From: Alicyclobacillus sacchari
GTDB taxonomy: Bacteria > Bacillota > Bacilli > Alicyclobacillales > Alicyclobacillaceae
Assembly: GCF_004366795.1 (NCBI RefSeq)
Contig: NZ_SORF01000009.1
Location: forward strand, 1 to 64,000
Direction: 5' to 3'
Length of the DNA stretch: 64,000 bases
Position numbers and translations under genes: made by a program. The notes beneath the pieces were generated by a model. The model was not told where the DNA came from and ran no database searches. It saw nothing but the letters and a program-made list of their open reading frames with translations. The number at the start of each line of letters is the position of its first letter. Positions within the stretch are counted from its first letter, which is position 1. Shown in pieces: positions 1 to 64,000 of the stretch.

Positions 1-117
1 CGAGGGCCATGGTTCATGGCGAAGAACCTGAACAACGCCATGGACAAGGCGTACTTTGAGGCACTTGGTCTGAAGAGTCTTCAGGAAAGGTACTTACAGC
101 TTCGTAGTGTTTCATGA
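1..117 (+). CDS. Group II intron reverse transcriptase/maturase, C-terminal fragment
   Basis: The reading frame is open from the first base and ends with TGA just before domain V, the normal layout for an intron-encoded protein in domain IV. The 38 visible residues carry the pattern RGPW, then LNNAM, then LGLKSLQERYLQLR. This resembles the common C-terminus of LtrA-like proteins (a W-R/M turn, a short helix, then a G-L-x-S-L-x-x-x-Y motif). The reverse transcriptase and maturase X domains would lie upstream. In this family the protein helps RNA splicing and copies the intron into DNA. Activity cannot be judged from this piece. Confidence 0.75.
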   Translation, partial: RGPWFMAKNLNNAMDKAYFEALGLKSLQERYLQLRSVS

Positions 118-187
118 ACCGCCGTATGCGGACCCGCATGTACGGTGGTGTGAGAGGTCGGGGGCTAGGCGCCCCCTCCTACTCGAT
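117..187 (+). ncRNA. Group II intron domains V and VI
   Basis: Domain V: ACCGCCGTA pairs with TACGGTGGT around a GCGG/CGC upper stem, giving the usual 34-36 nt catalytic hairpin. Domain VI: GGGGGC pairs with GCCCCC around a five-base loop, followed by TCCTAC, where the unpaired A would be the branch-point nucleotide. Both helices look intact, so the 3' half of the ribozyme is not visibly decayed. Confidence 0.75.
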
Positions 188-312
188 TGCCATGCGCAAA
201 CCGCCGGGGTGCATATAGCTGAGATCGCTATCGGCCGGGGTGACGCAACACACGACGGAATATACGTTTACAGATCACACAATGGTTATAGTTGAGTTTT
301 GTTGAAATGGTA
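188..312. other. Sequence right of the intron, no gene recognised
   Basis: A frame continues through the domain VI junction to a stop at 295 but shows no family resemblance and no start of its own. It may be the 3' exon of whatever the intron entered, or simply non-coding sequence. Confidence 0.3.
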
Positions 313-341
313 TTGAAAACGCATGCATTCACTGCTATGAT
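313..341 (+). promoter_or_regulatory. SigA-type promoter of the peptide-binding protein gene, with overlapping cre-like site
   Basis: TTGAAA (313-318) and TATGAT (336-341) are separated by exactly 17 bases. Bases 313-327 also fit the loose CcpA-site consensus WTGNAANCGNWNNCW, which would place a repressor over the -35 element. The promoter is well supported by sequence; the cre reading is an inference. Confidence 0.6.
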
Positions 342-443
342 TCATATAAATCGATTTGGTTAGTTTGTGAAGTGAATCAAAAGCCAGATGAACTAGAGCT
401 AGTTGAGCCGGTTTGATCGTAATCACAAAAAAGGGGGATCACC

Positions 444-2141
444 ATGAAAAGGAAACACATGGCTGGTATAGCCGCCGCGGCTGTCGTGGTAGCTGCGGGT
501 GCGTATGCCGGTGTCGCAAGTGGAGGAACGTCAAAGCCTGTTGTTTCTACGAAGCAAGTAAGCGCTTCCGCATCGACAAATCCATCGGCTTCAACGCTGA
601 CGGTGGTTACAAGTCCAAAGGGTAGTTTTGCTGATAGTTTTAATCCGTTTGACCCGAGCACAAATGACGGGACGTTCGGTAATATTTACGAGACGTTGTT
701 TTACTTTGACAGTGTGACAGGAAAGACATTCAATCTACTGGGCAAAAGTTATACCTTTAGCAATGGGAATAAGACGCTTACAGTGAATTTGCAAACGAAT
801 GCCAAGTGGTCTGATGGGGTAAAGTTCACCGCTCAGGATGTTGTGTTCACGTTTAATGAGCTTAAGAAGTACCCTGCCGCAGATACCAACAGCGTGTGGT
901 CCCAGTTGGAGAGCGTGAAGGCGGTTGGAAGTTCGAAGGTTGTGTTCACGTTCAAAACGGTTGACATTCCGTTTGCGGAGCAATATGTTCTGGGGTCAAC
1001 CTATATCGTTCCGGAACATGAATGGAAGTCGCTGGGGGATCCTACACAGGTGAAGTTGCCGTGGCAAAAGGCAATCGGGACAGGTCCGTTCAAACTGGTT
1101 TCGTTCTCTCCGCAAATGTACACCTTTGAAGCGAACAAGTTGTATTACGGTGGCGTACCGAAGGTACAGTATGTGAAGTATCCTGCATATACGAGTAACC
1201 AAGCTGCAGATTTGGCATTGGCCAGCGGTCAAATTGACTGGTCAGGTATTGATATACCTGATATTGAAAAGACATATGTATCTGCAGATCCGAAACACAA
1301 TCACTACTACTTTGCGGCTGGCAGCGTCGTTGAGATGTATCCAAACTTCAACAATCCTTTGTTGAGTCAATTACCTGTTCGGGAGGCCATGAATTTCGCG
1401 ATTGATCGGAATGTGATTCAATCGAAGGGTGAAACCGGGTACTCGCAATTACCTGTGCCAACCAGTCTTATTCCTTCGCAAATGTCTTGGTCAGATCCAA
1501 ATCTTCAAGATAGCAAGTCGTTCAGTGTGAATGACGCAAAAGCTATTCAAATTCTGGAGAAGGCTGGCTTTCGTCGCGATCGTCACGGTATCTTCGCAAA
1601 GAACGGGAAGGAACTCTCGTTCCAACTGTTGACGGTCACGGGGTGGAGTGATTGGGATGAGGACGCGCTTCTGATCAAGCAACAGTTACAAAAAATCGGT
1701 ATCGACATTAATGTTGTACAACAACAATTTTCGGCGTATTACAACCTCATCAACCCGGGCGCAGGATTGAAGCCACATTATGACCTGGCTTTGTCCTGGA
1801 CGAATGAAGGCCCCACGCCGTATACAATTTATTACGATATGCTCGATTCGAAAGGGAACTTCAACATTGAGCAATATCGGAATCCAGCGGTTGATGCATC
1901 TCTTAACCAGTTTGCGGGGACTACGAATCTAGCCCAGCAAAGGCAAGCTCTGTACAGAGTTGAGTCGATTGTGACCCAGCAACTACCGGTGATTCCAATC
2001 TTCGATGGTGAACTGTGGTATGAGTACAACGATGCAAAATTCACGGGATGGCCGACGAAGAACAACCTGTGGATCAACCCAGCGCCATATACTTTCCAGT
2101 CTGCTGCCATTATTATGGATCACTTAAAACCGGTTCAATAA
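444..2141 (+). CDS. Extracellular oligopeptide/dipeptide-binding protein (SBP family 5), orphan
   Basis: At 565 residues this is the usual length for the DppA/OppA family, which captures peptides (sometimes nickel or other solutes) outside the cell and delivers them to an ABC permease. Residues 1-27 form a signal peptide: MKRKH, then an Ala/Val-rich core. No lipobox cysteine is present; the likely cleavage follows an AGVAS-type site, so the protein may be released rather than lipid-anchored. Family features include the SFNPFDPS start, YETLFYFD, AKWSDGVKFTAQDVVFTF and the AIDRNVI segment. An AGGGGG ribosome site precedes ATG. No permease or ATPase gene lies beside it, and a strong terminator follows, so it is a single-gene unit. 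The substrate is unknown. Confidence 0.88.
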   Translation: MKRKHMAGIAAAAVVVAAGAYAGVASGGTSKPVVSTKQVSASASTNPSASTLTVVTSPKGSFADSFNPFDPSTNDGTFGNIYETLFYFDSVTGKTFNLLGKSYTFSNGNKTLTVNLQTNAKWSDGVKFTAQDVVFTFNELKKYPAADTNSVWSQLESVKAVGSSKVVFTFKTVDIPFAEQYVLGSTYIVPEHEWKSLGDPTQVKLPWQKAIGTGPFKLVSFSPQMYTFEANKLYYGGVPKVQYVKYPAYTSNQAADLALASGQIDWSGIDIPDIEKTYVSADPKHNHYYFAAGSVVEMYPNFNNPLLSQLPVREAMNFAIDRNVIQSKGETGYSQLPVPTSLIPSQMSWSDPNLQDSKSFSVNDAKAIQILEKAGFRRDRHGIFAKNGKELSFQLLTVTGWSDWDEDALLIKQQLQKIGIDINVVQQQFSAYYNLINPGAGLKPHYDLALSWTNEGPTPYTIYYDMLDSKGNFNIEQYRNPAVDASLNQFAGTTNLAQQRQALYRVESIVTQQLPVIPIFDGELWYEYNDAKFTGWPTKNNLWINPAPYTFQSAAIIMDHLKPVQ

Positions 2142-2152
2142 AGTTAGAGGAC

Positions 2153-2194
2153 GGCTGCCTTGTAGACCATGGGATCTACAGGGCAGCCTTTTTT
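2153..2194 (+). terminator. Intrinsic terminator after the peptide-binding protein gene
   Basis: GGCTGCC pairs with GGCAGCC, extended inside by TGTAGA with TCTACA, followed by six T. It lies 11 bases after the stop codon. Confidence 0.9.
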
Positions 2195-2346
2195 ACTGTG
2201 GAGTTCTCCCGGTTGGTAAATGACCCTTGATCCCCCGCTTGTGGCTTAGATTGCAAAAAACACTCCTTGCGCTCACCTTTCCACTTGAGCATTGACCATG
2301 CGTTTCTGCAAAAACTGATACACTATGACAATGGTCGAAGTGATGG

Positions 2347-2374
2347 TTGTGGCGTTGCTTGAGAATTGTATGAT
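2347..2374 (+). promoter_or_regulatory. Possible promoter of the menC-like gene
   Basis: TTGTGG (2347-2352), a 16-base spacer and TATGAT (2369-2374) stand 24 bases before the start codon. The -35 element is weak. The rest of the 2195-2397 gap shows nothing recognisable. Confidence 0.4.
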
Positions 2375-2397
2375 AAGACCTGGAGGATATCACCAAG

Positions 2398-3531
2398 ATG
2401 ATCTCAGCGTGTACCTTGCGTAGATTAGAAATTCCGCTGGTTGAGCCCATACGAACTGCGTACGGCGAGCATCGCTTGAAAACTGCGATCCTCGTCGAAA
2501 TACAAAGCGATAGCGGTGCTAGAGGCGTTGCCGAATGTGTCGCCATGCGCGCACCGACGTACACAGAGGAGACAAGTACGACCGCATGGCATGTAATCCT
2601 TGACGATCTACTGCCGCGGCTCGCAAGGGCCCAACAGGCGATCGCGCTCAAGCCATTGACCATCGCGGATGTTTGGTCGGACATTCGCGGTAACAAGATG
2701 GCAAAAGCCGCAGTCGAAATGGCATTTTGGGATCTTTGGTCGATGGAGAATCACACGCCTTTGACCGCACTTCTTGGCGGCGTGCGCGACAAGGTAGAGG
2801 TTGGGATCAGCCTCGGTATGCAGAGATCTACACTGGAGTTGCTATCACGTGTGGAACGGTCTCTGGATGCTGGCTACCGGCGAATCAAGTTGAAAATTTC
2901 CCCTGAGGCAGATCGAATTCCACTGGAAGCCATTCGCAAGGCTTTCCCTGACGCGGCGCTGATGGCTGATGCAAATAGTTCGTATCGTCTCGACCAAATA
3001 GACCGCTTGGTGCAACTCGATGACTTGGAATTGATGATGATCGAGCAGCCACTCGCGTACGACGATATGGTCGATCACGCTGAACTTCAGACTCGGTTGC
3101 GTACGTCCATTTGCTTGGACGAGAGCATACGCAGCGCCGACGATGTGCGACGGGCCGCCAATATTGGCGCGTGCCGGATTGTCAACATCAAACCAGGTCG
3201 AGTTGGCGGGATCGGTGAAGTCGTCCGTATCCATGCAGTTGCGCAACGTTACAAGATGGCACTTTGGTGTGGAGGAATGTACGAAACAGGGGTTGGACGC
3301 TTGCACAATCTCGCTGTTTGTGCGCTTGCGGGTATGACTTTGCCGACAGATACGGGACCGAGTGAGCGATATTTCGAACGCGACATTCTTCAGCAGCCGA
3401 TCCGCTTTGAACAGCCCGGAATTCTGCCTGTAGTGCCCACGTGTGGGGTCGCAGCATGGGTGGATTGGGAAGTGGTGGACTCGTTGACGACCGATAAACG
3501 AGTCGTGCGGCTTCGCGACCTTATGATTTGA
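2398..3531 (+). CDS. menC: o-Succinylbenzoate synthase / N-acylamino acid racemase family (enolase superfamily)
   Basis: Enolase-superfamily protein of 377 residues, the usual length for the MenC/NSAR subgroup. The N-terminal capping domain (about 1-125) is followed by a barrel carrying the full catalytic set: K164-x-K166 (RIKLKIS), metal ligands D191 (ADANSS), E216 (EQPL) and D241 (DES), and K265 (NIKPGRVGG). The C-terminal WCGGMYETGVGR segment is typical of the OSBS/NSAR branch. MenC dehydrates SHCHC to o-succinylbenzoate in menaquinone synthesis, but many relatives racemise N-succinyl amino acids and some do both. No other men gene is nearby, so the exact role is not settled. A GGAGG site lies 11 bases before ATG. 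Confidence 0.85.
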   Translation: MISACTLRRLEIPLVEPIRTAYGEHRLKTAILVEIQSDSGARGVAECVAMRAPTYTEETSTTAWHVILDDLLPRLARAQQAIALKPLTIADVWSDIRGNKMAKAAVEMAFWDLWSMENHTPLTALLGGVRDKVEVGISLGMQRSTLELLSRVERSLDAGYRRIKLKISPEADRIPLEAIRKAFPDAALMADANSSYRLDQIDRLVQLDDLELMMIEQPLAYDDMVDHAELQTRLRTSICLDESIRSADDVRRAANIGACRIVNIKPGRVGGIGEVVRIHAVAQRYKMALWCGGMYETGVGRLHNLAVCALAGMTLPTDTGPSERYFERDILQQPIRFEQPGILPVVPTCGVAAWVDWEVVDSLTTDKRVVRLRDLMI

Positions 3532-3700
3532 GGAGCAATGTTTGCAGGTTGGTCAAGTTTTAACAACAGGAATTTTGACGGATCGCGTCGAACTGTCTCC
3601 TTTGTGTGCAAAGGGTGATGATCATCTTCTGCCCGACAGGCGGACTTGCCGACGTAAACTTACACCGATTTATCGTGTGACAGAGGAGTCGATTTGCGCA

Positions 3701-4387
3701 GTGATTGAAATGCAGGATGTATGGAAGGAGTACCCGAATGGTACGCAGGCCCTGAATGGCATCTCTGTGCAGATTCAAAAAGGAGAGTTCGTTTACGTCG
3801 TCGGACCGAGCGGTGCCGGGAAGTCGACATTTATCAAATTGATGTACAGAGAAGTTCGTCCAACGCGCGGACACATTTTTGTCAACGGATTCAATATCGA
3901 GCGTCTGAAGGATCACAAAATCCCGTTACTCCGTCGAAGCATCGGTGTCGTCTTTCAGGATTTCAAATTGCTTCCTAAGCTGACGGCGGCAGAGAACGTC
4001 GCATTTGCACTTGAGGTGATCGGCCTGTCTCATAAGCAAATTCGCAAGCGAGTGCGAGAGGTGCTCACTCAGGTCGGCCTGGAAGACAAGATGGACATGC
4101 TACCCTCTCAACTCTCGGGCGGCGAGCAGCAGCGCGTGGCGGTGGCGAGATCGCTCGCAAACAATCCGGCGGTCATCATCGCCGATGAACCGACGGGGAA
4201 CTTGGATCCCGACACGTCATGGGGGATCATGCGGTTGTTCCAACACATCAATGATCGCGGCACGACCATCGTCATGGCTACGCACAACCGAGAAATTGTG
4301 AATTCGATGCGGAGGCGTGTCATCGCCATCGAAAACGGCATGATCGTAAGAGACGAGGAGAAAGGGTATTACGGATATGATGAGTAG
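3701..4387 (+). CDS. ftsE: Cell division ATP-binding protein FtsE
   Basis: ABC-type ATPase that pairs with the membrane protein FtsX; in Bacilli the complex controls a cell-wall hydrolase during elongation and, in B. subtilis, entry into sporulation. Visible motifs: Walker A GPSGAGKST (about 35-43), Q-loop in VVFQDFKLLPKLT, signature LSGGEQ (138-143), Walker B with ADEPTGNLDPDTS, and the switch His in MATHNREIV. The frame is open further upstream, but homology to the family begins at VIEMQDVWKEYPNG. A GTG start there gives 228 residues, as in B. subtilis, with AGGAG 13 bases before it. The 3' end overlaps ftsX by 11 bases. Confidence 0.95.
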   Translation: MIEMQDVWKEYPNGTQALNGISVQIQKGEFVYVVGPSGAGKSTFIKLMYREVRPTRGHIFVNGFNIERLKDHKIPLLRRSIGVVFQDFKLLPKLTAAENVAFALEVIGLSHKQIRKRVREVLTQVGLEDKMDMLPSQLSGGEQQRVAVARSLANNPAVIIADEPTGNLDPDTSWGIMRLFQHINDRGTTIVMATHNREIVNSMRRRVIAIENGMIVRDEEKGYYGYDE

Positions 4388-5267
4388 GCTATTCCGCCAT
4401 CTGCGCGAAGGGATCAAAAACGTCATTCGCAATGGCTGGATGTCGTTCGCATCGATGAGTGCGGTTATCGTGACGCTCGCGGTGCTTGGGTTTTCGCTCA
4501 TTCTCACGTTTAACGTGGCACAGATGTCGACAGACGTAACCTCACAACTGGAGTTCAGCGCCTTTCTCAACGTAAATGCAACGCAACAGACGGGCAGCGC
4601 AATTGCTGCTCAGATCAAGGCTCTGCCTGGCGTGGAATCTGTCCAGGTTATCTCAAAAAACGAGGGCCTAGCACAGATGAAGAAGGAACTCGGCTCCGAG
4701 ATGGGTGACGTTCTCAACGCGTTCAAACAGAATCCGTTGCCAATTCAGTTGGTCGTAAAGCCGGTTGATCCGCATCAAATTGACAGGATTGCCCGGCAGG
4801 TTGGCGAAATCCAGGGAGTTGCGACGGTGCGCGATCCTCATCAGTTGGCTGCGGCGATTTTCCGCACCTTGGCTATCGTCCGAGACGTCGGTGTCGTGTT
4901 TGTCGTCGCGTTGCTCATCACGTCGATGTTCCTGATCTCAAACACCATTCGCATTACGATTTTTTCGCGGCGCCGCGAGATCGAGATCATGAAACTTGTC
5001 GGTGCGACGAACTGGTTTATTCGGTGGCCGTTTATCGTTGAAGGAATGCTGATCGGCTTGATTGGGGCGGTAGTTCCTGTGCTGGTGCTTGTCTATGGCT
5101 ACCGTTCGCTGTATATTCGCGCCAAAGGAGTGTTTAGCGGGCTTTCTTTCCCGTTGGTGCAGGCTGGGGATCTCGGTGTCAAACTTGCCGTGATTTTGTT
5201 GGCCATTGGCCTGTTCATCGGGCTCTGGGGGGGCGTCATGTCTGTTCGCCGCTTCCTCCGTGTTTAA
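4377..5267 (+). CDS. ftsX: Cell division protein FtsX
   Basis: Membrane partner of FtsE, 296 residues, four predicted membrane segments. A short cytoplasmic start (MMSRLFRHLREGIKNVIRNG) leads to TM1 (about 22-44), then an extracellular domain of about 125 residues, then three further membrane segments around the FtsX domain with the SNTIRITIFSRRREIEIMKLVGAT loop motif split by the membrane. The extracellular loop is where FtsX contacts its peptidoglycan hydrolase partner in known systems. It overlaps ftsE by 11 bases, so translation is probably coupled. ATG at 4380 is an alternative start. No ctpB-like protease follows, unlike B. subtilis. Confidence 0.95.
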   Translation: MMSRLFRHLREGIKNVIRNGWMSFASMSAVIVTLAVLGFSLILTFNVAQMSTDVTSQLEFSAFLNVNATQQTGSAIAAQIKALPGVESVQVISKNEGLAQMKKELGSEMGDVLNAFKQNPLPIQLVVKPVDPHQIDRIARQVGEIQGVATVRDPHQLAAAIFRTLAIVRDVGVVFVVALLITSMFLISNTIRITIFSRRREIEIMKLVGATNWFIRWPFIVEGMLIGLIGAVVPVLVLVYGYRSLYIRAKGVFSGLSFPLVQAGDLGVKLAVILLAIGLFIGLWGGVMSVRRFLRV

Positions 5268-5312
5268 GGGAGCCAATGAGTTCGCGCATCAGTCGAGAAG
5301 GGATACGTCCAC

Positions 5313-6605
5313 ATGCATCTGACGGCGAATGGATGGTGGGCCATTGTCGCAATCGCCTTGCTGTCATTCTTGTTGAACCCGTTACACTATGTATCGACAG
5401 GGTTCGTCATTTGGGATCTGGTTCGCAATGTCCGCAGTGAGCGCGAATGGTTCGGCATTCGCGTGACTCGGATCGGCCAGACGCTCATCCTGCGTTACGC
5501 CAGGGCTTGTCTTGTCGGACTGGCCGGATCGATCGCGCTGCTTGTTTGCGGTGTGTCTGTGACGTGGCAGTCGATAGCCTATGTGTGTGCCGTGTCGATT
5601 GTGCTCGGCGTGATCCGATCACGCTTCGCTGCCACACCGTTTGCAGTCGCTGCAGCTGCAATCATCTCGTTTTGCGTTCGCCAGGCACATCTTTCAACTC
5701 TGGTCGGATGGCAATGGTTGCACGTGGTTGCGTCGTTTCCGGTTGGGGCATGGCTGGCGATCGTCGCCGTGAGTTGTTGTGCTGAATGTATCATGACGTT
5801 CTGGGGCGTTCGCGATGCGATATTGCCAATACTGTTGACGTCGCGAAGGGGCAGGCGCATGGGTGCGCTCAAATTACAATTGGGCTATGCCATGCCTGTG
5901 GCCGTCTGGATGCATCCCATTGCGAAGCACGCTGTGACATGGCAGTCAGGTTTCCACCCTTGGCAGATGGCTTTTGGGCAGTCAAGTGAGATTGGGATCC
6001 TGCCTTTGGTGTTCGGTCTGCACGCGCTGTTTACCGGCCTGCGGCCACAGCGCGCCCTTTTGCATGTTCGCTGGTTTGACGTCGCGCGCGCGTTGGTGGC
6101 GGCGGCTGGATTTGCGCTCGCTCGTTTGTACGATCCGCTTGTGACATCTTGGGCCGCTGCATTTCTTATCGTCATGACCGAGCTATTCAGGTTTCTTTGG
6201 CGACGCATTGACGCAGCGATGGAACCTCGGTATACGCCTAGCAGCCGGGGCGTCCGGGTGTTGTATACGATTCGCGGCTCGTTGAGTGACAAGATCGGCA
6301 TTCGACCAGGGGAAATTGTCACGCACGTCAATCAGTCGCCGGTACATACCGAATATGACATTCACTTTGCGATGGAGCAAAACCCGGCGTATGCAAGATT
6401 CCAAGTGTTAGATGCGGATGGGGAAGTTCGGTTGCTCAGCAGTCCGATATTCGAGGGCGAGCGTCACGATCTCGGACTCCTCCTGGTTGTCTCCAGCGAC
6501 GAGCCAGCACTCCGCTTCATCCGCCCATTTGGGTTTCTTGAGACCATATATCTGCGCCGTGCGAAGAAGCCGAATGCTGCGGCGACGCAAACACAGGCGG
6601 AATGA
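5313..6605 (+). CDS. minJ: MinJ-like multi-pass membrane protein with C-terminal PDZ domain
   Basis: Protein of 430 residues. The first 300 or so hold about seven or eight hydrophobic segments; the C-terminal part has a PDZ-like core (SRGVRVLYTIRGSLSDKIGIRPGEIVTHVN in two stretches, then an HFAMEQNPAYARFQVLD strand-helix). This layout and the place beside ftsEX match B. subtilis MinJ, the bridge between DivIVA and MinD that keeps division away from poles and is also needed for swarming. Sequence identity to MinJ cannot be measured here, so the assignment rests on architecture and context. The start follows a GAGAAGGG site. It is followed 35 bases later by motA. Confidence 0.72.
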   Translation: MHLTANGWWAIVAIALLSFLLNPLHYVSTGFVIWDLVRNVRSEREWFGIRVTRIGQTLILRYARACLVGLAGSIALLVCGVSVTWQSIAYVCAVSIVLGVIRSRFAATPFAVAAAAIISFCVRQAHLSTLVGWQWLHVVASFPVGAWLAIVAVSCCAECIMTFWGVRDAILPILLTSRRGRRMGALKLQLGYAMPVAVWMHPIAKHAVTWQSGFHPWQMAFGQSSEIGILPLVFGLHALFTGLRPQRALLHVRWFDVARALVAAAGFALARLYDPLVTSWAAAFLIVMTELFRFLWRRIDAAMEPRYTPSSRGVRVLYTIRGSLSDKIGIRPGEIVTHVNQSPVHTEYDIHFAMEQNPAYARFQVLDADGEVRLLSSPIFEGERHDLGLLLVVSSDEPALRFIRPFGFLETIYLRRAKKPNAAATQTQAE

Positions 6606-6640
6606 CTGTCGGCCGATGGCCGGGGTGAGGAGGCGAGCCT

Positions 6641-7438
6641 ATGGATCTCGCAACGATATTAGGTTTGGTGATTGCCGTCGTTGGCCTGGTTGGCGGCTAT
6701 GTCATGGACAAGGGAGCACTTGGCGCTCTGATTCAGCCACCGGCGATGTTGATTGTGTTTGGTGGCACGATTGGCGCAACCCTTTTGTCAAATAAAATGA
6801 AGTCCTTTACGTCAATCATCCGTTACTTACGTATCGCTTTTATGTCGCCGAAGCGGGATCCCCGCGAGACCATCGAGCAGTTGGTCGATCTTGCGACGAT
6901 GGCTCGCAGGGAAGGGATTCTCGCCCTGGAAGACCACGTTGACTCGTTTGAAGATCCGTTTATTCGCAATGGGATTCGCTTGATCGTCGACGGGATCGAC
7001 CCGGAGTTGGTCAAAGAGATGTTGGAGACCGAAATATCCTACATTGAGCAACGGCACGAGGTAGGCATCAACTTATTTGAGTCTGCTGCAGGGTTTGCGC
7101 CGACGATGGGGATCATTGGTACGGTCATGGGCCTCGTGCACGTGCTTGGCAGCTTGAGTGACGTGAGTAAACTTGGCCCTGAAATTGCCACTGCATTCAT
7201 CGCAACCTTGTACGGTGTGGCGAGTGCCAACGTGTTCTGGATGCCGATAGGAAACAAACTGCGGGTGCGTTCACACGAGGAGATTCTGGAACGCGAGATG
7301 AGCGTGGAGGGTATTCTTTCAATTCAGGCGGGCGAGAACCCGAATGTGTTGCGTCAGAAGTTGATGTCCTTCTTGGCGGCTTCTGAGCGGACCGATAAGA
7401 AAGCGGGTGTCTCCAGTGGCGCGGCGCAAGAGGCCTAA
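6641..7438 (+). CDS. motA: Flagellar motor stator protein MotA (MotA/MotP family)
   Basis: Forms the ion-conducting stator ring with MotB. At 265 residues it has the family length. Four membrane segments: two at the N-terminus (about 4-22 and 30-50), a long cytoplasmic region with the charged LIVDGIDPELVKEMLETEI torque helix, and two near the C-terminus. The functional Pro sits in LGPEIATAFIATLYGVA, and GFAPTMGIIGTVMGLV is the third segment. A GAGGAGG ribosome site precedes ATG. The gene overlaps motB by 32 bases. The DLATILGLV start resembles MotP-type proteins, so the ion cannot be deduced from MotA alone. Confidence 0.93.
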   Translation: MDLATILGLVIAVVGLVGGYVMDKGALGALIQPPAMLIVFGGTIGATLLSNKMKSFTSIIRYLRIAFMSPKRDPRETIEQLVDLATMARREGILALEDHVDSFEDPFIRNGIRLIVDGIDPELVKEMLETEISYIEQRHEVGINLFESAAGFAPTMGIIGTVMGLVHVLGSLSDVSKLGPEIATAFIATLYGVASANVFWMPIGNKLRVRSHEEILEREMSVEGILSIQAGENPNVLRQKLMSFLAASERTDKKAGVSSGAAQEA

Positions 7439-8234
7439 AAAGCATCAAAACCATGAACGCTGGCTGGTTACCTATTCCGATTTGATCACGCTCTTGTTAG
7501 TTTTTTTTATCGTGATGTTTGCGATGTCGACCATCGATAAGACTCGTTTCGCGACACTGGCCCAATCATTGTATCAGGCGTTGCACCCGGGGCAACAGAT
7601 TCCTCTCAATGGGATGGGGACAACGGCGCTACTCAACAGCGGTGATCAAAACAACGGCACGCAGTTTCCGGATAATTTGACAGCTTCCAACGGTTCGTCT
7701 AAGCAGAACGTGCAAAATCAATCGCAGTCGGCGTTAGCAGATCAGCAGCAGTTGGACCAATTGTATAAGGAGATACAGCAATATATCGCCGCACATCATT
7801 TGAGCGGTGAGGTGCAAGTAGAGGATCAGGCTCGCGGCATTCAAATCACGATGCGCGACGTGGCCTTGTTTAATACAGGGCAAGCCGTATTACTTCCTGG
7901 TGCACAGCACATTATCTCGGGATTTGTACCTTTTTTTAAACATATCACCAATAGCATCGTGGTAGAAGGTTATACAGATACGCAACCTATTGATACGCCG
8001 ATTTATCCGTCCAACTGGGAGCTTTCAGCGGCTCGTGCGATGAGTGTTGTGCGGTTTCTGAGTTATCATGGGATCGATCCGACGCGATTGGCGGGCATGG
8101 GTTACGGACAATACCACAATGTGGCGCCCAATAATACCCCTGCCGGGCGCCAGGCGAACCGCCGCGTCAATATCGTCGTTTTGCGTAAAGCATACACGCC
8201 GGGAACGGTACAGACGTTACCTACTGGCAACTAA
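7407..8234 (+). CDS. motB: Flagellar motor stator protein MotB (MotB/MotS family)
   Basis: Stator partner of MotA, 275 residues from GTG (a second GTG nine bases on is possible). A basic start (RRKRPKKHQNHERW) leads to the single membrane segment with the ion-binding Asp in TYSDLITLLLVFFIVMF. A Gln/Asn-rich linker follows (about 70-125), then an OmpA-like peptidoglycan-binding domain: VEGYTDTQPI, NWELSAARAMSVVRFL, GMGYGQY and GRQANRRVNIVV. The SDLITL sequence is like the sodium-type MotS, but the residue 11 positions after the Asp is Val as in proton-type MotB. A weak hairpin (GGAATG/CATTCC, about 8255-8269) follows the stop. Confidence 0.93.
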   Translation: MSPVARRKRPKKHQNHERWLVTYSDLITLLLVFFIVMFAMSTIDKTRFATLAQSLYQALHPGQQIPLNGMGTTALLNSGDQNNGTQFPDNLTASNGSSKQNVQNQSQSALADQQQLDQLYKEIQQYIAAHHLSGEVQVEDQARGIQITMRDVALFNTGQAVLLPGAQHIISGFVPFFKHITNSIVVEGYTDTQPIDTPIYPSNWELSAARAMSVVRFLSYHGIDPTRLAGMGYGQYHNVAPNNTPAGRQANRRVNIVVLRKAYTPGTVQTLPTGN

Positions 8235-8284
8235 ACGCCATAACATCGGGAATGCTACATTCCTAAATTTGCCTCTCGCGTTCA

Positions 8285-8313
8285 TTGAACAGGATTCATC
8301 ACTTCTTTATAAT
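8285..8313 (+). promoter_or_regulatory. Strong SigA-type promoter between motB and uvrB
   Basis: TTGAAC (8285-8290), exactly 17 bases, TATAAT (8308-8313). Transcription would begin near 8320 and run into a terminator-like hairpin about 30 bases later, before uvrB. Confidence 0.7.
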
Positions 8314-8351
8314 GAGACTCAATTGATGTGAGTTGAATCATACCGCTAGCC

Positions 8352-8373
8352 AGGGAACGCACGTTCCCTTTTT
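8352..8373 (+). terminator. Terminator-like hairpin in the uvrB upstream region
   Basis: AGGGAA pairs with TTCCCT around a six-base loop and is followed by TTTTT. With the promoter just upstream it would give an RNA of roughly 50-55 bases. It could be a terminator of a short RNA, an attenuator for uvrB, or a barrier to motB read-through. Confidence 0.6.
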
Positions 8374-8392
8374 GGTGTTTCCATGATATTGT
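8364..8392 (+). promoter_or_regulatory. Possible LexA-controlled promoter of uvrBA
   Basis: TTCCCT, a 17-base spacer and TATTGT (8387-8392) would start transcription near 8399, inside the LexA box. Both hexamers are imperfect. Position relative to the operator is the main argument. Confidence 0.4.
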
Positions 8393-8397
8393 GTAGA

Positions 8398-8411
8398 CGA
8401 ACGTATGTTTG
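8398..8411 (+). promoter_or_regulatory. LexA (DinR) operator of uvrB
   Basis: CGAACGTATGTTTG fits the Firmicute SOS box CGAACRNRYGTTYG at every position. It lies 19 bases before the uvrB start codon, the expected place for SOS control of uvrBA. Confidence 0.85.
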
Positions 8412-8429
8412 TGGTGAGGAGGGGTGGAA

Positions 8430-10421
<1,992 letters not shown>

Positions 10422-10451
10422 TCGCAGGCCCGATCAGAAGGGAAGAACGGC

Positions 10452-13316
10452 ATGCCTCAGGATTTCATTCACGTGCGCGGTGCACGTGCGCACAATTTGA
10501 AAAACATCGATGTCAAAATCCCGCGCGATAAGTTTGTGGTCATCACGGGACTGAGTGGATCGGGTAAGTCGTCGCTGGCGTTTGACACGATTTATGCCGA
10601 GGGGCAGCGGCGGTATGTCGAGTCGCTGTCGGCGTATGCACGACAGTTTCTCGGCCAGATGGACAAGCCGGACGTCGATGGCATTGATGGCTTGTCACCG
10701 GCGATTTCCATTGATCAGAAGACGACAAGCCGCAATCCGCGTTCCACAGTCGGTACCGTGACGGAAGTCTACGATTACCTGCGTTTGCTCTTTGCGCGGG
10801 TAGGGCACCCCTACTGCCCGAACTGCCACATTCCGATTCAATCGCAAACGGTGGAGCAGATGGTCGACCGCGTCATGAAGTTGCCTGAGCGTACGAGGTT
10901 GCAGGTGCTTGCCCCCGTGGTGCGCGGACGCAAGGGTGAACACCAGAAGGTGTTTGAGCAGATGCGCAAGGCCGGCTATGTTCGCGTGCGTGTCGACGGC
11001 GACATTCGCGAACTGGAAGACGATATTCAGCTGGAAAAGAACCGTAAGCATAGCATTGAAGTGGTGGTGGATCGGCTCATCGTCCGTGATGACATCGCCA
11101 GTCGCTTGGCCGATTCCTTGGAGGCCGCGCTTGAGCTGTCAGACGGCATCGTGTTGGTCGACGTGATCGACGGTGAAGAGATGTTGTTCAGTCAGAACGC
11201 AGCTTGTCCGAATTGTGGCTTTTCGGTTGAGGAACTTGCACCTCGTATGTTCTCGTTCAACAGTCCATTTGGCGCGTGTGACACGTGTTTGGGTCTCGGT
11301 GTCAACATGGAGGTGGACGAGCAACTGGTGGTACCCAACCCGTCACTCAGTATCGAAGAAGGTGCTATCGTCCCCTGGGCGGGGTCCTTCTCCAACTACT
11401 ACCCGGAATTGTTGAGGGCCGCTTGCCGTTCGTTCGGGATCGATGCCACGGTGCCGGTCGCCGAGTTGCCGGGGGAAGCGTTGCAAAAGTTGCTCTATGG
11501 TAGCGGGGAAACGATACGTTTTGCGTACGAAAACGACTTTGGCCAGCACAAGACGGCACAGATTCCGTTTGAGGGTGTGATTCCGAACCTTGAGCGGCGG
11601 CATCGTGAGACGGCTTCCGATTCTATCCGTGAGTTTATCGAATCGTTCATGAGTGCCAAGCCATGTCCGGACTGCCGTGGCAAACGTTTGAAGCCGCAGA
11701 GCCTGGCGGTTCTCATCGGTGGCCGGAACATTGCGGACGTCACCGAAATGTCTGTAGGCGACGCTTTGGCCTTCTTCAATACGCTGGAACTGTCGGAAAA
11801 GGAGATGCACATTGCACGTCAGATCCTCAAAGAGATTGAGAGCCGGCTCGGCTTTTTGCGCGACGTGGGACTCGATTACTTGACTCTGGCGAGGTCGGCT
11901 GGGACGCTGTCGGGCGGCGAGGCACAACGCATTCGACTTGCAACCCAGCTCGGTTCGTCGCTGATGGGCGTTCTCTACATTTTGGACGAGCCGAGCATCG
12001 GGCTGCACCAGCGCGACAACGAGCGTTTGATCCGCACGTTGGAGCATATGCGCGATCTCGGCAATACGCTGATTGTCGTCGAGCACGACGAGGACACCAT
12101 GCTGGCGTCCGATTATATCATCGACATGGGCAAGGGTGCCGGCATTCACGGCGGCGAGGTAGTGAGTCAGGGGACACCAGCCGAAGTGATGGACGATCCC
12201 GATTCTGTGACGGGGCAGTTTTTGTCGGGGCGTCGCTTCATCCCAGTGCCCGAAGAGCGCAGGCAACCGAGCGATCGTTGGCTGGTGGTCAAAGGGGCCC
12301 GAGAGAACAACCTGAAAGGGATCGATGTGAAGATACCCATCGGTGTCTTTACGTGTGTCACGGGTGTCTCCGGATCGGGCAAGTCGACATTGGTCAACGA
12401 GATTTTGCACAAAGCGTTGGCTCGCGATTTGAACCGAGCGCGCGTGCGGCCTGGCGCCCACGATACCATCACGGGTCTGGAACATCTGGACAAGGTGGTC
12501 GATATCGACCAATCGCCCATCGGGCGTACACCGCGATCGAATCCGGCGACCTATACTGGCGTGTTTGACGACATTCGCGACTTGTTTGCATCGACGAACG
12601 AGGCGAAAATGCGTGGATACAAAAAGGGTCGCTTTTCGTTCAACGTGCGCGGCGGGCGCTGTGAGGCGTGCAAGGGCGATGGGATTATTAAAATCGAGAT
12701 GCACTTCTTACCGGATGTCTACGTGCCTTGCGAAGTGTGCAAGGGCAAACGCTACAATCGCGAGACGCTCGAGGTGCGGTTTAAAGGCAAAAACATCGCG
12801 GAAGTGCTCGATATGACGGTGGAGGACGCTTGTGCGTTCTTCGAAAATATTCCACGCATCCAGCGACGATTGCAGACGTTGATGGATGTGGGGCTTGGTT
12901 ATATCCGCCTGGGTCAGCCTGCTACGACACTTTCCGGCGGCGAGGCGCAACGGGTGAAGCTTGCCTCGGAGTTGCATCGGCGCAGTACCGGACGCACATT
13001 GTACATTCTCGATGAGCCTACAACGGGGTTACATGTGGCCGACATTGAGCGCCTATTGACCGTGCTTCATCGCCTCGTGGACAATGGAGACACGGTGCTC
13101 ATCATCGAACACAACCTGGACGTCATCAAAACGGCCGATTATTTGATCGACCTTGGGCCGGAAGGCGGTAGCCGGGGTGGTCAGTTGGTCGCGCAAGGCA
13201 CGCCGGAAGCGGTTTGTTCTGTTCCGGCATCCCACACCGGGCGCTTTCTCGGTCCCATCCTTGAGCGCGATCGCACACGTATGGATAGATTGCGTCGTGC
13301 GGCGGTGCAGGCGTAG
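10452..13316 (+). CDS. uvrA: UvrABC system protein A, excinuclease ATPase subunit
   Basis: DNA damage sensor of nucleotide excision repair, 954 residues, as expected. Two ABC modules: Walker [10 protein letters not shown] near residue 31-39 and GVSGSGKST near 640, signatures [17 protein letters not shown] and [16 protein letters not shown], and DEP Walker B segments ([34 protein letters not shown]). Zinc-binding cysteine pairs are seen at CPNCGF with [16 protein letters not shown], and CEACKGDG with [18 protein letters not shown] site precedes ATG. The order uvrB-uvrA matches most Firmicutes. Confidence 0.97.
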
Positions 13317-13373
13317 GTTGACGGCTTTGGTGATGGGCGGGATGGAGCGAGTTGTAGAAAGGGAGGATGCCTC

Positions 13374-14315
13374 TTGGGGCAACCGCGAGGTGTGAGCGTT
13401 CGGCAATTGGTACAGGATCTCGATCTTCGCGTGTTCAACGAAGACGCGGATTTAGACAAAATGATTTATACGCGCGACATCAATCGCCCGGGTCTGGCTC
13501 TGGCAGGGTATCTTCGTTACCATCCCGCCGAGCGCGTGCAAATTCTCGGGCGAACCGAGCTTTCATTTTTGCGAGGGATGAACGAAAAGGAAAAGGCATT
13601 GCGCGTGTTCGCGTTCTGCTCCTACCAGCAAACGCCGTGCATCTTGATCACGCGGGGTGACACGCCGCCGCCAGTCCTACTCGCAGAAGCTGCATCCAAG
13701 CACATTCCGGTGCTTGGCACCAATATGGTAACGACACGTCTAACCGCTGCCATTTCCAACTACCTAGAAGAGCGATTGGCACCAGAGACTTTGCAGCATG
13801 GTGTATTGGTGGATGTGTATGGCATCGGCATTTTGATCACGGGATCAAGCGGGATCGGAAAGAGTGAAACAGGGCTCGAACTGATTAAGCGCGGGCATCG
13901 TTTGGTTGCTGACGATGCTGTGGTGATTCGCCAAATCTCGGACGAAAGCTTGGTCGGCAGCGCACCGCCGCTCTTGCAACATCTGCTGGAAATTCGCGGT
14001 CTCGGCGTGCTGAACGCGATGACGCTGTTCGGCGCAGGCGCGGTGCGCACGCACAAGCGCATCTCGATGGTCATCCATCTCGAAGCTTGGCGGGAAAACC
14101 ATGCGTATGACCGTCTCGGCATCGACATGGAAACGATGAAAATTCTCGATCTGGAGGTGCCCAAAGTAACGGTGCCGGTGCGGCCTGGTCGCAACCTGGC
14201 TGTCATCGTCGAAGTGGCGGCGATGAATTTTCGATTGAAGGGTATGGGCCTGGATGCTGCGAAGGCGTTTACGCAGGAATTGGAGCAGGTGATTGCATCA
14301 CAAACGGGGATGTAG
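13374..14315 (+). CDS. hprK: HPr kinase/phosphorylase
   Basis: Bifunctional sensor that phosphorylates Ser46 of HPr and Crh when fructose-1,6-bisphosphate and ATP are high, and reverses this with phosphate; the product triggers CcpA binding to cre sites. 313 residues. The N-terminal domain (1-135) precedes the kinase domain with P-loop GSSGIGKSE (157-165) and the family signature LEIRGLGVLN (205-214). The start is TTG, seven bases after GGGAGG; an in-frame GTG 18 bases on has no comparable site. In B. subtilis lgt follows, but here a terminator and argS on the other strand close the unit. Confidence 0.96.
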   Translation: MGQPRGVSVRQLVQDLDLRVFNEDADLDKMIYTRDINRPGLALAGYLRYHPAERVQILGRTELSFLRGMNEKEKALRVFAFCSYQQTPCILITRGDTPPPVLLAEAASKHIPVLGTNMVTTRLTAAISNYLEERLAPETLQHGVLVDVYGIGILITGSSGIGKSETGLELIKRGHRLVADDAVVIRQISDESLVGSAPPLLQHLLEIRGLGVLNAMTLFGAGAVRTHKRISMVIHLEAWRENHAYDRLGIDMETMKILDLEVPKVTVPVRPGRNLAVIVEVAAMNFRLKGMGLDAAKAFTQELEQVIASQTGM

Positions 14316-14341
14316 GCGGTGGCGTGAGGCCACCGCCTTTT
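14314..14341 (+). terminator. Intrinsic terminator of hprK
   Basis: GGCGGTGG pairs with CCACCGCC around a seven-base loop, followed by TTTT. The left arm begins within the hprK stop codon. There is no A-run on the other side, so it serves the + strand only. Confidence 0.85.
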
Positions 14342-14346
14342 ACATC

Positions 14347-16050
14347 TTACATCTCCTCGGGAGCGTCAAGGCCAATCAAGTAGAGCGCCTTGGCGATGAC
14401 ATTGCGAGTTGCTTGAGTCAGCGCCAAGCGGGCGGCTCGCACCGGATTGTCAGCTTGGAGGATTGGGTTGTTGTGATAAAAGCGGTTGAACGCATGACAG
14501 ACATGTAGGATATAGCGTGCCATGACCGATGGATCAAACTCGTCGACCGCGCGCGCCAAAGCTTCTCCGGCCTGAGCCAGGCGCAGGATGAGCGCCCACT
14601 CGATGTCGTCTGGCTGCACTTGCGTCGGCCAGTTGAAAGTCTCGGAAGCGGCGGTGTCCGCCTTGCGCAATACGCTGCAAGCGCGTGCATGCGTGTATTG
14701 GACGTATGGCCCTGTTTCACCATCGAAGTTGAGTACGTCTTCGTAGCGAAAATCGACTTCGTGGACGCGATATGTCTTGAGATCGTTAAAGATCACGGCG
14801 CCGACGCCAACGCTGCGCGCTACAGCGTCTTGGTCCGCCAGGTTTGGATTCTTCTCCTGAATGATCCTTTTGGCTTCTTCGATGGCCTTGTTGAGCACAT
14901 CCTCAAGATAGACGACATGTCCGCGGCGCGTAGACAGACGTTCCCCGTTGAATTTCATCAAGCCGAACGCGACGTGCGTGCAGCGTTTGGCATAATCGCG
15001 GCCAAGCAATTCCAGCACCTTAAAGACCTGTTGGAAGTGAAGCTTCTGCTCAGCACCCACGACGTACACGAGTGTGTCGGCTCCGAGCACGCGGTGCCGA
15101 TAGTCGGCAGCGGCGAGATCGCGCGTTGCGTAGATGGAAGTTCCGTCTGATTTTTTGATGATGCAAGGTGGCATGTCGTACGCGGACAGATCGACGACCT
15201 CTGCGCCGTCGTCCTCGACCAGCAGTCCCTTGGCCCGCAATTCGTCGACGATCGCGTCCATCTTGTCATTGTAGAAGCTTTCTCCGAGATAGTGGTCGAA
15301 CTCGACGCCGAGCGTTTTGTACGTCTCTTGAAAAGCGCGCAGACTCTCATCGATAAACCAGCGCCACAGGCGATTGGCCTGCTCGTCTCCTTCCTCGAGC
15401 TGCCTGAACCAGTACCGCCCCTCGTCCTCCAACTCAGGGTGCTGCTGTACTTCTTCATGGAAGCGGACGTACAGCTTAAACAGCTCTCGCACCGGGTCTT
15501 TGCGCACAGTCTCTTCGTCGCCCCACTTGAGATAGGCCGCAATATTTTTACCAAATTGTGTACCCCAATCGCCCAGATGGTTGACACCTTCCACACGATA
15601 ACCATCTTCTCGCATGAGACGGACGATGGCCTGGCCGATGATGGTGGAACGCAGATGGCCGACGCCAAACGGTTTGGCAATGTTCGGTGCCGAGTAATCG
15701 ACTGCAACCGTATGACCTGTGCCGCGTTCTTCGGAAAAGAGGCCGTGCACTGACCGCAAAGCCTGTTCAACAATGCCGAGGGCATATGTGGAGCGCTCCA
15801 AGCGAATGTTGAGGTAACCACCCTGTGCGTTAGCGCTGTCGATGCCGTCGCTGGCAACGAGCTTGTCCGCCAACTCGGATGCGATCATCGCTGGATTTTT
15901 CCGAAGCTGTTTGGCGAATTGGAAACATGGTAGTGCGAGATCGCCTAGCTCTGGATTTGGCGGATATTCGATCAGGTTGACAATGTCGCCTGCGGAAAAT
16001 CCCGTATGTTCCGAGACCGCAGCGGCAATTGCATGCTTAATGGATTTCAC
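14347..16050 (-). CDS. argS: Arginine-tRNA ligase
   Basis: Class I aminoacyl-tRNA synthetase charging tRNA-Arg, 567 residues. The N-terminal Add1 domain includes PPNPELGDLALPCF. The HIGH-type motif reads FGVGHLRST, with Gly in place of the first His, a variation known in this family. The catalytic domain continues with GDWGTQFG, YATRDLAAADYR and YVVGAEQ; the KMSK position reads RLSTRRG. The C-terminal DALR anticodon domain has YVQYTHARACS and HVCHAFNRFYHNNP. The start is GTG after a GGGGG site six bases away. It stands alone between convergent hprK and a divergent TPR gene. No T-box leader is visible. Confidence 0.97.
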   Translation of the reverse strand: MKSIKHAIAAAVSEHTGFSAGDIVNLIEYPPNPELGDLALPCFQFAKQLRKNPAMIASELADKLVASDGIDSANAQGGYLNIRLERSTYALGIVEQALRSVHGLFSEERGTGHTVAVDYSAPNIAKPFGVGHLRSTIIGQAIVRLMREDGYRVEGVNHLGDWGTQFGKNIAAYLKWGDEETVRKDPVRELFKLYVRFHEEVQQHPELEDEGRYWFRQLEEGDEQANRLWRWFIDESLRAFQETYKTLGVEFDHYLGESFYNDKMDAIVDELRAKGLLVEDDGAEVVDLSAYDMPPCIIKKSDGTSIYATRDLAAADYRHRVLGADTLVYVVGAEQKLHFQQVFKVLELLGRDYAKRCTHVAFGLMKFNGERLSTRRGHVVYLEDVLNKAIEEAKRIIQEKNPNLADQDAVARSVGVGAVIFNDLKTYRVHEVDFRYEDVLNFDGETGPYVQYTHARACSVLRKADTAASETFNWPTQVQPDDIEWALILRLAQAGEALARAVDEFDPSVMARYILHVCHAFNRFYHNNPILQADNPVRAARLALTQATRNVIAKALYLIGLDAPEEM

Positions 16051-16088
16051 GTCGATCCCCCTGTACTTTCGTTCAACACTGATTCTTC

Positions 16089-16097
16089 ATTATACCA
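16089..16097 (-). promoter_or_regulatory. Extended -10 promoter of argS
   Basis: On the minus strand TGG-TATAAT is an exact extended -10 element. No good -35 hexamer is present. It lies 38 bases upstream of the argS start codon. Confidence 0.55.
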
Positions 16098-16139
16098 TGG
16101 ACGAATTTCCTGAGGTACTTCGCCAACCGGTCTCTGATG

Positions 16140-16148
16140 TGGTATACT
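16140..16148 (+). promoter_or_regulatory. Extended -10 promoter of the TPR gene
   Basis: TGG-TATACT forms an extended -10 element; a weak TTCGCC lies 18 bases upstream. It leaves a leader of roughly 100 bases before the TPR gene. Confidence 0.5.
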
Positions 16149-16265
16149 TTTTCCACCAGTTCACATAATCTTTGTCCTTGCGGTTGGTTCAGCAGCAATC
16201 CGGCTTGTCAACGCAGGGCCGTTTCGCAGACAACGGACAGCGTTGCAGGAGGTGCGTATGGACGT

Positions 16266-17996
16266 ATGGATACACGTCATTATCGCCAAGATTCGTCCGA
16301 CCGTCGATCCAACGTGATTGCGATGAAATTTGACGCATCGTACTTCTTTGAGCGTGGCGTTCGCTTTTTGCAGCGCAATGACTTGCCGCGGGCACTCAGG
16401 GCGTTTCGCAAGACAGTCGAATATGAACCGGACAATCCTGTGAACTATTGCAACCTCGCAGGCGTCCTGTCTGAGATGGGCGACTTTGAGGCATCGAATC
16501 AGGTGCTGCAGCATGTGTTGAACCACCTTGATCCGAACATGGCTGAGTGCCAGTTTTACCTTGCCAACAATTATGCAAACATGGGGCAGTACGATACCGC
16601 CGAGGAGTACGTGCTGCGCTATCTCGATATGGATCCGAACGGCGAATACGCCGCAGATGCGGAAGAAATGCTGGACATCCTCGTGGATGAGTTTGGCGGT
16701 GGGCGAGTTCTTCAGAAGTGGCAAGAAGAAAGAGAAAAACTCGACAATGTATCTGCTGTGAAGGATGGCCGTTACTTTCTTGAAAACGGTCAGTTTGAGG
16801 CTGCTGTCGAATGGCTGGAACAAGTCGTGCAGGAAGATCCAAACCATCTCGCAGCCTGCAACAATCTGTGTCTGGCTTATTATTACACAGGACAACACGA
16901 TAAGGCCCTTCAGATGGTCGAAGAGGTCTTGCAACGTCAGCCGGACAATCTGCATGCCCTTTGCAACCGCGCCCTTTTGTTAAAGCACTATGGGGCCGAA
17001 GCGGCCTTGGCGACGGCGGCGGAGCCGTTGACCAAAGTGTTTTCATTAAACCTTGATATTGCGATGAAGATTGGCACCACGCTTGGCATCATCGGCTGGC
17101 ACCGCGAGGCAATGATGGTCTTTCGGCGGTTGTTGCACGTTTCGCAATCGGATGATCCGGTACTGCTTCACGCGGTCGCGGCGGCTGCCGCGAATTGTGG
17201 CGAATGGGCGACAGCAGAGCGTTACTGGCTGTTGCTCAAGCGCGATCACGGCTATCGACATGTAGCGGAGTACTATTTGCAGCGCCTTGCGGCCGTTCGC
17301 GCCGATATAGCTGCTGATTTTCGCGTCGGGTATCAGCTTGATTTGCCCATCGAAGCGCAATTGGCAGAAGTCAAAGACAAGTTGAAGTCGTCCGCCCCAG
17401 ACGAGTGGCGGCGAGACCCACTTTTACGCGCCTCGCTTTATTGGGGGCTTCGTCACGGCAATCATGAGACCCGGCGGCGCGTCATTCGCGCACTTGCCGT
17501 TGTCGCCGACAGCGATGCAGAAAAGGCGTTGCGACTTTTTCTGGGGCGTCCGGACATCGATGACATGCTCCGGCTTTATGCTGTGGTAGCCCTTAAGCGC
17601 ATGGGTGCGAAGGGGAGGCTGAAGTCATGGCAGGATGGAGCCTTGCGGGAGATTTCGCTGGACGATATCAGTTCCGACATCATTCTCAGCCTAAATCCGC
17701 AGTGGCGGTATGTCTCGGAACGCGTGTGTCATTGGCTTTCGACAAATGGACTCGAGAGGCTGGCGGTGGAGGCGAAACGCCTTTGGAACATGTACTTGTA
17801 TGACATGTTCCTGCATGCCAATCGGCGCATCAGCAAGCCTGACATCTGGGTAGCGAGCGTTCTATACATCGTTTTGCGCTATTATGGCGTGCCGGTGGTA
17901 CAACGCGAATTGGCCGCAGAATTTCGCGTTTCGCCTTCGTCGATACGCAAATGCAGCGGTCGCTTGGAACAGATTTTGCTCAAGCTCGGTGTTTAA
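16266..17996 (+). CDS. Tetratricopeptide-repeat protein (YvcD-like)
   Basis: Protein of 576 residues with several TPR units in the first half (RALRAFRKTVEYEPDNPV, YDTAEEYVLRYLDMDPN, AVEWLEQVVQEDPNHLA, HDKALQMVEEVLQRQPDN). The middle resembles HEAT-like helices, and the C-terminus ends in a helical domain (VASVLYIVLRYYGVPVVQ, then a possible HTH-like RVSPSSIRKCSGRLEQILLKLG). No signal peptide or membrane segment, so cytosolic. TPR domains mediate protein contacts; partners are unknown. A TPR gene, yvcD, sits near yvcI-rapZ in B. subtilis, matching this context, although trxB is missing here. AGGAGGT lies 12 bases before this ATG. ATG at 16323, where TPR homology begins, is an alternative start. 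Confidence 0.75.
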   Translation: MDTRHYRQDSSDRRSNVIAMKFDASYFFERGVRFLQRNDLPRALRAFRKTVEYEPDNPVNYCNLAGVLSEMGDFEASNQVLQHVLNHLDPNMAECQFYLANNYANMGQYDTAEEYVLRYLDMDPNGEYAADAEEMLDILVDEFGGGRVLQKWQEEREKLDNVSAVKDGRYFLENGQFEAAVEWLEQVVQEDPNHLAACNNLCLAYYYTGQHDKALQMVEEVLQRQPDNLHALCNRALLLKHYGAEAALATAAEPLTKVFSLNLDIAMKIGTTLGIIGWHREAMMVFRRLLHVSQSDDPVLLHAVAAAAANCGEWATAERYWLLLKRDHGYRHVAEYYLQRLAAVRADIAADFRVGYQLDLPIEAQLAEVKDKLKSSAPDEWRRDPLLRASLYWGLRHGNHETRRRVIRALAVVADSDAEKALRLFLGRPDIDDMLRLYAVVALKRMGAKGRLKSWQDGALREISLDDISSDIILSLNPQWRYVSERVCHWLSTNGLERLAVEAKRLWNMYLYDMFLHANRRISKPDIWVASVLYIVLRYYGVPVVQRELAAEFRVSPSSIRKCSGRLEQILLKLGV

Positions 17997-18057
17997 GCAC
18001 GAGGGTAGTTGCGTGATGTGACGTTGCTCGGATTTGTTTCACCGGGCAGGGACGGCG

Positions 18058-18086
18058 GATGACCAACAAAATGTTTGTTGGTCATC
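18058..18086. repeat. Perfect 13-bp inverted repeat after the TPR gene
   Basis: GATGACCAACAAA pairs perfectly with TTTGTTGGTCATC around the loop ATG. No T-run follows on either strand, so it is not a classical terminator. It may stabilise the 3' end of the TPR transcript or bind a protein. Confidence 0.6.
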
Positions 18087-18176
18087 GAAATTTCACTTCA
18101 CTGTAACACGATTGAAACATGAAGCCCTTATGATGAAACCGTAGCACATTTGACCCCCTTTTGATATAAAGCTTTT

Positions 18177-18204
18177 GGCGCCCGGTTCGGGCGCCCCTTT
18201 TTTT
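18177..18204 (+). terminator. Intrinsic terminator upstream of the nudix-rapZ operon
   Basis: GGCGCCCG pairs with CGGGCGCC around GTT and is followed by CC and seven T. It isolates the TPR gene from the operon promoter, whose -35 begins inside the T-run. Confidence 0.88.
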
Positions 18205-18231
18205 GCCCCGGGTGTTCTACCCTGGTATACT
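18203..18231 (+). promoter_or_regulatory. SigA-type promoter of the nudix-rapZ-yvcK-whiA operon
   Basis: TTGCCC (18203-18208), 17 bases, TATACT (18226-18231). It overlaps the end of the preceding terminator and lies 43 bases before the nudix start. Confidence 0.65.
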
Positions 18232-18274
18232 TCGGCACGGAAATGCTATGCTTTTCACAAGTGAGGTGGACGCC

Positions 18275-18802
18275 TTGCAAGTGATTGTGAACTGCTATGT
18301 TCCTTGGGAACAGGGGTTTGTCATGCTGTGCAAACCGCGGCGCGGTTGGTGGTACTTGCCCGGTGGCAAGGTGGAAGAACACGAGTTATGGCGGCTGGCC
18401 GCCATGCGCGAATTTGCAGAAGAGACGGGAATCTCGTTGACTGATGCCGCGTTGCGAGGGATATATCAGGTTCAGATTGCAGGCGGTCCAGACGAGCAGC
18501 CAAAGCATCGGCTGATTGCACAGTTTGTTGGGTATGGTGCAAATGGCGTTTTGTTGCAACAACACAGAGAAGGAAGGCTTGCCGTCGTACGTCCGCAGGA
18601 GATGCTTGGTTTGCCGATGGATGAAGGCGACCGATTGATGTTACAGCGCACCATTGCTGCGGAGGAGCGAGGCGACAAGCGTGTCTTTTTCGGCCGCTTT
18701 GGGTATGACGTCAATCACAAGTTGCTCGCATACGAAATGGATCCAGCCGACTATCCACTCATGAAGCCGTTTGGCACAGGGCAAGAGGGGGATGCGATGT
18801 GA
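18275..18802 (+). CDS. Nudix hydrolase (YvcI-like)
   Basis: Hydrolase of a nucleoside-diphosphate-linked substrate, not identified. The Nudix box is complete: GGKVEEHELWRLAAMREFAEETGIS, given here as GGKVEEHE at its start and REFAEETG at its catalytic end, about 30-55 residues in. Length is 175 residues from the TTG chosen here, which lies five bases after GAGGTGG; an ATG 27 bases upstream is in frame but has no ribosome site. It overlaps rapZ by four bases (GTGA). The position directly before rapZ-yvcK-whiA is the same as B. subtilis yvcI. Confidence 0.85.
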   Translation: MQVIVNCYVPWEQGFVMLCKPRRGWWYLPGGKVEEHELWRLAAMREFAEETGISLTDAALRGIYQVQIAGGPDEQPKHRLIAQFVGYGANGVLLQQHREGRLAVVRPQEMLGLPMDEGDRLMLQRTIAAEERGDKRVFFGRFGYDVNHKLLAYEMDPADYPLMKPFGTGQEGDAM

Positions 18803-19665
18803 CGAACCGCTTGCAAACCGTCGTATTGACCGGTATGTCCGGCGCAGGCAAGTCGGTCGCCATGCAGGCGTTCGAAGACTTTGGCTTCTTCTGTGTCGAC
18901 AATTTGCCGCCGGCCCTGATTCCACGCTTGCTCGATATGGCTGAACACGCATCCGGCAGGCTGGCGAAGATGGCGTTCGGATGCGATCTGCGCGGAGGTG
19001 AGCTGTTTGAGCCTCTACTGCAGACGCTGAAGGCGATCCGCGAGCGCAAGGACGCCGAGGTTCAGCTGGTGTTCCTCGATGCAGACGACGCGACGTTGGT
19101 TCGCCGCTACAAGGAATCGCGCCGTCGGCATCCACTCGCTCAAGGTGCTCGTCTACTTGAGAGCATTCAGGAGGAGCGCGTGGCCTTAGCGGCGGTGCGG
19201 CAAGCAGCCGACGCCGTCATCGACACGAGCCAGCTGACGGCAAATCAGCTCAAGCAGGAGCTCGGCAGACGTTTTGTCGAACGCGTCATGCGGTTGCCTG
19301 TCCACGTCATGTCGTTCGGCTTCAAGTACGGGGTTCCGCTCGACGCAGACATGGTATTGGATGTTCGCTTCTTGCCCAATCCGCACTATATCGATGGGTT
19401 AAGGCCGTACACCGGTGAGGACGATCCGGTGTATCAATACGTGATGCAATGGCCAGCCACGCAGGAGTTTCTCAAAAAGACCGAAGACATGCTCGATTTC
19501 TTGATCCCTGAATATCAGCGCGAAGGGAAGAGCCACTTGGTCGTCGGCATCGGTTGCACCGGGGGAAAGCACAGATCTGTCGCGATCGCGAAACATATCG
19601 CGAATCACCTCGCGCAGGCGGCCGATGTCGAGCTTACGCATCGCGATTTTCGGCGGGAGGGTTGA
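18799..19665 (+). CDS. rapZ: RNase adapter RapZ / nucleotide-binding protein YvcJ
   Basis: P-loop protein of 288 residues. Walker A is TGMSGAGKSVA (about 11-21). The conserved C-terminal half carries MSFGFKYGVPLDADMVLDVRFLPNPHY across two stretches, then GCTGGKHRSVAIAKHI, typical of the family. In enterobacteria RapZ steers RNase E to the GlmZ small RNA and thereby sets glucosamine-6-phosphate synthesis; in B. subtilis YvcJ binds and hydrolyses GTP and affects competence. Start is GTG overlapping the nudix stop; yvcK follows after two bases. Confidence 0.95.
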   Translation: MTNRLQTVVLTGMSGAGKSVAMQAFEDFGFFCVDNLPPALIPRLLDMAEHASGRLAKMAFGCDLRGGELFEPLLQTLKAIRERKDAEVQLVFLDADDATLVRRYKESRRRHPLAQGARLLESIQEERVALAAVRQAADAVIDTSQLTANQLKQELGRRFVERVMRLPVHVMSFGFKYGVPLDADMVLDVRFLPNPHYIDGLRPYTGEDDPVYQYVMQWPATQEFLKKTEDMLDFLIPEYQREGKSHLVVGIGCTGGKHRSVAIAKHIANHLAQAADVELTHRDFRREG

Positions 19666-19667
19666 GC

Positions 19668-20828
19668 ATGCGACAGTGGTGGCTGTTGGCATGGACCATC
19701 GCCTGCTTCGGCATCGGCATCTTGGCTGGCGTGGTTCGCTTGGCGCACTGGCCGCATGCGACGATGCTGGGGCTGGCGGTTTTGTTGGCGGCCGTATTGC
19801 TGCTGGCCTTTGGCTGGTGGTCGGATATGCGGCAGTCGCGCAGGCGTCAGCGTTGGCAGGAGCGACGCTTAAAAATCGTCGCGATCGGCGGCGGTACTGG
19901 TTTGTCTACCATCTTACGCGGCTTGAAGGAGTATCAGGTCGAACTGACGGCAGTTGTAACCGTAGCGGACGACGGTGGAAGCTCGGGACGTTTGCGCGAC
20001 GACTTTGCCATGCCGCCGCCGGGCGACATCCGCAACTGTCTCGTTGCCTTGGCAGACACCGAGCCGCTTTTGGAGCGCTTGCTGCAGTTTCGGTTTCCGG
20101 CGGGACAGGGGCTTGAAGGGCATAGCTTTGGCAACCTGTTTCTCGCGGCCATGACGCACATCATGGGCGACTTCGAGTCTGCGATCCGTGAGACAAGTCG
20201 CGTTTTGGCGGTGCGTGGGAAGGTCCTTCCGGCGGTACGGGAGGATGTTCGGCTGCGGGCCCATCTGGCGGATGGGAGTGTGGTCGAAGGGGAATCGAAG
20301 ATTCCGGAGGCTGGAGGCCGGATCGAAAAGCTGGAACTCGTTCCGGAGGATCTTCAGCCCTTGCCCGACGTCTTGAGCGCGATCGAGTCGGCGGATGCAA
20401 TTGTCGTGGGGCCCGGTAGTCTATATACCAGTGTGCTGCCGAATTTGTTGGTTCCCGGCATTGCCGACGCCATTGCAGGAAGCAGCGCACGCAAGATTTA
20501 TGTTTGTAACGTGATGACGCAGCGCGGGGAAACGGACGATCTCTCTGCGTCAAGCCACGTCAAGGCAATTTATAAACATGTTGGCAAACCTTTGTTCGAC
20601 TATGTGCTGGTCAATGCAGCGCCGCTCCCCGAGGAAGCATTGCAACAGTACCAGCAGCAAAAGAGCTATCCAGTGCGCGTGGACATTGAGGAATTGAATC
20701 GGCTGGGGCTCAAGGTGATCGCCCGCGATTTCGTGCATTACGCGACGTACGCGCGTCACGATAGTCGCAAGATCGCGGAACAAATCGTCAGCCTGCTCGG
20801 TTATGAACGAGACACCAGGCGGGAATAG
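19668..20828 (+). CDS. yvcK: Gluconeogenesis factor YvcK (CofD-like), membrane-anchored form
   Basis: UDP-sugar-binding CofD-like protein needed in Bacilli for growth on gluconeogenic carbon and for correct cell-wall synthesis. The core starts near residue 68 with VAIGGGTGLSTILRGLK and carries VADDGGSSGRLR, PPPGDIRNCLVAL, GHSFGNLFL, VVGPGSLYTSVLPNLLV and CNVMTQRGETD. Unlike the 317-residue B. subtilis protein, this one (386 residues) has two N-terminal membrane segments (about 4-24 and 32-52) followed by a basic stretch, so it should sit on the inner face of the membrane. ATG is preceded by GGGAGG at eight bases. whiA follows after 11 bases. Confidence 0.94.
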   Translation: MRQWWLLAWTIACFGIGILAGVVRLAHWPHATMLGLAVLLAAVLLLAFGWWSDMRQSRRRQRWQERRLKIVAIGGGTGLSTILRGLKEYQVELTAVVTVADDGGSSGRLRDDFAMPPPGDIRNCLVALADTEPLLERLLQFRFPAGQGLEGHSFGNLFLAAMTHIMGDFESAIRETSRVLAVRGKVLPAVREDVRLRAHLADGSVVEGESKIPEAGGRIEKLELVPEDLQPLPDVLSAIESADAIVVGPGSLYTSVLPNLLVPGIADAIAGSSARKIYVCNVMTQRGETDDLSASSHVKAIYKHVGKPLFDYVLVNAAPLPEEALQQYQQQKSYPVRVDIEELNRLGLKVIARDFVHYATYARHDSRKIAEQIVSLLGYERDTRRE

Positions 20829-20839
20829 GAGACACGCGT

Positions 20840-21817
20840 ATGTCGTTTGCCGCAGAGACCAAAAAAGAACTTACGCAATTGGCGTCCGATGCGGCGGCAT
20901 CGCGTTTTGAGTTAATGGCCATCCTTGCACTGGGGGCCGTGTTTAAGTCATTTGAGGGCCGGAGCGAGCTCGCGGTCGAGACGGAAAATGTTGCGACTGC
21001 ACGGCGAATTTATACGTCCTTAAAAGACCTCTTCCACGTGCGCCCGGAAGTTGTCGTACGCAAAAAGATGAGGCTGAAGAAGAATCATGTGTATACGGTT
21101 CGTTTGCCGCGGGCGCAGGCGGAAGCGGTGCTTGCTGACCTGGGTTATCGTGGGGCTTTTGATGAGGGGCCGCTGTCGGCATCTTGGGACCTACCGTCTC
21201 GGGATGAGCTGCGGCGCGCCTTTCTGCGCGGCGCGTTTTTGGCAGGCGGTTCCGTCAACGCCCCTGGCAGTTCATCGTACCACCTGGAGATTTACGCTCC
21301 ATCCAACGATTTGGCAAGCTGGTTGCTGTCTTTGATGAACGCGTACGAACTGCACGCCCGCATGACGAATCGAAAAAAGGGATACATCGTGTACATCAAG
21401 GAAGTCGAGAAAATTGTGGACTTCTTAAATCTTATCGGTGCGGTGCGGGCGTTGTTGCAGTTCGAGGATCGGCGAATTTTAAAGGGAATGCGCAATCAGG
21501 TGAATCGGTTGGTCAATTGTGAGACCGCCAACATGAACAAGACGATCTCTGCCGCGGTTCGCCAATTGGAGCATATTCACTGGATCGAGCAAACCATTGG
21601 TCTAGACAGCCTTCCGGAGCACCTGCGGGAGGTGGCAGAGATCCGTTTGCGCCATCCCGAGGCCAATTTGCAGGAGTTGAGCAAACGACTCGATGGTCGC
21701 GTGACGAAATCTGGATTGAATCACCGTTTTCGCAAATTGGAGGAGATTGCATTACAACATCGCGATCGTTCAAACATTGGACAACGGACTGTCAATGATT
21801 CGTCAGATTTGGGCTAG
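20840..21817 (+). CDS. whiA: WhiA family sporulation/division regulator
   Basis: DNA-binding protein of 325 residues. The N-terminal part resembles a degenerate LAGLIDADG homing-endonuclease fold ([25 protein letters not shown] region), and the C-terminal part has the WhiA helix-turn-helix ([20 protein letters not shown] followed by [15 protein letters not shown]). In Streptomyces it activates sporulation septation; in B. subtilis it affects division and metabolism. TAGGAGAC precedes ATG. It is the fourth gene of the nudix-rapZ-yvcK-whiA run, an order conserved across Firmicutes. Confidence 0.95.
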   Translation: [325 protein letters not shown]

Positions 21818-21856
21818 AAACGGCCCTGTAACCGCTATCGACCGGGCATTGACGCG

Positions 21857-21865
21857 TGTTATACT
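21857..21865 (+). promoter_or_regulatory. Possible extended -10 promoter of the crh gene
   Basis: TGT-TATACT fits an extended -10 element 25-31 bases before the likely crh start codons. No good -35 is seen. crh may also be read from the upstream operon. Confidence 0.4.
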
Positions 21866-21896
21866 CAATACAAATCATGAGAAACTGGTGATGAAG

Positions 21897-22160
21897 ATGG
21901 TGGAAAGAGAAACCACTGTTCGTTTACAAGGAGGTCTGTTCGCTCGCGCGGCCGCAAAGTTTGTGCAGGAGGCCACGACGTTTAAATCGGAAATCTTTAT
22001 TGAAAAAGACGGGCGAGCCGTCAATGCGAAAAGTATTATGGGTGTGATGTCGCTGGCTATCGCATCCGGACAGAAGGTCGTCTTGCGGGCAAATGGTTCG
22101 GATGAAGAAACGGCAGTCGATCAACTGAGCCACCTGATTGAGTCCGATCAACTGTTTTAA
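21897..22160 (+). CDS. crh: HPr-like catabolite repression protein, Crh type, with Phe at position 15
   Basis: HPr-fold protein of 87 residues. The regulatory site is intact: NAKSIMGVMSLA with Ser46 at exactly the expected number. At position 15, where HPr has the phosphorylatable His and B. subtilis Crh has Gln, this protein has Phe (LQGGLFARAAAKF), so it cannot carry phosphate in the PTS chain. It should therefore act only through Ser46 phosphorylation by HprK and CcpA binding. The gene follows whiA as in B. subtilis (yvcL-crh). ATG at 21891 is an alternative start; a GGTG site serves either. A canonical HPr must be elsewhere if a PTS exists. Confidence 0.88.
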   Translation: MVERETTVRLQGGLFARAAAKFVQEATTFKSEIFIEKDGRAVNAKSIMGVMSLAIASGQKVVLRANGSDEETAVDQLSHLIESDQLF

Positions 22161-22256
22161 GCGTTCTCTACTCTCCGCTGCTTTCCTCCTCGCCCCGTTC
22201 TGTCCCGAGCGGCTTGTTCATAATCATAGTCGTGAAGGAAGCATGGGGGTGAGTCC

Positions 22257-22793
22257 ATGCAGTCACGCATGAATTTGGGGCACCGCCGCCGCATTCCCAT
22301 TTGGATCATGGCCGTGCTGGGCGTGCTGGTACTGCTCTTCATGTTCGAGGCATACCGTTTGGTCATGCCGTTTGTCTCCCGCAATCCGCTGTATCACGAG
22401 GTCAATTTTGGACAAACCGTGATCGACAACTGGGAATACGAGGGCGAAAACGAGGAGGGCTACCTCGAGTTTTACAATCCAACGACCGGTGGTCACTCGA
22501 TGTTGCCCCCCAACGCAAAGCTGTTTGGTGCCGACGGCAAATGGGTTGTGATTGAACGCGCGGATGCCGCATCACTCACCTATGCAGAGCCCCTGGAAAG
22601 TGCTCCACCTTACTGGTATTTGATCATGCTGGCGATGATCGGGGGCGCATTGTGGTGGATGATGCATCGCCGCCGTACTTTGCGGAAAAAGCGCATGTAT
22701 CTGCGGGGACCGCGCAAAGAAGGTGTGCGCGTGTCGGCGGGAAAGCGGCGCCCTAAGCGGTTTCGAGCCAAATCTTCGCGCAGGTTGTGGTGA
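22257..22793 (+). CDS. Hypothetical membrane protein with two membrane segments and a very basic C-terminus
   Basis: Not recognised. 178 residues. TM1 lies at about 14-38 (IWIMAVLGVLVLLFMFEAY), then an acidic extracytoplasmic segment of about 75 residues (NWEYEGENEEGYLEF, then a GGHSMLPPNAKLFG turn), TM2 at about 117-137 (YWYLIMLAMIGGALWWMM), then a cytoplasmic tail of about 40 residues rich in Arg and Lys (HRRRTLRKKR, GKRRPKRFRAKSSRR). Such a tail could bind nucleic acid or lipid head groups; this is inference. A GGGGGTGAG site precedes ATG. The 96 bases between crh and this gene show no terminator. Confidence 0.7.
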   Translation: MQSRMNLGHRRRIPIWIMAVLGVLVLLFMFEAYRLVMPFVSRNPLYHEVNFGQTVIDNWEYEGENEEGYLEFYNPTTGGHSMLPPNAKLFGADGKWVVIERADAASLTYAEPLESAPPYWYLIMLAMIGGALWWMMHRRRTLRKKRMYLRGPRKEGVRVSAGKRRPKRFRAKSSRRLW

Positions 22794-22879
22794 GGGACCC
22801 TCGCCTCGGCTTTGTGTTTTCCGCAACTCATGGTAGTCTATATGGAAAAGCGGATTTCACGGAGTCAGGAGGGGCGTGT

Positions 22880-23395
22880 GTGGCGCTTCGAGCAGGCCGC
22901 GTCCAGCAGATACACAAACGGGAAGAGCGCGGGATCGACCGATCGAATGAGCCGTTCACCATCGACAAGTTCTTTCGGCGCCCGGGGTTGGTCGTCGTGG
23001 AGCGCCCCGCTTTTGAGCATGGCTACAGCAATCACATGCGCGAAATTTATCCGCAGTGGGGGATTGCGGTCAGCACATGCATGGATCAAGGGGTTCCCGT
23101 TAAGCATCCGCGGCTGCGGTTTGATCACTATGTCGATCTCGTCAAGGTCTGGGAAGACCAAGAATACATATACGTTGAGGATATGTATGTGGACGTGCTG
23201 TTGTATGAACGTTCGTACTACCATATTATCGATCTCGAGGAATTCGGGGAAGCGTTGTTCACGCGGCAGGTAAGTATGGCGGAAGCGCGTCGCGTTTTGG
23301 ACAACACGCAAAGATTCGTGGACAGCTTTAAGCGCAGTCGTCTATCGTATCAGGTTTGGAAACACAAGTATGGCATTCATCGCCGATACCCATGA
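22880..23395 (+). CDS. DUF402 domain protein
   Basis: Protein of 171 residues. The C-terminal two thirds fit the DUF402 pattern: YPQWGIAVSTCMDQG, then the FDHYVDLVKVW and EYIYVEDMYVDVLLYE strands, then YYHIIDLEEFGEAL, and a helix with an EARRVLDNTQRFVDSF sequence. Characterised DUF402 proteins hydrolyse nucleoside di- or triphosphate-type bonds with the help of metal-binding acidic residues; the substrate here is unknown. The frame is open upstream, but AGGAGGGG placed five to six bases before this GTG decides the start. A second DUF402 gene lies near 31 kb. Confidence 0.75.
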   Translation: MALRAGRVQQIHKREERGIDRSNEPFTIDKFFRRPGLVVVERPAFEHGYSNHMREIYPQWGIAVSTCMDQGVPVKHPRLRFDHYVDLVKVWEDQEYIYVEDMYVDVLLYERSYYHIIDLEEFGEALFTRQVSMAEARRVLDNTQRFVDSFKRSRLSYQVWKHKYGIHRRYP

Positions 23396-23412
23396 TGCCA
23401 TGATGTTCGTCG

Positions 23413-23436
23413 GCGCCGTTCCATCCGAAACGGCGC
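23413..23436. repeat. Inverted repeat between convergent genes
   Basis: GCGCCGTT pairs with AACGGCGC around an eight-base loop, between the DUF402 gene and the small minus-strand gene. No T-run on either strand. It may mark transcript ends. Confidence 0.35.
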
Positions 23437-23468
23437 GGCGACGAACCAGCAAGCGATGGCCTTCCCAT

Positions 23469-23696
23469 TTACTCCTGGATTTCGCTCATCACTTCTTGAG
23501 CAATTTCCATCGCGCTGCTGTTGTTGCTTTGGGAGCCGCTATTCCTGCCTTGGACTTGGCGCACTGCTTCCCACGCGGCGATGCCAACACTCGCGCCAAT
23601 CAACAAAGCGGTCATCGTGCCGACACCATTGCCGCGGCGGCGCGGCATCATGCGCTGGCGCGCCATGCCGGTCATCGCGTTCATCACATTCCACAT
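23469..23696 (-). CDS. Small membrane protein, hypothetical
   Basis: 75 residues from an ATG with GGGGGGTG seven bases upstream on the minus strand. A Met/Arg-rich start (MWNVMNAMTGMARQRMMPRRR) leads into one hydrophobic segment (GTMTALLIGASVGIAAWEA) and a polar, Ser/Asn-rich tail ending in EIAQEVMSEIQE. The layout recalls small single-pass Bacillus proteins of unknown role. The frame extends further upstream but the extra part looks non-coding. It is divergent from mutY with 152 bases between the start codons. Confidence 0.5.
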   Translation of the reverse strand: MWNVMNAMTGMARQRMMPRRRGNGVGTMTALLIGASVGIAAWEAVRQVQGRNSGSQSNNSSAMEIAQEVMSEIQE

Positions 23697-23848
23697 GGAC
23701 AGCACCCCCCGCACCGTATTGTGTCCGCAAATCGGCACAGTATGAACGTGCAAACTGGAATCCTCGGTTGTCTTCGCCATGACGAACATGGCTTTCAACT
23801 TTACCCTCTGTATGTGATATCGAGTATCTTGTGGACGGGAGGTTTGGC

Positions 23849-24997
23849 ATGCGCTCGAGGGAAAGCTTGACTGATTTCGCTCATACACTAGTGGCGTGGT
23901 ACCGCGTCAACGCCCGCAAGCTGCCTTGGCGTGAAACAACGGATCCGTACCGCATTCTCGTCAGCGAAACGATGCTGCAACAGACGCGGGTGGAAACAGT
24001 CATTCCGTATTATCACCGCTTTCTCGAGGCTTACCCGGATGCCACCGCGCTTGCCGATGCCGCCGAGGATGACGTCATGAAGTTGTGGGAGGGTCTTGGT
24101 TATTATCGCCGGGCACGCAATCTTCACCGCGCCATGCAGGTCGTTCGTGACTCGTATGGTGGCACGATTCCCGACGATGCGGAGGCGGTTCGCGCGCTCC
24201 CCGGTGTGGGCCCGTACACGGCCGGTGCCGTGATGAGCATTGCTTTTAACCGGCCGCAGGCTGCCGTAGACGGCAATGTGTTGCGTGTCATGGCTCGTTA
24301 CTTGGGCATCTTTGATCCCATCGACCTGCCCACGACAAAACGAACGATTTCAAGTGCGGTCGATCGCGCCATTCACCAGGCGGAACCGCGACTGTTCACG
24401 CAAGCATTGATGGAGCTTGGAGCACTCGTATGCGTCCCACGCCGTCCGCGCTGCGATGCATGTCCTGTCGCACATGGGTGTCTTGGCCGGCAGTCCGGGA
24501 GAGCAGCGGAGTTGCCAACGAAAACGCCCAAAAAGGCACGTCGTAAAAGGACCATCGTAGCCCTTTGGATTGAGCGCGACGGGGCCTTGCTCGTCGAACG
24601 TCGCTCGGATGACGGTTTGCTTGCAGGGATGTGGCAACTTCCCATGACCGAACTCCCTGACGATCCGCCTTACAGTGAAGGCGAGCTATTTCTGGCAGCG
24701 CGCAGACGATTGCATAAACTCGCGATCGGCAATACCATAGAAGCAGACGTGCTTTCCGTCGCCGACCAACCTGCAGTGGATTTTCTGGCCATTGCAGAGG
24801 CAAGGCACGTCTTCACGCACTTGGAATGGCGGGTTGTCGTTTTGCGGCCCATTGGGTATCATCAGGTGCACATCGCCAGTGACCATGGCGGTGCGGCGTG
24901 GGTACCAATCGGCGAACTGTCCAAGCTCGTGTGGCCCAAAGTCTATCAGACACTTCTCTCACAGTTGCTCAACAGCTTGCCCGTTCATCGTCTGTAG
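23849..24997 (+). CDS. mutY: Adenine DNA glycosylase MutY
   Basis: Removes A mispaired with 8-oxoguanine. 382 residues. The catalytic domain has LPWRETTDPYRILVSE with the catalytic Glu in SETMLQQTRV, the helix-hairpin-helix LPGVGPYTAGAV, and the Asp in VDGNVLRV. The [4Fe-4S] loop is C-x6-C-x2-C-x5-C (CVPRRPRCDACPVAHGC). The C-terminal Nudix-like domain that reads 8-oxoG follows from about residue 230 (VALWIERDGALLVERR, FTHLEWRV). GGGAGGT five bases upstream fixes this ATG over an earlier in-frame GTG. A Bax-inhibitor-like gene follows after 38 bases. Confidence 0.96.
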   Translation: MRSRESLTDFAHTLVAWYRVNARKLPWRETTDPYRILVSETMLQQTRVETVIPYYHRFLEAYPDATALADAAEDDVMKLWEGLGYYRRARNLHRAMQVVRDSYGGTIPDDAEAVRALPGVGPYTAGAVMSIAFNRPQAAVDGNVLRVMARYLGIFDPIDLPTTKRTISSAVDRAIHQAEPRLFTQALMELGALVCVPRRPRCDACPVAHGCLGRQSGRAAELPTKTPKKARRKRTIVALWIERDGALLVERRSDDGLLAGMWQLPMTELPDDPPYSEGELFLAARRRLHKLAIGNTIEADVLSVADQPAVDFLAIAEARHVFTHLEWRVVVLRPIGYHQVHIASDHGGAAWVPIGELSKLVWPKVYQTLLSQLLNSLPVHRL

Positions 24998-25035
24998 AGA
25001 CGATGCTGCGGAGAAGGGTAAAGGAGGACATTGGC

Positions 25036-25686
25036 ATGCAGACGTATACGATTACGCAAAATCGCCTGTTGGGGCGCGTCTTTCTGGGGTTGTTTGGCAC
25101 CTTGTTGACCGCGCTTGTCGGCGTCTTGGCCGGTACGCAATTGCCCATTGGTTTGATACCTGTGCTTAGCCTCGTTGAACTTGGGATGATTGTCTATGCG
25201 ATGTTCCGGCAGCGCACGCGTGCCATCGGTTTTCCGTTTGTGTACCTCTTCACATTCATTTCGGGGATCACGCTGTGGCCTATCATCAGTTACTATGCAA
25301 TCGGACTTGGCGTCGGGATCGTGATTAAAGCGCTGGCCGTCACAGCCGGTGCATTTCTCGTGGCTTCGTTTGTCGCATCACGTTCGTCGATGGATTTTTC
25401 ATTCCTTGGCGGATTTTTGTTCATCGGCATGTTGGCTCTGCTCTTGATGGGCATCGTGTCCATCTTTACAGGGTTTTCTTCGGTGGCGAGCTTGATTTAC
25501 GCCTTTCTCGGCGTTGCCATTTTCGTCGGCTATGTTCTGTTTGATGTCAACCGTCTGGCTCAGTACGGTGTGGCGGAGCAGCATGTACCGTGGATGGTTC
25601 TCTCCCTGTACTTGGACTTCGTCAACCTGTTCCTGTTCGTTCTGCGCCTGATGGGCATTATGGGTGGATCGTCAGATCGCCGTTAA
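25036..25686 (+). CDS. Bax inhibitor-1 family membrane protein (YetJ/YccA-like)
   Basis: Protein of 216 residues with seven hydrophobic segments. The C-terminal signature SLYLDFVNLFLFVLRLMG is typical of BI-1/YccA proteins. B. subtilis YetJ is a pH-sensitive calcium leak channel; other bacterial members interact with FtsH. AGGAGG lies eight bases before the chosen ATG; the frame is open further upstream into mutY but homology begins here. A strong terminator stands about 45 bases after the stop, unless that hairpin belongs to the leuS leader. Confidence 0.88.
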   Translation: MQTYTITQNRLLGRVFLGLFGTLLTALVGVLAGTQLPIGLIPVLSLVELGMIVYAMFRQRTRAIGFPFVYLFTFISGITLWPIISYYAIGLGVGIVIKALAVTAGAFLVASFVASRSSMDFSFLGGFLFIGMLALLLMGIVSIFTGFSSVASLIYAFLGVAIFVGYVLFDVNRLAQYGVAEQHVPWMVLSLYLDFVNLFLFVLRLMGIMGGSSDRR

Positions 25687-25714
25687 GTTGATATGAAATC
25701 GACATAAACAGACA

Positions 25715-25788
25715 CGGCCTGGCGCCGCAGGAACTCTCGTCCTATAATACGGACGAGAGTTTTTTGTCAGTATGCGGCCAGGCGGCCG
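25715..25788 (+). promoter_or_regulatory. Outer stem enclosing the terminator in front of leuS
   Basis: The arm CGGCC-TGGCG-CCGCA (25715-25729) can pair with TGCGG-CCAGGC-GGCCG (25773-25788): five outer and five inner pairs with an imperfect middle. It encloses the terminator hairpin. It could be a leader structure for leuS or simply a stabilised 3' end of the upstream transcript. None of the conserved T-box bases is seen. Confidence 0.35.
25732..25765 (+). terminator. Intrinsic terminator between the Bax-inhibitor gene and leuS
   Basis: AACTCTCGTCC pairs with GGACGAGAGTT (11 bp) around TATAATAC, then TTTT. It is among the strongest hairpins of the window. leuS starts 50 bases later, so it could also work as an attenuator. 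Confidence 0.88.
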
Positions 25789-25815
25789 TCGACGCACCTA
25801 ACAGGGGGACAAGAC

Positions 25816-28221
25816 ATGGAATACAAGCCACAGGAAATTGAACGCAAGTGGAAGGAGCGGTGGCGGGAGACTGGCGTGCATCGCGCGCACGGCAAGGGCA
25901 GCAAGCCGAAGTACTACTGCCTGGACATGTTTCCCTATCCGTCTGGCAACGGCTTGCACGTCGGCCACTGGCGGGGTTACACAATTTCCGATGTATGGAG
26001 TCGATATAAGCGACTGCACGGATATGAAATCCTGCATCCGATGGGCTGGGATGCCTTTGGCTTGCCGGCGGAGAACTACGCGATTCAGAACGGCATTCAT
26101 CCGCGCATCGCAACGGAGCGCAACATTGCGAACTTTAAGCGTCAGCTCGAGGAGATTGGCGCGATGTACGACTGGGATCGCGAAGTCAACACGACAGACC
26201 CATCGTTTTATCGTTGGACGCAGTACTTTTTTGTCAAAATGTTTGAACGCGGCTTGGCATATCGCAAGAAGATGCCTATCAATTGGTGCCCGAGTTGTAA
26301 GACCGGCCTTGCCAATGAGGAGGTCGTCGAAGGCAAGTGCGAGCGTTGCGGAGCAGAAGTGACCAAGCGTGAAATGGATCAGTGGATGCTAAAAATCACC
26401 GCATATGCGGATCGTTTGCTGGACGATTTGGACAAGCTCGACTGGCCTGAGCACGTCAAGCGAATGCAGCGGGCTTGGATTGGGCGCAGTGAGGGGGCGC
26501 GCATTCGCTTTCAGTTAGTCGATCACGATGGCGAGATCGAAGTTTTTTCGACGCGGCCGGACACGATTTGCGGTGCAACCTACATGGTTTTGGCGCCGGA
26601 GCATCCGCTCGTGCGCAGCATTACCACGCCGGCTCAGCAAGCGGCGGTGGAAGCGTATATCGAGGAAGCGTTGCGGAAGTCGAACGTCGAGCGGCAAGTG
26701 GTCGACAAGACAAAGACAGGTGTGTTCACGGGCGCGTATGTCAAGCATCCCCTTCTTGATCGGAACTTGCCTGTGTGGATTGCCGATTACGTCCTGATGG
26801 ATTATGGAACAGGTGCCATCATGGCCGTGCCTGCACACGATGAGCGCGACTATGAGTTTGCCAAACAGTTTGATCTCGACATCATACCGGTCGTCCAGCC
26901 GGTTGAGGGTGAGGCCGATGAACTCTATACGGGCGATGGCGTCATGATCAATTCCGGTCCACTCGATGGTAAGTCGGTAGCCGCGGCTAAAAAGGCAGCC
27001 ATCGAGTGGCTGGCGCAAACTGGCCATGCCGAAGCGGCCGTCACCTATCGCCTGCGCGACTGGGTGTTTGCTCGTCAACGGTACTGGGGCGAGCCCATTC
27101 CGATTGTACATTGCCCAGCGTGTGGCGCGGTCGCGGTACCGGAGGACCAACTTCCGGTCACATTGCCTGACGTGGAGCGCTACGAACCAACAGGTACCGG
27201 CGAGTCGCCTCTCGCGGCCATCCCGTCCTTCGTCAATACGACATGCCCTCAGTGCGGCGGTCCGGCAGAACGCGAAACCGACACCATGCCACAGTGGGCA
27301 GGTTCTTGTTGGTATTTCTTGAGGTATGCCGATCCCCACAATGACAAGGCGCCTTTTTCGAAGGAGGCCATCGATTACTGGCTGCCTGTCGACATGTATA
27401 TCGGCGGTGTCGAGCATGCCGTCTTGCACCTCCTGTATTCGCGTTTTTACGTCAAGTTCATTTACGATCTCGGCCTTATTCAGTTTGACGAGCCGTTCCA
27501 ACGCCTCTTTACGCAAGGCATGATCACGTTGAATGGCGCGAAGATGAGCAAGTCGAAGGGCAACGTCGTCAATCCGGACGACATCATCGCCACCTATGGC
27601 GTCGACGCCTTGCGTATGTATGAGATGTTTGTCGGTCCGCCGGAAGACGAAGCGGAGTGGAGCACCAACGGATTGGAAGGCGTCGCTCGTTTCCTCAGCC
27701 GCACATTCAGGCTGGTCAGCGCACACGCCGCCCATCCGGCGAGTGAGCGCCCGGCACTCACCAAATTGCGCCACCGCTTTGTCGCTTCGTTGACGGAGCG
27801 CATGGAATCGTTCCGTTTTAACACGGCAGTCAGCGCGTTCATGGAATACGTCAATGCCTTGAGCGGTGAAGCAAAGGACGGCATTGACCGCTCGTCGCTG
27901 GAGACCTTGTCGATCGCAATTGCGCCGTTTGCACCGCATCTGGGCGAGGAGATGTGGTCGCTTTTAGGTCATGAATCATCTGTCTTTGACGCGACGTGGC
28001 CGACGTACGACGACGCATGGCTGAAGGATGACGAAGTCGAAATTGCTGTTCAGGTGAATGGACGCGTTCGGGCGCGATTGACCGTGGCTGCCGATATTGG
28101 TCAAGAAGACGCCATCGAGCAGGCAAAGGCCTTGCCGGATTTAGCCGAATGGCTCGCAGGGAAAGAGATCGCCAAGCAGATCTACGTACCAGGACGATTG
28201 GTCAATATCGTCGTTCGTTGA
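25816..28221 (+). CDS. leuS: Leucine-tRNA ligase
   Basis: Class I synthetase charging tRNA-Leu, 801 residues, the normal bacterial length. The HIGH-type motif lies in [17 protein letters not shown] (about 42-55), zinc-type Cys pairs appear in CPSCKTG with CERCGAE, and in CPACGAV with CPQCGG. The editing (CP1) domain has [20 protein letters not shown] and [20 protein letters not shown] is [11 protein letters not shown]. The C-terminal domain ends in VNIVVR. It follows a CAGGGGGAC ribosome site. The gntR-type gene comes 58 bases later. Confidence 0.97.
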
Positions 28222-28279
28222 CGACGTGTGCGAGCCTTTAGGCCGCGCACATGCCAGTACAAGCGGGGGAGGCGGCAGC

Positions 28280-28978
28280 GTGGACGGCACGACCCAAAAG
28301 AAGCTGTATATGCAGATTGCCGACGAAATGCGCCGGATGATCGAGCAAGGCTTGTTTCAGCCTGGGGAAAAGCTGCCCACGCTGCAGGCATTGGCCTCCC
28401 AGTTTGGCTGCAGTCGCGCCACGGTTCGCGAGGCGCTTGGAGCTTTGCGCGGGCAGGGGCTTGTGGAATTTCGTCATGGCAATGGCACGTATGTGCGAAC
28501 CGCCTCCGTCGAAATGTGGATGCAACCGCTCGATGCCGCTATCCTCCTAGGCTTGGACGAGGTGCGCGACTTGGTCGAGTTGCAGACGGCCGTGCTCGCG
28601 GGCATCGCTCATGCTGCAGCGAAAAGGCGCGGCGGATCGGATTATTCGGCGTTGGCGCGGGCGTTATTCGAACTCGAGTCCTCAGGGCGGCATAGTGAGC
28701 ATCGCATTGCCAGTGAACTGCACTTTTATGCCGTACTGGCTGATTGTGCCGCCAACCGTGTGCTCGAAAATGCGTTTCGCGTATTGCAGGAGGCTTTGCG
28801 AAGCAGCCTGCGCGTACTCAACCCCAAACTCGATCTCGGCCTGCGCACCTGTCGCTCCATCTATGATGCGGTACAAATGGAACGGCCTGATGTGGCGCGC
28901 GAAGTGGTATATGCGTATGGAGAAGAACTTCTGCGAGCGATCCAGCTGAAAAAACGGACGCCCAAATCGGCGTTCTAA
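28280..28978 (+). CDS. GntR family regulator, FadR subfamily
   Basis: Transcription factor of 232 residues. The N-terminal winged helix-turn-helix shows LYMQIADEMRRMIEQG, PGEKLPTLQALASQFGCSRATVREAL and GLVEFRHGNGTYVR. The C-terminal FCD domain (about 90-225) is the helical ligand-binding part, with a partial metal-site pattern (LFELESSGRHSEHRIASELH). Such proteins usually bind small carboxylates. The start is GTG, seven bases after GGGGGAGG; an earlier ATG in frame has no site. No target is obvious among the neighbours. Confidence 0.88.
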   Translation: MDGTTQKKLYMQIADEMRRMIEQGLFQPGEKLPTLQALASQFGCSRATVREALGALRGQGLVEFRHGNGTYVRTASVEMWMQPLDAAILLGLDEVRDLVELQTAVLAGIAHAAAKRRGGSDYSALARALFELESSGRHSEHRIASELHFYAVLADCAANRVLENAFRVLQEALRSSLRVLNPKLDLGLRTCRSIYDAVQMERPDVAREVVYAYGEELLRAIQLKKRTPKSAF

Positions 28979-29000
28979 GGTTCTGTTCGTCGTCGATTCA

Positions 29001-29009
29001 TGTTATACT
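29001..29009 (+). promoter_or_regulatory. Extended -10 promoter of the TrkA-N-like gene
   Basis: TGT-TATACT fits the extended -10 form; the -35 region (TTCTGT) is poor. The predicted start of transcription lies inside the cre site. Confidence 0.55.
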
Positions 29010-29014
29010 GTTGA

Positions 29015-29028
29015 TGAAAGCGCTATCA
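29015..29028 (+). promoter_or_regulatory. cre site (CcpA operator)
   Basis: TGAAAGCGCTATCA fits TGWNANCGNTNWCA at every position. It begins six bases after the -10 element, a typical place for repression by blocking the start of transcription. It is flanked by GTTGAT/ATCAAC inverted arms. Confidence 0.75.
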
Positions 29029-29056
29029 ACAATGTGCTTCTGAAAGGTTGATTCAC

Positions 29057-29482
29057 GTGGTACAAAACATGCTGGTGGCTACTTGCTCGGAAGAAGATCG
29101 ACTGCTGATCGATCGCGCCCTTGGCGCGGGAATCGACGTGCGAGTGCTCACTTGCTTTGACGACGTTCATCATAAGGTTCGAGCTTGGTATCCCAATCGC
29201 ACCATTGGGGTTCCAGCTCATAAAGCGACAGTAAAAGCGGCTGTACAAAGCGCGAAATTAGATATCGCGATCGTCCGTGAAATGCATGATGTCATACGCT
29301 CGGCGCTGTTGATTCAGACCTTGCGCGAGGCGGGTGTACCGCAGATCATTGTCATGTGCAAGGATGAATCACGCGCACAGATGTACCGCCGTTGCGGCGC
29401 CAACAACGTGGTGGTTGTCGATCCCCATGAAGAAGCGTGGGATCGCATCATGCCGTACCTTCATCTGCATGTCTCCGCTTGA
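29057..29482 (+). CDS. TrkA-N (RCK)-like nucleotide-binding domain protein, short and degenerate
   Basis: Protein of 141 residues. The second half is similar to the TrkA-N/RCK fold of potassium channel regulators: LDIAIVREMHDVIRSALL, REAGVPQIIVMCKDES and a CGANNVVVVDP strand. The first half lacks the G-x-G-x-x-G dinucleotide loop, so ligand binding may differ or be lost. No membrane subunit is encoded nearby. The start is GTG with AAAGG nine bases upstream. The gene stands alone behind a consensus cre site, so it should be repressed on preferred sugars. Function unknown. Confidence 0.6.
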   Translation: MVQNMLVATCSEEDRLLIDRALGAGIDVRVLTCFDDVHHKVRAWYPNRTIGVPAHKATVKAAVQSAKLDIAIVREMHDVIRSALLIQTLREAGVPQIIVMCKDESRAQMYRRCGANNVVVVDPHEEAWDRIMPYLHLHVSA

Positions 29483-29494
29483 TATCCGACGGAG

Positions 29495-29522
29495 GGCCGC
29501 AGACCATGTCCGGCCTGCGGCC
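29495..29522 (+). repeat. Inverted repeat after the TrkA-N-like gene
   Basis: GGCCGCAG pairs with CTGCGGCC around 12 bases, just after the stop codon. No T-run follows; it may be an inefficient terminator. The rest of the gap to 29665 shows nothing recognisable. Confidence 0.4.
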
Positions 29523-29665
29523 TAGACAAGTGTTTGCGGCGGCCGCATGTTGCCATGGGGCGATGAACCTTGCACAGCCACTGATCCCGCCTCGATCCAG
29601 CTTGGACACCCCCCGTAAAATGGTCTTCCGACATTGCCTTCATCCTCTGCACAAACGACGTCTTA

Positions 29666-29674
29666 TGGTATGAT
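29666..29674 (+). promoter_or_regulatory. Extended -10 promoter of the small membrane protein and permease genes
   Basis: TGG-TATGAT, about 50 bases before the start codon, without a good -35. Confidence 0.45.
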
Positions 29675-29725
29675 GAAAACATCAAATGGCTTGTTGCTAT
29701 CTACACTACAATTGGGGGGAACGTG

Positions 29726-29920
29726 ATGTCTGTTCCCGTGCGTGTCATGTTTTTTTGTATTTCCCTGTTTACAATGGCCCTGCTAGCCGCGGGCGCGATG
29801 CTCATGGCCGTAGGACACCATGGTTGGTTGTCGGCCTTGAGCTACGTGCTAGGCATATTGCTTGCTGGCGTTGGCTTTATGTTGCGCCGCCGATTGCTGA
29901 AACCTACAGCCGCTGAATAA
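29726..29920 (+). CDS. Small two-segment membrane protein (YlaF/DUF5325-like)
   Basis: 64 residues with two hydrophobic segments (VRVMFFCISLFTMALLAAGA and ALSYVLGILLAGVGFML) and a short basic end RRRLLKPTAAE. Size and layout match Bacillus YlaF-type proteins; the function is unknown. ATG lies six bases after GGGGGG; a GTG three bases earlier is possible. The next gene begins 13 bases later, so both are probably one transcript. Confidence 0.6.
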   Translation: MSVPVRVMFFCISLFTMALLAAGAMLMAVGHHGWLSALSYVLGILLAGVGFMLRRRLLKPTAAE

Positions 29921-29933
29921 AGGAGCGCTTTGC

Positions 29934-31061
29934 TTGCAAGGGATGGGACGCGAAGTGCAACTGCGCCGCTACTTGTGGCGCGCCCTCGAAGTCTGCATCA
30001 TGCTCGCGTTTATCGCGGCCATTGCACTGATGCTGGCATATCTCATGCAGTATATCTTGCCGTTTGTAATTGGCTGGATATTTGCCATCCTACTCATCCC
30101 CGTCGTGAGAGTGTGCGAGCGTCGGGGCATGCGGCGGCTGACCTCGGTACTCAGTGTCATGACCGTTGCAGTCGCGGTTGCGCTTGCGATTTCCGTCGGT
30201 GTGATCATCGGTACGCTGCGTGAAGCTACGTCGTTTTTGACGCATAGCCAATGGTTTTTAAAAGCGGAACTGTTCCAGTTAGAACAGCGGCTCGATGGAA
30301 CGCAACCTCTCTATGGGCAATTGCCGGCGCAGGTGAGCAATGCCGTGCAATCTGCGGTGACGCAGTTTGTGCACAGCTTGGAAGGCAGTGTCCGCAAGTT
30401 CGTCACATCGCTTATCTCCATCGTTACCCATTTGCCCGATACCTTGTTTATCTTTGTGATTTCTGTCGTGACCGCGTTTTTTATCCTGTTGCGGCGCGAA
30501 CGCATGCTCGCATCTTTCTATCGCTTACTTCCGCCTGGATGGGCTCCGAAAGTAAACGTCGTCTTCACAGACATGGAGCGCGCGTTTCTCGGGACGATTC
30601 GCGTCCAATTCATCCTCATGTGCCTATCCGCGTTCCTTGGTGTGATCGGCATGTACATCTTGCATTTTCCATATGCCGTCCTGCTTGGCATTTTGTTTGC
30701 CCTGACGGGGTTAGTGCCCATTGTCGGTTCGGCATTGTTGACGGTGCCCTGGGCGGTTGGGGCGCTCGTCATGGGAGATACGGCGACGGCGGTGAAAGTA
30801 CTCTCCTTGCAAGTGGTCATCTCGCTGATCAGGCACGCCATTGAACCGAAGATTCTCGCGGATAGTGTCGGATTGGACACGTTGACGACACTGTTTGGAT
30901 TATATGTAGGTTTGAAAGTGCTGGGCGTGATCGGGCTATTCATCGGACCCATCGTGCTGATCGGAGCAAAAGGCTTGTTGCGGACGCGTTTGTTCGTCGA
31001 TTTTTTGCCACATGAGTCGGAGCGAAGCGAGAAGGGCGATGGCGTTGGAGGGGATGGATGA
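29934..31061 (+). CDS. AI-2E family transporter (YtvI-type permease)
   Basis: Membrane protein of 375 residues with the family layout: three N-terminal segments, a central amphipathic region (LEQRLDGTQPLYGQLPAQV), then five segments with the conserved FPYAVLLGILFALTGLVPIVG and the IEPKILADSVGLDTLTTLFGLYVG stretch split around it. Family members include the TqsA autoinducer-2 exporter and YtvI, a sporulation-linked protein of Bacillus; the substrate here is unknown. The start is TTG, eight bases after AAAGGAG. It abuts the DUF402 gene directly. Confidence 0.85.
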   Translation: MQGMGREVQLRRYLWRALEVCIMLAFIAAIALMLAYLMQYILPFVIGWIFAILLIPVVRVCERRGMRRLTSVLSVMTVAVAVALAISVGVIIGTLREATSFLTHSQWFLKAELFQLEQRLDGTQPLYGQLPAQVSNAVQSAVTQFVHSLEGSVRKFVTSLISIVTHLPDTLFIFVISVVTAFFILLRRERMLASFYRLLPPGWAPKVNVVFTDMERAFLGTIRVQFILMCLSAFLGVIGMYILHFPYAVLLGILFALTGLVPIVGSALLTVPWAVGALVMGDTATAVKVLSLQVVISLIRHAIEPKILADSVGLDTLTTLFGLYVGLKVLGVIGLFIGPIVLIGAKGLLRTRLFVDFLPHESERSEKGDGVGGDG

Positions 31062-31574
31062 GTGCGTCTCATCAGTTTGCGTTATGACGGCCAACTCCAT
31101 CGCGTGTGGCAGCGTATGGAGCCAGGCAGCCTCCCGGGCAGCTACCGCATTCCGGCTGGTGCGGCCGTACAAGAGCGCGATGGAACGACATGGAGTTCAG
31201 ATTATCCCGTTGTTGCATTGTTTTGGCCCAAGGTTTTTTACCAAGTTTTCGTCCTTCTCAAACCGGACGTCACAGATTACTATGCCAATGTGATCACGCC
31301 TGCAATCTTCGGATCCGACTTGGTGGTGTTTATCGATCTCGATCTCGACGTGCGCATAGAGAACGATGCTGTGTCGCTAGTAGATGTGGACGAATTTACG
31401 AGGCGGAGTCACTTGTATCCACAGAGTTGGCGGAATGAAGCCGTGGCAGCTGCGAAACAGTTGGTTGCGATGGCGAAAAGGGGCATTGGACCATTTCGAC
31501 CCGCACTCGCTGCCGCGTTGCGGGCCGAATTCGTGCATGAATCCTCAAGTTCCAGCCGGACGGTTGTCTCCTAA
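31062..31574 (+). CDS. DUF402 domain protein, second copy
   Basis: Protein of 170 residues. The DUF402 core reads LLKPDVTDYYANVITPAIF, VVFIDLDLDVRI and VSLVDVDEFTRRSHLYP, followed by a helix (WRNEAVAAAKQLVAMAKRG). The acidic DLDLD strand is the region that binds metal in characterised nucleotide phosphatases of this family. It differs clearly from the copy near 23 kb. The GTG start directly follows the permease stop, with GGAGGGG eight bases upstream. Its last 30 bases overlap the 3' end of the convergent rsfA gene. Confidence 0.75.
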   Translation: MRLISLRYDGQLHRVWQRMEPGSLPGSYRIPAGAAVQERDGTTWSSDYPVVALFWPKVFYQVFVLLKPDVTDYYANVITPAIFGSDLVVFIDLDLDVRIENDAVSLVDVDEFTRRSHLYPQSWRNEAVAAAKQLVAMAKRGIGPFRPALAAALRAEFVHESSSSSRTVVS

Positions 31575-32102
31575 TAGCTTGCGCGCTCGTTCCATGATAG
31601 CGAAAAGTGTGCGCGAATCTTCCTCGAGCTGTTCGGGCGTGAACGGTTGATCAAACGCCTTGCCCTGCGTATGCAATTGTGCTTCGAGGCTTTCCACGCG
31701 CTCTGCAAGCAGTTGCTTTTCCTGTTCAATTTGTGTCACGTACGCCTTGAGTTTCTGGTATTGCTCGTCGAACGTCTGCAGGAACGAGATCACTTCTAGC
31801 ATGGACGCGCTGATTTCCGGCTGCGAAGGTTTGCCGGTTGTACTCGTATCGGCCTGAACTTGCTGCGTCTTTCGTTCTTGTTTGGCCGCATCGATCTCGC
31901 TTTGATAATGTTTTCGGATCACGCCATTCCAGCGGTAACCGCAGGCGGCTGCCGTTCTCCCGAGCAGTGTTGCTGCTTCTTCAAATGCTTTGAGTTGCGT
32001 GCTGCCTGTGCGGATATGATGCAGAACGAGTTCGGCCAAACGAGTATCATCGTCGGGAGTCCACGCGTCTGAACGTGTCGCCCATTTCTCAACCGTTTGC
32101 AA
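31545..32102 (-). CDS. rsfA: RsfA family prespore regulator (Myb/SANT-like)
   Basis: Protein of 185 residues. The N-terminal Myb/SANT-like DNA-binding domain shows RSDAWTPDDDTRLAELVLHH and LLGRTAAACGYRWNGVIRK; the C-terminal part is a coiled coil (about 115-150: FDEQYQKLKAYVTQIEQEKQ and on). In B. subtilis RsfA is made in the forespore under SigF and modulates SigF-dependent genes. The start is TTG with GGAGG seven bases upstream. The gene ends inside the 3' end of the opposing DUF402 gene, so the two transcripts must be complementary there. Confidence 0.88.
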   Translation of the reverse strand: MQTVEKWATRSDAWTPDDDTRLAELVLHHIRTGSTQLKAFEEAATLLGRTAAACGYRWNGVIRKHYQSEIDAAKQERKTQQVQADTSTTGKPSQPEISASMLEVISFLQTFDEQYQKLKAYVTQIEQEKQLLAERVESLEAQLHTQGKAFDQPFTPEQLEEDSRTLFAIMERARKLLGDNRPAGT

Positions 32103-32186
32103 GATGATTCCTCCCTCTACTCGGTACTATACCTTATTGCCATGCTGTACAAGATTCATACCCTCTCTATCGGGGGCTTCATTACA

Positions 32187-32195
32187 TGCTATGAT
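32187..32195 (+). promoter_or_regulatory. Possible extended -10 promoter of mrfAB
   Basis: TGC-TATGAT, without a convincing -35, about 95 bases before mrfA. The direction away from rsfA fits. Confidence 0.35.
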
Positions 32196-32289
32196 TGACT
32201 TTTGAAATTGTGACTGAATAGGTGACAGATGAAAGGTGTTTTTCGTAGGCAACTTCACACACTGAATGCGATGAAAGCGGATGATATGA

Positions 32290-34566
32290 GTGGTTTTGGA
32301 ACAACTGTTGGAAGAATGGCGGCGCGATGAGGCGTTTGCGACGCAAGTGGCCGCGTGGCATGTTGCGCCGGCGCGGCTTGGGCGGTTTCGCGAGATTCCC
32401 AAAGAGCTTCATGAAGATGTCAAACAAGCTCTGTTGACCCGCGGGATCGACCGCCTGTACAGCCATCAAGCCGAGTGCTGGGATGCGCTCGCGGTTGGCC
32501 GCGACATTGTTGTGGCCACGCCGACGGCAAGCGGCAAGACACTATGTTATAACCTGCCCGTGCTCGATCAAATCTGCCGTGACCCGAGTGCTCGAGCTTT
32601 GTACATATTTCCGACCAAGGCCTTGGCCCAGGACCAGGTGGCGGAACTCAACGATTGGATTGGACGGTTGCAAACGCAAGTACAGTCCTTCACCTACGAT
32701 GGCGATACGCCCGTACATGCGCGACAGAGGATTCGCGAAGCGGGACACATTGTAGTCACGAATCCTGACATGCTCCATGCCGCAATTCTACCGCATCATA
32801 CAAAGTGGCTTCGCCTGTTTGAGAATCTGCGTTACGTCGTCATTGACGAAGCCCATATCTATCGTGGTGTTTTCGGGAGCCACGTGGCAAACGTATTGCG
32901 CCGGTTGCAGCGCATTTGTGCGTTTTATGGCTCACAGCCGCAGTTCATCTTCAGTTCCGCCACGATCGCGAATCCTGGTGAATTGACGACACGTTTGTGT
33001 GGCCGGGAGACGACTGTCATCGACGAGTCGGGCAGCCCTGAGGGCGAACGGCATACGATTGTTTACAATCCGCCAATCGTCCACCCGCAGTTGGGGCTGC
33101 GGGCGTCTTCGCTGCAAACGGCAAGACGGCTTGCCCGCAGGTTGTTGGATGCTGAGATCTCGACCATTGCGTTTGTCAAAACACGCACACAGGTCGAGGT
33201 GCTGTCTTCTTATTTGAAGGCAGATGCCCGGGAACGGTTGCGATCTCGCATTGTCGGTTACCGCGGCGGCTACCTTCCCAATGAGCGCCGCGCGATCGAA
33301 CGTGGGCTGCGCAACGGTGACATTCTGGGGGTTGTCAGCACGAACGCCTTGGAACTTGGCGTCGACATCGGCTCTCTACAAGCAGCAATCACCGTCGGCT
33401 ACCCAGGTTCTATCGCTTCCATCCGTCAACAGAGCGGCCGTGCCGGGCGTCGAAAGGGCGTGTCACTTGCACTGTTTGTGGCAAATGCATCGGCGCTTGA
33501 TCAATACTTGGTGCGCCATCCTGGCGCTTTGCTCGAGGGATCACCAGAGGCTGCCCGTATTTACCCGGATAACCTGTTGATTCTCATGGACCACTTGAAG
33601 TGCTCGGCCTACGAGTTGCCGTTTGCTGTTCATGAGTCGTTTGCCGTCGAAACGACTGCCGAATTGCTTGAATATCTGGCCGATGCCCGCGTACTTCACA
33701 AGGGCGGCGACAATCGGTACCACTGGATGGCCGACGCCTTGCCTTCCCATGGCGTCTCGCTGCGCAGTGCGGCACAGGAGAACGTCGTCATTATTGATGA
33801 AACGGATGCAGCAAGGCCCATCGTTATCGGCGAAACGGATCGCTTCAGTGCCCTGACGACGTTGCACGAAGAGGCTATTTACTTGCATCAAGGAAAGTCT
33901 TATCAGGTAGAAAAGCTCGATCTCGACAATGGCAAGGCGTATGTGCGGGCGGTTGATTGCGACTACTACACCGACGCTGAACTGGCTGTGCGGCTGCAGG
34001 TGCTCGACGAGTTGCAACATGCGCAAGGTGTGGGTGTCATCCATCGCACAGGCGAGGTTGCCGTCAATGCGACGCCGACGCTGTTTAAAAAGATCAAATT
34101 TGACACACACGAGAATCTGGGCTGGGGGCGAATCTACCTCCCGGAGGCCGAATTGCATACGGCGGGTTATTGGTGCACGTTTGAGGAACGCTTGCTCAAG
34201 GTTGGGCCTGACGCGTGGGAGTCGGCATTAAAAGGGTTTGGCCATCTGCTCAAGCACGCGGTTGCACTTCACTGCATGTGCTCGGTATCAGATCTCCACG
34301 CGGCTGTGCAAGTGCGCGATCCGCTCTATACCCAGCCGACGGTGTATGTGTACGACGCCTATCCAGGCGGCATCGGCATTTGCGAACGGGCGTTTCGCGA
34401 TCGTGATCTGATCTTGCAGTCGGCACTCGACATGGTTCGCGGCTGTGCGTGCGAGTGGGGGTGTCCGGGTTGCGTCGGTCCCGGAAACGAGGAAGAGCAG
34501 CTGAAACAGATGGTCGAGAAGTTGGTTGCGCGCTGTCTCGATGGCCGGCAGTTGCAGGAGGTTTGA
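32290..34566 (+). CDS. mrfA: DEXH-box helicase MrfA (YprA), mitomycin repair
   Basis: Helicase of a UvrABC-independent route that removes mitomycin C lesions in B. subtilis. 758 residues (749 there). Motifs: TASGKT (79-84), VVIDEAHIYRG, FSSATIANPGE, VVSTNALELGVDIGSLQAAI and RQQSGRAGRR. The C-terminal DUF1998 region carries the zinc motif CxCx3Cx2C (CACEWGCPGC), known to be needed for MrfA function. The GTG start has only a weak GAAAGCGG site. mrfB follows after three bases. Confidence 0.93.
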   Translation: MVLEQLLEEWRRDEAFATQVAAWHVAPARLGRFREIPKELHEDVKQALLTRGIDRLYSHQAECWDALAVGRDIVVATPTASGKTLCYNLPVLDQICRDPSARALYIFPTKALAQDQVAELNDWIGRLQTQVQSFTYDGDTPVHARQRIREAGHIVVTNPDMLHAAILPHHTKWLRLFENLRYVVIDEAHIYRGVFGSHVANVLRRLQRICAFYGSQPQFIFSSATIANPGELTTRLCGRETTVIDESGSPEGERHTIVYNPPIVHPQLGLRASSLQTARRLARRLLDAEISTIAFVKTRTQVEVLSSYLKADARERLRSRIVGYRGGYLPNERRAIERGLRNGDILGVVSTNALELGVDIGSLQAAITVGYPGSIASIRQQSGRAGRRKGVSLALFVANASALDQYLVRHPGALLEGSPEAARIYPDNLLILMDHLKCSAYELPFAVHESFAVETTAELLEYLADARVLHKGGDNRYHWMADALPSHGVSLRSAAQENVVIIDETDAARPIVIGETDRFSALTTLHEEAIYLHQGKSYQVEKLDLDNGKAYVRAVDCDYYTDAELAVRLQVLDELQHAQGVGVIHRTGEVAVNATPTLFKKIKFDTHENLGWGRIYLPEAELHTAGYWCTFEERLLKVGPDAWESALKGFGHLLKHAVALHCMCSVSDLHAAVQVRDPLYTQPTVYVYDAYPGGIGICERAFRDRDLILQSALDMVRGCACEWGCPGCVGPGNEEEQLKQMVEKLVARCLDGRQLQEV

Positions 34567-34569
34567 ACC

Positions 34570-35820
34570 ATGGCGCGGAGCCTGCTGGATAAATTGCGCG
34601 CATTGGAACAAAGCGTCCGCACAGTCGCAAGTGAGCCTGTGATGGTTGACGAGCCGTCCGAATCTGTCGATACCGGTCAAATCGGCGCGATCGCCGCGCG
34701 CGATGAGGAATTGCTGCAGGCCGGATTCCGCCGGATGGAAACGGATTGCGGTCACTGTTGGTGCCGCACGACATCGTTTGACGTATGTACGAAGCACGGA
34801 GAGCGGCCATTTTTCGATGTATTGAATCTCGATCTCGCCCCGATAGCCAAGCTTGCGAAGGCGCCCGTCAGCATGGCCAACCTCCGCTTCTATGACACCG
34901 AAACAAACGGGCTGGGACTTGGAAGCGGCACACTGCCATTCTTGCACAGTGTCGGCTATTTTGTGGACGATGACTTTTGCGTCGACCAGTACTTCGTCGA
35001 CGATTACGGGAATGAAGCCGCCGTGCTTGCGGCTTTGCAAGCTGGACCGCTGGGCGATCAGGACGCTGTCGTGGTCACCTTTAACGGCAAATCGTTTGAC
35101 TGGCCGCTTCTACAAAACCGCCGAATCCTTCACCAAATGCCGCGCATCGACCGCCCACAACTGGATCTTCTACACCCCAGCAGGCGTTTGTGGAAAGGCG
35201 TGCTCGATCGCGTATCGCTAGCGGAGGTCGAAAGCTTGCTCGGCGTAGAACGAATCGACGATCTCCCTGGCCGCGAGGCGCCCGCGCGCTATTTTGAATT
35301 CGTCGGCGGGGCGTCGTTTTTCGTCATGGAGGACGTATTTCGGCACAATTTGCACGATGTCTGTTCGCTGGTGAGCGTTTTTATCGCGATCGCCGAAGCA
35401 TTGTCAGGCCATGCCGTCTACGTTTCGGCAAGGCCCAATTTGGCCATAGCAACCTGGTTTGATGCCTGGCACGACTGGGAAGCGGCCGACGAGGCGTATC
35501 GGCGGGCAGCGGCGGCAGATGATGCCGATTGGCGCGCATTTTGGCTGTTTAGCCTCTTTCTCAAGCGGCGAGGTCTTTGGGAGGAGGCGGTTCGACTTTG
35601 GCAGGAGATGGAAGCGACTTATGTCACGCAACCCGAACCGCTCATCGAACTGGCAAAATACTACGAGCATCGTACCGCCGATTTGCACGCGGCCAAGCAG
35701 GCGACCCTATTGGCGTTGGCGCGTGTTCGGCCAGCATCGGGGGAAGCAGCCGCCATGGCGCACAGGCTGGATCGGATTGAACGCAAATTGGCGAGACAGA
35801 TTCATATCGATCTTGCCTGA
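34570..35820 (+). CDS. mrfB: Exonuclease MrfB (YprB), mitomycin repair
   Basis: Metal-dependent 3'-5' exonuclease partner of MrfA, 416 residues. The RNase H-like DEDDh core is visible: D109 and E111 (FYDTETNGLG), D177 (NGKSFDWPLL), and H262-D263 (HNLHDVCSL). The C-terminal third is helical with TPR-like units (WEAADEAYRRAAAADDAD, EEAVRLWQEME). A cysteine cluster near the N-terminus (CGHCWCR, then CTKHG at about 60-76) could bind a metal; whether this is general in the family I cannot say. AGGAGG lies eight bases before ATG. Confidence 0.92.
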   Translation: MARSLLDKLRALEQSVRTVASEPVMVDEPSESVDTGQIGAIAARDEELLQAGFRRMETDCGHCWCRTTSFDVCTKHGERPFFDVLNLDLAPIAKLAKAPVSMANLRFYDTETNGLGLGSGTLPFLHSVGYFVDDDFCVDQYFVDDYGNEAAVLAALQAGPLGDQDAVVVTFNGKSFDWPLLQNRRILHQMPRIDRPQLDLLHPSRRLWKGVLDRVSLAEVESLLGVERIDDLPGREAPARYFEFVGGASFFVMEDVFRHNLHDVCSLVSVFIAIAEALSGHAVYVSARPNLAIATWFDAWHDWEAADEAYRRAAAADDADWRAFWLFSLFLKRRGLWEEAVRLWQEMEATYVTQPEPLIELAKYYEHRTADLHAAKQATLLALARVRPASGEAAAMAHRLDRIERKLARQIHIDLA

Positions 35821-35884
35821 CACTGTTGTCTTGTCTAGTCTAGGGTTAAGGTATAGGTACGCTATATGCAGTTGATGGAGTGAG

Positions 35885-36538
35885 GTGCCGCCATTGTTTA
35901 CGGGTTTTGACAAAGCGGATTTTGACGTGTTTAGGATTCCAGGCCTGGAACCGCGCATGTCCGCCATTCGGGAGCGAATTCAACCAAAGCTTGCGGCACT
36001 TGGGGAGCATTTCGTGCCGTTTCTGTCCGAGCGGCTGCAGTCTCCGATGTACGCTCATGTCGCGAAGCACGCGCGTCGTACGGTGAATCCACCGGGTGAC
36101 ACGTGGGTCGCGTTCAGTGCGAACGGCCGTGGCTATAAACAACACCCACACTTTCAAATTGGCATTTGGCCGACGCACATCTTTGCCGCGTTTGGCTACA
36201 TTTACGAAGCCAAGGACAAGGTGGCGTTCGGAAACTATCTCCGAGCGCAGGCGAGGGACATCGAACGTCTTGTGCCGACTGACTTTATTTACATACCAGA
36301 TCATACACAGCCCTCATCCATCCCGGCGGCACAAGTTTCGGAGCGGGATATTGTGGCGTTTGGCGAACGCCTGATGCAGGTCAAAAAGGCAGAATTGCTG
36401 ATTGGCCGGCGCATGGATCAAGAAACCGTGATGACCCAGACGGGGTCTCAGTTGGTGGAATGGGTCGAAAACACGTTCACTCCGCTCTGTACGTTGTGGG
36501 TTGAGGCGAGTCGGGCTCAGGCCATCCATGGACGATGA
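35885..36538 (+). CDS. yktB: YktB family protein (DUF1054)
   Basis: Cytosolic protein of 217 residues. Strong family pattern: KADFDVFRIPGLEPRM, LGEHFVPFLS, HVAKHARRTVNPPGDTWVAF, GYKQHPHFQIGIW and ALMQVKKAEL-like end (LMQVKKAELLIGRR). The function of DUF1054 is not established. The GTG start has GGAG four bases upstream; a TTG nine bases further on, with GAGG at eight bases, is equally possible. It is followed ten bases later by yunD. Confidence 0.88.
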   Translation: MPPLFTGFDKADFDVFRIPGLEPRMSAIRERIQPKLAALGEHFVPFLSERLQSPMYAHVAKHARRTVNPPGDTWVAFSANGRGYKQHPHFQIGIWPTHIFAAFGYIYEAKDKVAFGNYLRAQARDIERLVPTDFIYIPDHTQPSSIPAAQVSERDIVAFGERLMQVKKAELLIGRRMDQETVMTQTGSQLVEWVENTFTPLCTLWVEASRAQAIHGR

Positions 36539-36547
36539 GGTGACGGC

Positions 36548-37981
36548 GTGCGCATTCATCTGTTGCATATGAACGACGTTCACAGTCGTCTAGAAAGTTA
36601 CATGCGTTTGGGACGACAGCTACGAGCATTGCGATCGCGACTGCACGAGCAGGGAGAACCAGTTCTTACGTTCGATATCGGCGACGTTCTCGACCGCGTG
36701 CGTCCTGAGACCGAAGCGACGATGGGCTTCTTGAACGCCGACATGATGGCCGCACTTGGCGTGAACGGTTGGGTGTTTGGCAATAACGAAGGATTGACCA
36801 TCCCAGTTCAGGATTGGGAAGGTTTAGCGGCGAGATCGAACGCCTGGGTATTCGGCACCAACCTGCGGCAGGCAAATGGCGAGCCGTTTCCCTTTTTCAT
36901 CGACACGCACGTGTATGACGTAAACGGCGTCCGCATCGGCACGTTTGGCTTGACGCCAAAGTACGATCTTCCCTACGAGATGCTTCAAGTGCGGCCCCTC
37001 GATCCGTTCGCGTGTGCCCGCACTGCGGTTGCCAGCCTTCGTTCCGCCGGTGCAAACATCATCGTCTGTTTATCACACTTGGGGTTGCGCGATGATCGCC
37101 GTCTGGCAGCGACGGTGCCAGGCATCGATGCGATTCTCGGCGGGCATTCGCATGAATCGATGCCGAAGGCCGAATATGTCGAGAAAACGGCCATCTTTCA
37201 ACCTGGCAAACATGCGAGCGCGTTTGGCCACACCGTCATCGAGTGGGACGGTGAACGCGTCCAACAAGTCACGTCAACACCTGTACCCGTACTGCACGAT
37301 AGCCTGTTTGACACGGCGATGGAAGAGGTTTACCGCCGATATGAGGATCGGGTGAAGGGGATTCTCGGGCGCACGGTTGCATCCATTCCGGAGCGCCTGC
37401 CGATTGTCTATGAAGACGAGTCGGTCTTCGCCAATTTGTTGGTCGACGTGCTGTTTGACGAATGTCAGGGCGACCTTGCCGTGATGATGACAGGCGCATT
37501 AAACGCGAGCCTGTTACCTGGCAATCTGACGCTGGAAGCGTTACTCGCTGCGTGTCCGACGCCAACACGTCCAATTATTGTAAGTATGACAGGGCGAGAG
37601 TTGCAAGATGCCATCGAACAAGGAATTCAGCCGGAGACGTACGGTCGCCTGGGCATTGGCTTTGGTTTTCGGGGTGGGAAGATCGGCTACCTCGTGATTG
37701 CCGGGGCGGTTGTCGAATTGGTGGATGATGGAGATCGCCAACACGTGCGTCGCATTGTGCACCAGGGCGGGGAACTGGAGCCGGATCGCACGTATCGCAT
37801 CATCACATGCGAATATCTCTGGCTTTCTCCCGTGTTCGGTCCGTTCCGCAGCGCGCGGGAGATCACGTATCAACCGCCGTTGGTGCGAGAAGTGTTGATT
37901 GCCCGAATCGCGGAAGAAGGTCGGATCGAACGGGCGAAGATGAGGCGGTATGTCCGAGTGTCTGCCGACGAGAGGGGATGA
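36548..37981 (+). CDS. yunD: Metallophosphatase / 5'-nucleotidase family (YunD-like)
   Basis: Two-domain protein of 477 residues. The calcineurin-like N-terminal domain has HMNDVHSRLE, DIGDVLDR, GNNE (read from FGNNEG), LSHLG and GGHSHE, the full set of metal ligands. The C-terminal 5'-nucleotidase domain starts near residue 280 and includes ANLLVDVLFDECQGDLAV and a GALN segment. No signal peptide, so it should act in the cytosol, like B. subtilis YunD. The substrate is probably a nucleotide or sugar phosphate. The GTG start follows a GAGGTGA site; nth begins four bases after the stop. Confidence 0.88.
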   Translation: MRIHLLHMNDVHSRLESYMRLGRQLRALRSRLHEQGEPVLTFDIGDVLDRVRPETEATMGFLNADMMAALGVNGWVFGNNEGLTIPVQDWEGLAARSNAWVFGTNLRQANGEPFPFFIDTHVYDVNGVRIGTFGLTPKYDLPYEMLQVRPLDPFACARTAVASLRSAGANIIVCLSHLGLRDDRRLAATVPGIDAILGGHSHESMPKAEYVEKTAIFQPGKHASAFGHTVIEWDGERVQQVTSTPVPVLHDSLFDTAMEEVYRRYEDRVKGILGRTVASIPERLPIVYEDESVFANLLVDVLFDECQGDLAVMMTGALNASLLPGNLTLEALLAACPTPTRPIIVSMTGRELQDAIEQGIQPETYGRLGIGFGFRGGKIGYLVIAGAVVELVDDGDRQHVRRIVHQGGELEPDRTYRIITCEYLWLSPVFGPFRSAREITYQPPLVREVLIARIAEEGRIERAKMRRYVRVSADERG

Positions 37982-37985
37982 GACG

Positions 37986-38666
37986 ATGGCCCTGCTGACC
38001 AAGCGGGAGACAGCGGAGGTGGTGGCGCGTTTGGCCGCGTGTTATCCAGACGCCAAATGCGCACTCAACTTCACGACGCCGTTTGAGCTGCTCATTGCGA
38101 CGATGTTGTCTGCACAGTGTACAGATGCCCGCGTCAACATGGTGACGGCACGATTGTTCCAAAAGTACAAAGGACCAGCGGCATTCGCCGCTGCGACGCC
38201 TGAGCAGATGGCAAATGATATTCGCGAAGTGGGGCTGTTTCGCACGAAGGCCCAGAACATCGTTGCAACGGCGCGCATCCTGCTCGAGAAGTACGGCGGG
38301 GACGTGCCGCAAAGCCGCGAACAGTTGGTTGAGCTGCCCGGCGTCGGCAGAAAGACTGCGAACGTTGTGCTTTCCAATGCGTTTGGTATTCCCGCGTTTG
38401 CGGTGGACACGCACGTGCAGCGCGTGACGAATCGGATTGGCATTGTGAACAGCGACGATCCGTTGAAAACAGAGGAACAGGCCTGCCGCAAACTGCCGCG
38501 CGAATTATGGACGCAAGCACATCATCTGTTTATACACCATGGCCGCCAAATTTGTGTCGCGCGTAAGCCGAAGTGTGAAATCTGCCCGGTTGCCGATTTA
38601 TGTAACTACGCCCGTACGCAGGCGCGGCTTGCAACAGGAAACAACCGGCGCAAGGCAGTACCTTGA
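37986..38666 (+). CDS. nth: Endonuclease III (DNA glycosylase/AP lyase)
   Basis: Removes oxidised pyrimidines. 226 residues. The helix-hairpin-helix LPGVGRKTANVV holds the catalytic Lys, and VDTHVQRVTNR the catalytic Asp. The [4Fe-4S] loop is C-x6-C-x2-C-x5-C (CVARKPKCEICPVADLC). The frame extends 36 bases upstream, but the AGGGG site before this ATG fits. It is the second glycosylase of this fold in the window, with mutY. Confidence 0.96.
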   Translation: MALLTKRETAEVVARLAACYPDAKCALNFTTPFELLIATMLSAQCTDARVNMVTARLFQKYKGPAAFAAATPEQMANDIREVGLFRTKAQNIVATARILLEKYGGDVPQSREQLVELPGVGRKTANVVLSNAFGIPAFAVDTHVQRVTNRIGIVNSDDPLKTEEQACRKLPRELWTQAHHLFIHHGRQICVARKPKCEICPVADLCNYARTQARLATGNNRRKAVP

Positions 38667-38693
38667 TCAAAGGGCTGGAGGAGGCGTCCACGG

Positions 38694-39290
38694 ATGGCCT
38701 GGAAGCGGGCGTTTATCGTATTGTTGTCGATCAATTTACTCATCGTGGTGGCAGCTCTCATTGTGTGGAATACACTTCCAACCAAGAGTCAGACATGGAA
38801 CGGGACAGCCCCTAAAGGGATTGGACAGCAGCCGGCCGTCGAGGTCCAGATTGGCCAGGACGCCATTAACGCGTATCTTTCTTATGCCATCGCGCACGAT
38901 GAAGAAGTGGGCAAGATACTCGGTTCGGCCGATGTGCAGTTCGATCGAAACTGGAACTGCGACTTTGGCATTCGCTTGCTCGGCAGAATCGTGCCATTCC
39001 ACCTTGTGCTTACGCCAGAGGTGACGTCTGGGAACCTTGTCCTTCATGTCGACAGTGCCTCCATGTCCTTTTTCCCCATACCCAACAGTATTCTGTTTTC
39101 GGTGTTAGAACGGGCGCACACGCCGGATTGGGTCGAGACGAATCCCAACCAAGATGATGTCGGGATCGATTTTTCGAAGCGGCCGCAACGCCCGTTTGGC
39201 ATTCGCGTGTTGAATTATTCGGATACCACGAAGAAGTTGGCTCTCCAATTGACAATTTCCCCGCAAGCCGTCCTTTCGGGCAATCAGTAA
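38694..39290 (+). CDS. ypmS: YpmS family protein (DUF2140)
   Basis: Protein of 198 residues with one N-terminal membrane anchor (about 5-25: AFIVLLSINLLIVVAALIVW) and an extracytoplasmic domain. Family features are the VEVQIGQDAINAYLSYAI helix and the FFPIPNSILFSVLER segment with FGIRVLNY near the end. Members occur widely in Bacillales; the fold resembles lipid-carrier domains, but function is unknown. A GGAGG site precedes ATG. Confidence 0.8.
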   Translation: MAWKRAFIVLLSINLLIVVAALIVWNTLPTKSQTWNGTAPKGIGQQPAVEVQIGQDAINAYLSYAIAHDEEVGKILGSADVQFDRNWNCDFGIRLLGRIVPFHLVLTPEVTSGNLVLHVDSASMSFFPIPNSILFSVLERAHTPDWVETNPNQDDVGIDFSKRPQRPFGIRVLNYSDTTKKLALQLTISPQAVLSGNQ

Positions 39291-39420
39291 ATCGCAGTCT
39301 TCACATGAGGAATATCAGAATTTGTCCCGGCGCCGGCGCGGCGGCGGGATAACTTTTAGCTGCCTGTCGCACCCTACAAAACATGAAAGATGGTTCGTGA
39401 GACGATGGGAGGGTGCGTCG

Positions 39421-41223
39421 GTGGATATGAGCTTCACAGGAGCACTGAAACGCCTGTTGACGGTCGACGATTCGATGCTCGACGACCAGTTTACACTCGC
39501 CGACGATGATTCGTCAGAACCGGCTGATACCTATGGCGAGACACCGCAGCCGGAGACGGTCAATTTCACCACTGCAGAAAACAAGACAGACACCTCAAAG
39601 AAACCTGTCTCGATGCGGACATTTCTGCGGCGGGCGACAAGAGAGTACGAAGACGCCGTGGAGAAGGCTCATGTGGGCCAGGATGACGGGATCGAGTGCG
39701 ATATCGACGAGATGAAGCGGCGATTGGAGCGGTTTTTCCACCTGCCGCAGAACAAAGATATCGTGATCCGCGAGTTTCGCGTCGGCGTTGAAAGCAAGTC
39801 GCCATGGCGCGGTATGGCCGTGTTTGTCGATGGGCTGTCCGACAAAAACGTCATCAATTCAGCCATCCTTGAGCCATTGATGATTCTCACACACGTGAGC
39901 GAAGAAAATCCGCGACGCACGCTCGAGTATGTCGTGGAAAAACTACTCCCCGGCAATCAATCTCAAATCGTCGACAAATGGTCAGAGGCGGTTGCCAATA
40001 TCCTGACAGGATCAACTGTGCTCTTTCTCGACCGTTGCAATGGCGCGCTGGTGATTGAGACAAAGGGCTGGGAACACCGATCCGTATCGACGCCGCAGAC
40101 GGAAAACGTCGTTCGTGGTTCACAGGATGCGTTTACGGAAAACTTTCGTGCGAACACAGGATTGGTCCGTGCGCGACTGCGTACGGAACACTTGGTTACG
40201 GAAATTCATACTGTCGGCAATCTGGCGCGCACAGACGTCGCCATCATGTACATTCATGGCGTGACCAATCCGAAGCTGGTGCGCGAGGTGCGTCGGCGCA
40301 TTTCGCAGATCGACGTCGACTTTATCCTCGATAGCGGTATGTTGGAACAGTTCATCGAAGATCGGCCGAGCATGCTGATTCCGCAGGTGATGGCGACGGA
40401 GCGGCCGGACAGGGTCGCGGCCTCTCTGGCGGAAGGCTATGTCGCCCTGTTTGTGGGCAATAGCACATATTGCCTGATTGTCCCGGTTGTCCTCTGGTCC
40501 TTGGTGCACAGTTCGGAGGATTCCAACATTCGCTTCTTGCCAGGGACGTTCATGCGGCTGATTCGCTGGATAGCGTTGCTGACGGCGTTATTGCTTCCGG
40601 GGCTCTATGTGGCGGTGACAAATTATCACTCGGAGATGTTGCCCACAGATCTGATGCTTGCGATTGCAGGCAGCCGCGAACAAGTGCCGTTTCCAGTCGT
40701 GGTGGAAGTTCTCCTTATGGAATTTGCCATTGAGCTGATTCGCGAAGCGGGCATTCGCATTCCGTCGGTGATCGGTCCGACCATCGGCATTGTCGGCGCG
40801 TTGATTATCGGCCAATCGGCCGTTCAGGCTGGTATCGTGAGCCCGTTGTTGGTCATCGTCGTCGCGACGACTGCACTTGCTTCGTTCACGGTGCCGAACT
40901 ATGAATTGAGCATGGGCATTCGCATCATGCGCTTTGCGTTCTTGATTGCCGGTGCCGTATTGGGGTTCTATGGAATTGCCATTCTGTTTGTTGTGTACGT
41001 CGTGCGTCTGACGATGCTGAAATCGTTTGGCGTTCCTATTTTATCGCCCATTGCGCCGTCTAGCGGCGCTTCGCGCGACGTTTTGCTGCGCGGGCCACTC
41101 TGGTCGATGAACAAACGCCCATCGTTTTTATATCCGTTGCGAAGTTGGCGACAAAAGCCCATGTCCAGGCCTTGGAGTGCGCCAACGCGCAAATCGGCTG
41201 GTAAAGAGGGGGGAGAGACATGA
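39421..41223 (+). CDS. Spore germination receptor A subunit (GerAA/GerKA family)
   Basis: Protein of 600 residues. An acidic, low-complexity start (about 20-70) leads to the GerA N-terminal domain with LPQNKDIVIREFRVG, LEPLMIL and GSTVLFLD, then EAFTENFRTN-like DAFTENFRANTGLVRARLR and VAIMYIHGVTNPKLV. The C-terminal half has five or so membrane segments (TFMRLIRWIALLTALLLPGLYVAV in part, GIRIPSVIGPTIGIVGALI in part). A subunits sit in the spore inner membrane and release ions on sensing germinants. The start is GTG, seven bases after GGGAGGG; the earlier in-frame ATG lacks a site. It overlaps the B gene by four bases. Confidence 0.93.
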   Translation: MDMSFTGALKRLLTVDDSMLDDQFTLADDDSSEPADTYGETPQPETVNFTTAENKTDTSKKPVSMRTFLRRATREYEDAVEKAHVGQDDGIECDIDEMKRRLERFFHLPQNKDIVIREFRVGVESKSPWRGMAVFVDGLSDKNVINSAILEPLMILTHVSEENPRRTLEYVVEKLLPGNQSQIVDKWSEAVANILTGSTVLFLDRCNGALVIETKGWEHRSVSTPQTENVVRGSQDAFTENFRANTGLVRARLRTEHLVTEIHTVGNLARTDVAIMYIHGVTNPKLVREVRRRISQIDVDFILDSGMLEQFIEDRPSMLIPQVMATERPDRVAASLAEGYVALFVGNSTYCLIVPVVLWSLVHSSEDSNIRFLPGTFMRLIRWIALLTALLLPGLYVAVTNYHSEMLPTDLMLAIAGSREQVPFPVVVEVLLMEFAIELIREAGIRIPSVIGPTIGIVGALIIGQSAVQAGIVSPLLVIVVATTALASFTVPNYELSMGIRIMRFAFLIAGAVLGFYGIAILFVVYVVRLTMLKSFGVPILSPIAPSSGASRDVLLRGPLWSMNKRPSFLYPLRSWRQKPMSRPWSAPTRKSAGKEGGET

Positions 41224-42374
41224 GTCAGTCGGCGCGGCGCAACGCGAAGGTCCCAGGCTCCGAGATGACAGCCATGCTGATCATTTTCGTCAGTACCAAT
41301 GCGTTCCTCACCTATCCGCGATACATCAGTTTGAGTGGCTATGAGGCAGCTTGGATGGAGCCCGTATTTTCGGGGATGTTGACGCTCATTTTATTTTTCC
41401 TGGTCGAACACCTGTTGCGGAGGTATTTCAAAAACCTGGACATCGTCGAAGTCTCTAAAGAGGTGTTTGGAAGGTTCGGTGCAATCTTGATAGCGCTTTT
41501 GTTCTCGCTGTACTTCCTGTGTTCTACCGCCGCGGTCATGCGCGAGTTTACCGAAAATGTGGTCAGCACCGTCCTTCCCTCAACCCCGATTCTGATCGTT
41601 GGCGCGGTGTTCATGTTTGCTGTGGGATACATCGTCTACGGCGGCATTGAGGGCATTTGTCGAACAGCCTTCATCTTTTTGCCGATACTCTTGGTTGGGC
41701 TTGTTGCTGTGTGCCTTCTGACCGTCAATTGGTGGCGGCCCTACATGCTGCTGCCGTTGTGGGGGACGGGACCAGAACAGGTTCTGCGCGGCTCCCTTCA
41801 ATACAGCTCGATTTTCGCCAACGTGTTGCTGCTGACCATCATCTATCCGCACGTGCATGACACGTCGAAAATGCGCAGAATTGGCTTTGTCAGCATTGTG
41901 GTTTCGACCTTGTTGCTCGTTGGGCTGATGCTCACGTATCACATGGTCTTTCCGGCATCCGAAACGGGAAAGACGTCTTTCGCCTTGTATCGGTTGGCGC
42001 GCATGATCCACCTCGGGCCGTTCTTTCAAAGACTGGAGAGTATCTTCATCTTTTTGTGGGTGACTGCCGCCACTGTGCGGATGGCTGTTACCCTGTGGGG
42101 GTGCTCGTACCTGCTTGGCAAGGCGTTTGATTGGCCGACGTATCGCCCGGCGGTGCCAGCGCTTGTTCTGTTATCGTTCTCGCTGGGCATGTGGCCTGAA
42201 AACTGGATTCAGGTCATCAATTTTGACGGTACCTATTTGCTTCGTTGGGGGTGGATTGTGGTCTTTGCGGTTCCGATTGCGGTGTTGTCCATCGGTGCCA
42301 TGGTGAAGTTGATGCGGGGAGGCGGCCGCTTCCACGGAGGCCATCGTGGGCGAAGGAGGATGCAGCGTGTTTAA
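41220..42374 (+). CDS. Spore germination receptor B subunit (GerAB family permease)
   Basis: Amino-acid permease-like protein of 384 residues with ten membrane segments. The family start SEMTAMLIIFVSTNAFLTYPR is in its usual place (quoted up to a mid-segment), and there is LYFLCSTAAVMREFTE in TM3. B subunits are thought to bind the germinant. ATGA overlap with the A gene couples translation. The basic C-terminal tail (GGGRFHGGHRGRRRMQRV) overlaps the next small gene by eight bases. The germinant cannot be predicted. Confidence 0.92.
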   Translation: MSQSARRNAKVPGSEMTAMLIIFVSTNAFLTYPRYISLSGYEAAWMEPVFSGMLTLILFFLVEHLLRRYFKNLDIVEVSKEVFGRFGAILIALLFSLYFLCSTAAVMREFTENVVSTVLPSTPILIVGAVFMFAVGYIVYGGIEGICRTAFIFLPILLVGLVAVCLLTVNWWRPYMLLPLWGTGPEQVLRGSLQYSSIFANVLLLTIIYPHVHDTSKMRRIGFVSIVVSTLLLVGLMLTYHMVFPASETGKTSFALYRLARMIHLGPFFQRLESIFIFLWVTAATVRMAVTLWGCSYLLGKAFDWPTYRPAVPALVLLSFSLGMWPENWIQVINFDGTYLLRWGWIVVFAVPIAVLSIGAMVKLMRGGGRFHGGHRGRRRMQRV

Positions 42375-42540
42375 ATTCCTGTTTGCCATGATTATTCCTG
42401 TCATGATTTTCGCGTATACGATGTCATTCATGCGTTGGGCAGGCAGTCGTGCCGGTGCGACGGCGCAGGTATCTGCTGGTACGCTGGGTGTTCTGTCTCT
42501 GGCCGTCAGCGCGGCGGCACTGTGGAAGTTGTTAATCTGA
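42367..42540 (+). CDS. Small two-segment membrane protein, possible germination receptor D subunit
   Basis: 57 residues from a GTG with AGGAGG seven bases upstream. Two hydrophobic segments (VFKFLFAMIIPVMIFAYTM and SAGTLGVLSLAVSAAALWKL) joined by a short loop (RWAGSRAGATAQ). Several Bacillus germinant receptor operons contain a D gene encoding a protein of just this size and layout, which modulates receptor function. The position directly after the B gene supports this. No sequence motif is diagnostic, so the call is inference. Confidence 0.55.
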   Translation: MFKFLFAMIIPVMIFAYTMSFMRWAGSRAGATAQVSAGTLGVLSLAVSAAALWKLLI

Positions 42541-42543
42541 TGT

Positions 42544-42572
42544 TTGACCGTCCAGCCGACCCGGTATATTCT
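42544..42572 (+). promoter_or_regulatory. Promoter of rnhA-queG-ogt
   Basis: TTGACC (42544-42549), 17 bases, TATTCT (42567-42572). A TATATT with 15-base spacing overlaps. It lies 45 bases before rnhA. Confidence 0.6.
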
Positions 42573-42617
42573 GTTCTGGATTGAATGCCCCCTTGTTGGT
42601 GGCAAGGAGGATACATC

Positions 42618-43058
42618 ATGGAGAACCGTGAACCGGTTGTGATATATACTGACGGCGCTTGCTCTCGAAATCCAGGACCAGGCGGCTGGGCGGCGATTTT
42701 GCAATGGAACGATACCGTCAAGGAACTGTCCGGGGGCGAGCGCGAGACGACGAATCAACGTATGGAGATTCAAGCCGTGATCGAAGGACTAAGGGCTTTA
42801 AAACGTCCATGTGATGTTGTGATTCATTCGGATTCAGCCTATGTCGTCAATTGCTTTCAGCAGAAGTGGTATGTGAACTGGCAGAAAAACGGGTGGCGTA
42901 ACAGCAAAGGGGATCCTGTGCAAAACAAGGACCTGTGGGAAGCGTTGCTGGCTGCCATGAAACCACACAACGTGCAGTTTCAGAAGGTCAAGGGCCACGC
43001 CGGCGTACACTGGAACGAGCGCTGTGACGAATTGGCGCGGGCGGCGATTCCGCGATGA
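42618..43058 (+). CDS. rnhA: Ribonuclease HI
   Basis: Degrades RNA in RNA:DNA hybrids. 146 residues. The catalytic carboxylates D12 (YTDGACSRNPGPGGWA), E50 (RMEIQAVI), D72 (HSDSAYVVN) and D137 (NERCDELA) are all present, with H127 in KVKGHAG. The handle region with basic and Trp residues (QQKWYVNWQKNGWRN) is intact, as in E. coli RNase HI. AGGAGG lies seven bases before ATG. It overlaps queG by four bases. Confidence 0.95.
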   Translation: MENREPVVIYTDGACSRNPGPGGWAAILQWNDTVKELSGGERETTNQRMEIQAVIEGLRALKRPCDVVIHSDSAYVVNCFQQKWYVNWQKNGWRNSKGDPVQNKDLWEALLAAMKPHNVQFQKVKGHAGVHWNERCDELARAAIPR

Positions 43059-44230
43059 CTCCGCCTCTCCGGCTCACCCGGGACGACATTGCACAAATGG
43101 CTGCTGCGCTCGATCTCCCGGAGATTGGCGTCACGGATGCAGAGCCGTTTCCAGAGCTCGTTGCCCCGCTCCTCGCGTACGAAGAGCGGGGGCGAACCGG
43201 TTTTGAAGCTGGCGATCTCGCTTCGCGAATACAACCATCCCTGCTTTTTCCGGAAGTCAAGTCGATTGTCGTTGCCGCGTTGCCCTATATGACACCAGCC
43301 GGAGAAGCGCTGGCAAGGTCACATCCGCGCGGCGAAATGCGTGGGCAAGCTTCCGGTTACACCTATGGCCAAGACTACCATGGTGTCTTGCGGGATCGCT
43401 TAACGCAACTCCAAGCTGCGATAGAAGACTGTTTAGGCAGGCCTGTCGGCGCGCGCGTTGCAGTGGATACTTCGCCGCTGGTCGACAGGCGGGTGGCGGA
43501 GCGCAGTGGCGTCGGTTGGGTTGGGAAAAACGGCATGTTATATAGCGAACGATACGGTTCCTACGTGTTTTTAGGCGCTTTGTTGCTGGACATTGAAATC
43601 GCCGACGCAAATTCGTATCCGCCTGCCATTGGCCGCCATTGCGGATCGTGCGAACGCTGCATGACCGCGTGTCCGACAGGTGCCATCGTGGGCCCGGGCC
43701 AACTGGATGCGACGCGTTGTCTGTCATACATCACACAAATGAAGGGTGTGATTCCGCGGGCGTATCGCAAGAAAATGGGGCGCCGCGTGTGGGGATGCGA
43801 CGTCTGTCAAACGGCGTGTCCCTTGAATCGAATGCGCGAAGCGGCGGACGATCCGGCGTTTCACCCAAACCCAGAGCTCGCCTACCCAGATTTGGTGGCG
43901 TTGCTCAAGATGTCAAATCGTCAGTTTATGCGCGTGTACGGCGAGACGGCCATGGGATGGCGGGGTGTGCGAACATTACAACGCAATGCGCTGATTGCCC
44001 TTGGCAACATTGGACGTCATGATGCGATTGCGCATATAGAGCCGTTTCTTCGGTCGGACAGGGTGGAATTGCGCGCGAGTGCAGCGTGGGCGTTGGGTGA
44101 AATCGGCGGGCCGGACGCTGTCAAGCTCCTCGTGGCTGCACAGGCCGTGGAAGCGGACGAAGACGTGCGCCGTGAGCTAGAGGAAGCCGTGATGTCGATC
44201 AAGAACAGGACAAAGGAAAAGGAGGCGTGA
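43055..44230 (+). CDS. queG: Epoxyqueuosine reductase QueG
   Basis: Cobalamin- and iron-sulfur-dependent enzyme for the last step of tRNA queuosine synthesis. 391 residues. Two [4Fe-4S] clusters are bound by CGSCERCMTACP and CDVCQTACP with the intervening CLSY cysteine. The catalytic Asp region reads AVDTSPLVDRRVAERSGVGWVGKN in two stretches. The C-terminus has HEAT-like repeats (RNALIALGNIGRHDAI, ELRASAAWALGEIGGPDAV) that contact tRNA. It overlaps rnhA and ogt by four bases each, so the three genes form a tight operon. Confidence 0.95.
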   Translation: MTPPLRLTRDDIAQMAAALDLPEIGVTDAEPFPELVAPLLAYEERGRTGFEAGDLASRIQPSLLFPEVKSIVVAALPYMTPAGEALARSHPRGEMRGQASGYTYGQDYHGVLRDRLTQLQAAIEDCLGRPVGARVAVDTSPLVDRRVAERSGVGWVGKNGMLYSERYGSYVFLGALLLDIEIADANSYPPAIGRHCGSCERCMTACPTGAIVGPGQLDATRCLSYITQMKGVIPRAYRKKMGRRVWGCDVCQTACPLNRMREAADDPAFHPNPELAYPDLVALLKMSNRQFMRVYGETAMGWRGVRTLQRNALIALGNIGRHDAIAHIEPFLRSDRVELRASAAWALGEIGGPDAVKLLVAAQAVEADEDVRRELEEAVMSIKNRTKEKEA

Positions 44231-44769
44231 TCGAATTGGATGGACAGAGTGTGCGTGTGATCGCGACGCAGTTCGGCCCGTTTGCCGTGGTGACAGACGA
44301 TGAAACCGTGGTGGAAGCGACGTGGCTGCGAGCAGAGCACGAGGTGGATAGGCTTAAAGAAAATCGGGATGGCTCGCGACTGTCTGCGAGGCTCGCGGAT
44401 CGGGCGATAGAGGAGGTACAAGCCTATTTTCGGGGCGAGTTGACCGCCTTCACGGTTCCCGTCCGTGCCCATGGCACGCGATTTCAGAAGGCTGTATGGC
44501 AAGCTCTGTGCGCCATACCGTACGGCGAAACGGCGACATATGGCGAAATTGCCGAGCGGATTGGACGGCCCGCTGCCGTGCGGGCAGTCGGGCAGGCAAA
44601 CCGGGCGAACCCCGTCGCGGTTATCGTGCCATGTCATCGCGTTGTCGGCAAAGGTAGCGTCCTGCGCGGCTATGCTGGCGCTGCGGTCGACATTCAGGAA
44701 GGGTTACTCGCATTGGAACAAGGGTTACTCCTCCTGCTCCCCGAGATGTTCGATTTGATCCGCGAGTGA
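44227..44769 (+). CDS. ogt: Methylated-DNA-protein-cysteine methyltransferase (O6-alkylguanine)
   Basis: Suicide repair protein that takes the methyl group from O6-methylguanine. 180 residues. The acceptor Cys136 lies in VIVPCHRVVG; the Arg finger helix is in AVRAVGQANRANP, and the active-site loop continues as LRGYAGAAVDIQEGLLALE (quoted as its 19 residues). The start is GTG overlapping queG, with AAAGGA nine bases upstream; TTG nine bases later is also possible. The last 45 bases overlap the convergent cotS-like gene. Confidence 0.93.
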   Translation: MIELDGQSVRVIATQFGPFAVVTDDETVVEATWLRAEHEVDRLKENRDGSRLSARLADRAIEEVQAYFRGELTAFTVPVRAHGTRFQKAVWQALCAIPYGETATYGEIAERIGRPAAVRAVGQANRANPVAVIVPCHRVVGKGSVLRGYAGAAVDIQEGLLALEQGLLLLLPEMFDLIRE

Positions 44770-46008
44770 AGACAAAAAGGCTTGGCGCTTCTCGCCTTGC
44801 AGTGCGTACCGTTGTAGTTCGTCAAGTTGCGATTCGCTTGCAAAGTACCTGTAACGCGTGTGTGCCAGTCGCCACGGCAGGTATGGGAAGCGCAAGAGCG
44901 ACTCGACCAGCCGGTATTCGACTCGCGGGATGGCTCGCACTGCGTCGAAATGCAGGAAACACGCGTACGCGAGTTCGCCATTCCAATCGCTTGCCTGGAA
45001 GCTCCGTCGCAATAGATGCGCCATGTCCAATGCACGCGGGGCATATGTGGCGAGATCGAAATCAATGAGGCAGACGTGATGGTCTGGCGTGTACAAGCAG
45101 TTTCCCGGGATCACGTCGAGATGGCACAGTCCTGCTTCGTCTTTGTCTTCAGCAAGGAAGGCAATAGCCTCGGCATCGTCGACGAGGTGCAGACTGTGTG
45201 CCGCATCGTCGAGCAGCGAATCGCGCAGGGAGAGCAGTAGAGCATCGAAGGCGTCCTTATCCCGTTTGGCATCGGCACGAATGAGCATCTGTCGGAGATC
45301 GCGCGTGCGCCGCTGCAGCATCCCAAAGAGATCGAAGGCGTCAGCAGGCGCGTATTTTTCGCTGACGAAGCCGCGTGTCGCTTCGTGGAATTGTGCCAAC
45401 GTATACGCTGTTTGCGCAACATGCTCCGCAGATGCAAAATTGGCCGTTTGCCCATCGATCCACTTGGTCACGTAATACGCCTGACCTTCGTCGATCGCAA
45501 CGGGCGATTTTTGTTTGTTAAGCACAAAGGGGGCGTAGCGCGTGAAGCCTTGTTTGCGTGCATACATGAGCGCCCGGTGTATGAAGCGCACGCGCGCTGG
45601 GGCGACAGACGCTCGCTTCACAGCATATCGCTGGCCGTCCTCTGTCGTCACCTGTTCGACGCCAAGAAGCTGCTCGCGTTTGGTCGGGGCGAGATCGTAC
45701 TTGGCAAGTACCGACTTGGGTACGCGGGTCGGTTCAGCAGACGTATGGGCGCGGGCTGTGGCTTGGGTTGCTCGATTGCGGCCTGCATCCTCTGCGCGGT
45801 GTGCGCGATACGCCGATTCCTGATGTTCGTGACCCGCGTCGCGTCTTGCTTCATAGGGTGTTTCCTGTTCGCCCGCTGGTTGGCTGCGTTTTCCCCCGAC
45901 GTTTCGGTTGCCACTGTTTCCTGGCTCCAGAAAGTATGGTGGTCGTGTCAACTCGTCAATCAATTGTTGCACCCAATCGGGCAATTTGGTTCGAGGGGAT
46001 TTTGGCAT
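44725..46008 (-). CDS. CotS family spore coat protein (kinase-like fold)
   Basis: Protein of 427 residues. The C-terminal 330 residues have the aminoglycoside-phosphotransferase-like fold of CotS/YutH/YsxE: a YAVKRA strand, a GLCHLDVIPGNCLYT catalytic-loop-like segment and VCLIDFDLA with the metal-binding Asp. Between the start and this domain lies a low-complexity polar linker (about 30-95, rich in Ala, Glu, Arg, His), which lengthens the protein beyond the usual 340-360. CotS proteins are in the inner spore coat. AAGGAG stands nine bases before this ATG; an ATG nine bases earlier touches that site and is unlikely. Confidence 0.85.
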   Translation of the reverse strand: MPKSPRTKLPDWVQQLIDELTRPPYFLEPGNSGNRNVGGKRSQPAGEQETPYEARRDAGHEHQESAYRAHRAEDAGRNRATQATARAHTSAEPTRVPKSVLAKYDLAPTKREQLLGVEQVTTEDGQRYAVKRASVAPARVRFIHRALMYARKQGFTRYAPFVLNKQKSPVAIDEGQAYYVTKWIDGQTANFASAEHVAQTAYTLAQFHEATRGFVSEKYAPADAFDLFGMLQRRTRDLRQMLIRADAKRDKDAFDALLLSLRDSLLDDAAHSLHLVDDAEAIAFLAEDKDEAGLCHLDVIPGNCLYTPDHHVCLIDFDLATYAPRALDMAHLLRRSFQASDWNGELAYACFLHFDAVRAIPRVEYRLVESLLRFPYLPWRLAHTRYRYFASESQLDELQRYALQGEKRQAFLSSLADQIEHLGEQEE

Positions 46009-46168
46009 GTTTCGCATCTCCTTCGGTCACCAGCCTATTCACAGAAGGGTGGGGGTGAACAGGCGATGGCCCATTCCGAGAAGGAGGCAAAGGCAGCAGC
46101 GTGCCGCAAGTGGGGGGGGAGTTTGCTGGATCGGCGGATATAGCTGCAAAGGAACCCTTGGCATAGGT

Positions 46169-46204
46169 CAAGCCGTCCGATCACGTTTGTGGTCGGACGG
46201 CTTG
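46169..46204. repeat. Long hairpin between the cotS-like and dehydrogenase genes
   Basis: A 16-bp stem (CAAGCCGTCCGATCAC with GTGGTCGGACGGCTTG, one G-T pair) with loop GTTT. It lies 14 bases after the dehydrogenase stop on the minus strand. No T-run on either strand, so it may be a 3'-end stabiliser or an unusual terminator. Confidence 0.6.
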
Positions 46205-46217
46205 TAACGGGTACGTC

Positions 46218-47306
46218 TTATACATTGTCACCAAATGTGCTCCACACTTCGCGCTTTGTGCCAACGCGGCGGATGACTTCGTCTGTGAATTCCGTTGTGC
46301 TCGCGCTGCCGCCGAGATCGGATGTTCGGCAACCCTCGATAATGGCTTCCAGCGTCGACTCGTAAATGGCTCGCGAGGCGATATGTGCGTCTTTGTCGTC
46401 GATGTAACCAAGGAGTGCCGCGCCGGCTAGAATCATGGCCATCGGATTGGCGATGTTCTTGCCAAACAGGCTCGGAGCCGTGCCGTGTGGCGCTTCAGCC
46501 ATGACGACCTGCGGGCGGAAGTCGTCGTCCAAGGCCAAGAGCATCGATTCCGATCCGGCAATGGACCCGAACATTTGCAGGACCAAGTCGGACAGGCAGT
46601 CACCATCGCGATTGAGGGCCGGGATGACGAGCGGCTCTCCTGCCTTGACGAGCAACAGCGCGTACGTCGCATCAATGAGTTGAGGCTCATATGCGACGTC
46701 AGGGTATTCCTCCGCCGCGGCATCCATCTCTTCCTTAAGCATACCTTCATACACCGGACTGACGGTGAACTTCGGGCCGCCAAACACTTTCGCATGTAAG
46801 CGACGGGCGTGCTGAAAAGCGTACTTGGCGACACCGCGACATACCGAACGCGAAATCTTCTCTGTCCGGAATGCGATCTCGTCTCCGTTGTCAGCCGTTT
46901 CACGCCATTCTTTCGCGCCATAGGCGTCGTCCACAGCCATGCGGACGACCGAGATCGGCGAATATACGCCTACCGGCGGTGCAATCCCGGGAATCCGACG
47001 GCCTGTACGGACAATGACGGTCCCGTTGATTTCCTTGCGCAGAATTGCATTCGGACTTCCGACATCGCCCTTCTCTTCAGGCGTGATCGTCGCTGCCTTC
47101 AGTCCTAAGCCGGACTCGCGCATGGCTTGCGCAGCTTCAAACACCACTTGATTGTTGGTTTTGCGGCGGTTTTCCAGGCTCAGATCAAAACGCGAAAGAG
47201 CCAGTTCGAAGCCAGTCACTTCAGGCGCCAATACACGCAGGGCCTGTTCGAGAAGCTCCTGTCCAGTTTGGTCGCCCTCCATCACGACGATGGTCGGTTT
47301 TGTCAT
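46218..47306 (-). CDS. Isocitrate/isopropylmalate dehydrogenase family protein, substrate unknown
   Basis: Beta-decarboxylating dehydrogenase fold, 362 residues. Catalytic positions are recognisable: NAILRKE and VVRMAVDDAYGAKEW (Arg and Tyr), GGPKFTVS (Lys), and NRDGDCLSDLVLQMFGSIAG (metal-binding Asp residues), then EAPHGTAPSLFGKNIANPMA for the cofactor loop. The segment RTGRRIPGIAPPVGVYSP replaces the usual IDH or LeuB substrate-loop sequences, so neither isocitrate nor isopropylmalate can be assumed. The start ATG follows GAGGTGAAGGA; the frame extends 63 bases upstream without support. It lies 46 bases after the IclR-type gene on the same strand, suggesting a regulated catabolic role. Confidence 0.85.
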   Translation of the reverse strand: MTKPTIVVMEGDQTGQELLEQALRVLAPEVTGFELALSRFDLSLENRRKTNNQVVFEAAQAMRESGLGLKAATITPEEKGDVGSPNAILRKEINGTVIVRTGRRIPGIAPPVGVYSPISVVRMAVDDAYGAKEWRETADNGDEIAFRTEKISRSVCRGVAKYAFQHARRLHAKVFGGPKFTVSPVYEGMLKEEMDAAAEEYPDVAYEPQLIDATYALLLVKAGEPLVIPALNRDGDCLSDLVLQMFGSIAGSESMLLALDDDFRPQVVMAEAPHGTAPSLFGKNIANPMAMILAGAALLGYIDDKDAHIASRAIYESTLEAIIEGCRTSDLGGSASTTEFTDEVIRRVGTKREVWSTFGDNV

Positions 47307-47352
47307 TTCCTTCACCTCATTTACGTTCCACTTTACGTTGGAGCCATATCGC

Positions 47353-48147
47353 TTACGTGGCGTTTGCAATAGCCTGCGAGAACGTTGCCGCCGCGCCCAT
47401 TAGATCGCTTGCGGAATGCTCCATTTTGGCCTCCGTCAAACGGGACACGGGTCCCGATACAGCCAAGGCCGCAATGCAGTCGCCTTCCGGTCCAAAGACA
47501 GGTGCTGCCATCGCCGCCGCTCCGGCATCCCGTTCCTGAAAGCTCACCGCATAGCCATCGGTACGCACCTGTACCAGCTGAGATCGCAACTCGCTGAGCG
47601 AAAAGCCACTCGGCAAGCGTTCTCTACGCAGTATCTCATTGATCAGATCGATATCGGACCAGGCGAGTAATACCTTGCCGGAAGCACCGATATAAAGCGG
47701 ATACCGTTCGCCAACAGTGGCGACATTGCGAATCGGTTCACGGCTTTCGACAGCCTGCACGCGAATGCGTTCGATCCCGCTGCGCACGTACAGACTCACC
47801 GTCTCTCCGGTGTGGTCGCGAAGTTCCGTCATGACAGGTAGCGCGATCGAAGTCCAGCTGTCGAAGAGTGGCGCGTTTGCGGACAAGCAGAGGGCGCTCC
47901 AGCCAAGCATGTATTTGTCGGAACCTTGCTGTCTGCGCACAAAGCCCTTCTGCTGCAGGGACAGCAACAGCCGATGCGCTGTGCTTTTATGCAGTCCGAC
48001 ATCACGTGCGATCTCGCTCAGGCTCAATTCGTGAGTGGATTTCGTGAAACAGAGTAAAATGTCGAGCGCCCTTTCGACGGCGCGAACGGTCGTGGGTGGA
48101 GTCGATCGATACGGCAACAGGGACGCCCCCTCTGTTTCATACTGCAA
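47353..48147 (-). CDS. IclR family transcriptional regulator
   Basis: 264 residues. The N-terminal winged helix-turn-helix shows VERALDILLCFTKS, LSLSEIARDVGLHKSTAHRL and LQQKGFVRRQ; the C-terminal effector domain shows GASGKVLLAW, GYAVSFQERDAGAAAMAAPVF and IAALAVSGP. IclR proteins mostly control short catabolic operons in response to small organic acids. The start is TTG, six bases after GAGGAG. The dehydrogenase gene directly follows and is the likely target together with the regulator itself. Confidence 0.92.
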   Translation of the reverse strand: MQYETEGASLLPYRSTPPTTVRAVERALDILLCFTKSTHELSLSEIARDVGLHKSTAHRLLLSLQQKGFVRRQQGSDKYMLGWSALCLSANAPLFDSWTSIALPVMTELRDHTGETVSLYVRSGIERIRVQAVESREPIRNVATVGERYPLYIGASGKVLLAWSDIDLINEILRRERLPSGFSLSELRSQLVQVRTDGYAVSFQERDAGAAAMAAPVFGPEGDCIAALAVSGPVSRLTEAKMEHSASDLMGAAATFSQAIANAT

Positions 48148-48163
48148 AACTTGCTCCTCGGCG

Positions 48164-48172
48164 AGTATATCA
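48164..48172 (-). promoter_or_regulatory. Extended -10 promoter of the iclR-type gene
   Basis: On the minus strand TGA-TATACT is an extended -10 element, 17 bases before the start codon. No good -35 is present. Confidence 0.45.
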
Positions 48173-48180
48173 CAAATTGT

Positions 48181-48203
48181 TGTTCACTTGTGTTGTTAGA
48201 ACA
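48181..48203. promoter_or_regulatory. Possible operator upstream of the iclR-type gene
   Basis: TGTTC and GAACA are separated by 13 bases. The repeat covers the -35 region of the minus-strand promoter, where an autorepressor would bind. Confidence 0.3.
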
Positions 48204-48214
48204 TTCCGGCGGTA

Positions 48215-48240
48215 ACGAGGCACGGCGTCTGTCATATGAT
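48215..48240 (+). promoter_or_regulatory. Possible mother-cell (SigK/SigE-like) promoter of the amidase-domain gene
   Basis: AC, 16 bases, then CATATGAT, close to the SigK form AC-N16-CATANNNTA (the final A is G here). It lies 30 bases before the start codon. The same -10 bases could also be read as TATGAT for SigA, but no -35 fits that. Confidence 0.3.
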
Positions 48241-48270
48241 GCATCAGCAAGGAATGAGGTGTGAGACGCC

Positions 48271-49257
48271 GTGGATTCTTGTATTGAGGCTTTACGCCAG
48301 TACTTCGATGCGCGCTCGCGCGTATGGTTGACCCGTGATGCGGAATCGTTTGCAGCTCTCAAGGGCGCGGCAGCGAATGAGCCTTGGGTGAAGCGCTCGG
48401 TTCACCTGGCGGAACGAAAACACCGTGCGTATCAAGCACAAGGCAAACAACTGCTGCGCGTTCACACACAAATTGAAATTCGAGAACTTGTCCAGGGTAA
48501 GGAACCGAATCTCGTACACGCCCGTGCCACCGAACGGCTGTGCTGGACATATGAGGATAGACGAAATGTCGTCGAGGTTGAATGCAGAACCATCGAGCAT
48601 CGCCAATTGTGGCAAAGGGCAGGCCATACATGGCGGCTTGTGCAGGCGGAAGAGACGACGGACGGAAAATCGTTCGACAGTTTTCCAGAGACACGTGGTA
48701 ACTACGTGTTACCACGGTTGCCTCGGGATCGCAACCGGCGGCAGGACGTGTACGATCGCGTGCGTGCGACTCGGTATGCCGATGTATGGTGGGATTCGAC
48801 CAATCCACGCTACCCACGTTTGGAGGACGACTGTACCAATTTCATTTCGCAGTGCTTGCATGCAGGCGGGATTCCCATGTGGGGACAGCCAGATGTAAGC
48901 GGGGGATGGTGGATCGATACGAACGATCCGCAGACTGGGCGATGGAGCTACAGCTGGACGACGTCGAACGCTCTGTTTCGAATTGTCACGTCCGCGCTGG
49001 GTGGTCAAATTGTGGCGACGGCCAGCGATTTAAAAATGGGTGATTTGATTTTTTACGACTGGACCGGTTCAGGCGCCTATCACCATACAACCATCGTCAC
49101 GGAATTCGATGCGGCAGGTGAACCTCTGGTCAACGCCCATACCGACGATAGCTTCCATAGACCGTATTTGTATTACGATAGCCGTGCTTACACTCCGAAC
49201 ACGCGTTACGCGTTCGTCCACCTGCCGGATCAGGTAACGCTTGTGAAGCAGAGCTGA
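48271..49257 (+). CDS. Amidase-domain protein (Amidase_6 type)
   Basis: Protein of 328 residues. The C-terminal half has the papain-like amidase domain: YADVWWDSTNPRYP, catalytic Cys188 in LEDDCTNFISQCLHAGG, DLKMGDLIFYDW and His271-His272 in GAYHHTTIVTEF. The N-terminal half (about 1-140) is a charged helical and beta region of unknown role. There is no signal peptide, so the enzyme would act inside the cell or the mother cell, perhaps on the spore. The GTG start follows a GAGGTG site. Confidence 0.8.
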   Translation: MDSCIEALRQYFDARSRVWLTRDAESFAALKGAAANEPWVKRSVHLAERKHRAYQAQGKQLLRVHTQIEIRELVQGKEPNLVHARATERLCWTYEDRRNVVEVECRTIEHRQLWQRAGHTWRLVQAEETTDGKSFDSFPETRGNYVLPRLPRDRNRRQDVYDRVRATRYADVWWDSTNPRYPRLEDDCTNFISQCLHAGGIPMWGQPDVSGGWWIDTNDPQTGRWSYSWTTSNALFRIVTSALGGQIVATASDLKMGDLIFYDWTGSGAYHHTTIVTEFDAAGEPLVNAHTDDSFHRPYLYYDSRAYTPNTRYAFVHLPDQVTLVKQS

Positions 49258-49344
49258 TCAGCGTCCTTCTCGTCGAAATGATTGGCCCCTTGTCCAAGCC
49301 CGTGATAGACTGGTTGCGGATTTGGATTTGGGGGTACGTCACGT

Positions 49345-49809
49345 ATGCACATTGTTCTCGTCGAACCAGAGATTCCGGCGAACACCGGAAATATTGCACG
49401 GACCTGTGCCGTAACCGGAAGCACGTTACATTTGATAAGACCACTCGGGTTTTCCACTGATGATCGGCAGCTAAAGCGTGCCGGACTCGATTACTGGCAT
49501 CTTCTCGACATTCGGTATCATGACTCGATCGATCATCTGTGGGCGCAGTTTCCGACAGCACGTTTTCACTATGTGGAGACACAAGGTGGGCGCTGGTACA
49601 CAGACGTCACGTACACAAAAGAGGACTTCTTGGTTTTTGGCAAGGAGACGAAGGGGTTGCCAAAGGACGTGCTTGCGGCGAATCAGGACCATGTCATTCG
49701 GATTCCGATGCTGCCTGATGGGGCGGCGCGGAGTTTGAACTTGTCGAATGCTGTGGCTGTTGTGGTCTTCGAAGCGCTGCGGCAAACCGGCTTTACCGGT
49801 ATGGTGTAA
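49345..49809 (+). CDS. trmL: tRNA (cytidine/uridine-34-2'-O)-methyltransferase TrmL
   Basis: SPOUT-class enzyme methylating the wobble ribose of certain tRNA-Leu. 154 residues. Knot motifs: EPEIPANTGNIARTCAVTGS, then FGKETKGLPKDVLA and IPMLPDGAARSLNLSNAVAV. The ATG start has a GGGGGT site about nine bases upstream. It is a single gene, closed by a terminator shared with pdhD. Confidence 0.95.
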   Translation: MHIVLVEPEIPANTGNIARTCAVTGSTLHLIRPLGFSTDDRQLKRAGLDYWHLLDIRYHDSIDHLWAQFPTARFHYVETQGGRWYTDVTYTKEDFLVFGKETKGLPKDVLAANQDHVIRIPMLPDGAARSLNLSNAVAVVVFEALRQTGFTGMV

Positions 49810-49896
49810 CTGCCGTAGGGAGACGTCAAGGCTTGTCGATCTATTGCGCGGGAAATATGTCGAAGATGTGATGACGGCGTCGTAAAAGGGGAATGA

Positions 49897-49928
49897 AAAA
49901 AGCTCAGGCGAATCTGCCTGAGCTTTTT
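49897..49928. terminator. Bidirectional terminator between trmL and pdhD
   Basis: AAAAAGCTCAGGC pairs with GCCTGAGCTTTTT around GAATCT, 13 bp. Both flanks give a T-run for one strand, so it ends trmL on the + strand and the pdh operon on the minus strand. Confidence 0.92.
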
Positions 49929-49939
49929 GACGGAGAAGA

Positions 49940-51352
49940 TTAGCGGGTAATGATATGAATGGGCTCGCCAAGTCCGACTTCGGCAGCCTCCATCACCATT
50001 TCGCCCAGTGTCGGGTGCGCGTGAATGGTGAGTGCGATATCTTCAAGTGTCGCGCTCATCTCGATCGCGAGGCCAAGCTCTGCAATCAAGTTGGAGGCCT
50101 CGATACCGACCACTTGGGCACCAACGAGTACGCCGTTTTCTTTGTTGGCGATCAATTTGATAAAGCCAGCGTCCGCATTGAGGGCGGTCGCACGGCCATT
50201 TGCCGCATAGGGGAAGCGACCGACCGCGATATCGCCATACTGTTTCTTCGCTTCTTCTTCGGAAAGGCCGACAGATGCCATCTCCGGATCGGAAAAGACG
50301 ACGGACGGAATGCAGCGGTAATCGACGATGCTCGGCTTGCCGGCAATGGCTTCTGCGGCCACTTTGCCTTCGTACGAAGCCTTATGGGCGAGAGCGGCAC
50401 CAGGTACGATGTCACCAATCGCATAGACGTTCGGATTTGTCGTCCGGCACTGAGCGTCCACTTTGACAAGGCCCTTCTCAGTGAGTTCGATACCAGCATC
50501 CGCGAGTCCGAGTTCGTCCGTGTTCGGGCGACGACCAACGGTTACGAGGATGTAGTCCGCCTCAATCGTCTTTTCCTCGCCAGCCTTGTTCTTGTACGTG
50601 AGTTTGACCGCGTCGTCAGTCTCCTCGACCGATTGTGCCAAGGCGTTCGTTTCGATCTCGACGTTATACTTTTTCAAGTTGCGCTCCACCAACCGCACCA
50701 TTTGCTTGTCAAAGAGTGCGAGGATGCCATCGAGACCTTCAATGATGGTCACCTGGCTGCCAAACTTCGCAAACGTCTGCCCGAGTTCGACACCGATATA
50801 GCCGCCGCCGACGACGACGAGGCGATTGGGAACGTGATCAAGGGCGAGTGCGCCCGTCGAATCGATCACGCGCTTGCCCAGTGGCAAGTTCTTCAACTCG
50901 ATGGGGCGCGATCCCGTCGCCAGAATGCATTGTTGGAACTGAATGCGCTGGCTACCGTTCTCATGCATAATGCGCACTTCGTTCGGCTTCGTGAAAAACG
51001 CTTCGCCGGAAATGACGTTGATGCGATTGCCCTTCATCAACTGCTGGACACCGCCCGTCATCTTGTCGACGACACTCTGTTTCCATGCCTGAACCTTGGC
51101 AAAGTCCAGCGTAGCCGTCGTTTCGACCCCTGGGAATGGGGATTCTTTTGCGGCCTCATAGTGGTGCGCCGCCGAAATCAGGGCCTTCGAGGGAATACAA
51201 CCGCGGTTGAGGCATACGCCGCCGAGTTCTGCCTTGTCGACGATGGTTACCGATTTGCCAAGTTGTGCTGCGCGAATGGCCGCGACGTAACCGCCAGGAC
51301 CAGCACCGATGACTAGAACTTCAACTTCCTCCAACATATCTCCCACTACCAT
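49940..51352 (-). CDS. pdhD: Dihydrolipoyl dehydrogenase (E3)
   Basis: FAD enzyme that reoxidises lipoamide in the pyruvate dehydrogenase complex. 470 residues. FAD loop [17 protein letters not shown]; redox disulfide C47-C52 in [16 protein letters not shown] loop [14 protein letters not shown]; the second FAD strand VYAIGDIV; and near the C-terminus the His-Glu pair in [20 protein letters not shown] lies eight bases before ATG. Last gene of pdhABCD, only three bases after pdhC. Confidence 0.96.
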
Positions 51353-51355
51353 GGA

Positions 51356-52636
51356 TTACACCTCCAGGAGCAACAAGCGCGGATTTTCCAGCATGCGCTT
51401 GATGTCATTGATGAACTGTTGACCAAGTGCACCGTCGATCACGCGGTGGTCAAAACTGAGGGATAGTGACATCATTTGACCGACTGCGAATTCTCCATTG
51501 CGGATGACCGGTTTTTCCGTGATGCGGCCGACGCCGAGAATCGCCACTTCTGGATAATTGATAATTGGCGTGAAGAACAAGCCGCCGGCAGAGCCGATGT
51601 TCGTGATGGAAATCGTGCTTCCGCGCATTTCAGCAGGCGTCAATTTGCCCGCGCGTCCGCGCGAGGCGAGATCGTTAATCTCCTCGGCAATCGTCCACAT
51701 GTTCTTCTTATCGGCGTGACGAACCACCGGGACGAGCAGCCCGCGATCCGTGTCCGTCGCAATACCGATGTGGTAGTAATGCTTGAGGACGAGCTCCTGC
51801 TTTTCTTCGTCGTACGTCGAATTCAACTGCGGCTTCGTGCGCAGTGCAGCGATCAATGCCTTGACGATAAACGGCAAGTATGTGATCTTGACGCCGCGCT
51901 GTTCTGCAATCGGCTTAATTTCTTTGCGCAGTTTCACAAGTTCTGTCACGTCTACTTCGTCCATCAGCGTGACGTGCGGCGCGGTGTACTTGCTCTTGAC
52001 CATGGCGCGTGCAATCGCCTGGCGGATCATCGGCAATGGCACGCGTTCTTCAACTTCATCACCGGTTACGGACACAACACCTTGCGTTTTCGGCGCAGTG
52101 TCTTCGCTGGTGACGGGTTCGGCTGCTGCTGGCTGCGCACCCGATTTTGCACGGTCAATGTCTTCTTTCGTCACTTTTCCGTTGTTTCCTGTTCCTTGCA
52201 CCGTGCGAATGTCGATCCCGGACTCGCGGGCATAACGACGCACCCCAGGCGTTGCAAGTACCTCTTGAGCAGCGCTGCTCTCTTTTGTGGCCGGCGCCGC
52301 GGCGGTTTGTGCAGGGGCGGGTGCCGATTGAGCCTCCACCTTCTGCGTCGCGGTTGCAGCCTGTGGCTCGGGTGCCGCGGACGCAGGCACGTCGCCTTCC
52401 ACTTCAATCGTCAGGATAATGTCGCCGACGACGCACGTCGTTCCTTCCGGTACCTTGATCTCCGCAACCCTGCCACTGACCGGGGAGGGGAGTTCGACCA
52501 GCGATTTGTCGTTTTCGATCTCGGCGACAGCATCGTCCTCTTGAATTTGGTCGCCAGGCTTGACCAGCCATTTGCTGATACGACCCTCGTGCAGACCTTC
52601 GCCCAACTCGGGCAAGCCGAATTCAAACAGAGCCAT
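51356..52636 (-). CDS. pdhC: Pyruvate dehydrogenase complex E2, dihydrolipoyl acetyltransferase
   Basis: Core of the complex, 426 residues. One lipoyl domain with Lys44 in ENDKSLVEL; an Ala/Pro-rich linker (about 83-120); the E1/E3-binding domain ([16 protein letters not shown] and [16 protein letters not shown]); another linker; and the catalytic domain with His397 and Asp401 in [12 protein letters not shown]. The frame is open 75 bases further upstream, but GGAGGTGAG before this ATG and the family start ([13 protein letters not shown]) decide. pdhB lies 17 bases upstream. Confidence 0.96.
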
Positions 52637-52653
52637 TTGCTCACCTCCAATAA

Positions 52654-53634
52654 TTAAAGCGCCATGACTTTGTTGAGTGTATTGACGACATACTGCGGCG
52701 TCGGCAACCACTCGTCTTCAATCATGCCAAACGGATAGACGGTGTCAGGCGGTGTTGCGCGCAGCACCGGGGCCTCAAGGTGATAGATGGCCTGCTCGTT
52801 GATCTGAGCGACAATCTCTGCAGCGGCACCAGCGGAGCGCTGTGCTTCTTGTACCACGATGGCACGGTTCGTCTTTTGAATCGACTTGACAATTGTGTCG
52901 ATGTCGATAGGGCTGATGGTGCGCAGGTCGATGACTTCAGCTTCGAGTCCTTTTTCCTTCGACCATTGTTCGGCGGCCTTTTGTGCGACGCTGACCATGG
53001 CGCCGTAGGCAATCACGGTTGCATCCTTGCCTTCGCGCACGACATTGGCCACGCCGAGAGGAATCGTGTAATCATCTTCGGGAACCTCTTGGCGGAACGA
53101 ACGATACAGCTTCATGTGTTCGAGGAAAATGACCGGATCCGGATCGCGAATGGCGGCAAGCAACAGCCCCTTGGCTTCATACGGGTTACTTGGAATCACC
53201 ACTTTGACTCCGGGCGTCTGCACGAATAGACCTTCCAGGCTGTCGGCGTGCATTTCGGGCGTATGTACACCGCCGCCAAATGGAGAGCGGATCGTCACAG
53301 GTGCAGTATAGCGGCCGCCCGAGCGGTACCGCGTGCGCGCGAGTTGTCCTGCGATTTGGTCAAACGCTTCAAAAACGAAGCCGAAGAATTGAATCTCCGG
53401 GACAGGTCGAAATCCTTGGATCGCCAGCCCGTTTGCCAGGCCGATAATGCCGCTTTCGGCAAGGGGCGTATCAAATACGCGATCAGCGCCGTACTTCTTC
53501 TGAAGTCCTTCTGTCGCGCGGAACACACCGCCATTGTTACCCACGTCTTCACCAAACACGAGCACGCGTTCATCGCGCGCCAACTCGAGGTCGAGCGCGT
53601 GCGTGATCGCTTGAATCATCGTCATTTGCGCCAT
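52654..53634 (-). CDS. pdhB: Pyruvate dehydrogenase E1 component, beta subunit
   Basis: 326 residues. Family segments include [57 protein letters not shown] and [17 protein letters not shown], covering the thiamine-diphosphate-binding half supplied by the beta chain (catalytic His in the HADSLEG region). The ATG directly follows the pdhA stop, with GAGGGGGCG as ribosome site inside the pdhA end. Confidence 0.96.
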
Positions 53635-54795
<1,161 letters not shown>

Positions 54796-54908
54796 TCAGC
54801 GCGAAATGTTCTGTTATAGAATAAGCTTGCTTTACGAGTATAACAGTTGTGTACAGCGCTTTCATAATTCCAGGCGATCGCACGGTATCATCAGGAGGTT
54901 GGCGAACG

Positions 54909-55637
54909 ATGTCGGAACTTCACCCCCGAAAAGTCGCATCACATGTGATCACGAGCAGGGCCCTCGGCGGCGAAGAGCGTGCCCTGAAGGTGTTCGTGCC
55001 GCCGGTTGAGGCGGGGCATGGCCCGCTCCCAGTCGTCTACTGTCATGATGGCATCGAATTTTTCACGCATGGAAGAACGGCAACCATTGCCCACGAGTTG
55101 ATGTCCCAGGGGCAGCTGCCCCCGTTTTACATCGTCGGCATCGCGGTGAATCTGGACAAGCGTCGCGATGACTATGCGATGGATGGCGCACGCCATCGCC
55201 AGTATCTGCAGTTTGTTGCCGAGGAATGCATTCCGTATCTCGACGCGATGTACCGGATGGATGATCGCGCTCGTTACATGGCAGGCATTTCGCTTGGGGC
55301 CGTCGCGACACTCAGTTTTGTCTTGACGTATCCGCAGTGGTTCCATCGGACGATTTTGTTCTCTGGTGCGTATTTTCCGGAGTATCAGAAGCGGATCGAA
55401 CAAGAACCGGATCTATCGAGAGTGTCCGCCTATATGTTCATTGGTGACGAGGAAGCGAAAGCGCAGACGCCGTCAGGTGTGTATGACTTTTTGTCATACA
55501 ACGAGTCGATGCGCGATCTCTTGGTCGATCGCGGTGCCGACATCACCTATCGCGTGGGGCCTGGCAATCACATTTGGGGCGTGTGGCAAAAAGAAATCCC
55601 GGACGCGCTCACTTGGTTGGCGAACCGGGATCGATAA
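54909..55637 (+). CDS. Alpha/beta-hydrolase, esterase D/Fes-like
   Basis: Protein of 242 residues. The nucleophile Ser is in MAGISLGAVATLSFVL; oxyanion region PVVYCHDGIEFF; His near the C-terminus in GPGNHIWGVWQKEIPDAL. Relatives hydrolyse esters, including siderophore esters in the Fes group; no signal peptide is present, so it is cytosolic. AGGAGG lies nine bases before ATG; the frame is open 60 bases upstream without support. It is divergent from pdhA and probably not part of pyruvate metabolism. Confidence 0.83.
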   Translation: MSELHPRKVASHVITSRALGGEERALKVFVPPVEAGHGPLPVVYCHDGIEFFTHGRTATIAHELMSQGQLPPFYIVGIAVNLDKRRDDYAMDGARHRQYLQFVAEECIPYLDAMYRMDDRARYMAGISLGAVATLSFVLTYPQWFHRTILFSGAYFPEYQKRIEQEPDLSRVSAYMFIGDEEAKAQTPSGVYDFLSYNESMRDLLVDRGADITYRVGPGNHIWGVWQKEIPDALTWLANRDR

Positions 55638-55942
55638 GCATGATTGTTGATGCGTTCTGTTCTCTTGCTCCCTCCAAATTCCATCCATCGCCTTCACCGT
55701 GCTGTCTGTCGGTTCGGTGAAGCGTTTATCCTTTTGTCCTGATTCAGAGCCGGTCAAGGCGATGGTCATGTCTTGGGTTTTCTCTCGTCTTTCACGTTCC
55801 TTGCCTTTTGACATGGATCCGCATACTCCCCGCCCTCATGATGGTGTGGTGTGCGCGGCGGCGCACCATGTCATGCTTCGGGAAAATCGCAACACGCCCT
55901 TCGATCGGAGGATTGTGGGTCACAGATGAACAGGACGGGCCT
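55638..55942. other. Non-coding gap between esterase and efflux pump genes
   Basis: No supported gene. A hairpin of CTTCACCG with CGGTGAAG (55692-55722, 15-base loop), followed by a T-rich stretch, may end the esterase transcript. The remainder shows no recognisable element. Confidence 0.4.
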
Positions 55943-57151
55943 TCACATAGATTCTGCCGTCGGGACGTCAATTCCTCGTCGCACGGACAACAACGTATAA
56001 GATCCGATGGCAAGGAGACTTGCCGTTAGAAGGATGACGCCAAGCGGTACCGCAGAATACTCACCTGCAATGCCAACGAGCGGAGAACTGATACACCCTA
56101 ATAGAAATGGAATCACACCAAGGAGAGCAGAGGCACTGCCTGCGATGTGACCTTGTGACTCCATGGCCAGTGTAAACGAAACGGGGCCAATGGTACCCAT
56201 GGCTGCAACGTAACAAACGAGCGGAACGACCAGTGCAAAGAGTGGCCCGTGGGCGAATACGACGATGAGCACCGTGACGGTTGCAGCGAAGGACAGGCCC
56301 AGACCGAAATGCAAAATGCGATGTTCCGGCATGCGTCCCGCGAGTTTCCGTACCACCTGTGAGGATGTAATTAGCACGATTCCATTCAGCGCAAAGAGCA
56401 GGGAAAATACCTGTGGCGAAACTCCGTAAATCTTTTGATACACAAAAGGCGTGCCGGCTACATATGCAAACACTCCGCCCAACATAAAGCCTTGTGCCAA
56501 AACGTAGCCCATAAATCGCCGGTTGCTAAGAAGTGTTTTGAAGTTGCCAAACATCTGTCTGATATCACCGCGAATGCGCTTGTCTTTCGGCAGGCTTTCC
56601 TGCAAGCGCCATGTGGTCGTGATCGAAAGAATAAAGCCGAGTATCGCTAATACGTAGAACACGCCTTCCCACCGCGTAAACGAAATGACGGCACTTCCCG
56701 CAAGCGGGGCGAGCAATGGCGCAACGCTGCTCATGACGCTGATGAGCGAGAAAAACTTTGTCAGTTCTATGCCATTGTACCTGTCGCGGGCAATCGCACT
56801 TGCGATGGTGCCGGCGGACACCGCGAACCCTTGGATGAATCGCAAGGCAATGAATAAACCAATGTGCGGTGCGAGGGCACATGCGAGCGACGACAGACAA
56901 TACATCACCATGGCGATGATGAGAGGCTTTCGGCGGCCATAAACATCACTTAAGGCGCCCATCGTGATCTGGCCAAGTGCTAATCCCAACAGACATGCTG
57001 TTAGGCTAATCTGGACTGTTGATGCACTCGTTCCGAAAAATTTTACCATTTGTGGGAACGACGGGAGATACATATCGAAGGTGAACGGTCCGAGCCCGGA
57101 GAACATGGCCAACATCAGTGCGAGTCGATAATGATTTGCATTTGCCCTCAT
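55943..57151 (-). CDS. Bcr/CflA family MFS drug efflux transporter
   Basis: 402 residues, 12 membrane segments. The family start reads FTFDMYLPSFPQM; motif A-like GALSDVYGRRKPLI lies between TM2 and TM3; ALRFIQGFAVSAGTIASAIARD is the Bcr/CflA signature after TM4. These proton antiporters export bicyclomycin, chloramphenicol or other compounds; the substrate here is unknown. The ATG follows a GGGG site. It is a single gene. Confidence 0.9.
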   Translation of the reverse strand: MRANANHYRLALMLAMFSGLGPFTFDMYLPSFPQMVKFFGTSASTVQISLTACLLGLALGQITMGALSDVYGRRKPLIIAMVMYCLSSLACALAPHIGLFIALRFIQGFAVSAGTIASAIARDRYNGIELTKFFSLISVMSSVAPLLAPLAGSAVISFTRWEGVFYVLAILGFILSITTTWRLQESLPKDKRIRGDIRQMFGNFKTLLSNRRFMGYVLAQGFMLGGVFAYVAGTPFVYQKIYGVSPQVFSLLFALNGIVLITSSQVVRKLAGRMPEHRILHFGLGLSFAATVTVLIVVFAHGPLFALVVPLVCYVAAMGTIGPVSFTLAMESQGHIAGSASALLGVIPFLLGCISSPLVGIAGEYSAVPLGVILLTASLLAIGSYTLLSVRRGIDVPTAESM

Positions 57152-57196
57152 TGCATACCCCTATTGTCAAGATGGATTCGAGCAATAGCCCGCTTC

Positions 57197-57225
57197 ACTA
57201 TAACCCATTTCAAATCGCTGTTCTA
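57197..57225 (-). promoter_or_regulatory. Possible promoter of the efflux pump gene
   Basis: On the minus strand TAGAAC, 17 bases, TATAGT. The -35 is weak. Confidence 0.35.
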
Positions 57226-57454
57226 CGGTTCAATCTAAACCATCACCACCTCACGATTGACCAGTTGCACATGTCCGCAAGTATGCGATCGCCCTGATCC
57301 GTTTTATGCAAAAGTGATATCAGGACTGGCCCAAAACTGACAGCATGGGCATGTGGGCAAGCCAAAACCGAATAGGATGAACAAAGGCGTCCAGTCTGTT
57401 GCAGGTCGCTTCAGGCGAGAAGACGTGCAACCGATCCTGGAGGAGGATGGGACC
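57226..57454. other. Upstream region of prkA
   Basis: No gene is supported here although a frame is open into prkA. In B. subtilis prkA is transcribed by SigE, but I could not find a convincing CATACAAT-type -10 element. Confidence 0.3.
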
Positions 57455-59353
57455 ATGAGTTTTCTTGACCGACTGAACTCGTATCGCGCAGAGGAAGAAG
57501 CCCTGCGCTGGAAAGGAACATTCGCTCAATACCTGGAAATCGTTCGCGAGAACCCTGATGTTGTCAAGACGGCCCATGCTCGAATTTACGACATGATTGC
57601 CTCCGAGGGCATTGAGACGGACGCCGACGGCAACCATCATTACCTGTTTTTCGAACGGGAAATGTACGGACTGTCGGCGACGCTTGAGCGCCTCGTCGAG
57701 GAATATTTTCATGCCGCAGCCCGGCGGACAGATGTTCGTAAACGTATTCTCCTTTTGATGGGTCCTGTCAGTGGTGGCAAGTCGACCATCGTCACGATGC
57801 TCAAACGAGGGCTCGAACGCTACTCGCGCACCCCTTCCGGTGCCGTTTATGCGATTGCCGATTGCCCTATGCACGAAGAACCACTGCACCTCATTCCGCA
57901 GGAATTGCGCAGTGAGTTTGAAGCGGAGTACGGCGTTCGCATTGAAGGCAACCTTTGCCCGAGTTGCCGGATGCGGCTTGATGAAGAGTTTGGCGGCCGG
58001 ATCGAACAAGTGCCCATTGAACGCGTGTTGCTGTCAGAGGAAAGGCGCGTCGGCATCGGCACATTCAGCCCATCTGATCCGAAATCACAGGACATTGCCG
58101 ATCTCACGGGCAGTATCGACTTTTCGACGATCACGGAGTACGGTTCCGAATCCGATCCACGGGCGTACCGATTCGACGGCGAGTTGAATAAGGCAAATCG
58201 TGGTCTGATGGAGTTCCAAGAGATGCTCAAGTGCGATGAGAAATTCCTGTGGCACTTACTCAGCCTTACCCAGGAGGGCAATTTCAAGGCAGGCCGTTTT
58301 GCCCTGATTTCGGCTGACGAAATGATCGTGGCACACACCAATGAGGCCGAGTATCGCGCCTTTGTGGCCAACAAGAAGAACGAAGCTTTGCAATCGCGCA
58401 TGATTGTCATGCCCGTGCCATATAACCTGCGTGTCGATGACGAAGTCAAAATTTACGAGAAACTTGTTCAACAGAGCGACTTGAAGCACGTTCACATCGC
58501 TCCACATGCGCTACGCACGGCTGCGATTTTTTCGATTCTAACCCGCCTGAAGGAATCGAAGAAGCAAGGCGTCGATTTATTGAAAAAACTCTACTTGTAC
58601 AACGGTCAGACGGTTGAAGGTATGAAAGAAGCGGACGTCAAGGAACTTCGGACAGAGTTTCCCGATGAGGGCATGTCCGGGCTCGACCCGCGTTACATCA
58701 TCAACCGCATATCGACGGCGCTCATTCGCCGCGACACGCAGTGCATCAATGCGCTCGATGTCCTGCGCGCGATTAAGGATGGCCTCGATCAACATCCGTC
58801 CATCTCGGCGGAGGATCGCGAACGACTGCTGAATTTCGTCGCCATGGCGCGGCGCGAATACGACGAGATGGCGAAGACAGAAGTTCAAAAGGCGTTCGTC
58901 TATTCATTCGAAGAATCGGCAAAAACCCTGCTTGACAACTATCTGGATAACGTCGAAGCGTATTGCAACTGGCAGAAGCTCAAGGACCCCTTGACGGGCG
59001 AGGAGATCGATCCGGATGAAAAGTTGATGCGCTCGATTGAAGAGCAAATCGGCATCTCAGAAAACGCAAAGCGGGCGTTCCGCGAGGAGATTCTGATTCG
59101 CATTTCCACTTACGCGCGGCGTGGCAGGCGGTTCGATTACCATTCGCACGAGCGGCTGCGGGAAGCGATTGAAAAGAAGCTGTTTGCTGATTTGAAAGAC
59201 GTCGTGAAGATCACCACGTCCTCGAAGACCCCGAATGAGACACAGCTCAAGAAAATCAACGAGGTCACCGCAAGGTTGATCGATGAACACGGCTATTGCT
59301 CGTCGTGTGCGAATGAACTGTTGCGGTATACTGGTAGCTTGCTCAATCGCTGA
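57455..59353 (+). CDS. prkA: PrkA family AAA-type sporulation protein
   Basis: 632 residues, one more than in B. subtilis. The AAA domain has Walker A GPVSGGKS (about 103-110) and LITADEMI-like LISADEMIVAHTN; a Cys pair CPSCRMRLDEEF follows; the C-terminal PrkA domain has QKAFVYSFEESAKTLLDNYL in two stretches and the C-x2-C end CSSCAN. PrkA was first called a Ser kinase; later work on B. subtilis describes it as a Lon-like protease that affects sporulation through ScoC and SigK. AGGAGGAT lies seven bases before this ATG; an earlier in-frame ATG is unsupported. Confidence 0.95.
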   Translation: MSFLDRLNSYRAEEEALRWKGTFAQYLEIVRENPDVVKTAHARIYDMIASEGIETDADGNHHYLFFEREMYGLSATLERLVEEYFHAAARRTDVRKRILLLMGPVSGGKSTIVTMLKRGLERYSRTPSGAVYAIADCPMHEEPLHLIPQELRSEFEAEYGVRIEGNLCPSCRMRLDEEFGGRIEQVPIERVLLSEERRVGIGTFSPSDPKSQDIADLTGSIDFSTITEYGSESDPRAYRFDGELNKANRGLMEFQEMLKCDEKFLWHLLSLTQEGNFKAGRFALISADEMIVAHTNEAEYRAFVANKKNEALQSRMIVMPVPYNLRVDDEVKIYEKLVQQSDLKHVHIAPHALRTAAIFSILTRLKESKKQGVDLLKKLYLYNGQTVEGMKEADVKELRTEFPDEGMSGLDPRYIINRISTALIRRDTQCINALDVLRAIKDGLDQHPSISAEDRERLLNFVAMARREYDEMAKTEVQKAFVYSFEESAKTLLDNYLDNVEAYCNWQKLKDPLTGEEIDPDEKLMRSIEEQIGISENAKRAFREEILIRISTYARRGRRFDYHSHERLREAIEKKLFADLKDVVKITTSSKTPNETQLKKINEVTARLIDEHGYCSSCANELLRYTGSLLNR

Positions 59354-59373
59354 ACAGGCGGGGGGAGAGGCGC

Positions 59374-60531
59374 TTGATCGAATTTACGCTGGAGCGCGAA
59401 GACTGGTCGTTGCATCGCAAGGGCCAGCAAGACCAGGAGCGGCATCGCGAAAAGGTGCGGGAGGCGATTCGTGAGAATTTGGCGGATCTCGTTAGCGATG
59501 AGAGTCTCATCATGAGCGATGGCAGGCAAATTGTAAAGGTGCCTATACGTTCGCTGGAGGAGTATCGGATTCGCTACAACTTTCAAAAAGGGCGCCATGC
59601 TGGGACCGGTTCAGGCAACACCAAAGTGGGTGACGTTGTCGCCCGCGGTCGCCCGGATCAGGATGGTGCACCTGGACCGGGACAGGGCGAGGGCGCCGGC
59701 GAGCAGCCGGGCGTCGATTACACCGAGGCTGAGGTGACCCTCGACGACATTCAGGCGGTGCTGTTTCGCGAACTGGAGCTGCCTGATTTAGCCGACAAAG
59801 AAGCGGCAGACATGACCGTTGACACGGTTGAATTTCGGGATGTGCGCAAAAAAGGGTTGTCCACAAACATCGATAAGAAGCGCACATTGCTACAGGCCAT
59901 CCGACGTTCGGGGCGTCCGCATGAAAAACGGGTCAGCATTACGCCAGAAGACCTTCGCTACAAGACTTGGGAAGATATCACCAAGCCGGATTCCAACGCG
60001 GTCATCCTCGCGATGATGGACTTGTCGGGATCCATGGGGTTGTTTGAGAAGTACTGTGCCCGCACGTTTTTCTTCTGGATGACACGTTTTCTGCGGACGA
60101 AGTACGCCAACGTACAGATTCGCTATATCGCGCACCACACGGAAGCACACGAGGTCGATGAGGAGCATTTTTTCAACAAAGGTGAAAGCGGGGGCACGAT
60201 CTGCTCTTCCGCGTACGAGTACGCCTTGGCGATGATTCGCAACGAATATCCGCCAGAGCGTTACAACATCTATCCGATCCACTTTTCCGACGGCGACAAT
60301 TTGACATCCGACAATGAGAAATGTGTCAAATTGGTCACGGAATTGTGTTCCATGTCGCGTATGTTCGGGTATGCGGAGGTCAACCAGTATTCGCGGGCGT
60401 CGACCTTGATGAGCGCCTTTGGGAAATTTGAACTCCCTCAATTTCGGAAGTACGTCATTCGTGAGAAATCGGAAGTATACGGAGCGTTACGCCATTTCTT
60501 TTCTCAAAGCGGCGGGGTGAGAAGCGCATGA
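59374..60531 (+). CDS. yhbH: YhbH family sporulation protein (DUF444)
   Basis: 385 residues. The N-terminal part is charged; a Gly/Pro-rich linker (about 71-115) follows; the C-terminal von Willebrand A-like domain has the MIDAS motif DLSGS (216-220) and [14 protein letters not shown]. In B. subtilis the gene is SigE-dependent and its loss affects sporulation. The start is TTG after GGGGAGAGG. It sits between prkA and spoVR; the three genes are linked in many bacteria, where they respond to starvation or stress. Confidence 0.94.
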
Positions 60532-61976
60532 CCAACGAAGAAATGGAACAGCTTGCCGCCAGCATCGAACAGATGACCGAGATCGCCAAATCGTTTGGGC
60601 TTGACTTTTACCCGATGCGGTACGAGGTGTGTCCGGCAGATATTATCTATACCTTTGGCGCATATGGCATGCCAACGCGGTTTCATCACTGGTCGTTCGG
60701 TAAACAATTCCACAGAATGAAACTTGATTACGATCTCGGCATGAGTCGCATCTATGAGCTCGTGATCAACTCGAACCCTTGTTACGCGTTTTTGCTGGAT
60801 GGCAATACACTTCTGCAGAACAAAACTGTTTGCGCGCACGTGTTGGCGCACTGCGATTTCTTTAAGAACAATGCGACGTTCCGCTATACTTCCCGCGATA
60901 TGGTCGAGCGCATGGCCGCGAGTGCCGAGCGCATTTACCATTACGAATTGCAATACGGACGGGGCCGGGTCGAGCAGTTGCTCGACGCAGGCCTCGCACT
61001 CTCTGAGCACATCGACGCTTCGACAGATGGACGAAATGCCCGGAAAGTCGTGAAACAGCAACAGTACCTGCACCGTCGGGGCGAACATCAGGTGGTCTTT
61101 ACATCGAATCCGCATGCGAGCACGCCCTACGACGATCTCTGGGAATTGGACGGGAAGCCGCCGGCAGACGATGCGAAAAAGCCGATTGTGAAGCCGCGAG
61201 CCGCGCAAAAGGACGTCATGTTGTTTGTCATCGAGAATAGCTCGACGCTGGAGGAGTGGGAACGCGACATTTTATCCATTTTGCGTGAAGAAATGCTGTA
61301 TTTCTGGCCTCAGCTCGAGACGAAAATCATGAACGAAGGTTGGGCCACGTACTGGCACTTGCGAATTATGCGCGAGATGGATTTGACAGACGATGAGGCC
61401 ATTGAGTTTGCGAAAATGCACTCTGGCGTCGTGCTGCCATCGCGGATGAGTATCAATCCTTACCACATCGGGCTTGCGCTTTGGGAGGATATTGAACGGC
61501 GGTGGAATGAACCAACGGCTGACGAGATCGCAACATTTGGGCGTCAACCCGGACAAGGGCGCGAAAAGATGTTCGAAGTGCGCGAGATGGAGAATGACGT
61601 TTCATTTCTGCGGAACTATTTGACGAAAGATCTAATTGAGAAGCTGGATCTCTATCTATATCAGAAAGTTGGTAACGACTGGCGCGTGGTAGAGACGGAC
61701 TGGGAGAAGGTGCGCAATACCATCGTGGCTTCACGAGTCAATGGCGGTATTCCGGTACTATACGTCGAAGATGGGGATTACAACCGAAATGGCGAGTTGT
61801 ATATCAAACATGAGTACGAGGGTGTGGAGCTAGATCTTCGTCACCTCGAGCGAACATTGCCATACCTGCATCGAGTCTGGGGGAGACAGGTGCACTTACA
61901 AACTGTTGTGGAAGGTCGGGATGTCATCTTCTCGTACGACGGAAAGAAAACACAGCGCCGCTTTGTGAAGGAGTAA
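60528..61976 (+). CDS. spoVR: SpoVR family protein (spore cortex formation)
   Basis: 482 residues. Family segments: [60 protein letters not shown] and [15 protein letters not shown]. It is required for normal cortex in B. subtilis; the biochemical role is unknown, although the His and Glu pattern suggests metal binding. The ATG overlaps the yhbH stop by four bases. A strong terminator lies 50 bases after the stop, so prkA-yhbH-spoVR form one operon. Confidence 0.95.
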
Positions 61977-62025
61977 AGTTCAGCGATGCCGCGATTAGTG
62001 TGTGGCGAATGGAAGCAAGCACGTG

Positions 62026-62050
62026 AAGGTCGTCCGCGGACGACCTTTTT
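62026..62050 (+). terminator. Intrinsic terminator of the prkA-yhbH-spoVR operon
   Basis: AAGGTCGTCCG and CGGACGACCTT form a perfect palindrome, followed by TTT. The arms allow a stem of nine or ten pairs with a minimal loop. Confidence 0.88.
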
Positions 62051-62233
62051 GCCATGTATGGGCGATATCGGCGTGAGCTGTTTGTGGGGCAGGGAAGGTG
62101 CAATGACCATTCGAAAATGCTGTCCTCGCCGGTTATACGGTCTTCCGACCTTTGTGATAATAATCTGCCACATTGTTGAATAGGAATTGATTTTGGAAGG
62201 GCACGAAAACTGTTGCTTTCGCAGAAATGTGCG

Positions 62234-62266
62234 GATTTGACGAATCAAGTGCGTGAGGGTCAAATC
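62234..62266 (+). promoter_or_regulatory. Promoter with overlapping inverted repeat upstream of the aldehyde dehydrogenase gene
   Basis: TTGACG (62237-62242), 17 bases, TCAAAT (62260-62265). The inverted arms GATTTGAC (62234-62241) and GTCAAATC (62259-62266) cover both hexamers, as expected for a repressor site. The remaining part of the 61977-62319 gap holds the operon terminator and otherwise nothing recognised. Confidence 0.5.
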
Positions 62267-62276
62267 GGGACTGCAA

Positions 62277-62290
62277 TGAATGCGCTTACA
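62277..62290 (+). promoter_or_regulatory. cre-like site before the aldehyde dehydrogenase gene
   Basis: TGAATGCGCTTACA matches TGWNANCGNTNWCA with one mismatch (T for A at position 5). It lies just after the predicted transcription start, suited for repression. Confidence 0.45.
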
Positions 62291-62319
62291 AAATTTGTTC
62301 GATTCAAGGGGTGATGATT

Positions 62320-63840
62320 GTGGCAGCCGATCTGGAAATACAGAGTTTCCCGCTGTTTATTGGCGGTCACTGGGTACCTGCGCGATCCGGAGAAACGTTC
62401 GAGGTCATGAATCCTGCGACCGGCCAAGTTGTTGCCAAAGTCGCAAAGGCAGGCAAGGAAGACGTGGATTACGCCGTGCTGGTAGCCCGTACAACCTTTG
62501 ATAGTGGTGTATGGTCGGAGCTATCACCTGAAGCGCGTGCTGCCATGCTCATGTCATTTGCTCAAAAAATTATGGAAAATGCTGATGAACTGGTCTATCT
62601 AGAGTCTATTAGTTCAGGTGGCACGGTTCGACGTATTGCGTTGTCTGACATTCTGCAAATTGGCGATCTCCTTGTTCAGACCGCAAAGTTCGTACAGGAG
62701 TACAAGTATGTGGAGCATCTCCCGATACCGACCGTCCCTGGTCCCGCTGAGGGGCAGGTATGGCGTGAACCAATTGGCGTGTGCGCGGCCATTACACCAT
62801 GGAACTTCCCAATGATGCTCGCGATGTGGAAGGTCATTCCGGCCTTGGCGATGGGCAACTGTATTGTGGTGAAGCCAGCGTCAAACACGCCTTTATCCAC
62901 CTTAAAGTTGGCCGAGTTGGCAGTGCAGGCTGGCATCCCGGGAGGCGTGTTGAATGTCGTTGCGGGTCCCGGTGCGAGTACCGGGGAGGCACTGGTCACA
63001 CATCCATTGGTAGATAAAGTTGCTTTTACTGGATCGACTGAAGTTGGCAAACGGATTATGCATATGGCTTCTGGATCTGTCAAGAAAATTTCACTCGAAC
63101 TTGGCGGCAAATCTCCGTCGATCATCCTGCCGGACGCGGATTTGGAAATTGCCATTCCTGGTGCATTGTTTGGGGTATTCATGCACTCAGGGCAAATCTG
63201 TGAGTCTGGAACAAGGTTGTTTGTGCATGAATCGATGTATAGCGAGGTTATTGAGCAACTAGCTTCGAAAGTGAAGGACATTAAGTTGGGGAACCCACTC
63301 AGCGAGCGGACAGGCATGGGGCCAGTGGTGTCGAAGCAGCAGTTTGATATCGTGCTCAACTACATCCGTCTCGGCCAAGAGGAAGGCGCGCGGCTTGTGT
63401 GCGGGGGCAAACCAGCTGTTGTGGAGGGATGTGAAGGCGGCTATTTCATCGAACCAACTATCTTTGCCGATGTCAGGAATGACATGCGGATCGCGCAGGA
63501 AGAGATTTTTGGTCCAGTGCTGGCGGTAATTCAATACAAAGAAGTGGAGGAAGCAATTCGCTTGGCCAACGATACCATATATGGTCTTGCAGCGGGCGTC
63601 TGGACCCGCAACATCAATGAAGCTTACCGGATTGCACGCAAATTGCGGGCAGGAACCGTATGGATCAACGACTGGCACTTGCTGCGCTCGGACGCTCCAT
63701 TTGGCGGATATAAGCAGAGTGGATTTGGCCGCGAACTAGGGAGACACGCATTGGACGAGTACACGCAGTTAAAACATGTCCATGTTTCACTGGTGCCTGA
63801 GTTGGAAAAGCGCCATTGGCTCGGCATGTTGTTTGGCTAA
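62320..63840 (+). CDS. NAD(P)-dependent aldehyde dehydrogenase
   Basis: Oxidises an aldehyde to its acid, 506 residues from the GTG chosen here. Catalytic residues: Asn162 in TPWNFP, Glu260 in LELGGKSP and Cys294 in SGQICESGTRLF. Cofactor loop FTGSTEVGKRI; C-terminal APFGGYKQSGFGRELG. The closest types by eye are betaine- and general aliphatic-aldehyde dehydrogenases; the substrate is not determined. GTG lies six bases after AAGGGGTGA; ATG six bases earlier and GTG nine bases earlier are also in frame. It is probably under repressor and CcpA control. Confidence 0.92.
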   Translation: MAADLEIQSFPLFIGGHWVPARSGETFEVMNPATGQVVAKVAKAGKEDVDYAVLVARTTFDSGVWSELSPEARAAMLMSFAQKIMENADELVYLESISSGGTVRRIALSDILQIGDLLVQTAKFVQEYKYVEHLPIPTVPGPAEGQVWREPIGVCAAITPWNFPMMLAMWKVIPALAMGNCIVVKPASNTPLSTLKLAELAVQAGIPGGVLNVVAGPGASTGEALVTHPLVDKVAFTGSTEVGKRIMHMASGSVKKISLELGGKSPSIILPDADLEIAIPGALFGVFMHSGQICESGTRLFVHESMYSEVIEQLASKVKDIKLGNPLSERTGMGPVVSKQQFDIVLNYIRLGQEEGARLVCGGKPAVVEGCEGGYFIEPTIFADVRNDMRIAQEEIFGPVLAVIQYKEVEEAIRLANDTIYGLAAGVWTRNINEAYRIARKLRAGTVWINDWHLLRSDAPFGGYKQSGFGRELGRHALDEYTQLKHVHVSLVPELEKRHWLGMLFG

Positions 63841-63982
63841 TCCGTGGTCGTTTAGTCGGCGTTTCGAATGTATATGTATCTTGTACAAGAAATGCAGTTG
63901 GGTAGCGGTAACTCGCGATGAAATCAACGTGTAGGGGCACCGCAAATTGTGAGTGAAGTGCATTCGGAAAGGTGGTACGGGA

Positions 63983-64000
63983 ATGACCACGTCCTACTTT
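63983..64000 (+). CDS. Start of a gene cut by the window edge
   Basis: AAAGGTGG lies seven bases before an ATG followed by five codons (MTTSYF) to the edge. The ribosome site is good, but the product cannot be named. The 140 bases upstream show only a CTTGTACAAG palindrome near 63883. Confidence 0.4.

Follow-up and report, generated by a model that had tools for sequence, protein, structure and literature searches.

A germinant receptor of Alicyclobacillus sacchari very probably encoded at two loci, with its C subunit gene behind rsfA

In Bacillus subtilis the A subunit of the GerA-type germinant receptor is described as a cation channel, the B subunit as binding the nutrient and the C subunit as lying outside the membrane where it touches both, and the receptor complex is broken when any one subunit is missing (PMC11841064, excerpt). 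The A, B and C genes of GerA-type receptors usually, if not universally, form a single operon. This was not found for the receptor locus of Alicyclobacillus sacchari described here.

The window, that is the whole stretch of 64,000 nucleotides that was analysed, is part of contig C9 of the A. sacchari genome (2.95 Mb, 66 contigs, 99.7% complete) and contains three overlapping plus-strand genes at 39421-42540, which encode an A subunit, a B subunit and a protein of 57 amino acids. The A gene is preceded by an nth-like gene and a DUF2140 gene, and the small gene is followed by rnhA and a queG-like gene; nth and queG are what we take these neighbours to be from their sequences. The features of the locus are as follows.

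38694..39290, plus strand: DUF2140 gene just 5' of A (PF09911, 4.8e-18), a conserved neighbour
39347..39376, plus strand: sigma-G-like promoter, GGATA (39347-39351), 18 nt, CACCCTA (39370-39376)
39407..39413, plus strand: ribosome-binding site GGGAGGG of the A gene, 7 nt 5' of the GTG at 39421
39421..41223, plus strand: gerA-type A subunit, 600 aa, GTG to TGA (Pfam GerA PF03323, E=5.5e-176)
40780..40800, plus strand: codons 454-460 (TIGIVGA) of A, the element site in five relatives, uninterrupted in this genome
41220..42374, plus strand: gerB-type B subunit (spore permease family), 384 aa, ATG start (PF03845, 2.7e-44; TIGR00912, 7.1e-42, above cut-off)
42353..42359, plus strand: ribosome-binding site AAGGAGG of the small gene
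42367..42540, plus strand: D-like gene, 57 aa, GTG to TGA, two hydrophobic segments by inspection
42618..43058, plus strand: rnhA, ATG at 42618 (RNase_H, 1.1e-45), the adjacent gene by which the locus is placed

The A and B genes share the four letters ATGA, and the last 8 bp of B are also the first 8 bp of the small gene, whose GTG lies at 42367. The A subunit also matched the structure PDB 6o59 (E 1.4e-51). Pfam matches, open reading frames and ribosome-binding sites confirmed the first-pass annotation of A, B and a small D-like gene with the C gene missing, as well as its description of B followed directly by a 57-residue two-segment protein and then rnhA. The DUF2140 gene lies 5' of A in 36 of 37 relatives, and no C-type open reading frame was found near A in any of the 37 fetched A loci (about 4 kb per side where the contig allowed). 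A C gene near the operon was therefore rejected, the nearest C matches of the A. sacchari genome being on other contigs. In one relative (G025) the B gene is in two pieces, which we took to be a contig break since the pieces sit at the ends of two contigs.

The small gene, at 56-62 aa, was present 3' of B in 34 of the 37 fetched family loci; two of the remaining loci are cut by an element and one by a contig end. Comparison with its two nearest relatives gave dN of 0.05-0.06 and dS of 1.3-1.5, and on this evidence, together with its recurrence, it is not a chance open reading frame. In the sister family it was found in 11/11 loci with an uninterrupted A and a whole B; simple listing had given nine, and its apparent absence from the other two was rejected once a profile search found both. 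D follows C in 14/26 outgroup loci and in 16/16 loci of the sister lineages. A profile of the family small genes scored 26.6-44.4 bits with all nine sister-family sequences used. Eight of 13 clostridial sequences outscored all 2298 shuffled controls, the highest of which reached 14.9 bits, and the other five gave 6.3-14.8 bits, over the 95th percentile of 5.2, the lowest of them being also under the best reversed control (8.8). No similarity was detectable to the Bacillus megaterium GerUD, for which we took the 76-aa gene upstream of gerUA on pBM700, chosen by its place and by its length, which agrees with the published one (profile scores of -0.8 and -1.7 bits), and GerUD was rejected as a homologue. 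No Pfam family was found for the small gene, and no further copy in the short stretches fetched around other receptor operons. The product is short, has two membrane segments (those of the window protein assigned by inspection) and is encoded in the receptor operon, as are D subunits. Averaged over 35 sequences, its loop has 3.0 K+R and its two ends have 0.8 and 1.0, a pattern that under the positive-inside rule suggests a core-facing loop. From its recurrence in the loci and the profile scores in sister-family and clostridial sequences, the small gene is an old member of the receptor operon, D-like in size, topology and place. The first-pass label "D-like" holds for these properties and for homology with the gene that closes the A-B-C-D operons, but not for similarity to GerUD.

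The GerAC C-terminal family (PF05504) gave six matches in the A. sacchari genome, five of them above the Pfam cut-off. Those on contigs C1, C3, C5, C12 and C23 adjoin A and B matches (on C23 the A is in two pieces and the C match is the one under the cut-off). The sixth, on contig C6, is without an A or B match on its contig. With the five other gerC genes paired and the sixth alone, the genome thus has one A-B pair without C and one C without A-B. This gene (G000:C6:101576-102850, minus strand) lies downstream of a gene for an RsfA-family regulator, at a distance of about 63 bp, and encodes a 425-aa protein with both GerAC domains (PF25198, 1.2e-30; PF05504, 5.1e-24) and a TIGR02887 match above cut-off. 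A lipobox is present, in a conserved region GC[YF]D, and the profile of the lone C family matched the solved relative GerBC (3n54) with E 7.6e-23. The genome search for unlinked gerC homologues that the first-pass annotation had proposed thus found one, on C6 behind rsfA; a neighbouring, co-transcribed gerC, which would have spoken against that annotation, was not found, the gene being on another contig here and 0.6-1.8 Mb away in relatives. The lone C is not the sole unpaired receptor part, since contig C2 (G000:C2) carries an A match without B or C, probably SpoVAF.

We compared 59 genomes of the order, 41 of them from the family (16 genera, A. sacchari included) and 18 from the sister family. 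An orthologue of the lone C was present in 41/41 family and 15/18 sister-family genomes. It lies behind rsfA on the same strand in all 41 family genomes and in 13/15 sister-family loci, the remaining two being cut by contig ends. The distance from rsfA to C in the sister family is 1.4-2.3 kb, match to match, so that the impression from 1.5-kb flanks that rsfA was missing there was corrected with larger flanks. A long A match with at least 55% identity was found in 38/41 family genomes, A. sacchari included, and an A end adjoining B was recovered as fragments in G031 and G033, leaving only G034 without A in the family. In the sister family the long A match was present in 15/18 genomes, and G051 adds a 57-residue fragment. 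With fragments counted, 55 genomes have both genes, one has A only (G049, 73% complete), one has C only (G034, 62% complete) and two have neither (G043, 91% complete; G044, 60% complete), which gives a Fisher p=0.005 with relatedness ignored. With fragments left out the numbers are 52 with both, one with A only, four with C only and two with neither (p=0.025, relatedness again ignored). As the co-occurrence of A and C tracks the species tree, the 59 genomes are not 59 independent events.

The two loci are well separated. In the 12/12 family genomes with both on one chromosome-sized contig, A and C are 0.6-1.8 Mb apart (contigs taken as circles). An A or B gene was seen near the lone C in only one of 57 loci (56 genomes), where it belongs to a paralogous operon in G034, and none was seen in the 15 sister-family C loci with larger flanks. 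C was found in 0/23 named split-type loci versus 25/26 loci from outside, the remaining one of which is cut by a contig end; one C of the 25 is in two pieces.

When 250 genomes of the class were sampled with the lone C profile, 56 had a match that reached 1e-30, and 22 of these genomes belong to the order. Matches below 1e-90 outside the order came from 16 genomes of six families, and in all 16 (L324-L339) the C gene lies between B and D in an A-B-C-D operon, with an A subunit 51-60% identical to the window A (broken between contigs in G216). The rnhA gene is directly 3' of D in three of these loci and within 2.6 kb in two more. All four weaker matches inspected were A-B-C operons, three with a D call. 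Since A-B-C-D is followed by rnhA in these five of the sister loci, the window order A-B-D-rnhA-queG corresponds to the place of the sister operon minus C, and so, on sequence comparison, C appears to have left the operon and to have been retained. The 16 sister genomes gave 25 rsfA-family loci, and no C was found within 1.5 kb of any of them, although flanks of this length are too short to make the negative a strong one.

Phylogenetic trees were used to relate the lone C to the operonic genes. A first tree of 85 rows (IQ-TREE, quick) included 21/40 family and 15/15 sister-family lone C sequences and left out the sister operons. Its lone C sequences, from both families, grouped in a single clade (97) which joined clostridial operonic C and a second sister-family operon (93), away from all five A. 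sacchari paralogues. This picture was repeated in trees of A and of B built with FastTree (80 rows each). A second tree, of 101 rows, took in the 16 sister operons and dropped four long rows. Here the lone C sequences and the 16 operonic C formed one clade (SH-aLRT 99), apart from the A. sacchari paralogues included (100), of which three of the five were in and two long ones out. Within it the family lone C grouped with 11 of the 16 operonic C and not with the lone C of the sister family (90, unstarred), and in an A tree with the sister operons the two families were likewise not one clade (80). An approximately unbiased (AU) test on reduced sets did not reject a single clade for the split genes (p=0.44 for C and p=0.21 for A), and the place of C near rsfA on the same strand in both families favours one relocation. 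With the sister operons in the trees, a single relocation no longer stands as proven. The reading of the window receptor as a two-locus receptor is unaffected, as it is independent of whether C moved once or twice.

Sigma-G-like boxes were scored with what we take to be the sigma-G consensus, at a threshold of at least 8.0 and with expectations from pair-block shuffles; the window itself lay outside the scan, and its box sequences score 7.75 in L087, under the 8.0 mark. Boxes were found before A in 26/37 family loci (1.6 expected) and before C in 17/40 (2.2 expected). Those before B, rnhA, QueG and DUF2140 were at or below expectation and rsfA had 7/39 (2.9 expected). The signal in the sister family was weak (A, 8/15 against 2.4; C, 4/15 against 2.5). 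Read-through from rsfA as the sole source of the C transcript was rejected as a general rule because opposite-strand genes separate C from rsfA throughout the sister-family arrangement and in some loci of the family itself.

Taken together, these results make it very probable that a complete GerA-type germinant receptor is encoded at two loci, with A, B and D in the window and C behind rsfA. The genome does contain a GerAC-family C lipoprotein which is not with another A-B pair, and we infer the joint function of the A-B-D locus and the lone C locus. An ancestral A-B-C-D operon would have stood at the rnhA-queG locus, its C gene would have moved to the neighbourhood of rsfA, probably a single time and in the order's common ancestor, and both halves would have been inherited together since. 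Both loci would be transcribed in the forespore, probably by sigma-G, the C lipoprotein would be delivered there from the second transcript, and D may tune assembly or sensitivity. The subunit roles of B. subtilis suggest that A, B and C would work in the same manner in the window receptor. In other organisms, A and B subunits encoded as orphans can act together with other receptors (PMC5935672, excerpt), and so the lone C could serve another receptor too.

In five genomes of the two families (G009, G040, G045, G047 and G053) the gerA gene is interrupted by an element. The gerA match ends at codons 459-462 and the remainder starts from codon 453-454, elsewhere, next to B and rnhA and, in two of these loci, to a matched D. 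The codons around TIGIVG are present at both ends. The remainder is on the same contig in G053, 93 kb away, and in G040, at about 107 kb. A large serine recombinase is encoded beside the right end in all five (domains checked for G009 and G040), and in comparisons with those of G009 and G040 the five recombinases are about 50-54% identical. The elements of G040 and G053 carry type IV secretion or coupling-like ATPases (the coupling protein match in G053 is weak) and for this reason look like integrative conjugative elements; that of G053 also encodes an actin-like protein. A TGA in G053 sits outside the aligned piece of gerA. The sigK and gerE genes act in the mother cell and gerA-type genes are expressed in the forespore, and excision from gerA would therefore be required in the cell line that survives. 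Comparable elements are known inside sigK and gerE (PMC13141910, PMC5595907, excerpts) and are reported to interrupt spsM and yabG (PMC4191935, PMC10747680). No account of an element inside a gerA-type gene was found among the matches listed from the open-licence PMC literature.

A more speculative extension, which we consider unlikely, is that the split works as a two-key device, A-B-D and C having separate promoters and independent dosing, and that gerA is a favoured site for large serine-recombinase elements, which may be excised in the forespore to restore the receptor. If this were so, germination would hinge on recombination taking place in the cell destined to form the spore.

Other explanations of the two-locus arrangement were weighed. 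The receptor might work without any C, as A and B helped by D, with the lone C having another job. Botulinum Group II offers a comparison (PMC5935672, excerpt), and SpoVAF with FigP has been described as an ion channel (PMC11841064, excerpt). We nevertheless regard this as quite improbable since the lone C is retained in 56/59 genomes, is by sequence the C of A-B-C-D operons of the same A-B type and keeps its lipobox and both GerAC domains, and since the B. subtilis receptors fail without any one subunit (PMC11841064, excerpt). The first-pass annotation had left a choice between a C encoded elsewhere, which is now strongly supported, and a receptor that works without one, which has become needless. 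Still less probable is a C borrowed from one of the five other receptors. The genome does have five other C genes, and subunit sharing has been described for GerUA, GerUC and a monocistronic GerB of B. megaterium (PMC5935672, excerpt), but each of the five adjoins its own A and B and these paralogues are distant from the operonic C of the window A-B type (all five in the first tree, three of the five in the second). Equally hard to credit is a decaying remnant with the lone C as a leftover, for despite the interruption of gerA by an element in five genomes, comparison of A, B, C and D with their counterparts in the two closest relatives gives a dN far lower than dS, the genes are present across two families and the aligned pieces of the interrupted gerA hold no stops.

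Returning to the probable two-locus receptor, it is made of ordinary receptor proteins in an unusual arrangement, and searches for A-B-C operons would score it as incomplete. Among the matches listed from the open-licence PMC literature, none described a gerC located away from its receptor genes. The receptor parts are conserved in nearly all of an order to which juice-spoilage Alicyclobacillus belongs. Their split is a natural way to ask if C must be co-made with A and B, and also lets one ask which C goes with which receptor. The locus further shows D to be an ancient and conserved fourth component of receptors of this type, in Bacilli and Clostridia alike.

Compared with known systems, the receptor resembles GerAA-GerAB-GerAC of Bacillus in having A, B and C subunits with the family domains and a C that is a lipoprotein (PMC11841064, excerpt), and differs in that its C lies outside the operon and that the ancestral order was probably A-B-C-D. 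The small protein is, like the D subunits GerUD and GerKD, short, with two membrane segments, and encoded in or next to a receptor operon (PMC4661057, excerpt); unlike GerUD, to which it has no detectable similarity, its loop may lie on the side opposite to that of the measured GerUD topology (PMC4661057, excerpt). The clostridial orphan subunits GerXAO and orphan gerB also have a subunit gene far from the rest (PMC5935672, PMC5083711, excerpts), but the stray gene is A or B there and C here, and in the sister lineages the former place of C is still filled. Closest are the A-B-C-D operons of Clostridia and sister Bacilli (L324-L339), in which A, B, C and D are homologous to those described here and, in three sister loci, rnhA comes after D, but whose C still lies between B and D.

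Large elements split the gerA gene in five genomes of two families (Alicyclobacillaceae and its sister family), at identical codons each time. Comparison with these interrupted relatives places the corresponding site within the uninterrupted A gene of the window, and the site and the interrupted loci are as follows.

Element site in gerA, projected on the window: 40780-40800, codons 454-460 of A
Interrupted gerA, genome G009: loci L099 and L264; named locus L171, A. fructus
Interrupted gerA, genome G040: loci L122 and L265
Interrupted gerA, genome G053: loci L261 and L374
Interrupted gerA, genome G047: loci L262 and L375
Interrupted gerA, genome G045: loci L263 and L376

G033 is possibly a sixth genome with an interrupted gerA; the terminus of its contig C115 (L268) falls at the gerA codons used by the elements.

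A different gerA of the window's own genome (G000:C23:1415-2796; L013, L014) was found split over two frames with an internal TGA, reflecting either a pseudogene or a sequencing error. Among the relatives, an intact second A-B-C operon is present in the sister family (L269-L274), and its C ranks next after the lone C, the gerC downstream of rsfA, in a search with the lone C profile. In G034 alone, the lone C is followed, at a distance of approximately 2.4 kb downstream, by an A gene from another receptor (L152), and C and B matches come after this A on the same contig.

Secretion- or coupling-like ATPases are carried by two of the five gerA elements. Separately, a gene row within the G047 element (L262:4050-12800) looks, by eye, like a putative type I CRISPR-Cas set. 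The right end of the elements encodes a serine recombinase which is related among all five genomes. Among the matches listed for the recombinase of the G009 element (L264:6041-7603), the best phage relative was the one encoded by Alicyclobacillus phage MMB025 (identity 37%, coverage 69%), a phage reported to be integrated in sigK (PMC13141910).
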